From assembly GCA_030611265.1 (NCBI GenBank), contig JAUWQD010000026.1, positions 1-35,819 of the forward strand: a DNA stretch of 35,819 nucleotides, read 5' to 3'. Positions within the stretch are counted from its first letter, which is position 1; the number at the start of each line of letters is the position of its first letter. A program made the position numbers and the translations under genes. Shown here piece after piece: positions 1 to 35,819 of the stretch. Source of the DNA: Methanosarcinaceae archaeon (GTDB taxonomy: Archaea > Halobacteriota > Methanosarcinia > Methanosarcinales > Methanosarcinaceae). The notes under the pieces are model-generated. The model was given only the letters and a program-made list of their open reading frames with translations, searched no databases and was not told the DNA's origin.

Positions 1-65
1 TTGGAAGTGAGTGCAGTAAGAGTTTTACGCTCGTCTTTGGTTAGTGTCACGATGTATTTCTTCAT
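1..65 (-). CDS. IS630-family-like transposase, N-terminal fragment at window edge
   Basis: The minus strand from position 65 reads MKKYIVTLTKDERKTLTALT, which runs off the left end of the window. This resembles the first residues of IS630-type transposases, which start with a short beta-strand before a helix-turn-helix (family memory; only 21 codons are visible). A GAGG Shine-Dalgarno-like site lies about 8 nt upstream of the ATG. The 5' end of the mobile element must therefore lie between 66 and roughly 165, directly beside the truncated ATPase gene. With so few residues the family call is tentative. Confidence 0.5.
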   Translation of the reverse strand, partial: MKKYIVTLTKDERKTLTALTS

Positions 66-137
66 ATTCAATCCTCATAGATTGATTATGAAGCTTATAT
101 CTAATATATTTTGCGACATTATAATGTTGACGTGACA

Positions 138-158
138 CTAGTTACTAAAACAACCGAT
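138..158. repeat. Possible insertion-element terminal sequence (copy 1)
   Basis: CTAGTTACTAAAA followed by a variable 3 nt and CCGAT. The same string, with 19 of 21 bases identical, recurs at 21332-21352. Here it sits between the transposase start and the truncated ATPase, so it is plausibly part of an element end. The stop codon of the ATPase reading frame falls inside it. Confidence 0.4.
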
Positions 159-1043
159 AGACAGGTCATATGGAGCAATTCTATCTTTCCCATAACTCTT
201 TGGAGTAATTTTTTGAAATAGGTTGCTGTTTTGACCAAATGATTCTATATATTTTAAAACGCCCTCTTTTTCTTTGGATTTTTTTGATTTCAAGATAGAC
301 TTCAAAATATGAGGTGCGTGTTCACCTTCTGATGAATAATGAATATTATAATTCTCATATATTCTTTTAGGCTTTGCTCTTATTGGACCAGTCCAACTCA
401 AATCATCGATAAAAATAGGAATTGATGTCTCATAATCAATGTCTTGATCTCTTGGATTAATATGTTCTTCAATTATTGATTTGATGAAATTTATTGACTT
501 GGGCCTACCCTTTAAAATATCATTTTTTACGGATGAAAATCCAGTTTTCTTTGAATCCTTTATAGAATTGATCCAATCTGTGAAAAAAGATAATGAGTTT
601 GACTGGCTTACAGCATCTGTGTTTATTGGTATTATTTTATATTTCAATGTGTTTTTAGTTAATACAACTCTAATATCGTGATTATTGTAAATATAATTCA
701 ACTCAGATATAAATGGTACCCCATTCTGATTTTTAAAAGAAAGGTATATAAATTCAAAACCAATTTTTTCACCAGATTCTTCGATTTTTTCTTTAAAAAA
801 GCCTATGTCAAAAGATTTAATTCCATCATTGTTTTGGCTAACAATTTCTTTAAAAAAACCTAAATCCACGTCATCTGTGCTAAAATCAAAGGTGAACCAA
901 AATGTGTAGTCGCTCAATAATTTTATCAGTGATAGAATCGATGTTTTACCAGTGCTATTTTCTCCTACAAGGAAATTCACATCTTTTAAAGGAATATAGG
1001 TGTCTTCGAAACCTCTGAAATTATTGACATACAAAATTGGCAT
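138..1043 (-). CDS. AAA-family (SMC/OLD-like) ATPase, C-terminally truncated
   Basis: The 301-residue product opens with a beta-strand/loop typical of SMC/RecF/OLD-like ATPases (FRGFEDTYIPL) and a Walker A motif GENSTGKTS at residues 27-35. No ABC signature, Walker B or H-loop can be found downstream, so the half of the ATPase needed for hydrolysis is absent. The last residues (IGCFSN) come from the sequence shared with 21332-21352 and not from the family, which indicates the gene was cut by the adjacent insertion element. A GGGATGAT ribosome site precedes the ATG. The region is AT-rich compared with its neighbours. Families like this include defence nucleases and phage-exclusion ATPases, but with the C-terminus lost the role cannot be told. 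Probably non-functional. Confidence 0.7.
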   Translation of the reverse strand: MPILYVNNFRGFEDTYIPLKDVNFLVGENSTGKTSILSLIKLLSDYTFWFTFDFSTDDVDLGFFKEIVSQNNDGIKSFDIGFFKEKIEESGEKIGFEFIYLSFKNQNGVPFISELNYIYNNHDIRVVLTKNTLKYKIIPINTDAVSQSNSLSFFTDWINSIKDSKKTGFSSVKNDILKGRPKSINFIKSIIEEHINPRDQDIDYETSIPIFIDDLSWTGPIRAKPKRIYENYNIHYSSEGEHAPHILKSILKSKKSKEKEGVLKYIESFGQNSNLFQKITPKSYGKDRIAPYDLSIGCFSN

Positions 1044-1235
1044 ATTATCATCCCTATTTGTGTTGAATTAAATAAATCGATGTATCATACATATCACCTC
1101 ATATGAATATGAAGATGATAACCTTTCCGATAAAATAGTACAAATATTTCAAATATTTGATAGGTTGTCGAACAATTCAAAATTTCGTTAGAAATAAGAC
1201 TAATTCGATCCCATCTGGAAAAATTAAAGAAATAA

Positions 1236-1249
1236 TGGCTTCAAAGCCA
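1236..1249 (-). terminator. Hairpin terminator after RPA-like gene
   Basis: TGGCTT-CA-AAGCCA is a perfect 6-bp inverted repeat a few bases past the stop codon of the RPA-like gene. On the minus strand it is followed by a T-rich run (TTATTTCTTTAATTTTT). Position and T-tract suit a transcription terminator. Confidence 0.5.
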
Positions 1250-1255
1250 AGATTT

Positions 1256-2380
1256 CTACAAAACAATAACCCGACTCCGATTCCCAACACTCAACTCAAT
1301 CTCATCATTGAAACCGGATTTTGAATAAGCATCAATTACCTGTATCCCCGTATCAATATCAAGTTCATCCACAAGAGGTGCGTGGTCGCCCCAGAGGGCA
1401 ATTCTTATGCGCCCCGAATCATCAGAAACATAGATGTTTGAGACCATATTGAGTGTGCCGTCGTCGCGTGTGAATTCCCGCAACTCTCCGAGTCCTGACA
1501 CAGCACCCTCGATGGAATATGATTCACCGGGTACGATATCCGCAATAGGCGTGAACGTCTCCTTGTATGTCACTTCAGTATCGGTCTTCTTGATCACTCC
1601 GTGATTGCCGACCTGAATTTCCACCTGGTTGTTGAAATTGTTCTCGCGGGCATAGCCGTTGATGATCTCGATCGAATCATCAAAACTGATCTCCTTAGTA
1701 AGATCGGTCTTCTCGTCCCATAGCGTGACCCTGATCTTTCCTGTCTCATCACCGATCGTGATATTGCACACGCGTCCCTCGCCACCATCCTTTTTGTTGA
1801 ATGTGCGCACATCAGCAACATCCACAACCCTGCCGCAGAGATTGATATCGCCCATACCGTCCTTGATATCAGTGATTTTTTGAGAATTCATAGTGGCATC
1901 CACATCTTCATTGGTTTGTGTGATCACGTTATTCTTCCCGACATTCACCTCAACTCCTGAATACCCATCCTTCACATAACCGCTGATCTGCATATTTTGC
2001 CCGATCTCGATACTTCCGGTCGTGATAAGGTCTGCCTTGTCGTCCCAAAGGGTCACGCGGATCGATCCTGTCTCATCGGCAACAGTAATATTCCCCACCT
2101 TCCCGATCGTGCCGTCGTTGCGGTTAAACTCCTTTGCATTGAAAACCGACATAACCTTGGCAATGAAATTCACATTACCGCTATCTGCGGTAATAGCCGA
2201 GATCTTTGTAACTTCGCGCCCCGTATCAGTGACACCAAGATCATGTGCAACAAGCATTGCCGCAGTTTTCTCATCGCAAAGACCGCTCATCTGGTCCACC
2301 TTTTCATTAACCTTTTCAATAAACTCTTCCTTACTGACCACACCGCCGAGTTTTTCGTAAATTTCACTGATATCGTCCAT
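1256..2380 (-). CDS. Replication protein A-like single-strand DNA-binding protein, three OB folds
   Basis: The 374-residue protein has a short N-terminal helical part and then three copies of one OB-fold unit, at about residues 69-151, 178-262 and 288-372. Each carries the pattern F-x-R/K-x-D-G ... N-I-x-V-x-D-E/D-[TS]-G-x-I-R-[VI]-x-L-W. Such proteins (COG1599) coat single-stranded DNA during archaeal replication and repair. No C-terminal zinc finger is present; its few cysteines are isolated. Methanosarcina-type genomes are known to carry several RPA paralogues that differ in OB-fold number, and this appears to be one of them. GGTG lies 5 nt before the ATG. It has its own terminator-like hairpin and no operon partner. 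Confidence 0.85.
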   Translation of the reverse strand: MDDISEIYEKLGGVVSKEEFIEKVNEKVDQMSGLCDEKTAAMLVAHDLGVTDTGREVTKISAITADSGNVNFIAKVMSVFNAKEFNRNDGTIGKVGNITVADETGSIRVTLWDDKADLITTGSIEIGQNMQISGYVKDGYSGVEVNVGKNNVITQTNEDVDATMNSQKITDIKDGMGDINLCGRVVDVADVRTFNKKDGGEGRVCNITIGDETGKIRVTLWDEKTDLTKEISFDDSIEIINGYARENNFNNQVEIQVGNHGVIKKTDTEVTYKETFTPIADIVPGESYSIEGAVSGLGELREFTRDDGTLNMVSNIYVSDDSGRIRIALWGDHAPLVDELDIDTGIQVIDAYSKSGFNDEIELSVGNRSRVIVL

Positions 2381-2610
2381 GATAACACCTGTTTTATTGT
2401 AAGTATAACTGCAATTTCATCAAAACATAATGCAAATATCCGGCTGTTCAACAGCTGGTATAACAATACATCATTTTAGTAAATTTAAGATAACGTTGTA
2501 GTGTAGTATATATTACATTAACCTGACGAAAGTCTCTTACTTAATCCTCACTCCACTTCAAAAAAGTCCATCCCAACAATTTGAAATAAAGATAACCACT
2601 TATTGAATCA

Positions 2611-3690
2611 GTGAGACTTAACACAATTCAGTTTTTTACAAACTCATCATACATGATGAGTATCATCTTCATACCCCTATTCGCAGAGTCTCTTGGAGCC
2701 ACGTACTTTGAGATCGGGCTGATCAGTGCGATCTTTGGTGCAACATCTTTTCTCTCGTCGTTCATATTCGGCAAAGCGGCAGACATCCATCGTCTCAAAA
2801 GCGTTGTCATTTTTGGTCTGTCAGTATCTGTGGTAGCATTCTTTTTGCAGATATTTGCATACGATCCACTCTCACTTGCGATCACAAGAGGGTTTGCAGG
2901 ATTTAGCGTAGGAATGTATCCTGCTGCACTTATCGCATATGTGCATTACCAAAAGCGCAGCATAGGTAAGTTTAGCTCATTCGGGGCACTTGGCTGGATG
3001 GCAGGATTCCTGCTGGCAGGACTTATCGGGAACATCATCTACCTGTTCGCGCTATCCTCACTTTTCTACTGCTTTGCACTGGTAAGCGCCCTGCGAATGG
3101 AAGATATTGAAAGACCCACGATCCATGTAACATATTTCTCAATTGACACATTCGTAAGTAACATTGGCACATACCTGTCTTTTTTTCTACGCCATAGCGG
3201 TGCGGTGGCTGTGTGGACAATATTCCCGCTCTATCTCGTATCACTCGGGGCAAACACATTCTGGATAGGAACTCTCTATGCGATCAATCCGGCAGTACAG
3301 TTTTTGGTAATGCGCCGGCTTGATGGGTTTAGGAACGAACAGATCATTGTCTGGGGGTACCTTCTTTCTGCATTCGCGTTCGCAAGTTACGCCATTGTCC
3401 CGAATTATTTTTTAATCATCCCGGGAATGATCGTGGTAGCATGTTCGTGGTCTTTCCTCTACGTTGGCTCAAACCAGTTACTTGTTGAGCGCAACATCGA
3501 CAAGGCAACTGCCGCAGGTCTTTTCAATTCCATGATCGGTGGTTCGGGAATTGTGGGTGCACTCATGGGCGGAATACTGTTGCAATTCTATGGCTTTGTG
3601 GCAGTTTTTATAGGTGCATCCGGTCTTTCGCTGCTTAGCTTTGTCATTTTCAGGTTATTTGACAAAACGCAGGCTCAGGAATTTTCTTAA
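2611..3690 (+). CDS. Major facilitator superfamily transporter
   Basis: A 359-residue, almost wholly hydrophobic protein with about 11-12 membrane segments. The MFS A-type loop between helices 2 and 3 is recognisable (FGKAADIHRLKSVVIFG, around residues 53-69), giving the superfamily but not the substrate. I use the GTG at 2611. No Shine-Dalgarno is visible, but an AT-rich TATA-like stretch (GAAATAAAG, ~2582-2590) lies about 25 nt upstream, which would suit a leaderless message. Somewhat short for MFS (usually 390-420). It is followed 41 bp later by kptA, which appears to have its own promoter. Transport of a small molecule or drug efflux is possible; I cannot decide. Confidence 0.8.
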   Translation: MRLNTIQFFTNSSYMMSIIFIPLFAESLGATYFEIGLISAIFGATSFLSSFIFGKAADIHRLKSVVIFGLSVSVVAFFLQIFAYDPLSLAITRGFAGFSVGMYPAALIAYVHYQKRSIGKFSSFGALGWMAGFLLAGLIGNIIYLFALSSLFYCFALVSALRMEDIERPTIHVTYFSIDTFVSNIGTYLSFFLRHSGAVAVWTIFPLYLVSLGANTFWIGTLYAINPAVQFLVMRRLDGFRNEQIIVWGYLLSAFAFASYAIVPNYFLIIPGMIVVACSWSFLYVGSNQLLVERNIDKATAAGLFNSMIGGSGIVGALMGGILLQFYGFVAVFIGASGLSLLSFVIFRLFDKTQAQEFS

Positions 3691-3699
3691 CAAGATATA

Positions 3700-3711
3700 T
3701 TAACAATAAAA
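3700..3711 (+). promoter_or_regulatory. TATA box for kptA, likely leaderless transcript
   Basis: An AATAAAATAC-type box is centred about 26 nt upstream of the kptA ATG, with no Shine-Dalgarno between. In archaea this spacing places the transcription start at or next to the start codon. Confidence 0.4.
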
Positions 3712-3731
3712 TACAACTGAAATAAGATATC

Positions 3732-4361
3732 ATGATTCGCAAATGTAATGAGCATGGATACTTCAGGGGTCACGAATGTCCCGAATGTGGAGAAAACGGC
3801 AGGTATGTGCTGGATGATGACCGCGAAGAGAGACTTGGAAGATTCATTTCCGGCGCGCTCAGGCATTTCCCTGAAGATGTAGGTCTTGAAATGGATATGC
3901 AGGGCTGGGTTGACCTTGATCTTCTGTGCGACATCATGGAAAGTCGGTACAGGTGGGCAACAGAGGAGCGTCTGACATCTCTTATCGAATCTGATATAAA
4001 AAGAAGATATGAAACCGATGGCTCACGTATAAGGGCAAGATATGGTCACTCCGTTAATGTTGACCTGGATTATCCGGGTAATGAATTTGCATATCTTTAC
4101 TACGGTGCCAGTTTAGAAGAGATTGACATGCTTTTGGAGAATGGCATTGTGCCAATACGCCAGCGATATGTTCATCTTAGTACATCATACAGAAAAGCAA
4201 ATGAAGCCGCATCGGTACATTCTGAAAACCCGGTTGTGATCGAGGTTGATGCAGAAACTGCACAGCAGGACGGTCTCTTTTTCATGGCAGTGAATGATGA
4301 TATTGTTCTGACAGATAACGTGCCTCCAGAGTACTTGAGTATTGTAGAGGCACAAGAGTGA
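3732..4361 (+). CDS. kptA: RNA 2'-phosphotransferase (Tpt1/KptA family)
   Basis: A 209-residue enzyme that transfers the 2'-phosphate left by certain RNA ligations to NAD+, releasing ADP-ribose 1'',2''-cyclic phosphate (family knowledge). Residues 1-20 form an archaeal zinc ribbon (Cys5, His8, Cys16, Cys19). The KptA core follows: the helix LGRFISGALRHFPE with the Arg-His pair at 44-45, IRARYGHSV (residues 100-108, catalytic His106), LYYGAS (122-127) and Arg residues near 143-145 before HLS. Length and motif order match the family. Archaea lack the fungal-type tRNA ligase that makes the classical substrate, so the natural substrate is uncertain. It converges on rtcA with only 9 bp between the stop codons. 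Confidence 0.9.
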   Translation: MIRKCNEHGYFRGHECPECGENGRYVLDDDREERLGRFISGALRHFPEDVGLEMDMQGWVDLDLLCDIMESRYRWATEERLTSLIESDIKRRYETDGSRIRARYGHSVNVDLDYPGNEFAYLYYGASLEEIDMLLENGIVPIRQRYVHLSTSYRKANEAASVHSENPVVIEVDAETAQQDGLFFMAVNDDIVLTDNVPPEYLSIVEAQE

Positions 4362-4370
4362 TATTTCACA

Positions 4371-5381
4371 TCACTTTATCGATACTTCAATGGACTCATC
4401 GATCTTTTGTATATTGAACTTCACATCAAGGAACTGTTCAGTTACCCAGATGTTCGTCAGCGTATGCTGTGACAGTTCCCGCACTGTATAAGACCCAAAC
4501 CCAGATTTGCAAAACCCCATATATGGTATCAACTGGTCGGCAAGGTGCACATCGACTGATGCACCAAAACGCAGTTCTTTGAGTATTTCCTTGGCAGCAT
4601 TCCTGCCAACTTTTTCAGCAGGCAAGCCACGTTTACCAAGTGCACTCCCGCCAAGCAGTCCGCACCACATAGTAATCCCGCTGCCTGTTGAGCGGCATGT
4701 CACACATTCGGTATCGATCTCACAGTCAAATCCCGCCCCTGTGATCAATGAGGCGGCTGAATCCGCCTGCCGCTCCGCCACATGTTCGGGCAGGTTTGCG
4801 CAATGGGAGATGCCGTATATCTTCCCCTTTCCGATCTCTTTCGTAAGATCAAAACCTTTGAGTTTGGAAGGTTTGAGATGTGCACGCACCCGCCCCCCGC
4901 CTTTTGGATAATAACCGCGCGCAAGGAGTTCGATTTCACACTCATATCCCATCTTTGACAGTGCCCGGGCGGTTATGTGTTTCAGGTAATCGATGGGTGG
5001 GGACCATGCTACATCCGTACCACCCGTAATGGTCAATTCAATATCGCCAGGAGCGCAGGCTGCGGCAGGCATGATACACTGGAGAAGAAGCGAGATACTT
5101 CCCGCAGTTCCGATATCGACCTCAAGTTTAACGTTGCCCCCCCTTAAATCCAGTGGAGAGAACGTAATATCGGTCGAGCCGATCGAAAGTCCTGTCACAT
5201 CAGCATCGCACAACAGGGCAGCCGTTTCTATCGCTTTTATGTGTTGTGCCTTCAAACCTGGCTTGGGGCGGTTCTTTCGTATATTGTTGACTCTGACATC
5301 CTCACCGGTCACCGCGGACAGGGACACGGCAGTCCTGACGATCTGCCCGCCCCCTTCTCCGTATGAACCGTTGATCTCAAT
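4371..5381 (-). CDS. rtcA: RNA 3'-terminal phosphate cyclase
   Basis: Converts RNA 3'-phosphate ends to 2',3'-cyclic phosphates through an enzyme-AMP intermediate (family knowledge). The conserved N-terminus IEINGSYGEGGGQIVRTAVS is present in frame, and the C-terminal SQHTLTN motif carries the expected adenylated histidine. The problem is the start. The first in-frame ATG/GTG/TTG is GTG at 5327, which would drop the glycine-rich motif, and a stop lies upstream of 5395. In-frame ATT (5381) or ATC (5384) are the only codons that keep the whole fold. Alternatively, the ATG at 5392 would give MGNIIEINGSYGEG if one G were added to the GGG run at 5388-5390. A TATA box 28 nt before 5392 favours that ATG. 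From 5381 the length is 336 aa, normal for RtcA. Confidence 0.85.
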   Translation of the reverse strand: MEINGSYGEGGGQIVRTAVSLSAVTGEDVRVNNIRKNRPKPGLKAQHIKAIETAALLCDADVTGLSIGSTDITFSPLDLRGGNVKLEVDIGTAGSISLLLQCIMPAAACAPGDIELTITGGTDVAWSPPIDYLKHITARALSKMGYECEIELLARGYYPKGGGRVRAHLKPSKLKGFDLTKEIGKGKIYGISHCANLPEHVAERQADSAASLITGAGFDCEIDTECVTCRSTGSGITMWCGLLGGSALGKRGLPAEKVGRNAAKEILKELRFGASVDVHLADQLIPYMGFCKSGFGSYTVRELSQHTLTNIWVTEQFLDVKFNIQKIDESIEVSIK

Positions 5382-5412
5382 GATATTCCCATCTCCTACA
5401 TATTTTTATAGT

Positions 5413-5430
5413 ATATAATTTATAAAATTA
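5413..5430 (-). promoter_or_regulatory. TATA box for rtcA
   Basis: The minus strand carries TTTATAAATTATATAC, centred about 28 nt upstream of the out-of-frame ATG at 5392. This fits a leaderless transcript beginning there. A second AT-rich TATA-like stretch (5401-5410) lies too close to serve that start. Confidence 0.4.
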
Positions 5431-5436
5431 TGTACT

Positions 5437-6813
5437 TCAAGTAAATCCGACCGGAGGGAGGATTTTCTTGTGTGCATCCTCGACCGCATACATGATCGGG
5501 TCGATCAACATGGACACCGGGGGCGCGTAGCATGTTTCCATTTCCAGCATCTCATCGATGGTTGCTTTCTTTTTAATTGCGAATGCAAGTCCGTCAATGC
5601 GCTCTTTGACTCCCTCTCCAGCGATTATCTGTGCACCCACCAGATACCTGTCGCTGAATATTAGTTTGATGAATATCTGGCTGCCACCTGGATAATACCC
5701 GGCACGCGTCAAGCCTTTTGATATTCCTGTTATAACCTTTTTACCACTTTTTCCGGCACTTTGGCTTGTAATCCCCACTGCTCCGATCTGAAGATTTCCG
5801 GCAACGCATATCCATGGATTTGTTATTGCACCAAAGGTTGAATGTATGCCACATAGGTTATCTCCGATCACGGCAGCCATTCGCCGTGCAGTGCTCCCAA
5901 GTTGGCTTACAAAAGGCTCGCCGGTCGTAAGATCATAGACCTCTGCGCATTCGCCACCTGAAAAAACATCAGGGTGGAATCTATCTCCGACTTTTACCTG
6001 CAAATGCTCGTTTACCACAATGCCATTGCTCTCTCCGATCTCAATTCCTGCGTCCTGTGCAAGTGAGGTTTCAGGCATCACACCTGTAGATATGAGCACT
6101 ATATCAGTGGGAATATCGTTATTGTCAATGATGACAGATTCAACTTTTGTGGTGCCGTTCATGGATTCGGGCACAGTGTCGGTTATGACATCTACACCCA
6201 TTGACACAAGATGCGACCGCACGATCTCGGACATGTCCGAGTCAATGTTGCGTGAGAGGAGTGAGTAGTTGCGGTTCACAAGTGTTGTGTTGATCCCAAG
6301 TTTTGCCGCAGAGGCTGCAACTTCGACACCGATCGAGCCGCTGCCTACAATTGTCAGGTCAGTGCCGGTTTCAAGTGAATTCTGGATATTCATGCCATCA
6401 GATAAGGTGCGAAGTGTAAACACATTATCAAGTTTGATGTAGGGTTTGATGTTGTCAGGTATGTGTGTGCGACTTCCGGTCGCGATCACAAGTTTGTCAA
6501 AAGGAAGTATCTCATCGCCGACATGGATAGTTTTAGAATCAATGTCAATTGCATTGACTGTGGTGTTAAGTCTAACATTGATCCCCATCTGTTCGAAGAA
6601 TTCGGGGCTTCTTACAATTAGCGCATCAAAATCCTTGATCTCACCACCAAGTACGAACGGCATTCCGCACTGGCTGTATGCGGTGTGTGTGTCTTTTGAT
6701 ATGACTGTGACAGAATAGTTCCCATGGCGCTGTGTGTGTGTTGCAACTGCCATTCCAACAGCACCACCGCCGATGATCACAAGTTTTTGACGTTGGGTTG
6801 TTTTTTCATCCAT
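5437..6813 (-). CDS. FAD-dependent pyridine nucleotide-disulfide oxidoreductase (CoA-disulfide reductase / NADH oxidase type)
   Basis: A 458-residue flavoprotein. The FAD-binding GGGAVG is at residues 15-20, an active-site cysteine in SQCGMPF at Cys49, the second FAD motif ATGSR at 111-115, and the NAD(P)H-binding GSGSIG at 157-162. The dimerisation domain fills the last ~120 residues. A single cysteine after a Ser-x-Cys-Gly-Met-Pro motif, with no CxxxxC pair, puts it with CoA-disulfide reductases, NADH oxidases and NADH peroxidases. These enzymes reduce CoA disulfide, oxygen, peroxide or polysulfide, and sequence alone does not separate them. In a strict anaerobe, oxygen or thiol-stress defence is the natural guess. 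Single gene, not in an obvious operon. Confidence 0.85.
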   Translation of the reverse strand: MDEKTTQRQKLVIIGGGAVGMAVATHTQRHGNYSVTVISKDTHTAYSQCGMPFVLGGEIKDFDALIVRSPEFFEQMGINVRLNTTVNAIDIDSKTIHVGDEILPFDKLVIATGSRTHIPDNIKPYIKLDNVFTLRTLSDGMNIQNSLETGTDLTIVGSGSIGVEVAASAAKLGINTTLVNRNYSLLSRNIDSDMSEIVRSHLVSMGVDVITDTVPESMNGTTKVESVIIDNNDIPTDIVLISTGVMPETSLAQDAGIEIGESNGIVVNEHLQVKVGDRFHPDVFSGGECAEVYDLTTGEPFVSQLGSTARRMAAVIGDNLCGIHSTFGAITNPWICVAGNLQIGAVGITSQSAGKSGKKVITGISKGLTRAGYYPGGSQIFIKLIFSDRYLVGAQIIAGEGVKERIDGLAFAIKKKATIDEMLEMETCYAPPVSMLIDPIMYAVEDAHKKILPPVGFT

Positions 6814-6964
6814 GTGGTTAAGAATATCGAGGATGGGATATTAGGGTTTGGATAAACATGAAAACCAATCTACGGTAAAAAATAGAAATGGTCAATAAAC
6901 ACTAACAATAAAGGATAACAATAAACGCGAAATTACAAAATAGATTGGAGCAATAGATTATTGT

Positions 6965-7029
6965 GAACGAGCGAGTTGGGGAGTGGGGGTTATTGTAGCA
7001 AAAAAATGCTTGAAAAATCCCGCTCGTTC
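6965..7029. repeat. 9-bp inverted repeat, widely spaced
   Basis: GAACGAGCG (6965-6973) and CGCTCGTTC (7021-7029) are perfect complements separated by 47 nt that include a run of G and a run of A. This could be the base of a structured RNA or the ends of a small element. Confidence 0.45.
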
Positions 7030-7062
7030 CAGTTATATATGTGATAACAATATTATATAACG

Positions 7063-7090
7063 TTTTCGGATTGTACAGTACTTCCGAAAA
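7063..7090. other. Strong hairpin TTTTCGGA-N12-TCCGAAAA
   Basis: A perfect 8-bp stem with a 12-nt loop lies just after a TATA-like box and 500 bp from the nearest start codon. It is not next to a stop codon, so an ordinary terminator is unlikely unless it ends an unannotated transcript. Confidence 0.45.
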
Positions 7091-7597
7091 GTTTAATAAA
7101 TCCCATTAGTTTCATCTATATCTCATTCTAACTCAATTTTCCATCAACTTAGACCACATTTTTAATTTCATCATTCGGAAACAGCGCCAAAGTTGATTGT
7201 CCAAAGAAGTATCTTGGATGTACGGTTTACTTGGTAATAGTATGACAATTGATTCAATCAGATATTTCCGCACTCTAAATTAGTCACATTCATCGATCGT
7301 TCTTTGATCTAAAACCAAAAGGAATTTTTCTGGATTCATCAGGGGGCCATCAATAGCATGACCACATCCTGTCAAATTTCGATATGTGTGTTGGGGGATA
7401 TCTCATATGGATATATTGTTCGGAGATACTGATATATCGGATATTGTGGAATTTAGTGAGATGCTGTGAAAAATTAGAAGGGGTTTTCGACTTTTCCGAT
7501 AGTCTCTTATATGATATCATTTAAAATTATATTTGGTACAACATTGATATTTCATTCAATGTTACTTTACTTTGATGTAAAAATAAGGGGTTGAAAT

Positions 7598-8008
7598 ATG
7601 AACACAAAGAATATTCAGATAAAGGATGTAATGACACGTGGTGTGTTGACCGTGCCGGTTGAATCAACTGCAGATTATGTTGCAGCGGTAATGGTAGATT
7701 ATGGAGTTTCTGCAGTTGCTGTGATCGAAAAAAGTGGTGAAGCCATTGGTATCATATCTGAGATGGACATTCTCAGAAAAATAAACAATATCGATTGGAA
7801 AAATGCATTAGCAGATGAGCTAATGGCACCATCAATTGAATCGATCAATCCTTCCTCAACACTGGAGGAAGCTGCACAGATCATGTCAAAAAAACACATT
7901 CACCGTTTGATGGTCATGTCAGAAAAAAGTGTGGGTGCATCCAATCGACCGATTGGAATTGTAAGTGCAGGCGACATAATGAAGCAAATGCTTCAAGAGA
8001 GAAATTAA
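7598..8008 (+). CDS. CBS-domain pair protein
   Basis: The 136 residues make one Bateman module and nothing else. CBS1 begins VKDVMTRGVLTVPVESTADY-like at residues ~8-27, and CBS2 contains LADELMAPSIESINPSSTLE at ~68-87, with the repeated pattern of V-x-x-M plus the I-G-I-[IV]-S (residues ~48-53 and ~121-125). Such modules bind adenosine ligands (AMP, ATP, SAM) and act as energy or ligand sensors for partner proteins. No catalytic or DNA-binding domain is attached. An AAGGGG site lies shortly before the ATG. It stands alone after a 784-bp gap, with a hairpin terminator behind it. The partner is unknown. Confidence 0.85.
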   Translation: MNTKNIQIKDVMTRGVLTVPVESTADYVAAVMVDYGVSAVAVIEKSGEAIGIISEMDILRKINNIDWKNALADELMAPSIESINPSSTLEEAAQIMSKKHIHRLMVMSEKSVGASNRPIGIVSAGDIMKQMLQERN

Positions 8009-8026
8009 AAATTTTGGTTCATCAAT

Positions 8027-8054
8027 CCGGCACAATACGATAACATTGTGCCGG
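8027..8054. terminator. Perfect 10-bp hairpin between convergent genes
   Basis: CCGGCACAAT-N8-ATTGTGCCGG lies 18 nt after the CBS gene stop and 60 nt before the stop of the convergent dehydratase gene. Its symmetry would let it serve both strands. Confidence 0.6.
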
Positions 8055-8116
8055 GTAATGAGCCGTATATTTCTAAAATGTTTTTATTGCATGTGTTTTA
8101 TAAATATGTGCCCAAC

Positions 8117-9403
8117 TTAAATTGTTCTTGGGTCAGTGATCTCTCCTGTCAGTGCAGATGCTGCTGCTGTTGCAGGTGAACTGAGATATACGAACGAGTC
8201 CGGACTGCCTTCTCGTCCCTTGAAGTTACGGTTGGATGTTGCAAGTCCTACTTCACCATCTCCCAAAAGACCGAAGGAACCGCCCATGCATGGACCACAG
8301 CAAGGTGATTCTACTATTGCACCGGCTTCCATGAACTGTTCGACATATCCTGCTCTCAAGACCTTCATGTATTCGGTTCGGGATGCAGGGATAATCAAAA
8401 GACGCACATCTTTTGCAACGGGTTCGTTACCCATCATCTTTGCGACGATCTCGATATCCTCAAAACGACCGTTGGTGCATGAACCTACAAACACCTGGTC
8501 TACCTTTGTACCTTCAACTTCTGTCACAGGTTTAACGTTATCCACATTGTGCGGACATGCCACCTGTGGTGCAAGGTCGGATACATCATACTCATGGAAT
8601 TCTGAATATTCGGCACCTTCATCGGATTTCCAGTATGGGTCAAACTCATATCCTTGTATTCTTTCTTTGAGGTATGCTTCTGTGGTCTCGTCTGCCTCTA
8701 CAATACCTGCCTTGCCTCCCATCTCGATCGCCATGTTGGACATTGTCATGCGCTCTGACATTGACATATCCCTGATAGTCGATCCTGCGTATTCTGCGGC
8801 TTTGTATCTGGCACCTTCGGCACCTACATCACCTATCAAGTGTAGGATAACATCTTTCGAGTAGACGTTCTTTGGCAGTTTTCCATTGACCTCGAACCGG
8901 ACGGTTTCTGGCACCTTGAACCAGAGTTTTCCTGATGCGAACACTGCTGCCATATCGGTTGACCCGATACCTGTTGAAAATGAACCAAGTGCGCCGTAGG
9001 CGCAGGTGTGTGAATCAGAACCGACTACAAGATCACCGGGTTTTACATGTCCTTTTTCAGGCATTACCTGATGGCAGACCCCTTCGTATACATCATAGTT
9101 GAGGATCCCCTGCTCTTTTGCAAATTTGCGGAGCATGGTGTGGTTTGCAGCGGCGTTGAGTGAATCCGCAGGAACCTGATGATCGAACAGTATTACGATC
9201 TTGCTTGGGTCCCATACTTTTTTCTCTTCTTTGTCGCGCATAATCTCATAAAAACCATCAACAGCAAGCGGACCTGTGATGTCGTGGGTCATTGCTCGGT
9301 CGATATTTGCAAGTACGAAATCTCCGGTCTTGACAGTCTTTCCGGCTGCCTTTGAGAAGATCTTTTCTGAAATGGTCATTGGATGATCGGTATTATTTGA
9401 CAT
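8117..9403 (-). CDS. 3-isopropylmalate / homoaconitate dehydratase large subunit (aconitase superfamily)
   Basis: A 428-residue iron-sulfur hydro-lyase subunit. The [4Fe-4S] ligands are visible as Cys309 in VGSCTNGR and Cys369 and Cys372 in CCGPC. The substrate-site motifs [12 protein letters not shown] (129-140), GSTDMA and [10 protein letters not shown] are intact. Methanogens have two paralogous sets, one for leucine (isopropylmalate, also citraconate) and one for coenzyme B (homoaconitase). Specificity lies mainly in the small subunit, and no small-subunit gene is next door, so I do not choose between leuC and hacA. It has a TATA-like TTTATAATAT about 30 nt upstream and follows the YkgJ-like gene by 37 bp, so the two may also be cotranscribed. 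Confidence 0.88.
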
Positions 9404-9440
9404 GGTAATCTTGCAGTTAATTGTTGATATTATAAATAAA

Positions 9441-10148
9441 TCAATCGATGAAATTGGTACTCTCGTTGAATTCTTTTATTACTTCATGTGTTCCTTTGCT
9501 GTCATGTACGACATAAACAACATGATTGTCCTCATTGGTACGTATGTTTTTTATTTCAATGTTTTCGGGATTTGGGGTAAATTCTTCGAACTTTTCATAA
9601 AGTGCAATCGTATCCTCAATTTCTGCCACATATCTATTGATCAGATCATGCGCGATCGTTAGACTTTCCTCTGGTGCGATCTTGCGCCCCAATCCTTCAC
9701 ATTCGGATGTATGGAGTTCCATATCCTGCATGTAGAACGGATATGTGCGACACAACATGGGGCGGACTTCGTGTATCTTGCATTTGTTGGAAGTTTCAGC
9801 ATCTTCGATAAAATTGCAGTCTCCATTGCTTTTGCGTGCAAGCATCCAACCGAATGTGTGTATTTTTCCATCTGTGTCTATCAGGTCGCTGTCAGATCCA
9901 TCCGATGTTGCCGGAGTTGCAATTTCGTGCGCTTCAAGTATGGTATGGTCTGAGATAACCTGTATCTCCTGTGGTATCAGCAATACGCGGTTATCTCCAA
10001 ATTCACGCCTGCAGCATTTCCCACACATGAGACAGGAAAAACCGATATCTTCTATCTTTGCTGCAATTGTTCCTGTGCTGATATTCGAGGCATTTGTGAG
10101 TTCTTGCTTCAATTCCTGTATTAAAAGTGACTTGTATTTCTCATCCAT
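9441..10148 (-). CDS. YkgJ-family cysteine cluster protein
   Basis: 235 residues with the YkgJ (Fe/Zn-chelating) signature: Cys39-x2-Cys42-x2-Cys45-Cys46 ([14 protein letters not shown]) near the N-terminus, then [23 protein letters not shown] and a last Cys in TSEC. Proteins of this family hold a metal or Fe-S cluster; most have no defined reaction. The C-terminal ~70 residues are charged and less conserved. A TATA-like AATTATATACC lies about 30 nt upstream of the ATG. It is directly upstream of the [4Fe-4S] dehydratase gene on the same strand, which raises, without proving, a role in cluster insertion or protein maturation. Confidence 0.8.
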
Positions 10149-10270
10149 GTATGGTCTATTCTATATTTGTGCGTGTCTTGGTATATAATTAAGATGTAGA
10201 TCGAAATGTCGAAACTATGTGGCAGATGAATGAATCCATATATTTAAATTGAATAAAACTAAGAAGATGC

Positions 10271-10370
10271 ACGAGAAAATGCTCACTTCGTTCGCATTAA
10301 CTCGCACTATATATTTATAAAATATATACTACGAGAAAATGCTCATTTCGTTCGCATTAACTCGCACAAT
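10271..10370. repeat. Two tandem 60-bp units of a dispersed hairpin repeat
   Basis: Two copies of a unit repeat at exactly 60-bp spacing (cores at 10273-10303 and 10333-10363). The core has the form GAG-AAAATGC-TCA[CT]TTCGTTC-GCATT-AA-CTC, with AATGC/GCATT and GAG/CTC able to pair. The rest of each unit is an AT-rich stretch containing TATA-like sequence (TATATATTTATAAAATATAT). Related copies lie at 28514-28605 (tandem), 11543-11575, 17401-17433 and 30781-30813. This pair sits immediately upstream of the methyltransferase gene, so its TATA-like part may also act in that promoter. Confidence 0.75.
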
Positions 10371-10413
10371 ATAATTCTATAAGTTATATGCTATAAAAAG
10401 GAGGGGCAACGCA

Positions 10414-11016
10414 TTGAATACTACTAAAAGTCATGATCTTTTTAGATATCTGGCACCTGTCTATGATACAGTTGCCAGGATCGCATCATTTGGTAGGTAC
10501 GATTCGATGCGGCGTTCACTTGTTACGCAGGCAGGTATTATGTCTGGTGACAGGGTGCTTGACCTTGCAACAGGGACTGGATATCTTTCTGAAATACTTG
10601 ATGGGTGCGAGATCGTTGGTGCGGATATTTCGCTCCACATGGTGAATCAGGCGCGTAAAAAGACAGATGCGGCATTTGTTCTTTCGGATGCGCATGCGCT
10701 TCCGTTCGCATCGAATTCTTTTGACGCTGCCGTGTGTAGTTTTGCATTGCACGAGATAAGCGATCCAAAGGTTGCAATATCTGAAATGTTCAGGGTTGTG
10801 AAGCCCGGCGGCACGGTTGCGGTGATGGATGTGGTTTTACAGTCTACGCCGATAAAAAAAGTGCTGCTGTTCGCATATCATTTGTTTGTTGAGATGCTCA
10901 CGGCAAATTATATGCATCCTGACGATCTTGCAGATTCATTCAAAAATGCCGATAATGTGACGAGCAATACCAATATGTTTGGACTGGTTGCACAAGTGTC
11001 CGGTGTGAAAAAATAG
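10414..11016 (+). CDS. Class I SAM-dependent methyltransferase (UbiE-like)
   Basis: 200 residues with SAM motif I VLDLATGTGYLSE (48-60), the acidic residue of motif II in VGADIS (~69), motif III around FDAAVCSFALHEI, and VVKPGGTVAVMDVV (motif IV region). The short C-terminus lacks a recognisable acceptor domain, so the substrate is unknown; the family includes quinone, sterol and small-molecule methylases. The start is TTG at 10414, chosen because a strong AAGGAGGGG ribosome site lies about 9 nt upstream. A 60-bp tandem repeat containing TATA-like sequence precedes it, and a TATA-like TATGCTATAAAAAG lies within 25 nt of the start. Confidence 0.85.
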   Translation: MNTTKSHDLFRYLAPVYDTVARIASFGRYDSMRRSLVTQAGIMSGDRVLDLATGTGYLSEILDGCEIVGADISLHMVNQARKKTDAAFVLSDAHALPFASNSFDAAVCSFALHEISDPKVAISEMFRVVKPGGTVAVMDVVLQSTPIKKVLLFAYHLFVEMLTANYMHPDDLADSFKNADNVTSNTNMFGLVAQVSGVKK

Positions 11017-11632
11017 ATCATTATCTTGATTTTTGGTTCTATCATGCGGCTTGTATGCACTATATGTTCGGATAATACGCAGTTATGAATTTTTATGCTA
11101 TATGCATACTCAGAACATTTTAAAGTTATTAAAAGGGCACGACACTCGACCTGCACTTGCAGTTTGTATGATTCTTCTGTTCATTTTATAAATGCTGTGT
11201 GAAATTGGAAGAAATCGGCATCAACTGGATGTATGAAATTATATGCTAATCTTAGTTCATGTATGAATTATTATGATATGCGGTTCGCAACAAAGAAGTA
11301 TATGATATTATATAATGGACAATTGCTATATAAAAGATAAAACGATAGCATGTTCTTCCTTTTGCCCTCCTGTGCCTTGTGGTGTTGTATTGCGGGACGC
11401 TACAAAATTAGAAGCATGGTATGGATATTTGCACATATGGGTTATATAATCTATATTATAATATATACTATGGTATGGCATGTGCCGCGGTTGGATTGCA
11501 GTATGCAGCAAAACCGCAACCATTAGACACAATTTACGAATTGATGCTCACGTCGTTTGAATAAACTCAGAACATATAATTCTACAAATATGCAATAAAA
11601 AAAGTTTACAATATAAAATGAAAAATGGAATC
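11017..11632. other. 616-bp AT-rich gene-free region with repeat fragments
   Basis: No credible gene is present. It contains many short TATGC/ATATGC-rich near-repeats. One fragment at 11356-11383 reads on the minus strand ACCACAAGGCACAGGAGGGC and continues AAAAGGAA; it belongs to the CCACAGAGG-type dispersed repeats also seen at 18557-18626. A degenerate copy of the 10271 hairpin repeat lies at 11543-11575 (GATGCTCACGTCGTTTGAAT, then AAACTCAGAACAT), followed by AT-rich sequence like that of the full unit. Confidence 0.55.
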
Positions 11633-13102
11633 CTATTCTTCGGATTCCTCTGCCCCAACTACGCTCAAAAACTTTTTCATGACTGCTTCATTAACAAGAC
11701 GCAGTAGTGTTTGTCTGTCTTTTGAGGCGCTGAACAATCCGAGCGGAATCTGTGCCGCTGCAGATGTTGCATGTCCGCCACCGGTTTCATCGCCAAACGC
11801 TCTTTTCATGACATCTCCAAGATTGATCCTGATATCGTGGCTTCTGCCTGATATGAATATCTTGTCTTCGGATACGCCGAACACGATTGAGGTGGAAATC
11901 CCTTCAAGGTTGAGTAAATAATCGGCAGCTTGTGGCAGTGTGTCACGGTCACGGATGGTTCCTACATTTGTGAGAAGGTAGCTTCCTACGACTTGCCTGT
12001 TCACTATTGCATCACCAAGAACTTCCAGTGTCTCAATAGACATTGATGGGCGTTCTAACTGCTCAAGGATCTCATGGTCGGACAGTGGGTATAGAAATGA
12101 TGCGGCTGAAAGATCTGCAGGGTCAGTATTTCGTTTGAAATCTTGTGTGTCTGTCCTTATTCCGTACAGGAGAGCAGTTGCTAAGTTTGTAGTAATATCA
12201 ATATTTAGTTCCTGAAGATATTTTGTGAGGATTGTAGCCGTTGCTCCCACATTTGGGCGCACATCGACATAATCAGCATTGATTTCCACTTCACCTAATG
12301 GGTGGTGGTCGATAACGATGCCCACATGTAAGTTTGTAGGCACCCTATTATTGGAGCCGGGCACAGCACAATCTACAAGCGCGATCTGATCGAAATTTGA
12401 AATATCATGTTCTTCCATTCGGTAAAGGTCAATTCCAAGAAGGTTTACAAAAGCCTTGTTTTCCTGATGACCTATTTCTCCGTGATATAATATGGAGGAC
12501 TCAGTTCCGACACTAATTGCAATCTCTTTGAGTGCAATTGCACTTGCTATAGCATCAGGGTCAGGATTGTCATGTATTACAATAGCGAGTTTTTTGTTAT
12601 TGATATCTTTTAGCCACTGCGATAATTTACTTCCGCGACGCAGTGATTCAGCACGTTCAAGTGATCTTGCAAGCGATGATGCAACAAGTTTTGAAGGCAT
12701 AACTACAAGGTCGGCACCAAGTTTTTCCATCTCTTGTTTATTTATTATGTCCGGTGCTCTTGAAACAATATATACTTCAGATGAGACTGTTTTTTTGATA
12801 TTTTCAAGCGCGACTTTGTTTGCTTCAATATCGGAGCTCAATATCAATATTGCAGTGAGGTTTTTGGTACTGACCTGATTCAATAGTTTAGGATCGCCGA
12901 TATCGCCAACGACTGCTTCATACGCTTCTTCACGTAATGTCTCTACTTTTTGCTCGTCCTTATCTACAATAACGAGGTCTTTGTCAAGTTCCCTGAGTTC
13001 CTTTGCGACAGCAAATCCAATGCTTCCGCTTCCGAGGATCAAATAGGTAGGTTTTACTCTTGCTTTTGCAGGTGTATCAGTTTCTTTTGGAACAGTAGCC
13101 AT
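11633..13102 (-). CDS. TrkA-N / DHH-DHHA1 phosphoesterase
   Basis: 489 residues in three parts. Residues ~18-140 are a Rossmann TrkA-N (RCK-type) domain with GSGSIG at 24-29 and the acidic VDKD. Residues ~170-330 are a DHH phosphoesterase domain with HDNPDPDAI (177-185) and IVIDHH (DHH at 265-267). The last part is a DHHA1 domain with GGGHA (441-445). The metal ligands of DHH enzymes (His, two Asp, DHH, later Asp) are all present, so activity on short RNA, pAp or cyclic dinucleotides is expected. Archaeal proteins with this fusion are known only by sequence to me. The RCK part suggests control by NAD(H) or a nucleotide. Divergent from hemD. Confidence 0.85.
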   Translation of the reverse strand: MATVPKETDTPAKARVKPTYLILGSGSIGFAVAKELRELDKDLVIVDKDEQKVETLREEAYEAVVGDIGDPKLLNQVSTKNLTAILILSSDIEANKVALENIKKTVSSEVYIVSRAPDIINKQEMEKLGADLVVMPSKLVASSLARSLERAESLRRGSKLSQWLKDINNKKLAIVIHDNPDPDAIASAIALKEIAISVGTESSILYHGEIGHQENKAFVNLLGIDLYRMEEHDISNFDQIALVDCAVPGSNNRVPTNLHVGIVIDHHPLGEVEINADYVDVRPNVGATATILTKYLQELNIDITTNLATALLYGIRTDTQDFKRNTDPADLSAASFLYPLSDHEILEQLERPSMSIETLEVLGDAIVNRQVVGSYLLTNVGTIRDRDTLPQAADYLLNLEGISTSIVFGVSEDKIFISGRSHDIRINLGDVMKRAFGDETGGGHATSAAAQIPLGLFSASKDRQTLLRLVNEAVMKKFLSVVGAEESEE

Positions 13103-13210
13103 TTAGCTGACCTCCATGTCTGCTATTAGATGTTTGTCCCGTATTAAGCATTTTTCGGTTAATACAAATTTGTGTGCAGGCTTTAATAGGTGTCCCATAT
13201 AGCAAATAAT

Positions 13211-13951
13211 ATGATGTTTGACCGCAAATATCTTGGTTATATGAAAGTGGCAGTGACCAGATTGCAGGAAAAAGAAGAAAACACAGTCGAACTGTTTGAA
13301 AAATATAACATTGAGGCGATAACTGTTCCAACCATACGTTCAAGACCGCCACAGGACCCAGCTTCACTTGATTTGCTTGTACGAATGGTAAGTGAGCAGG
13401 GGATCGATCTTCTAATCTTTACAAGTTCGCTTGGTGTTTCGAAGTTCTTTGAAAAATGCGATTCTGTTTCTTCGGACACAACGATTCTCAGCGTGGGTCC
13501 AAAGACCGCCCAAAAGGTGAATGAATTTGGATACCCTTCGGAAGTGCTGGAATCATTCTCATCTGACAAGTTTGCAGAATACCTAAAAGACCGCGCACAG
13601 GGCAAGGTGATAGGGATTGCGAGAGCCAGTGTTCCAAATCCTGAACTTGTAGTGGATCTTGAATCACTGGGCGCAATGGTTGTTGAGGGTGTGTGCTATG
13701 AGCTTGAGAGTGCGCCAAATAAGCTGAAGGGAATTATTGCGGCTCATGAGGTTGATGCTATTGTTTTCACGAGCACGAAGTCTTTTTTGTCAGCCGGACT
13801 TGAAAACACGGATGTTTCCGGCGTGGTAATGGTTGCGATTGGTCCCAAGACTGCAAAAGGGATGACGGACGCGGGTGTAGACCCCGATGTTGTGGGGGGC
13901 GGGACACTTGAAACCTGCGCGGAGTTGTTGCAGGATATGGGGTCAAAATGA
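13211..13951 (+). CDS. hemD: Uroporphyrinogen-III synthase
   Basis: About 246 residues with the two-lobed HemD pattern: KVAVTRLQEKEENTVELF at the N-terminus, IFTSSLGVSKFFEK, VGPKTAQKVNEFGY, then in the second lobe VDAIVFTSTKSFLSAG, VAIGPKTAKGMTDAGV and a final GTLETCAELLQDM. HemD closes hydroxymethylbilane to uroporphyrinogen III, the branch point to sirohaem, F430, cobalamin and archaeal haem. HemD proteins diverge strongly, but the repeated [VI]-G-P-K-T-A motif is convincing. A GTG at 13190 is also in frame. I prefer ATG 13211 because a TTTAATAG box lies about 27 nt upstream (leaderless). ATG 13241 (MKVAVTR) is another option. No other tetrapyrrole gene is adjacent. Confidence 0.85.
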   Translation: MMFDRKYLGYMKVAVTRLQEKEENTVELFEKYNIEAITVPTIRSRPPQDPASLDLLVRMVSEQGIDLLIFTSSLGVSKFFEKCDSVSSDTTILSVGPKTAQKVNEFGYPSEVLESFSSDKFAEYLKDRAQGKVIGIARASVPNPELVVDLESLGAMVVEGVCYELESAPNKLKGIIAAHEVDAIVFTSTKSFLSAGLENTDVSGVVMVAIGPKTAKGMTDAGVDPDVVGGGTLETCAELLQDMGSK

Positions 13952-14063
13952 TATTAGGTTTTGACTGAGCATTATTGTTATTTCATTATGCGGGAGTTAT
14001 TGCGATTAACAATTATTGTTATTAACAATAACTATTAAATACAAAAAGGCTGCATACTTATAT

Positions 14064-15452
14064 ATGAAATTTTACGATCGTAAAGATGAGATCAAAAAAC
14101 TCAAAACATTGACATCGCTTGATAAGAGTACAATGATCGTTATATACGGCAGGCGCCGTGTTGGCAAAACCAGACTTGTGCAGCACGTTCTTAAGGACAA
14201 CTCATTTTATTTTTTTGTAGCGGAAAAAGAAGAACGGTTATTACTTGATGATTTCAGGATTATATTGATGGAGCAGCTTGATTATGTTCCGAATTTTACG
14301 GATCTTGATGATTTTTTCAAGTTTTTGTTTACGTTATCCGACAAAAAAACATTCATATTTGATGAATTCCAAAACTTTAAAAAGATAAACATTGGTGTTT
14401 TTTCAATTATTCAGAAATATTGGGACAAATACAAAGATGAACGTAAATGCTCTTTTTTATTTTTGGGTTCTTACATCGGTCTTATGAAACAGCTGTTTAA
14501 GGACTATAAAACACCGCTCTTTGGCCGCTCGGATGCACTGCTAAATCTAAAACCTTTGCAGTATGGTGTTTGCAAAGAAATCCTGATGGATATGGATATT
14601 AATGATTTTGTTGAAATATATTCCATCTTTGGTGGAGTTCCAAAATACTACGAATTGTTAGAGAATGTAACTGATAAAAAGTTATTGAACATTGTATCGG
14701 AACAATTTTTGGACATTGGTGCTCCTCTTCTTGATGAAAGTACAAACATATTGATAAGTGAATTCGGACCGCAGTACCGGATATATTTTTCAATACTTGA
14801 GGCAATTGCCGGTGGGGCAAGTACTTTGAATGAGATTGCAAACCGTACCGGTATTAAAAATACCAGTCTTGGACCCTACATGTCCGATCTCATCAATGAA
14901 TATGAGATTCTGGTGCGCAAAATTCCAGTGGATGATAAACCATCTAAATCCAAAAAGGGCAGGTATTTTATTAAAGATAATTTTTTCAAATTCTGGTTTC
15001 GCTTCATTCATAAGAACCGTGGGTTTATTGAAAGTGGCAGACCGGAGTATGTTCTTTCAAAAATTGAATCTGAACTTGATCAGTATATTGGGCCTGTTTT
15101 TGAAAACATTTGTTCTGAGTTCCTTATCAGGTTGAACAATGAAAATAAACTTCCATTTGTGTTCCAAAATATAGGTTCATGGTGGAATCGCAAAGGTGAT
15201 GAGATCGATATTGTTGCTTTAAACGATAATACTAAAGATATTCTAATTGGTGAATGTAAATGGAACAATCGTGAGATGGATGTGGATTCGCTGATCAAAC
15301 TTAAAAACAAAAAGAGTTTGATCAAATGGAACCACGATACACGTATAGAGTACTATTACCTGTTTTCAAAAAGTGGTTTTTCAAAACGCCTGCATGATGT
15401 TGCAAAAGAGGAAAATATTTTGCTTTTCACGTCGGATGATATATTAGATTAA
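14064..15452 (+). CDS. Archaeal ATPase with DUF234 nuclease-like C-terminus
   Basis: 462 residues: an N-terminal AAA/STAND-like ATPase with Walker A GRRRVGKTRL (29-38) and Walker B TFIFDEFQ (96-103), a winged-helix middle (TLNEIANRTGIKNTSLGPYM), and a C-terminal region with RKGDEIDIVALN ... IGECKW, which reads as the E/D...ExK core of a PD-(D/E)xK nuclease fold. This is the domain order of the ATPase + DUF234 family common in archaea and often linked to mobile DNA; its function is not established. I chose ATG 14064 (MKFYDRKDEI) over the upstream 14016 because TTAAATAC lies about 27 nt before it. It is AT-richer than its neighbours, suggesting transfer. Confidence 0.85.
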   Translation: MKFYDRKDEIKKLKTLTSLDKSTMIVIYGRRRVGKTRLVQHVLKDNSFYFFVAEKEERLLLDDFRIILMEQLDYVPNFTDLDDFFKFLFTLSDKKTFIFDEFQNFKKINIGVFSIIQKYWDKYKDERKCSFLFLGSYIGLMKQLFKDYKTPLFGRSDALLNLKPLQYGVCKEILMDMDINDFVEIYSIFGGVPKYYELLENVTDKKLLNIVSEQFLDIGAPLLDESTNILISEFGPQYRIYFSILEAIAGGASTLNEIANRTGIKNTSLGPYMSDLINEYEILVRKIPVDDKPSKSKKGRYFIKDNFFKFWFRFIHKNRGFIESGRPEYVLSKIESELDQYIGPVFENICSEFLIRLNNENKLPFVFQNIGSWWNRKGDEIDIVALNDNTKDILIGECKWNNREMDVDSLIKLKNKKSLIKWNHDTRIEYYYLFSKSGFSKRLHDVAKEENILLFTSDDILD

Positions 15453-15486
15453 TCTTGATGGCGAGACGCTTGAATCCTGTGTTCTA

Positions 15487-15735
15487 TTATGCATGAACTG
15501 TGACTCTGTATACAGTTTCCTGATGCGCCGTTATTTTATTTTTGAATATGTTTTCGACTGTTTCCTCTACATATTTATCCGATTCGGCAGGCAAATATTC
15601 GGCACCGCAAATAGTACAAATATCGGCATCAATATTTTCAATAGCAATTAATCCCTGTTCGAATTCGGCGAGAAATTCAGTTTCTCCCTTTTCCATTTTC
15701 CCACCACAATCGGGACATTTTCTTAATCTTGGCAT
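15487..15735 (-). CDS. YgiT-type zinc-finger protein (antitoxin-like)
   Basis: 82 residues with two CxxC knuckles, CPDCGGKM (Cys8, Cys11) and CTICGAEY (about Cys41, Cys44), the MqsA/YgiT N-terminal zinc-finger pattern. The helix-turn-helix of full-length MqsA is absent. It overlaps the end of the DUF4258 gene by 13 nt on the same strand, so the pair is translated together. DUF4258 with YgiT is a recurrent two-gene arrangement regarded as a toxin-antitoxin-like module. Here the zinc finger would be the antidote. Function untested and inferred from context. Confidence 0.75.
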   Translation of the reverse strand: MPRLRKCPDCGGKMEKGETEFLAEFEQGLIAIENIDADICTICGAEYLPAESDKYVEETVENIFKNKITAHQETVYRVTVHA

Positions 15736-16043
15736 AGTGGTCTCCTCTTTTTAAAATCAATCCATTTATTTGGATCTGGTTCGTAAACAGTAATTATTGC
15801 TACGACTTCTTCGTCAATACCTATTACTGTATGAATTGGTCTTAAATCTGACGTTCTGCCGTAAATCAAATAAGATGGTAATGGTTTATCATCTTTATAT
15901 TCTTCAATTATTGTACCATTTTCAATTATTTCAATGACATCTTTTATTTTTATATTTCTTTCTATCATTCGCTTTCTGGTATGCAATTTCACATCGTAAT
16001 ATCCAATTTTGATCAATTTTTGAATATGTTTTAGCATTTTCAT
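15723..16043 (-). CDS. DUF4258 family protein (putative toxin of a TA pair)
   Basis: 106 residues with the DUF4258 pattern: KLHTRKRMIERNIKIKDV, then VIEIIENGTIIEEYKDD, SYLIYGR and the C-terminal VIGIDEEVVAIITVYEPD with a final tryptophan-containing tail. The fold is likely a small BECR/RelE-like RNase. His and Arg in HTRKRM may be functional. It precedes and overlaps the zinc-finger gene. Start uncertain by two codons (MKM or the inner ATG). Confidence 0.75.
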   Translation of the reverse strand: MKMLKHIQKLIKIGYYDVKLHTRKRMIERNIKIKDVIEIIENGTIIEEYKDDKPLPSYLIYGRTSDLRPIHTVIGIDEEVVAIITVYEPDPNKWIDFKKRRPLCQD

Positions 16044-16092
16044 TCCATTCCAATGTTTGTTGCTTTATGTGAAGAAATACAAAAATATAAAC

Positions 16093-16121
16093 GCCTGCCA
16101 CTCAAAAAACTGAGCGCAGGC
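16093..16121 (-). terminator. Hairpin terminator after cyclophilin gene
   Basis: On the minus strand GCCTGCGCTCAG and GAGTGGCAGGC form a 6-bp outer and 3-bp inner stem (16093-16121), followed by GTTTATATTTTT. It lies 21 nt beyond the cyclophilin stop. Confidence 0.6.
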
Positions 16122-16141
16122 AAAAAACAAAAACCAAAATT

Positions 16142-16567
16142 TTACTCTTCGACGACTGTGACTTTTGTCATAACGTCGCCCTGCCTGATCTTGTTGACGA
16201 CATCCATGCCTTCTTTGACCTGACCAAAAACGGTGTGTACTCCGTCAAGATGAGGCTGTGGTGCGTGTGTGATAAAGAACTGGCTGCCGCCTGTGTTCTT
16301 TCCTGCGTGTGCCATTGAGAGTGTGCCGCTTCTGTGCTTTTTCGGGTTGATCTCACATTTGATGGTGTAGCCGGGTCCGCCTGTTCCATCGCCTTTAGGG
16401 CATCCGCATTGGACCATAAAGTTATCGATGACCCTGTGGAATGTGAGTCCGTTATAGAATCCCTGATTTATGAGTTTCACGAAATTATCTACTGTTTTGG
16501 GTGCTTCCTTTTCGAACAATTCAAGGACGATGTTACCTTTTTCTGTTTCTATGATTGCTTTTTGCAT
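16142..16567 (-). CDS. Peptidyl-prolyl cis-trans isomerase, cyclophilin type
   Basis: 141 residues, a compact single-domain cyclophilin. The catalytic [13 protein letters not shown] (Arg in FHRV) is followed by [27 protein letters not shown] and [11 protein letters not shown], all family hallmarks. It catalyses proline isomerisation in protein folding; no signal peptide, so it is cytoplasmic. A GAGGT site lies 8 nt before the ATG. It sits between two toxin-antitoxin-like modules but has its own terminator, so it is likely independent of both. Confidence 0.93.
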
Positions 16568-16691
16568 AATTGGTACCTCTGTGGTTGGAGTAATGGGGGA
16601 GGGTTAATAAAATAGTTTCTGTCGGGCGGCTGACATTGTGTTTTTTAGGAGTAAAGTCAGTCTGAGAACTCAAATAATAAAGCAAGAATTA

Positions 16692-16937
16692 TTACTCATC
16701 TTTATGGTATAGATCTAAGAAAATTATTTTTTCTTCATTCTGTATATACGAATAAGACAATCTAAAAGGTGGGATATAAACTTCTCTGGTACCTTTTCTG
16801 CTGTATCTCATAGGTTTACCAATTTCCGGCGAGTCTATAATTTTAAGGATCTTATTCTTAACTTTTAATTTTAACACTTGATCCTTAATCTTCCGAACCT
16901 TCTTTTCAAATGAAGGATCATAAGCAATAGTTACCAT
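16692..16937 (-). CDS. RelE/ParE-superfamily toxin-like protein
   Basis: 81 residues with the RelE-type layout: N-terminal YDPSFEKKVRKIKD helix, KILKIIDSPEIGKPMRYSRKGTREVYI, RLSYSYIQNEEKIIFLDLYHKDE at the C-terminus. The last strand ending in L-Y-H-K is typical of mRNA-interferase folds. It overlaps the AbrB-like antitoxin gene upstream by 7 nt. Type II toxins of this kind cleave mRNA on the ribosome; the exact target is unknown. Confidence 0.82.
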   Translation of the reverse strand: MVTIAYDPSFEKKVRKIKDQVLKLKVKNKILKIIDSPEIGKPMRYSRKGTREVYIPPFRLSYSYIQNEEKIIFLDLYHKDE

Positions 16938-17200
16938 TTTTCAATTTCGTTGGTGAAATCTTTGGCGTTCATTTCTTTAGAGAACCCCTTTTCATATCTT
17001 TTCAGGGCTTCTTCTGTTCTTTTGGCAAAATTAAGATCATCTTCAAAATTCTTGCCCATATCCTTTACTTTTTTCAAAATAAATTGCCCCTCGTTCTTAA
17101 TTATAACAAGTTTTTCACCTTTACTGAAACCGTCTCTCATTTCAGAAGGAATCACTATTTGCCCTTTTGAACTAAGTTTTGTTACTGCGACATCAATCAT
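16931..17200 (-). CDS. AbrB/MazE-type antitoxin
   Basis: About 89 residues: a swapped-hairpin AbrB DNA-binding domain VAVTKLSSKGQIVIPSEMRD then KGEKLVIIKNEGQFILKKV, and a charged helical tail (KNFEDDLNFAKRTEEALKRY) that should wrap the toxin. I choose ATG 17200; the GTG at 17209 is part of a GTGATC ribosome site that sits 3 nt before that ATG. The toxin gene follows with an overlap. A 16-bp perfect palindrome at 17213-17228 directly upstream is a likely autoregulatory operator. Confidence 0.85.
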   Translation of the reverse strand: MIDVAVTKLSSKGQIVIPSEMRDGFSKGEKLVIIKNEGQFILKKVKDMGKNFEDDLNFAKRTEEALKRYEKGFSKEMNAKDFTNEIEKW

Positions 17201-17212
17201 GTAGATCACTAC

Positions 17213-17228
17213 GTAAGACGGGTCTTAC
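17213..17228. promoter_or_regulatory. 16-bp perfect palindrome, probable TA operator
   Basis: GTAAGAC-GG-GTCTTAC, a perfect 7-bp inverted repeat with 2-nt centre, 13 nt upstream of the antitoxin start and next to its ribosome site. AbrB/MazE-type antitoxins normally bind such palindromes to repress their own operon. Confidence 0.55.
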
Positions 17229-17400
17229 AAAACACATAACTCTTTCGGGGGTGAATCTTGGAACAAGTATGGAAATAAAGGAGAAGTTGGGTTTTAATAA
17301 TAATTGATGGTGGATAAATGCTAATTTAAACGGATGTTGATTAGAGTCTATGTCGGAGAATAACTTGAAAATGGGACAGTGCCGATTATGTACTCCAGGT

Positions 17401-17433
17401 AAATCTGAGCGTCAACGAAGATTTTCCTGCTCG
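17401..17433. repeat. Dispersed hairpin repeat, type-2 copy overlapping gene end
   Basis: AAATCTGAGCGTCAACGAAG followed by ATTTTCCTGCTCG. The core ATCTGAGCGT-N3-CGAAGATTTTC is shared with the reverse complement of 28514-28545 and with 30781-30813. The stop codon and last codons of the CorC-like gene are inside this repeat. Confidence 0.6.
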
Positions 17434-18443
17434 ATTTCCTCAACGTCATACTCATCGAGTATCTCACCCACGATCTCTTCCAGGATGTCTTCGATCGTCA
17501 TGATGCCGATGACCTTTTGGTTTGTATCGACCACGACTGCAATTTGCATTTTCTTTGCCTGAAGCTCCCGAAAGATCGAGGCGATCTTGCGTTTTGCTCT
17601 TACTATAAGAATAGGGCGCAGTATCTCTTCCACGGTCTTTGTGGCAAGTTCGGTGTCACTGAACCTTAGCAGGTCTTTTGCAAATATCATTCCAATGACG
17701 TTGTCCGGCTTGTTTTCCCACACAGGGAGTCTTGAATGACCCGATTCGTTGCATTTTTTAAGAGCTTCACTCAGGAGGCTCTTGTTCTCCATACATTCCA
17801 GATCGATGCGAGGGGTCATGATGCCTTCTGCGTCTTCGTCAGTGAATTCAAAGATGTTCTTGATATATTCCCTTTCATGTCGTTCAAAGACACCTTCCTC
17901 AACGCCGACCCTCATCAGAAGCTTGATCTGTTCTTCTGTGATGAACGGGTGTTTGATCTTCTCTTTGACTCCGAAAATGCGGAAAATGATTTGTGTGATC
18001 TCTGTAAATACGGCGACTACCGGATACATGATCCTGGTCAAAAGAAGCAGTAGTTTTGCTATTTTAAGCGAATAGGTGTCTGCATGTTTTGCGGCAAATG
18101 TTTTTGGTACGATCTCACCAAAAATGAGTATTACGATTGTCATGAGCCCTGTTGCAATGGCGATACCGGCATTTCCGAAATATTTCAGCACAATAGCTGT
18201 TACAAGTACGGATGCTGCGACATTTACGATATTGTTTCCCACAAGTATCGTGGTGATAAATTTTTCAGGATGCTGCAATTCCTCATGGATGATCCTGGCA
18301 CTCTTGTTCCCTTTTTCAGAAAGGTGCAACATCTTTATCCGGTTCACTGATATGAATGCTGTTTCGGCAGATGAAAAAAACGCAGAAAGGCTGACAAGGA
18401 TTGCAACGATAAATAATTCGATTATAGATATTTCATCAACCAT
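17412..18443 (-). CDS. CNNM/HlyC-CorC family membrane protein (DUF21-CBS2), short C-terminus
   Basis: 343 residues. Residues ~1-190 are a DUF21 domain with three to four membrane segments (IIELFIVAILVSLSAFFSSA, with the conserved SAxxxFFSSAETA, ENKxxP-like linker). Two CBS domains follow (around ITPRIDLECMENKSLLSEAL to residues ~330). Family members are linked to Mg2+/Co2+ or sodium transport and resistance. Most bacterial CorC/HlyC proteins continue for ~80 residues as a transporter-associated domain; this one stops just after the second CBS. The last codons and the stop lie in a dispersed repeat (17401-17433), so the shortness may be due to insertion. Shorter archaeal homologues also exist, so truncation is not proven. 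Confidence 0.85.
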   Translation of the reverse strand: MVDEISIIELFIVAILVSLSAFFSSAETAFISVNRIKMLHLSEKGNKSARIIHEELQHPEKFITTILVGNNIVNVAASVLVTAIVLKYFGNAGIAIATGLMTIVILIFGEIVPKTFAAKHADTYSLKIAKLLLLLTRIMYPVVAVFTEITQIIFRIFGVKEKIKHPFITEEQIKLLMRVGVEEGVFERHEREYIKNIFEFTDEDAEGIMTPRIDLECMENKSLLSEALKKCNESGHSRLPVWENKPDNVIGMIFAKDLLRFSDTELATKTVEEILRPILIVRAKRKIASIFRELQAKKMQIAVVVDTNQKVIGIMTIEDILEEIVGEILDEYDVEEIEQENLR

Positions 18444-18506
18444 TTTAGTTTAAACTCCAGATGTACTTATGTTTTGGTGGATAAAATAGTTTTTTGTGGG
18501 TTTTTG

Positions 18507-18660
18507 GAGACTTTTTATCATCTTCTGGATGAAGTTAATCATGGCAAAGAAAATAAACCACCGAGGACACGGAGGACACAGAGAGTCGTTGTTTTTTCTC
18601 TGTGTCCCTCCGTGTCCTCTGTGGTTTTCCGAACCATTCCAGAAGATAATAAAAAGTCTC
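18507..18660. mobile_element. Foldback (MITE-like) inverted repeat with CCACAGAGG-type core
   Basis: The outer arms GAGACTTTTTATCATCTTCT.. (18507-18529) and its complement (18638-18660) match at 22 of 23 positions. The inner arms, ACCACCGAGGACACGGAGGA.. (18557-18583) and the complement at 18598-18626, match nearly fully. The two arms flank a 14-nt loop. No protein is encoded. The CCACAGAGGACACGGAGG motif is a familiar type of dispersed repeat in many archaeal and bacterial genomes. It sits between the pilin gene end and the CorC gene start. Confidence 0.65.
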
Positions 18661-18668
18661 GGTTTTTG

Positions 18669-18687
18669 AGGGGGTTTCAAACCCCCT
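18669..18687 (-). terminator. Near-perfect palindrome after pilin gene
   Basis: AGGGGGTTTCAAACCCCCT is a 9-bp inverted repeat with a single central base, 19 nt past the stop codon of the large pilin gene. No T-tract follows on that strand, so a role as RNA 3' stabiliser or as the edge of the foldback element is equally likely. Confidence 0.4.
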
Positions 18688-18705
18688 ACCAAGATGGCTA
18701 ACGTT

Positions 18706-20193
18706 TTATGTCACAATTATTTCTTTTTGATTAACTATGAGCAAAATATTTTCAGATGTGCTATTGATAATCACGCCCACCTGATTGATACTTTTATTAG
18801 ATATGTCAGTACAATTTGCTGTTGTAGTATTTACGTACTCTCCCAAGTCGGAGAAGTACGAATACCACAAATCATACAACAATTCAGATGTTGTATTCTT
18901 AGTGATGGTCACGTTATTAGTAAACCCGCTTGCATAATACGAACCGTCCAATTTCGTCTGGATCGTCTCAATACCATTCCCGCCTGCCTGATAATCGCCC
19001 TGCAGTACTGTAGTCTTTAAGTTAAGTATCAGGTTGTTTTTCGAATCATTGTTAACATATATCGGTCCACCATCGACCTTGAACACCGCCCCATCATTCT
19101 GATTCAGTATTATCGCACCGCTGTCATAGATGTACGACTGGTCAACAAAAAAGTTGTAGTCAGAACGAAGCGTCAGCGTCCCGCCGCCAATTGTCATCCC
19201 ATTTATATCCGGCGTGGTCCCACCAATCGTGTCTGTGGTGGTGTTGTAGCGAAGGGTCATGTTGCTTTCTAATATCCTATCATAGGTAGTGTAATAGAGG
19301 TTGTAGGTACCGTCATCGGGCTGTTTCATATAGTACTGGGTTAAGTTATGAAGAGATGTTGTATTGGTTACAAAATAATCAATATTATCTATTGTAACTG
19401 GGGGCGAGTCGGCGTATTCAAGTTCCAGTGTTGTTGTGGGAGCTAACAAATTTATATTCAGATATGTATAATCGGTGTTATTAGTCAAATTGAGGCCATT
19501 GACAGATCCAGTTTCAATAGCAGATATTGCCCAAGTGGATCCCCATCTTTCGATATTACCGTAATTGTCTATGTATTCAATTCTGATTCTCAAGTGGGTT
19601 CCCTGATTCCGCCACCTTCCGCCAGACTCTGTGTCTGTGTCGCCCACCTCTTCAATAATTATTTTTATTTTGTCTGGCGTATCACTCTGCAGTTCGAAAA
19701 TAAAACCATCAGAAAGGGAAAGAGATGTAACAGTCTTTTTATAAATATATGTATAAGTGGTATCCAAAGTAAAATTAATAGTAAATTGGGTTATCGGCGC
19801 ATCCTGGCTGAGGTTTAAGTCCTTCACAGTTAAGAAATCCCCTTCCCCAAAACCCGGTAGTGGTCGCTTGATCTCGGTCGTCAGTGTCATCGATGCAGCG
19901 CTGCTGTTCACTTCGAGATGTCCAACGGAGTTCGTGTTGGAGATGAACGGCATATCATCCGTGCCGAGCTTGATCGTTGTAGATTTTGGATACTCGCCTG
20001 CATTTTCGATCTGTTTGCTGAGGTCTATGAATGTATCGAACAATTCGTCGCTGTGTGCGGATTCTGCATTACCTTCGTATACCGGGACCCATGAGGATGT
20101 AACGACTGACATGAATGTCACGAGCACTGCCAGTATAAGTATCGAACCAACCACTACGGATACTGCATCATCGTTTTTGATCAGGTCTTTCAT
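18706..20193 (-). CDS. Large archaeal type IV pilin-like surface protein
   Basis: 495 residues. The N-terminus KDLIKNDDAVSVVVGSILIL is a class III signal peptide: charged leader, then a hydrophobic helix of about 20 residues (the pilus core) that prepilin peptidase would process near DDAVS. The rest is a Thr/Asn/Ser-rich, beta-strand-rich extracellular part with many N-x-S/T sites, consistent with a glycosylated pilin or minor adhesive pilin. It starts one nucleotide inside the end of the upstream pilin gene (TAATG), so the two are one transcription unit. No pilus ATPase or membrane platform gene lies nearby; assembly would use machinery coded elsewhere. Confidence 0.75.
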   Translation of the reverse strand: MKDLIKNDDAVSVVVGSILILAVLVTFMSVVTSSWVPVYEGNAESAHSDELFDTFIDLSKQIENAGEYPKSTTIKLGTDDMPFISNTNSVGHLEVNSSAASMTLTTEIKRPLPGFGEGDFLTVKDLNLSQDAPITQFTINFTLDTTYTYIYKKTVTSLSLSDGFIFELQSDTPDKIKIIIEEVGDTDTESGGRWRNQGTHLRIRIEYIDNYGNIERWGSTWAISAIETGSVNGLNLTNNTDYTYLNINLLAPTTTLELEYADSPPVTIDNIDYFVTNTTSLHNLTQYYMKQPDDGTYNLYYTTYDRILESNMTLRYNTTTDTIGGTTPDINGMTIGGGTLTLRSDYNFFVDQSYIYDSGAIILNQNDGAVFKVDGGPIYVNNDSKNNLILNLKTTVLQGDYQAGGNGIETIQTKLDGSYYASGFTNNVTITKNTTSELLYDLWYSYFSDLGEYVNTTTANCTDISNKSINQVGVIINSTSENILLIVNQKEIIVT

Positions 20194-20633
20194 TATAGCA
20201 ACTCCTTTGATGGCAGGTGTACGATCATAAGATCGGAATTATTTGTATCAAGTAGCGTAATAGTTGTCCCAATCTTCCAAATCCCGGTATTGTTTATCTC
20301 GGAATCGGTTGTGTTGAAGGCTTCCACACCACTTGCCATGAATTTAAGGTCGGATACTTTGACCTGCTCGCCGCCCATGTGGGTGAGGTCTAAATTTGCT
20401 CCATTGATCTCAATGGTATAACTCACATGTGGAACATCTGCTGGCGGTTTCATGCCAAATATGGCACCGGCAATAATAGCTGCCATAATAACAGTAATTG
20501 CAACCATCAAGATGTTGCCTACAACGTCGGAAACACCGCATTCATCAAGAAAAAGTAATATTTTTTGTTTGCTTGCTGGATGTCGATTCTTTCCGTTATT
20601 GACATCTTTGCAGTATCCATTTTTGTAAGACAT
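20193..20633 (-). CDS. Archaeal type IV pilin N-terminal domain protein
   Basis: 146 residues with a long basic leader (~30 residues), then GVSDVVGNILMVAITVIMAA, a typical archaeal pilin processing site and core helix. The C-terminal ~90 residues form a small beta domain (Pilin_N/DUF1628-like; SYTIEINGANLDLTHMGGEQ). The leader is longer than usual, so the true start could be further in, but no better internal start is evident. First gene of a two-gene pilin unit. Confidence 0.78.
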   Translation of the reverse strand: MSYKNGYCKDVNNGKNRHPASKQKILLFLDECGVSDVVGNILMVAITVIMAAIIAGAIFGMKPPADVPHVSYTIEINGANLDLTHMGGEQVKVSDLKFMASGVEAFNTTDSEINNTGIWKIGTTITLLDTNNSDLMIVHLPSKELL

Positions 20634-20683
20634 GAGACCAACCTGTTATAATATTATTAGAATAATTATAAAGATTAAAACTC

Positions 20684-21220
20684 TTATAAGCCTTTTGATG
20701 CTGGATCATTTTTTTGGTTTTGGATGGCAGATTCCAAAACTGCAACTTTTGTTTCAGTATCTTTCAGCAGGGCAATTTCTTTAAAAGCTGTCCATGCATG
20801 TATTTGCGTTCTGTAATGCGCAAATAATATAAACAAGGGTATTATAAATACAATGGGAAAAATCACCAGAAGTCTAAAGAAAATACCATAATCAGAATTG
20901 AGTAAAATTGATAGGAGTGGATCACCTTTTCCAATATCAGCTATATTTGCGATGATTGATAGAGCCACGAAATCAAAACCGAGTACGACCGCAATCTCAC
21001 TTGAAAATGCTTTTGAACGTTCCAATCGATTATCGCAAATAGAAATAAATTGCTTCAATTGATCGTTTGATCCAATATTATTAACGTCATTAGAACTTAT
21101 ATCCCAAATATCTTCAAAGTTGTTCGTAAAACTCCATATGGTAAATTTAATGCGGTTACGTCTAATTTTTCTGTTGCAAGTTTCTGTAAGATCCTTGACG
21201 TTGAACACCATAACCACCAA
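20684..21220 (-). CDS. Uncharacterised two-helix membrane protein
   Basis: 178 residues, not recognised. The N-terminal ~75 residues are polar. Two hydrophobic segments follow (AVVLGFDFVALSIIANIA and LLVIFPIVFIIPLFILFAHY), separated by a short loop with GKGDPLLSILLNSDYG. The C-terminal tail has the heptad-like look of a coiled coil (LLKDTETKVAVLESAIQNQ). It is on the same strand and just upstream of the pilin pair (50 bp away), so it may be cotranscribed, but there is no sign of a pilus function in the sequence itself. Confidence 0.6.
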   Translation of the reverse strand: MVVMVFNVKDLTETCNRKIRRNRIKFTIWSFTNNFEDIWDISSNDVNNIGSNDQLKQFISICDNRLERSKAFSSEIAVVLGFDFVALSIIANIADIGKGDPLLSILLNSDYGIFFRLLVIFPIVFIIPLFILFAHYRTQIHAWTAFKEIALLKDTETKVAVLESAIQNQKNDPASKGL

Positions 21221-21331
21221 AATTTAGTCTTCCGTTCTCTTGATAATGTGTTAATGAGCTTTTATTATCCTTGTACCTATGCTTTTTCTATATAAGTCCC
21301 CCCACCTAATTAAATTTTTCGAAATCACCGC

Positions 21332-21352
21332 CTAGTTACTAAAATAGCCGAT
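21332..21352. repeat. Possible insertion-element terminal sequence (copy 2)
   Basis: Matches 138-158 at 19 of 21 positions, and some identity continues past it (CAGGT after CCGAT). No transposase lies alongside, so this would be a solo end or remnant. Confidence 0.4.
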
Positions 21353-21418
21353 TTGCAGGTTCTACAAGATAACAAAAAATGGGATCTCCCCAACATTGAG
21401 TGGGTGAACATTAGACGG

Positions 21419-21475
21419 GATGAACAGGATTTACAGGATGGGGCGAGCCACTTGTATCCTGTCAATCCTGTCCAT
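21419..21475. repeat. ACAGGAT-type dispersed repeat as inverted pair
   Basis: GATGAACAGGATTTACAGGA (21419 onward) and ATCCTGTCAATCCTGTCCAT (21456-21475) form an imperfect hairpin. A single arm recurs at 25400-25420. This kind of ACAGGAT repeat occurs widely in unrelated genomes (from memory). Confidence 0.65.
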
Positions 21476-21621
21476 TGATTCAAGCAATGCGATTGCATAC
21501 CTGACAATATATCCTAAAATATTGATGTTACCCACACGATGTTAGAGAGAAACAAAAAAATGTCTCAAATAATATCGGTTTTCCTGCAAAAATCTAATTC
21601 ATTTCGGATTTTATTCAATTA

Positions 21622-21689
21622 CCTAACAATGGTAGGGTAGATTATTAACATACCTAATTCTATTAAGATTAGGAGTGCCTAAATATAAG
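21622..21689. promoter_or_regulatory. feo operon promoter with DtxR-type palindromes
   Basis: Perfect TTAGG-AGTG-CCTAA at 21669-21682 abuts the TATA box AAATATAAG (21681-21689). CCTAA at 21653-21657 pairs with the same TTAGG across 11 nt. A further near-palindrome CCTAAC-AAT-GGTAGG is at 21622-21636. TTAGG...CCTAA is the half-site pattern of DtxR/IdeR-family iron regulators, and a DtxR-family gene ends this cluster. Binding over the TATA box would repress under iron. Confidence 0.6.
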
Positions 21690-21759
21690 TTAAATCAAAG
21701 TCCGTGCATGTAAAGATCATTAAAAAATGGCATGGATCAATATTAAAAGGTGAAACTAA

Positions 21760-21990
21760 ATGCGTTTAAACGATACGAATCTCTTACAAATAAAACCGGA
21801 TGAACCCGCCAGAATTGTAGATATTGGCGGAGGTCACGGGATCAGACAGAAACTGAACCTCAGGGGAATCTCTGAGGGCAGTATCGTGCGTGTGATATCC
21901 ACCAACGGTCCGATAACCATCGAAGTCGATCGAAATGTCCTTTCGATCGGGCGTGGGATGGCACAAAAAATAAGAGTTACTAGAGTGTGA
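21760..21990 (+). CDS. feoA: FeoA family protein (first copy)
   Basis: 76 residues, an SH3-like FeoA domain: PARIVDIGGGHGIRQKLNLRGI, SEGSIVRVIS, then GPITIEVDRNVLSIGRGMAQKI. FeoA binds FeoB and supports ferrous iron uptake (family knowledge). AAGGTG lies about 9 nt before the ATG. First gene of the operon, followed after 4 nt by a second feoA. Confidence 0.9.
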   Translation: MRLNDTNLLQIKPDEPARIVDIGGGHGIRQKLNLRGISEGSIVRVISTNGPITIEVDRNVLSIGRGMAQKIRVTRV

Positions 21991-21994
21991 TCGA

Positions 21995-22222
21995 ATGGAA
22001 AAGAAATTATCTGAGATGGAATACGAAGAAGAAGGAACCGTAACAGACATTGAAGGAACACTACGAAAAAAGGTGGCTGGAATGGGCATCAGGGTTGGCA
22101 AAAGGCTGAAGATGATCACAAAACAGCCGGTGAAGGGTCCGGTAGTTGTGGTCGTCGATGAGGCAAGCACCTCCCTTGGACTGGATGTAGCAGAAAAGAT
22201 CAGTGTGGAGATGAAATCATGA
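21995..22222 (+). CDS. feoA: FeoA family protein (second copy)
   Basis: 75 residues. The SH3-like core EEEGTVTDIEGTLRKKVAGMGIRVGKRLKMI and VKGPVVVVVDEASTSLGLDVAEKI matches FeoA but diverges from the first copy, so the two likely have distinct roles instead of being a recent duplication. A GTGATC site lies just before the ATG. It overlaps the next gene by 4 nt (ATGA). Confidence 0.85.
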   Translation: MEKKLSEMEYEEEGTVTDIEGTLRKKVAGMGIRVGKRLKMITKQPVKGPVVVVVDEASTSLGLDVAEKISVEMKS

Positions 22223-22746
22223 AAGTCTTGCTGATGGGACACCCGAATGTGGGCAAAAGCGTATTCTTCAACCGTTTGACAGGGGCGAATGTCACTGAGT
22301 CGAATTACCCCGGGACCACAGTTGACTTTACGAAAGGATATATGAAGGTTGGTGGTGAGGATGCTGAACTGATAGATGTACCAGGTACATTCTCTCTAGA
22401 TCCGAAGGATAAAGCAGAAGAGGTTGCTGTGGCAATGCTACACGAAAACAAAGATGCGAAAATAATCTGTGTTATCGATGCATCCAAAATAGAACGCGGG
22501 GTTTATCTGGCACTGGAAATTCTTGAGGAAGGATATTCAATGGTAATCGCACTCAATATGTGGGATGCTGCAGTTGATAAAAATATCCTGATCGATATCA
22601 ATAACCTGCAGCGGATACTTGGCGTTCCAGTAGTTTCGACTGTCGCAATCAGCGGCGAAGGGATCAAGGAACTCACATTAAAGCTGAAAGAGGCTAAACC
22701 CATTAAAATCGACGACATTATCAAGAACGCGGGAGGCCTGACATGA
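22219..22746 (+). CDS. FeoB GTPase domain as separate protein
   Basis: 175 residues, only the G domain of FeoB. G1 GHPNVGKS (7-14), G2 YPGTT (~30-34), G3 DVPG (53-56), G4 NMWD (~112-115) and the G5-like VAISGEGI are all present. In ordinary FeoB this domain is followed by a helical GDI region and then the membrane part in one chain of 650 residues or more. Here the chain ends at residue 175 (KIDDIIKNAGGLT) and the membrane part starts in the next gene, with stop and start overlapping as ATGA. GGAG lies 8 nt before the ATG. It presumably powers or gates Fe(II) transport by associating with the next product. Confidence 0.9.
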   Translation: MKVLLMGHPNVGKSVFFNRLTGANVTESNYPGTTVDFTKGYMKVGGEDAELIDVPGTFSLDPKDKAEEVAVAMLHENKDAKIICVIDASKIERGVYLALEILEEGYSMVIALNMWDAAVDKNILIDINNLQRILGVPVVSTVAISGEGIKELTLKLKEAKPIKIDDIIKNAGGLT

Positions 22747-23957
22747 AACTGACTATTGATCAGCGCTGGGATATTATCGATAAGATCGCAAAACAAACCG
22801 TGACATTTGGAGAATACAGGCATACCTTAAAGGATGCGATCGGAGAACTTACGATCAAGCCGTTCACAGGCATACCCATTGCGATTGCGGTAATGTATGC
22901 TTTCTGGAGCATATTCGGTTCATTCGCAGGAACACTGTTCACCGATGGATTCATGGTCAAGCTGTTTGATGGATATTTTCTCCCGTGGATGCAGGATGTT
23001 TTTCCTGGTGCAGGAGGATGGTTGTATTATATCATAGTTGGTGATCCCCTGGCAAACAACTCTTTCGAGGCGTTTGGTATGCTGACATCAGGGCTCTTCG
23101 TTGCCATCGGCGTTGTCCTGCCTGCTATATTCATATTCTACCTGATGCTTGCGTTACTGGAAGATATGGGATACATGCCAAGACTCGCTGTGCTCATTGA
23201 TACCGTGCTGCACAGGATCGGTCTGCACGGGTATGCGATCGTGCCAACGATCCTTTCCCTGGGATGCAATGTACCTGGCGTAACAGCAACGAGAATTCTC
23301 GAAACGAAAAAACAGCGGTTCATAATGATGACGCTGCTCGCGATCTTCATTCCATGCGGCGCCCAGATCGGAATCATGGAGGAAGTGATCCCGGATACGA
23401 TGGGCTGGGTTTTGCTCTACCTGATCATAGGATACTTCATTTTTGGTTACATCCTGAATAAGATCGTTCCCGGGAAATCTCCTGAGTTTTTGATCGATGT
23501 ACCGCCCTACAGAAAACCGATGCTAAGCAATCTTGTGAAAAAGGTGTGGGGTCGAATTGCAGGATTCTTTAAGGTTGCGATTCCCTTCGTGCTGCTCGGC
23601 TGCGGGATCGTGAACGTTCTATATCTTGCAGGATTTATTGATTGGGTTGGTAATGTTCTCTCACCGGTCTTTGTCGTCTGGTTCGGCGTACCAGAGGCGA
23701 CTGCTGGTCCATTGATCGCAGCATTCCTGAGAAAAGACCTCGCAGTTGCACAGCTGTCCGTGATCGAGATGACACCATACCAGATGATCTCGGCAGTAGT
23801 ACTTGTCTCGATATACTTCCCGTGCGTGGCAACGTTTGCAATGATGATCAAGGAAGGGGCGAAAGAGATGTTAGGAGCTATGGCTGTTCTTTTTACGGTG
23901 GTCTTCCTCTATGGTGGTTTGATACACCTGATAGGGATACTGCTGGGGGTGGCGTAA
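22743..23957 (+). CDS. feoB: FeoB membrane (permease) part as separate protein
   Basis: 404 residues, starting with a short cytosolic helical segment (IDKIAKQTVTFGEYRHTLKD) and then the FeoB core of about eight or nine membrane helices. The two Gate domains carry the conserved SLGCNVPGVTATR and FIPCGAQIG, and later FLRKDLAVAQLSV and YFPCVATFA; the cysteines are those implicated in the Fe(II) path. No GTPase domain is attached. GGGAGG precedes the ATG, which overlaps the GTPase gene by 4 nt, so coupled translation should give equal amounts of the two halves. Confidence 0.93.
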   Translation: MKLTIDQRWDIIDKIAKQTVTFGEYRHTLKDAIGELTIKPFTGIPIAIAVMYAFWSIFGSFAGTLFTDGFMVKLFDGYFLPWMQDVFPGAGGWLYYIIVGDPLANNSFEAFGMLTSGLFVAIGVVLPAIFIFYLMLALLEDMGYMPRLAVLIDTVLHRIGLHGYAIVPTILSLGCNVPGVTATRILETKKQRFIMMTLLAIFIPCGAQIGIMEEVIPDTMGWVLLYLIIGYFIFGYILNKIVPGKSPEFLIDVPPYRKPMLSNLVKKVWGRIAGFFKVAIPFVLLGCGIVNVLYLAGFIDWVGNVLSPVFVVWFGVPEATAGPLIAAFLRKDLAVAQLSVIEMTPYQMISAVVLVSIYFPCVATFAMMIKEGAKEMLGAMAVLFTVVFLYGGLIHLIGILLGVA

Positions 23958-24398
23958 ATGGCTGAAAGATCAATTGCTGCCATCTACTTTGCCATACTCG
24001 GCATCATCACCACGGCATTCGGCATTGCAGATATACTGGTCACAATGGGAGCAGGTAGTTTCGCCTTCGGGATACTTGAGATACCAGGTAACCTGTTCAG
24101 AGGTGTATGGGGCGGATTTATTGTGCTGTCTGCGGGGCTCTTCTATCTATCCGGCATCCGGAATTTTGAAAATATCCATCAGTTTTCAAAGATCGTGATG
24201 GGAAGCATACTGATCTGGATCATGGCAGGATGCGACATATTTGCGATGATCACGGAATCAATACCCGGCGGTGAGGATGGACCATGGTTCAACACACTCA
24301 ATGGATTCATTGGAACGTATGCACCGCCTTATGCGCCGGCAGTGTTATTGCTGCCATTCTCACTCGTGGTGGTCTATTACATCTACAAAAGGAAATAG
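23958..24398 (+). CDS. Four-helix membrane protein of the feo operon
   Basis: 146 residues with four predicted membrane helices (about residues 5-30, 45-68, 78-100, 125-142) and a short Lys-rich C-terminus (YIYKRK). Not recognised. It begins directly at the base after the feoB stop (TAAATG) with a GGGGGTGG ribosome site inside feoB, so it is part of the operon. Its fixed place between feoB and the Cys-rich protein suggests an accessory to the transporter. Confidence 0.7.
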   Translation: MAERSIAAIYFAILGIITTAFGIADILVTMGAGSFAFGILEIPGNLFRGVWGGFIVLSAGLFYLSGIRNFENIHQFSKIVMGSILIWIMAGCDIFAMITESIPGGEDGPWFNTLNGFIGTYAPPYAPAVLLLPFSLVVVYYIYKRK

Positions 24399-24420
24399 AA
24401 GATCTAAAGGTGATAATAGT

Positions 24421-24678
24421 ATGGCTGCGATGAAGAAGGTACTATCAGGAGTTGTGAAAGGAGGTACTATCGACGCGCTCGCCAAAGAGATGGATATGAA
24501 TATATCCACTCTCCTGGCGATGATCGATTTCCTAGCAAGTGATGGATATCTGGAAATAACAGGGTTGCAATGCTCTTGCCAGACTTCAAACCTGTGCGAA
24601 AAATGCTGCGGCCCTAAAAACGATTCACAAACAAAGATGTATGCGTTGACAATGAAGGGTGAACAGTTCCTTTCCTAA
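24421..24678 (+). CDS. Small winged-helix protein with Cys cluster (FeoC-like)
   Basis: 85 residues: a winged-helix part (GTIDALAKEMDMNISTLLAM ... LASDGYLEI) followed by CSC-x5-C-x2-CC (Cys51, 53, 59, 62, 63) and a short C-terminal strand. FeoC proteins are small winged helices with clustered cysteines that can hold an Fe-S cluster and regulate FeoB; the layout here fits although the identity is low. AAGGTG is about 8 nt before the ATG. Last gene of the feo transcription unit. Confidence 0.75.
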   Translation: MAAMKKVLSGVVKGGTIDALAKEMDMNISTLLAMIDFLASDGYLEITGLQCSCQTSNLCEKCCGPKNDSQTKMYALTMKGEQFLS

Positions 24679-24711
24679 AGAACTCTGTAACTCTATCAAT
24701 TTCAATGAAAA

Positions 24712-24744
24712 CATTAAAAACCATCGGTTACTTAGGTATTAAGT
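24712..24744 (+). promoter_or_regulatory. dtxR-like gene promoter and abutting palindrome
   Basis: TATA-like CATTAAAAACC (24712-24722) is about 28 nt before the ATG. ACTTA-GGTAT-TAAGT (24730-24744), a perfect 5-bp inverted repeat, ends on the base before the start codon and so covers the expected transcription start. It suits autorepression, though it is not the TTAGG/CCTAA form seen at feoA. Confidence 0.5.
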
Positions 24745-25203
24745 ATGCTAACTCGAAAAGGTGAAGACTATCTCGAAGCAATCCTCAATGTCACAGAAGA
24801 CAAGGGATATGCCAGAATAAAGGACATAGCTGTTGCTCTGGACGTTAAGTCGCCAAGTGTTGTTGAAATGGTCAAGAAACTTGATAAAATGAGTTTTGTT
24901 GTGTACAGGAAATATGACGGTATAACACTGACCGAAAAAGGACGAGAGATTGCTTTAATCATAAAGGATCGGCACGATACCCTGAAGGCCTTTCTGGAGA
25001 TCATAAAAGTACCTGAAAAAATTGCAGAGAAGGATGCATGCACAATGGAGCATGAACTGGATGAAACTACGACAAAACAGATTAAAAATCTGGTTAATTT
25101 TGTAAAATCCGCGCCAGAATATCCTCAGTGGCTCAAGTATTTTGAACAATTTTGCACGACAGGAAAGCATCCATGTGAGGAAAAGACTCACAGATTGAAG
25201 TAG
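24745..25203 (+). CDS. DtxR/MntR-family metal-dependent transcriptional regulator
   Basis: 152 residues: an N-terminal winged helix (RKGEDYLEAILNV, VKSPSVVEMVKKL, YDGITLTEKGREIA) and a dimerisation/metal-sensing domain with MEHELDE (His-Glu ligands) and a Cys at DACTM, typical of DtxR/MntR/IdeR proteins. No C-terminal SH3/FeoA-like domain. Likely an Fe(II) or Mn(II) sensor that represses the feo operon just upstream. It has its own promoter and a palindrome at its start, so autoregulation is likely. Which metal is sensed is not decided by the sequence. Confidence 0.88.
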   Translation: MLTRKGEDYLEAILNVTEDKGYARIKDIAVALDVKSPSVVEMVKKLDKMSFVVYRKYDGITLTEKGREIALIIKDRHDTLKAFLEIIKVPEKIAEKDACTMEHELDETTTKQIKNLVNFVKSAPEYPQWLKYFEQFCTTGKHPCEEKTHRLK

Positions 25204-25399
25204 TTCAAGTGGGTTCTTAGACCGTCGTGCTGATGGTGGCTATTATGAATCATATTTTCCAGCATGATTTCCCTAGTTCTCTGATGAGCATGCTGAGACC
25301 CGAACTGCGAAGGAAATTGCATGTTTTATTTCTCGTTTTACATGCTTTTTTGACGTATTTGCATGCATCTTGGCTGTTTATATCCACAAGATTTTCGAT

Positions 25400-25420
25400 A
25401 TCCTGTCAATCCTGTTCATC
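25400..25420. repeat. ACAGGAT-type dispersed repeat, single arm
   Basis: ATCCTGTCAATCCTGTTCAT, nearly the reverse complement of 21419-21439. Confidence 0.6.
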
Positions 25421-25481
25421 CTCTTCGACAAGAAGTTACATCATAAATTGCCTTGTGCTGTCCCTCCCTGTCTTGTCGCAA

Positions 25482-25494
25482 GATATATAATATA
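25482..25494 (+). promoter_or_regulatory. TATA box for ycaO-tfuA
   Basis: GATATATAATATA, centred about 27 nt upstream of ATG 25515. This is the reason for preferring that start over ATG 25494, which lies inside the box. Confidence 0.45.
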
Positions 25495-25514
25495 TGCAAG
25501 AACGTTTGCTAACC

Positions 25515-26795
25515 ATGACCGAGATAATCATTGATGAGTCACTGTCCTATATCGACGGCACCCAGAGAGTGCACGACGGAGAAACAACCCTTAAAAACGC
25601 CAAGAGCCAACTTAAGACAATAGGTGTCACCCGTATTGCAGACATAACCGATCTTGACAGGATCGGGATACCAGTATTTTCCACTATTCGACCAAGTGCT
25701 GCCAAAGGTGGAATTTCCATCTATTCCGGAAAAGGTGCAAACCCTGATCAGGCAAGGATCTCTGCGATGATGGAAGGTTTTGAGAGATGTCTTGCTGAAA
25801 GAGCAGGTACCAATGAGAATATCGATACCGACATTTCAGCTCCAATGATTATAAAAACACTTGAAGAAGCATTTAATGATCACAATATACTTGACCCAAA
25901 ATCACTACTTTTACCGGAACCCCTCGTACCTGATAAATTAGTTGACTGGACAGGAGGATGGGACCTGCTGAAAAACGAAGAAATATTTGTCCCTTCAAAT
26001 GCCGTTTATCACCCATACAACGAACCAGGGCAATGTGTGAAACTCTTCAGAAGCAACACCAATGGTCTTGCAGCAGGAAATGTAATGGAAGAGGCAATAT
26101 TCCACGGATTGCTGGAAGTTATCGAGAGGGACGCTTTGAGTAGTGCCGAGTTCAACAGGGTTACGGGAAAAGAACTCATTCTTACTGAGAACGATGGAAG
26201 TAATTATGAACTTATTCAGAAGTTCAAAAAAGCAGATGTGGAAATCAAACTTTGGGTGCTCCAGCATGATACCAATGTCACAACAATCGTTGCCGTTACT
26301 GATGACATTAAATTAAAGGATGCGGCAATGCTTGTCATGGGTGCAGGTTCGCATTTAAAACCTGAAATTGCAGTCAGTCGGGCAATCACCGAAGCCGCCC
26401 AATCAAGAGTTGTGCAAATTCATGGAGCACGTGAGGACACAGACCGTGAAAAATTTGTGCGTAACATCGGATACGAACGGATGAAGCGGATGAACAAGTT
26501 CTGGTATGAGGATAAAGAGACTATATCACTTGATGAGATTAAAGATATCTCAACAGCAACACCGGCAGGAAACATTCAAATTGTACTTGATCAACTTAAA
26601 AACCTTGTTGATAATGTTGTTGTGGTTGACCTGTCAAGAGAAAATATGAACGTGCCTGTTGTGCGCGTAATCATTCCAACATTTGAACTATACACCCTTG
26701 ATCGCGAACGTGTTGGTAAGCGAATGAAGTTAGTGAAAAGGCAAAAGCTGGCAAAGGAAGACAGACCGTGGAGAAGGAAAAGAGGACCACTATGA
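25515..26795 (+). CDS. ycaO: YcaO-domain protein, probable McrA thioamidation enzyme
   Basis: 426 residues. YcaO proteins use ATP to activate a backbone amide and install sulfur. The ATP-binding pattern is visible: SAAKGGISIYSGKG, QARISAMMEGFERCLAER (E-x3-E-R type) and EAIFHGLLEVIERDAL (E-x3-E). Paired with TfuA in methanogens it forms the thioglycine of methyl-coenzyme M reductase (established for Methanosarcina). The C-terminus (RPWRRKRGPL) is basic, lacking the proline-rich tail of azoline-forming YcaOs. The end overlaps the tfuA start by 4 nt (ATGA), so translation is coupled. The start follows from the TATA position and the lack of a Shine-Dalgarno. Confidence 0.9.
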   Translation: MTEIIIDESLSYIDGTQRVHDGETTLKNAKSQLKTIGVTRIADITDLDRIGIPVFSTIRPSAAKGGISIYSGKGANPDQARISAMMEGFERCLAERAGTNENIDTDISAPMIIKTLEEAFNDHNILDPKSLLLPEPLVPDKLVDWTGGWDLLKNEEIFVPSNAVYHPYNEPGQCVKLFRSNTNGLAAGNVMEEAIFHGLLEVIERDALSSAEFNRVTGKELILTENDGSNYELIQKFKKADVEIKLWVLQHDTNVTTIVAVTDDIKLKDAAMLVMGAGSHLKPEIAVSRAITEAAQSRVVQIHGAREDTDREKFVRNIGYERMKRMNKFWYEDKETISLDEIKDISTATPAGNIQIVLDQLKNLVDNVVVVDLSRENMNVPVVRVIIPTFELYTLDRERVGKRMKLVKRQKLAKEDRPWRRKRGPL

Positions 26796-27460
26796 ACAAA
26801 GTACTCCGCCCCATCGTATTTGCAGGCACAAGTATCAGCCACGAAGACGCAAAAGAGATACTTGATGTCAATGTTAAGTATAGCCGACCTGTTTTTAGGT
26901 GTGATATCCAAAAGGCTGTCCAAAAAGGGTACAATGTTATAGGAATTATTGACGGCATCTTTTTTGACAAGACAGCAGTTGCCCACAAGGAAATTATCAA
27001 AGCAATCAAATCTGGAGTTATCGTTGTAGGGGGTTGCAGTATGGGAGCACTCCGCGCGTCCGAACTCGATACTTATGGAATGATAGGTGTCGGTAAGATA
27101 TATGAATGGTATCGCGACGGTGTGATCGAAGCCGATGACGAGGTGGCTGTGGCTACCAATCCGGACACTTTTGAGCCGGTATCAAATCCGATGGTGAACA
27201 TAAGGGAAACCTTGAATGCGGCATGTGACGAGGGGATTATCGATAGCGGCACCCGTGATTCGTTGATGAGAATTGCGAAAGGGACGCATTATACTGAAAG
27301 GACTTATTTTGGAATAGTTAAACAGGGTGTCAAAGACGGGGTTCTGTCATCCGATGTTGGAGATGTGCTTGTTGGATACTGCAAAGAGCACGAAGTTGAC
27401 GTTAAACGCAATGATGCGATTGCGGTTCTTGAGAAGATTAAAGAGATACTTGACTCATAA
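26792..27460 (+). CDS. tfuA: TfuA-like protein, YcaO partner
   Basis: 222 residues with the TfuA core: VFAGTSISHEDAKEIL, YNVIGIIDGIFFD, VVVGGCSMGALRASELDTYG and MIGVGKIYEWYRDGVIEADDEVA. TfuA is thought to deliver sulfide or assist YcaO in thioamide formation; together they modify a glycine of McrA. ATG 26792 sits in the ycaO stop (ATGA overlap), preferred to an upstream GTG at 26768. It converges with the radical SAM gene 32 bp later. Confidence 0.9.
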   Translation: MNKVLRPIVFAGTSISHEDAKEILDVNVKYSRPVFRCDIQKAVQKGYNVIGIIDGIFFDKTAVAHKEIIKAIKSGVIVVGGCSMGALRASELDTYGMIGVGKIYEWYRDGVIEADDEVAVATNPDTFEPVSNPMVNIRETLNAACDEGIIDSGTRDSLMRIAKGTHYTERTYFGIVKQGVKDGVLSSDVGDVLVGYCKEHEVDVKRNDAIAVLEKIKEILDS

Positions 27461-27492
27461 ATGGCTGAAGCTATGCTATATGTATCATCCAG

Positions 27493-28458
27493 TCAAACCG
27501 CCCTGTAATACTTTCCATCCTCTGCTGTTATCTCTACGATCTCCTTTTTCCCAAGCAAATCATCGATGATACCCGCAAGATCTTTTGCATCAATCTCAAG
27601 TGCGGAACTAATCTGATCAACAGTGCACGGTCTTCGTAGTATCAGGTCATAGACCTCATCCCGCATATTCCCGTGTTTGATACCGGTGATTTTTCTGCGA
27701 AGCCCTTTAAAGACCAGTCTGACCTTCTCCCTGCCCAATGCATCATCGAACTTTTGTGCAATCTCGGTAAGCCTCTGCTGCGAAACTGGGATAATAAAAT
27801 CCTCAGCAGGCGGTCTGCTCACAGTAAATACCTCTACCACATCGGGATTGATGAACTTTACTGCCTGTATCAATTCATCGACCGCCCGGTCATTGATATT
27901 GGTTGGATAATCCTTTTTGGAATCAACAAAAAGAACTTCGATCTCAAGTCTTGGACCCGTGCCTTTCAGTGCTTTTAATCCATGGATAATATCGTCAAGC
28001 CTGATTCCCGATACGGGGCGATTGATTGCCTTGAATGTTTTTTCATCCCCGGCTTCGAGGGTAGCGACTACCAGATCGGCTTGCGCCAGATTGTCCCTTA
28101 CATCCTTCCTGCTGACAAGAGATGAATTGGTGATCACACAAATAGGAACATTGCTGATCTTCCTTACTTCACGGATCATCTCACCAAGTGCAAGGTTGAG
28201 TGTGGGTTCCCCGGTTCCTGAAAAAGTAATGTAATCAAGCTGTTTTACTTTCTTGAGATGGTTTTTCAACCCCTCCACAACCTCTTCAGTTGAGACTCCG
28301 CAGACGTCTTCCGGGCCTGATACTTTCTTATCCGTGCATCCAAGTTGACAGTAGACACAGTCAAAATTACAGGTCTTTTCAGGACCTGTGATGTCAATCC
28401 CGAGTGAGCGTCCAAGCCGTCTTGATGGAACCGGACCGTAGATTATTCTTTGTTTCAT
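27493..28458 (-). CDS. Radical SAM protein (COG0731-type) with winged-helix tail
   Basis: 321 residues. CNFDCVYC gives the Cys30-x3-Cys34-x2-Cys37 [4Fe-4S]/SAM motif. TFSGTGEPTLN is the following SAM-binding glycine motif. The C-terminal ~65 residues (MRDEVYDLILRRPCTVDQIS ... LLGKKEIVEI) are a winged helix. It resembles the COG0731 group, which includes wyosine-related and uncharacterised enzymes; the reaction is not known. I chose ATG 28458 (MKQRIIYGPVPSRRLGRSLG), the family-typical start, over an in-frame ATG at 28512. A partial copy lies at 30181-30746. Convergent with tfuA; a link to McrA modification is possible but unsupported. Confidence 0.85.
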   Translation of the reverse strand: MKQRIIYGPVPSRRLGRSLGIDITGPEKTCNFDCVYCQLGCTDKKVSGPEDVCGVSTEEVVEGLKNHLKKVKQLDYITFSGTGEPTLNLALGEMIREVRKISNVPICVITNSSLVSRKDVRDNLAQADLVVATLEAGDEKTFKAINRPVSGIRLDDIIHGLKALKGTGPRLEIEVLFVDSKKDYPTNINDRAVDELIQAVKFINPDVVEVFTVSRPPAEDFIIPVSQQRLTEIAQKFDDALGREKVRLVFKGLRRKITGIKHGNMRDEVYDLILRRPCTVDQISSALEIDAKDLAGIIDDLLGKKEIVEITAEDGKYYRAV

Positions 28459-28513
28459 TATAGTAGTATCCTTAACATCATGGTTTTTCTTTGTTTCGTT
28501 TTCAAATCGCACT

Positions 28514-28605
28514 AAGAAAATCTTCGCTAACGCTCAGATTAACTTGCACCATATATTTATAAAATATATACAACAAGAAAATGCTCACTTCGTTCGCATT
28601 AACTC
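28514..28605. repeat. Dispersed hairpin repeat, two tandem units of different type
   Basis: First unit (type 2) at 28514-28545, AAGAAAATCTTCGCTAACGC then TCAGATTAACTT. Second (type 1) at 28575-28605, AAGAAAATGCTCACTTCGTT then CGCATTAACTC. They start 61 bp apart and share the AT-rich filler with the 10271-10370 locus. They lie in the gap between the radical SAM and DJ-1 genes, and the segmental duplication of 27731-28518 ends inside the first unit. Confidence 0.7.
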
Positions 28606-28618
28606 GAACTATATAATT

Positions 28619-29287
28619 TTACGAATTACATACTTCAAGCACAGCCCTTGCAAAAGATTTTGCACTTTTGGGGTCACGCCCAGTTATAATGTTATCCGAA
28701 ACAACAACATCCTTATTCACATAGACAGCCCCATGTTCCTTAAGTTCATCCACACACTCGGGATCCGGGAACACCGTGCACCTCTTTCCTTCCAAAACAC
28801 CGGCTCTTGCGAGAACCACAGGAGAGATGCAGATCGCAGATACGACCCTGTTCCGGGCATTTGCATCCTTGACCATCCGTCGCAGTTCCATGTTCTCCCA
28901 GAGATAGTCCTTCGAACCTGCCCCTCCGATAATTACGATCGCCTCGTATTCGCTCATATTCACATCTGCTAACGCCATATCCGGTTTCACGGTCGCACCA
29001 AGCATCCCTTTAGCCGTGCCTGTACTCGTACTGGCGATGGTAACTATCACCCCATTATCTTCAAATATCTTCTTTGGTTCGAAAAGTTCCTCGTCCCTGA
29101 AATTCTCGGGGGCGATTACCATCAGTATCTTTTTGCTCACATCACCCGGTGTTTCTGCAGACATGGGTACGGTTGTTGGCGTGGGTGCCGATGCAGGCAC
29201 ATTCTCCTCTCCCACACATCCTGCCGCAGCAGCCGCTGCAACAACCAGTATCATGATCTTCTTGATCTTTTTAATTCCAAATTGCAC
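28619..29287 (-). CDS. Exported lipoprotein with DJ-1/PfpI domain
   Basis: About 222 residues. The N-terminus IKKIKKIMILVVAAAAAAGC is a lipoprotein signal peptide with the lipobox Cys before VGEEN, then a Pro/Thr/Ser-rich linker (PTPTTVPMSAETPGD) and a DJ-1/PfpI domain (KKILMVIAPENFRDEELFEP, IVIIGGAGSKDYLWEN). The nucleophile elbow is AICISPV with its Cys. Most DJ-1 family members are cytoplasmic chaperones, glyoxalases or proteases, so an externally anchored one is unusual. The GTG at 29287 is preferred: GAGGTG lies 6 nt before it, whereas the GTG at 29296 is part of that ribosome site. Confidence 0.85.
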   Translation of the reverse strand: MQFGIKKIKKIMILVVAAAAAAGCVGEENVPASAPTPTTVPMSAETPGDVSKKILMVIAPENFRDEELFEPKKIFEDNGVIVTIASTSTGTAKGMLGATVKPDMALADVNMSEYEAIVIIGGAGSKDYLWENMELRRMVKDANARNRVVSAICISPVVLARAGVLEGKRCTVFPDPECVDELKEHGAVYVNKDVVVSDNIITGRDPKSAKSFARAVLEVCNS

Positions 29288-29326
29288 TTTTTCCACCTCA
29301 AATCCTGCATGTTCATCTGTTCATCT

Positions 29327-29666
29327 TTAGTCAATAACCTGACACCTCCCTACGATCCTTGTGAGAAATGCCATAACCGTTGCAACAACTATGGTGAAGA
29401 TGACAACAAACCCAGCCCTCCTTTTGCCGAATTCCCGTATCAAAACAGCAATGGTTGAAAGGCAGGGTACATAGAATGTCACGAAAACCACGAAGGTCAT
29501 AATCTGGGTGTTGCTCATCACATCAAGCAAACGGGAAGTTCCCAGAGCCTATGAGTATGACCATTGCGAGTTCTTTTCCCTGGATGCCAAAGATGAGCGC
29601 TGTACCTACAAACCACAGGAAGTAAAGACGTAAGGGAATACAGGGTCTGATCAACCACTGCATCCA
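29327..29666 (-). pseudogene. C-terminal remnant of a second FeoB
   Basis: In one frame (from about 29666) the strand reads KWMQWLIRPC, LYFLWFVGTALIFG and IQGKELAMVILIGSG, the FeoB second Gate region. Near 29541-29550 the frame shifts and continues as GTSRLLDVMSNTQIM, TFVVFVTFYVPCLSTI and AVLIREFG to the stop at 29327. Only the last ~110 residues remain; the G domain and first Gate are gone. It resembles conventional FeoB more than the split FeoB at 22743. It ends 30 bp before the DJ-1 gene and 15 bp after the GYD gene. Confidence 0.75.
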
Positions 29667-29680
29667 TTTCGTAGTACTTC

Positions 29681-29965
29681 CTATTCCAGCGATCCGATGA
29701 ATTCGTCTATTGGTACTGCAGTAAAGGTCTCTGTCCTGATACTGCCGCGAGATGCCAGTTCAACGACTGCTCTGGATATTGCAGTTTCGTTGTCCGCTTC
29801 CACGATGTTTAAGAAATCAAACTCCCCAAGGATGAAGAATTGTTCCAGCACCTTTACACCGATCTCTTCGAGTTCCTGATTTACTTCTTTTATCCTGTCC
29901 GGATTTTTCTTAAGTGTCTTTGCACCATCGTCTGTTAGACGTGAAACTATTATATATTTAGACAT
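29681..29965 (-). CDS. GYD-domain protein
   Basis: 94 residues forming a ferredoxin-like alpha/beta (GYD/Dabb-like) fold: KYIIVSRLTDDGAKTLKKNP, VNQELEEIGVKVLEQFFILG, EFDFLNIVEADNETAISRAV and a C-terminal TVTFTAVPID-type strand. The family has no established activity. GGGAGGT is 5 nt before the ATG and TATA-like GTATATATAAATGG lies at 29986-29999. It stands alone beside the FeoB remnant. Confidence 0.8.
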   Translation of the reverse strand: MSKYIIVSRLTDDGAKTLKKNPDRIKEVNQELEEIGVKVLEQFFILGEFDFLNIVEADNETAISRAVVELASRGSIRTETFTAVPIDEFIGSLE

Positions 29966-30180
29966 AACTAACCTCCCATTTTCCCGTATATATAAATGGA
30001 ATCTTTTTGGATAAAAAGATTACCGTATAGGGTGTATGGAATGTATAGATGTACATGCATAGGTGTATAGTTAGAAATTATTTGCCTAACAAAAAGAGGA
30101 ATAGTGCCATTATTGCCATGCCTTGAAGCATCAAATGCTCATTGCCATATTTCATTATAATGACAATAGTACAACAACAA

Positions 30181-30746
30181 CTGCCCAATGCATCATCGAA
30201 CTTTTGTGCAATCTAGGTAAGCCTCTGCTGCGAAACTGGGATAATAAAATCCTCAGCAGGCGGTCTGCTCACAGTAAATACCTCCACCATATCCGGATCA
30301 ATGAACTTTAGTGCCCGCATCAATTCATCGACCGCCCGGTCACTGATATTGGTTGGATAATCCTTTTTGGAATCGACAAAAAGAACTTCGATCTCAAGTC
30401 TTGGACCCGTGTCTTTCAGTGCTTTTAATCCATGGATAATATCGTCAAGCATGATTCCCGATACGGGGCGGTTGATTGCCTTGAATGTCTTTTCATCCCC
30501 GGCTTCAAGGGTAGCGACCACCAGATCGGCTTGCGCCAGATTATCCCTGACATCCTTCCTGCTGACAAGGGAGGAATTGGTGATTACACAAACAGGAACA
30601 TTGCTAATCTTCCTTATTTCACGGATCATCTCACCAAGTGCAAGGTTGAGTGTGGGTTCCCCGGTTCCTGAAAAAGTAATGTAATCAAGCTGTTTTACTT
30701 TCTTGAGATGGTTTTTCTTTGTTTCGTTTTCAAATCGCACTAAGAA
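30181..30746 (-). pseudogene. Partial, deleted copy of the radical SAM gene
   Basis: Copies 27731-28518 in direct orientation at about 95% identity by eye. A 222-bp stretch (28268-28489 in the parent) is missing between two ATGGTTTTTC repeats, which fuses the upstream leader to codon HLKKVKQLDYITF in frame and removes the whole Cys-x3-Cys-x2-Cys motif. A nonsense change (GAG to TAG at about 30213) ends the frame before the winged helix. Non-functional as a radical SAM enzyme. The left end begins at CTGCCCAATGC without its remaining 3' part. Confidence 0.85.
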
Positions 30747-30780
30747 GTTAAAAGTAATTCCCTATAGAATTATATAGTTC

Positions 30781-30813
30781 GAGTCAATCAGAGCGTAGCG
30801 AAGATTTTCTCTT
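30781..30813. repeat. Dispersed hairpin repeat, type-2 copy, inverted
   Basis: GAGTCAATCAGAGCGTAGCG then AAGATTTTCTCTT, the reverse orientation of the 28514 unit. It follows the duplicated segment after about 35 bp of unrelated AT-rich sequence. Confidence 0.6.
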
Positions 30814-30935
30814 GAAAACGTACTTATATTTGTTCGAGAAATTCGATTGAAATTCTTGATACATAGTTTCACAGAATGAATTGAGCATCAACTTTAAAAA
30901 TTCAAAAATAAATGATGGAATAGTAGAGTGATTAT

Positions 30936-31253
30936 ATGAAAGGAAGAATGGAACATATAGATTTGAATGATACTATTGAGTACAATAGTACGATGCGGAT
31001 CAAAAAAGATATTCTTGCTACTGATTGGTTCAATGTAGCCTTGATATGTCTTGAAAATGGACAGGAAATTCCACCCCACCCTGAAACATACGCCGTAATG
31101 TTCCACATAATCAAGGGAGAGGGAACTATAACCGTCGGGTCAAAAAAGTATGATGTCATGCCAGGTCATATAATATTTGTTCCAAAGGACAGTGTACGGG
31201 GGATAGCACCACGCACACGTATGAGCTTGCTCGGGATACAGCAGCCACATTAA
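30936..31253 (+). CDS. Small cupin-domain protein
   Basis: 105 residues, a single cupin barrel: GQEIPPHPETYAVMFHIIKG, EGTITVGSKKYDV, MPGHIIFVPKDSVRGI. Only part of the usual His/Glu metal set is present (HP-E and FHIIKGEG), so metal binding is uncertain. Often binds a small ligand; function unknown. Just upstream of, and likely in one transcript with, the ABC transporter genes (33 bp to the start of the ATPase). Confidence 0.8.
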   Translation: MKGRMEHIDLNDTIEYNSTMRIKKDILATDWFNVALICLENGQEIPPHPETYAVMFHIIKGEGTITVGSKKYDVMPGHIIFVPKDSVRGIAPRTRMSLLGIQQPH

Positions 31254-31285
31254 GTAGACTAAGTATGTTTACAATGGTGGAATCA

Positions 31286-32206
31286 ATGAATGCTATTGAA
31301 GTCAATAATCTGACGAAACAGTTCGGCAATTTTACTGCGGTAGATCATCTGGATTTCGAAGTTGAAAATGGTGAAATATTTGGCTTTTTAGGACCAAACG
31401 GTGCCGGTAAGACCACAACTGCCAGAATGCTCACAGGAATAATTAAACCGGATTCGGGTCAGGTCAGGATCAAAGGTATTGACATTCAGCAAAATCCGAT
31501 CAAAGCCAAACAGATCATAGGAGTTGTTCCTGAACTTTCGAATGCATACACCGACCTTTCTGCCTGGAATAACCTGCAGTTCATGGCACAATTATATGGC
31601 ATACCAAACAAACAAGCCACAAAAAGAGCGGAAGAACTCCTGATGAAGTTCGATCTCTATGAGCGGAAAGATCATAAGGTCAAGACATTCTCCAAAGGAA
31701 TGAAACAAAAACTCATCATTGCCATGTCACTCATGAACGACCCGGAAATTCTTTTTCTCGATGAACCTACATCGGGTCTGGATGTCCGAAGTACACGATT
31801 GATAAAGGATATGGTGTTGGAGTTGAACAAAGAAGGGAAAACAATTTTTCTCACCACTCATGACATGGAGGAGGCAAACCAGCTGTGCAACAGAATTGCA
31901 GTCATCAATCATGGGAATATAGCAGCTATCGACGCTCCTGAGAAACTCAAAATGCGAATAGGAGGACTGGAATGGGTAGAGGTCAGTTTTAATATGCCTG
32001 TTGATTCCTCTGATCTCCATGCCATGCAAGGAATCGTGGAGGTACAAAAGAGCGGAGACAAACTGCGATTGTACACGGACGAACCGGGCAGGATGGTGTA
32101 TCAGCTTGTGGACTATTCCCGATTAAATGATCTGGAGATTATGACACTGAATACGATGACGCCAACGCTTGAGGATATTTTTATCAAACTTACTGAGGAA
32201 ATATAA
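31286..32206 (+). CDS. ABC transporter ATP-binding protein (ABC-2 type exporter)
   Basis: 306 residues. Walker A GPNGAGKT, signature KTFSKGMKQKL (F-S-K-G-M-[KR]-Q-[KR] form), Walker B ILFLDEPTSGLD and H-loop TTHDMEEA. The ~90-residue C-terminal extension is of the DUF4162 type found in drug/polymer exporters. I choose ATG 31286 (MNAIEVNNL) because a GGTGG site is 5 nt upstream; ATG 31265 lacks one. It ends 1 nt inside the permease gene (TAATG). Confidence 0.9.
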   Translation: MNAIEVNNLTKQFGNFTAVDHLDFEVENGEIFGFLGPNGAGKTTTARMLTGIIKPDSGQVRIKGIDIQQNPIKAKQIIGVVPELSNAYTDLSAWNNLQFMAQLYGIPNKQATKRAEELLMKFDLYERKDHKVKTFSKGMKQKLIIAMSLMNDPEILFLDEPTSGLDVRSTRLIKDMVLELNKEGKTIFLTTHDMEEANQLCNRIAVINHGNIAAIDAPEKLKMRIGGLEWVEVSFNMPVDSSDLHAMQGIVEVQKSGDKLRLYTDEPGRMVYQLVDYSRLNDLEIMTLNTMTPTLEDIFIKLTEEI

Positions 32207-32949
32207 TGACAATGATAGATCAGCTAAAACGTGCCTGGGCTATTTCCAAAAAGGACATCATGATCTATTATTTAAAGGGACCGGTGATTATATTTGGTCT
32301 CCTTTTCCCTGCATTCCTTTTTTTGGCATTCATGATAGGAAGAGATCTTCCAGTTGATTTCCTAATCGCCGGACTGCTGGGCATGACGATATTCTTTACA
32401 TCAACATCTGTCACTCCTGTGATCGCACCCACCGAAACACAAACAAGGAATCTGGAGCGGCTTGCAGCCTCTCCGGTATCCATTACAACGATCCTTCTTG
32501 GAGATATGTTAGCATCTGTACTGTTTGGGATCGGAATCTCTCTTGTTCCAATATTATTGGGAATTGCACTTGGTGTAGCGATCACACATCCGTTTACACT
32601 TGCAGTAGCAATTGTACTGGCTTCATTCTGTTTCTCAGCCATGGGACTGATATTCTCATCTACACCGACCAGCATGACATCCACGGTGATGATGATATCC
32701 ACGATGGTAAAGTTTCCACTGGTATTCATAAGCGGCATATTTATCCCGGTGGGAGAACTGCCACAATGGGGACGAACACTTGCATCAATCTCTCCCCTAA
32801 CATACATAACTGATCTTTGCAGGTATTCATTTCAGGAAACAAATTATTATTCGGTTCAAGTGAGTATTTCAGCCCTTATAATGTTCCTTATTATCTTCAT
32901 GATAGCCGCGGTAAAACTACATGAGAAAAGCCTGCCAAAACGATTGTGA
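32206..32949 (+). CDS. ABC-2 type transporter permease
   Basis: 247 residues with six hydrophobic helices and the ABC-2 motif FPLVFISGIFIPVGELPQWG (about residues 167-186) before the last pair. This is the usual partner of NodI/DrrA-like ATPases for export of a lipid, drug or polysaccharide. GAGG is 7 nt before the ATG, which overlaps the ATPase stop. Convergent with the metal importer genes. Confidence 0.88.
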   Translation: MTMIDQLKRAWAISKKDIMIYYLKGPVIIFGLLFPAFLFLAFMIGRDLPVDFLIAGLLGMTIFFTSTSVTPVIAPTETQTRNLERLAASPVSITTILLGDMLASVLFGIGISLVPILLGIALGVAITHPFTLAVAIVLASFCFSAMGLIFSSTPTSMTSTVMMISTMVKFPLVFISGIFIPVGELPQWGRTLASISPLTYITDLCRYSFQETNYYSVQVSISALIMFLIIFMIAAVKLHEKSLPKRL

Positions 32950-33013
32950 AGATGAATAAATAACCGGATTAACGATTGAAGTGCTGTTTCTCCACATTTA
33001 AAGGATCTTCAAC

Positions 33014-33829
33014 TTAAGCAGAACCCCGGCTGCCAATACCTTTAACAAGTGAATAAAGCAGGTACACCACAGACATGACCAGAACGATCGTAGCCCCTGA
33101 TGGCACATCAAACATATACGACAGCCATATCCCGCCGCTGCTAAAGACCGCACCAAATATGATCGACAGCAGCATCATCTTTTTGAGATTGGAAGTGAAC
33201 TGTCGGCTCATTGCCGCAGGGATCGTCAGCAGGGCAATGACCAGTATCACACCCACAACCCGTATCAATACCACGACGGTAAGAGCAATAAGACACAGCA
33301 GGACAAGGTACAGCCGTTCTGCAGCAACCCCGCGTACGGTTGCAAATTCCTCGTCAAAACACAGTGCAAGAAATTCCTTGTAAAACGAATATACCACCAC
33401 AAGAATGACCGCATCGAGTATCAGCATCAAAACTATGTCTGAGAATGGTACAGTCAGGATATTCCCGAAAAGATAAGTCATAAGGTCTGGAGCATAGCCA
33501 GGCGTCAGACTCACAAGGATTATGCCGATCGACATCCCCAGTGCCCACAATATTCCAATCGCAGTATCTTCCGGTAGCCTTGAGCGTTTGCTCACCCAGC
33601 CCATGCTCAGAGCCGAAGCAATGCTGAACGGCAGCACACCAAGGATAGGATTGATCCCGAGGTAGTAGCCAAGCCCGATACCGCCAAACGAAGCATGAGC
33701 GATGCCGCCGCTGATAAAGACGATCCGCTTCACAACCACATAGACCCCTATGATGCCGCAGGCAATACTGGCAAGTATTCCGGCGGCAATGGCATTTCTT
33801 ACGAACTCATACTGCAAAAGTTCTAACAT
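33014..33829 (-). CDS. ABC-3 metal ion permease (ZnuB/MntB type)
   Basis: 271 residues with about eight membrane helices. FISGGIAHASFGGIGLGYYL (the GGxxHASFGGxGLG signature) and ALLTIPAAMSRQ are typical of zinc/manganese/iron ABC-3 permeases. Last gene of a three-gene unit SBP-ATPase-permease on the minus strand, 40 bp after the ATPase. Confidence 0.92.
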   Translation of the reverse strand: MLELLQYEFVRNAIAAGILASIACGIIGVYVVVKRIVFISGGIAHASFGGIGLGYYLGINPILGVLPFSIASALSMGWVSKRSRLPEDTAIGILWALGMSIGIILVSLTPGYAPDLMTYLFGNILTVPFSDIVLMLILDAVILVVVYSFYKEFLALCFDEEFATVRGVAAERLYLVLLCLIALTVVVLIRVVGVILVIALLTIPAAMSRQFTSNLKKMMLLSIIFGAVFSSGGIWLSYMFDVPSGATIVLVMSVVYLLYSLVKGIGSRGSA

Positions 33830-33869
33830 GTGACGTGCACCTTCAATTTATATGTAATGTAGCAATGTC

Positions 33870-34622
33870 CTAATGTTTCTTCAATACCCTGTGCGGAACG
33901 CCGTGAGCGATCATGTCTACAGGGCACTGGTATGCTGCTTCAAGATCTTCGGATGTCAGTTCTTTTGAGTGGTGATAGAACAGCCTGTGGTTCAAACATG
34001 CAATCTTGTCCACATAAACAGAAACTGCACTGATATCATGCGATACCATGACGATAGCCATTTTTGCTTTGAATTTATTCAGCAATTCATAGAACTCTTC
34101 CTGCATGATGGAATCTATGCTTGTTGTAGGTTCATCCAGCAAGAGCAGTTTTGGTTCACCCGCAAGTGCCCTGGCAATGAAAACTCTCTGTCTCTGTCCG
34201 CCCGATAGTTTTCCGATCTGCCGATCCTTATACTCAAGCATATCCACTTCCTCAAGAGCATCGTAAGCTGCCTTTTTATCATCTTCGCTGTATCTTTTGA
34301 GCAAGCCTGTATGACCAAGGCGACCGGTTAAAACCACTTCCCAGACGCTCATCGGAAACTCCATGTCAAAAAGGCTGTACTGGGGGAGGTACCCAATATC
34401 TCTCCTCGCGCTCTTAGGCGTATCACCAAAAACCTTGATAACTCCCCGACTGGGGTTTACCAGTCCCAATATGACCTTGAGCAAAGTACTCTTCCCACCA
34501 CCGTTCGGTCCTATGATCCCCAGGAAATCATGCGGCTCTACAACAAGATCCACACCTTCAAGTATAGGCATACCGTCGTAATGTACCCAAACATCCTTAA
34601 GTTCGATAACCGCGCTGTTCAT
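33870..34622 (-). CDS. Metal ABC transporter ATP-binding protein (ZnuC/MntA type)
   Basis: 250 residues. Walker A GPNGGGKST, Q-loop YLPQYSLFD, signature LSGGQRQRVFIARAL, Walker B LLLLDEPTTSID, H-loop VSHD. The C-terminus adds HRLFYHHSKELTSEDLEAAY, a His-rich segment that could sense metal. Start ATG 34622 is 2 nt past the solute-binding protein stop, so the genes are coupled. Confidence 0.93.
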   Translation of the reverse strand: MNSAVIELKDVWVHYDGMPILEGVDLVVEPHDFLGIIGPNGGGKSTLLKVILGLVNPSRGVIKVFGDTPKSARRDIGYLPQYSLFDMEFPMSVWEVVLTGRLGHTGLLKRYSEDDKKAAYDALEEVDMLEYKDRQIGKLSGGQRQRVFIARALAGEPKLLLLDEPTTSIDSIMQEEFYELLNKFKAKMAIVMVSHDISAVSVYVDKIACLNHRLFYHHSKELTSEDLEAAYQCPVDMIAHGVPHRVLKKH

Positions 34623-34624
34623 GT

Positions 34625-35485
34625 TTATGCCAGACCTTGAGCGAATGTATTTGAAACTATGCGCAGGTTTGTTATATAGTCTTGTGGAAGTGGGTCTACC
34701 GCCACTACACTGCCCCCTATCTCCTTTGCGATCACCTCAGCACTCTTTGTGCTAAACTGGGGCTGGACAAAGATTATCTTGATATTGTTCTCTTTGGCGG
34801 TTTCGACCAGATGCACCATATCCCCGGCACTTGGTTCCTTGCCCTCGATCTCAACTGCTATCATCGTCAGGTCATAGTCGCGTGCAAAATAGCCCCATGA
34901 GGGGTGGAAGACCATGAAGTTACGACCATCAAAGCCTGATAGCGATTCGGTTATATTAGTATCAAGGACTTCCAGATCGTTGATGTACTGTTCTTTGTTT
35001 CGATAATAGTATTCACTGTTTTCAGGATCCACCGCAACCAGACCTTTGTAGATGTTCTCTACCTGAACCATGGCGGAGCGGGGAGATAACCATATATGAG
35101 GGTCGCCCGGGATGAGATCAACACCTTCTGATGTATCAACTATCAGCATATTCGGATTCGCAGAACCGATATTGTCCAGCCATACTTCCTCAAATGGAAG
35201 CCCTGAACCAACTTTTACATACATAGCGGCACTGCTTGCCGCTTTTAACTGACTTGCAGTAGGCTCATAAGTGGCAGGGTTTGCACCGGGTGGTATCATG
35301 ACAATGACCTCTACGTTGTCACCTCCGACATGCTCTACAAAATCAGCCTGCGGCAGGATACTGGCTATGATGACTATCTGTTCTTTTCCGTTAATTCCGG
35401 TTTGCGGTTCAGTTTTCTCTATACATGCATTACCAAAAAAAGCAGCAATTAGAAGTATCAAAACCGGCAGTACTTTGTTGTTCAT
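34625..35485 (-). CDS. Metal ABC transporter solute-binding lipoprotein (ZnuA/TroA family)
   Basis: 286 residues. MNNKVLPVLILLIAAFFGNA, then Cys (lipobox), gives a lipoprotein signal. The cluster A-I fold follows: IVIIASILPQADFVEHVGGD, PGANPATYEPTASQLKAASS, DPHIWLSPRSAM, MVFHPSWGYFARDYDL, FVQPQFSTKSAEVIAKE and a final VAVDPL. The second and third His and the last Asp ligand are recognisable. The first site is an oddity: NPATYEP has Ala where most ZnuA-like proteins have His (PHxYEP). ATG 35485 is favoured by GGGTG 9 nt upstream. First gene of the importer unit. Confidence 0.9.
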   Translation of the reverse strand: MNNKVLPVLILLIAAFFGNACIEKTEPQTGINGKEQIVIIASILPQADFVEHVGGDNVEVIVMIPPGANPATYEPTASQLKAASSAAMYVKVGSGLPFEEVWLDNIGSANPNMLIVDTSEGVDLIPGDPHIWLSPRSAMVQVENIYKGLVAVDPENSEYYYRNKEQYINDLEVLDTNITESLSGFDGRNFMVFHPSWGYFARDYDLTMIAVEIEGKEPSAGDMVHLVETAKENNIKIIFVQPQFSTKSAEVIAKEIGGSVVAVDPLPQDYITNLRIVSNTFAQGLA

Positions 35486-35597
35486 ACTGATTGGCACCCA
35501 CTTTCAATAGAGTATGTATCTGTTATTGTGCCGATGGTGTAAATACTTTTCATAAAGGGCAGTCATTAGCCACTGCATATCTCAAACTCTGAGATAC

Positions 35598-35783
35598 TTA
35601 TTTTTTAAATTTGAATTTAAATTTGAATTCAAGTGCATCTTTCGGACATGCTTCAATGCAGATACCACAAGAGAAGCAATCCGGTCGTACTGTATCACTT
35701 TTTAAGATCGGTTTAATTGCCGGACATGGAGACTTTGAAATACATATTTTACAATCATTGCATTTATTCCGGTCAACTCGCAT
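35598..35783 (-). CDS. Small 2[4Fe-4S]-type ferredoxin with repeated Lys-Phe tail
   Basis: 61 residues. CNDCKIC plus Cys before Pro (KSPCP) gives the first cluster, CFSCGICIEACPK the second, so a dicluster bacterial-type ferredoxin is likely. The spacing of the first motif is non-standard (C-x2-C-x2-C-x5-C). The C-terminus LEFKFKFKFKK is coded by two tandem 12-nt repeats of the AAATTCAAATTT type. Electron carrier, partner unknown. It lies 100 bp after the metal importer gene start, divergent in function but on the same strand. Confidence 0.8.
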   Translation of the reverse strand: MRVDRNKCNDCKICISKSPCPAIKPILKSDTVRPDCFSCGICIEACPKDALEFKFKFKFKK

Positions 35784-35793
35784 ACGAAAAATG

Positions 35794-35819
35794 CTAACAT
35801 ATTCAAGTAACCATGTTAG
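35794..35819. promoter_or_regulatory. Inverted repeat upstream of ferredoxin gene, at window edge
   Basis: CTAACAT-N12-ATGTTAG, a perfect 7-bp inverted repeat that ends on the last base, 11-36 nt upstream of the ferredoxin start. Could be an operator or part of a longer structure beyond the window. Confidence 0.35.

Follow-up and report, generated by a model that had tools for sequence, protein, structure and literature searches.

Seven genes run head to tail on the (+) strand of the window, by which we mean the whole stretch of 35,819 nucleotides that was analysed. They encode two FeoA proteins (FeoA1 and FeoA2), a FeoB G domain, a FeoB membrane domain (TM), a four-helix membrane protein (4TM), a FeoC-like winged helix and a DtxR-type repressor, and they are preceded by a putative operator:

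21669..21682, (+): putative DtxR/IdeR-like operator palindrome TTAGGAGTGCCTAA, the sole match to TTAGGNNNNCCTAA in the window
21760..21990, (+): feoA1, 76 aa (PF04023 FeoA, 1e-14, above cut-off)
21995..22222, (+): feoA2, 75 aa, a divergent second FeoA (PF04023 FeoA, 5.4e-15, above cut-off)
22219..22746, (+): FeoB G-domain protein, 175 aa, without GDI domain (PF02421 FeoB_N, 7e-49)
22743..23957, (+): FeoB membrane-domain protein (TM), 404 aa, Gate-FeoB_C-Gate (PF07670, 2e-29, in two stretches; PF07664, 6e-11)
23958..24398, (+): four-helix membrane protein (4TM), 146 aa (AlphaFold2 fold; adjoins the FeoB membrane gene in homologs)
24421..24678, (+): FeoC-like, Cys-rich winged helix, 85 aa (PF09012 FeoC, 0.0035, below cut-off)
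24745..25203, (+): DtxR/IdeR-type metal-dependent repressor, 152 aa (PF01325, 1.2e-18; PF02742, 7.4e-17)

When the ORF coordinates were re-read, the first six genes of the original prediction were found as described, head to tail with small gaps or overlaps, and Pfam agreed with its assignment of two FeoA proteins, a FeoB G domain and a membrane part with two Gate domains; the seventh gene had been overlooked. From feoA1 through the winged helix gene the intergenic gaps are +4, -4, -4, 0 and +22 nt, and the DtxR gene, the final member of the conserved cluster, begins 66 nt past the winged helix gene. The cut in FeoB does lie at an ATGA overlap, with the TM start at 22743 inside the G gene that ends at 22746 (-4 nt), and a GGAGG stands 6 nt 5' of the TM start codon. 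The source organism belongs to the ANME-3 group of anaerobic methanotrophs and is not a methanogen in the usual sense.

The repressor has both the DNA-binding and the metal-binding domain of the DtxR/IdeR type (PF01325 and PF02742), and its position is kept in homologous operons. The palindrome TTAGG-N4-CCTAA occurs once in the window (0.03 expected by chance), 78 nt 5' of the feoA1 start codon and next to an AT-rich, TATA-like stretch; exact copies lie upstream of several homologous operons, as compared with 0.8% of random windows. The putative operator and the DtxR gene together would fit autoregulation. Two accessory proteins had originally been left unrecognised. This still holds for the 4TM but not wholly for the winged helix, which scores 17.9 bits against PF09012 FeoC (cut-off 21) and of whose homologs seven of eight match at E up to 0.1 (best 3.4e-5). 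Like members of the FeoC family, it belongs to a feo operon and combines a small winged-helix fold with a Cys-rich wing; it differs from them in its Cys spacing and in falling under the Pfam cut-off.

Conservation of the two-gene FeoB

With the 404-aa TM protein as query against 60 related genomes, stand-alone relatives at 79-97% identity were found in the same genus, in one other genus of the family (represented by one genome, assembled in two contigs) and in three further families of the order. Gene maps give the order feoA1-feoA2-G-TM-4TM at almost every one of these loci, usually followed by the FeoC-like gene and DtxR. A scan of 84,980 named genomes yielded 80 loci, 75 of them with a two-gene FeoB, from ANME-1 (Methanophagales), ANME-2, ANME-3, Candidatus Argoarchaeum, Ethanoperedens, Methanothrix, Methanoculleus and other Methanomicrobiales, Altiarchaea, Dehalococcoidia, Caldisericota and a few others; ethane oxidisers are among the bearers. 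The homologs come mostly from metagenome-assembled genomes, and the split locus is also present on a contig of a Methanoculleus isolate; Methanoculleus sp. FWC-SCC1 has feoA1-feoA2-G-TM-4TM. Bins labelled Deltaproteobacteria or Omnitrophota whose loci are almost identical to archaeal ones (e.g. L064, 97%) were treated as likely contamination, and Dehalococcoidia and delta sequences, which form supported clades of their own, were retained. The search for the same gene order proposed with the original prediction therefore found both order and split recurring across species; neither a single intact FeoB at this locus in close relatives nor a loss of the overlap on resequencing was encountered. 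In other archaea of the phylum (L179, L189), two diverged copies of the split operon stand in tandem on a single contig.

FeoB normally consists of a single chain, and rare FeoA-FeoB fusions that have only the G domain and no membrane part have been called possible sequencing errors (PMC8980893); both points would favour a sequencing error, a frameshift or a decaying pseudogene that cuts one FeoB gene. The junctions argue otherwise. The genes overlap by 4 nt at 35 of the 75 split junctions, and the remainder range from -34 to +18 nt, including positive gaps, -17 and -20; three junctions are larger or irregular, and there the membrane ORF appears broken or cut. Relative to the G gene, the membrane gene is found in frames 0, 1 and 2, and nearly all membrane-gene starts are preceded by a purine-rich, Shine-Dalgarno-like stretch. 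Comparison with two relatives gives dN/dS values of 0.09-0.12 (G), 0.09-0.16 (TM) and 0.09-0.11 (4TM), indicating that selection on the split FeoB is purifying. Because the same cut recurs in dozens of independent genomes, some of them in one contig, with clean junctions in three frames, separate ribosome-binding sites and purifying selection, and because the GDI segment is missing altogether, not just shifted out of frame, sequencing error is excluded and an error or pseudogene has practically no chance of accounting for the cut. Programmed frameshifting or read-through could yield a fused FeoB from overlapping genes, and the ATGA overlap at 35 junctions and the true fusions within the clade would suit it; however, the positive gaps, the -17 and -20 overlaps, the use of all three frames and the ribosome-binding site before the second start point to translational coupling, not to one frameshift mechanism, and make this explanation very improbable. 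We conclude that the comparison of genomes supports the predicted working two-part FeoB, found across archaea and in some bacteria, and that the cut is, on this evidence, a genuine, widely conserved design and not a sequencing error.

The motifs of FeoB are distributed over the two proteins. G1-G4 are present in nearly all homologs of the G protein, and of the membrane proteins 71/71 have PCxA and FPCxAT and 66/71 have GCNVP, so that the GTPase motifs described as intact in the window, and the pore cysteines, are kept in nearly all copies. Against the FeoB equivalog model TIGR00437 of NCBIfam, G scores 174.9 bits and TM 164.7 bits, each under the cut-off of 315.65, which is what a single FeoB divided between two proteins should give. 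The G and membrane domains that make up FeoB in one polypeptide are encoded by separate genes in the window and at the 75 named loci.

The GDI domain of FeoB was not found in either protein. Specifically, the G protein matches FeoB G domains in the PDB at 4e-31 over residues 3-155 only, and it aligns just to the G part (about residues 3-167) of solved NFeoB chains, which are up to 285 aa long and carry a further helical GDI part. In ordinary FeoB this domain connects the G domain to the membrane domain, and both FeoB parts lack it. The linker measures 6-33 aa in fused members of the clade (588-612 aa) as compared with 101-179 aa in most ordinary FeoB examined. The same kind of short link, 5-16 aa, is present in GDI-less single-chain FeoB of related archaea (572-587 aa; L054, L055, L115, L122 and L025), which differ from the window proteins in being one chain and in having no 4TM neighbour that we could find. 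The short links in both groups mean that loss of the GDI domain is older than, or independent of, the split.

In a first tree of 63 membrane domains, all 4TM-bearing sequences fall into one clade (100/99), whose neighbours are a divergent split pair (L053) and three of the GDI-less single-chain proteins (L054, L115 and L122), nearest relatives outside the clade in the trees. Fused members are nested within the split clade at two places, one a delta-proteobacterial group (L094, L102, L120 and L124) and the other two archaeal genomes (L171 and L172). A second tree implies at least five changes of FeoB arrangement, the exact order of which is unsure because of long branches. Because fused forms are nested among split ones, the halves appear to work joined or apart, and the strongest argument for one functional unit is that close relatives have them in both states. 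In a model of the natural fusion of L102 (588 aa), with split halves as alignment rows (pLDDT 81.6, pTM 0.73), the G domain is followed directly by the helical membrane domain; its best PDB matches are FeoB G domains, and a search of the PDB for sequence relatives of the FeoB membrane domain gave none at E up to 0.001. Two FeoA genes also precede the naturally fused FeoB at L094, L102 and L120. Because the same pair stands beside an uncut FeoB, we reject the earlier suggestion that the two FeoA proteins bridge the FeoB parts. The L053 pair (3470-5537), a second and strongly diverged split FeoB of the same genus, lacks an immediately adjacent FeoA and has a shortened, likely 4TM relative upstream (E 0.004).

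The four-helix membrane protein

The original prediction could name no family for the 4TM, and we find none: the window protein matched no Pfam or NCBIfam family, and 42 members gave no significant Pfam match. AlphaFold2 predicts four long helices (pLDDT 87, pTM 0.80), for which a Foldseek search of the PDB gave no match at E up to 0.001; generic four-helix proteins came on top (E 0.19). A CD20/FcepsilonRI-beta-like identity was considered and set aside (best E 0.19, TM-score 0.55, not significant).

The gene neighbourhood of the 4TM is strict. Searched for from both directions, it lies directly 3' of a FeoB membrane gene of this clade in 141/141 copies examined, a count in which some loci are the same genome present in two collections; the adjoining membrane genes are split in 136 cases and fused in 7. 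It was found in 50 of 393 genomes of the window's phylum, in 6 of 197 of a sample of the class Dehalococcoidia and in 2 of 198 of a delta-proteobacterial phylum sample. Because the 4TM accompanies fused FeoB too, its purpose is not merely to hold two halves together. A role in rejoining the halves, or as a substitute for the GDI domain, is weakened by its presence after fused forms and by our not finding it beside the GDI-less single-chain relatives outside the clade. The 4TM, an undescribed and strict genetic partner of this FeoB clade, is the main novelty of this system. Most likely it is a subunit or an obligatory assembly factor of this type of pore, although it may instead serve stability without being a stable subunit. 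We see an even chance that it is an integral third pore subunit and that the Feo transporter is a hetero-oligomer whose gating in trans falls to a free GTPase lacking the GDI domain.

A candidate two-chain metal importer

We consider it probable that the operon encodes a Feo-type importer, most likely for ferrous iron, with a two-chain, GDI-less FeoB whose G protein acts in trans and with the 4TM as third subunit or assembly factor. The free G-domain protein would bind and hydrolyse GTP and act on the separate membrane protein, which would hold the complete Gate-FeoB_C-Gate pore. As in other Feo systems, the G domain is the probable target of FeoA1 and FeoA2. The FeoC-like protein probably modulates activity or stability, and repression of the operon when metal is plentiful probably falls to the DtxR protein, via TTAGG-N4-CCTAA.

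Two other readings accept two chains but differ on the substrate or on the G protein. The importer could be FeoB-like but carry a divalent metal other than iron (manganese, cobalt or nickel): regulators of the DtxR family respond to Fe or Mn, and the same genome has an ordinary 663-aa FeoB (L005, 360-3030), preceded by a 233-aa gene that is an apparent DtxR-FeoA fusion, so that one of the two systems could serve another metal. The FeoC-like gene, the pore cysteines and the FeoA genes are, however, hallmarks of Feo, and we regard another metal as rather unlikely. Alternatively, the free G protein might serve as a sensor or regulator alongside FeoA and DtxR without gating the membrane protein, given that it is physically separate and that the signal-passing GDI domain is missing; natural G-TM fusions in the same clade and the place of the G gene directly 5' of TM in split operons speak against this, and we hold it to be improbable. 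The importer gated in trans by its G protein remains our preferred reading.

Compared with canonical FeoAB(C), the system shares the G domain with G1-G4, the Gate-FeoB_C-Gate membrane domain, FeoA, a FeoC-like protein and metal-responsive control; it differs in that FeoB is two proteins without GDI domain, in the second FeoA and in the extra 4TM. FeoA-FeoB fusions such as FeoAB of Bacteroides fragilis likewise show that Feo parts can be fused or separated, and very few of them lack the GDI domain (PMC8980893), but the rearrangement is the opposite one, with parts joined there and cut here. In Helicobacter pylori the feo genes also lie apart in the genome, but there feoA and feoB are apart and the FeoB protein is intact (PMC10353542). 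For Asgard archaea, a transporter survey notes in passing a likely association of FeoB with GTPases whose genes lie close by (PMC7997004). Two Feo surveys (PMC8749426 and PMC8351635) make no mention of a FeoB split between G and membrane domains, and we found no published description of one in the open-access literature. Some genomes of Methanomicrobiales and Methanothrix are reported to lack FeoB (PMC8351635), and iron-uptake surveys of methane-cycling archaea that rely on whole-length FeoB may miscount it, such absences being a potential example. Methanothrix thermoacetophila and Methanolacinia petrolearia are two species reported to be without FeoB. How GTP hydrolysis relates to Fe(II) movement is an unresolved question in the FeoB field because switch and pore share one chain; the natural separation without a GDI link makes it possible to purify, mutate and recombine each part, and the system adds a conserved membrane partner that lacks any family model.

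A second copy of the operon is binned in the same genome (L004; G000:C72, 727-4503) and shares 96.7% identity over 3.8 kb with a contig from another family's genome (G044); it may be a recent transfer or a mis-binned contig. Elsewhere in the window, a 67-aa ORF at 29327-29530 (-) matches the C-terminal part of ordinary FeoB (2e-08) and is an apparent FeoB remnant. At 25494-27460 (+), YcaO (4.8e-87) adjoins TfuA (1.7e-48), a kind of pair known in methane-cycling archaea to thioamidate methyl-coenzyme M reductase. A radical-SAM-like gene at 27493-28512 (-) has a truncated, near-identical copy about 2.5 kb off at 30213-30740 (-), a recent partial duplication, and 18706-20633 (-) encodes an archaeal type IV pilin-like protein (PF07790) and then a large DUF7289-like surface protein.
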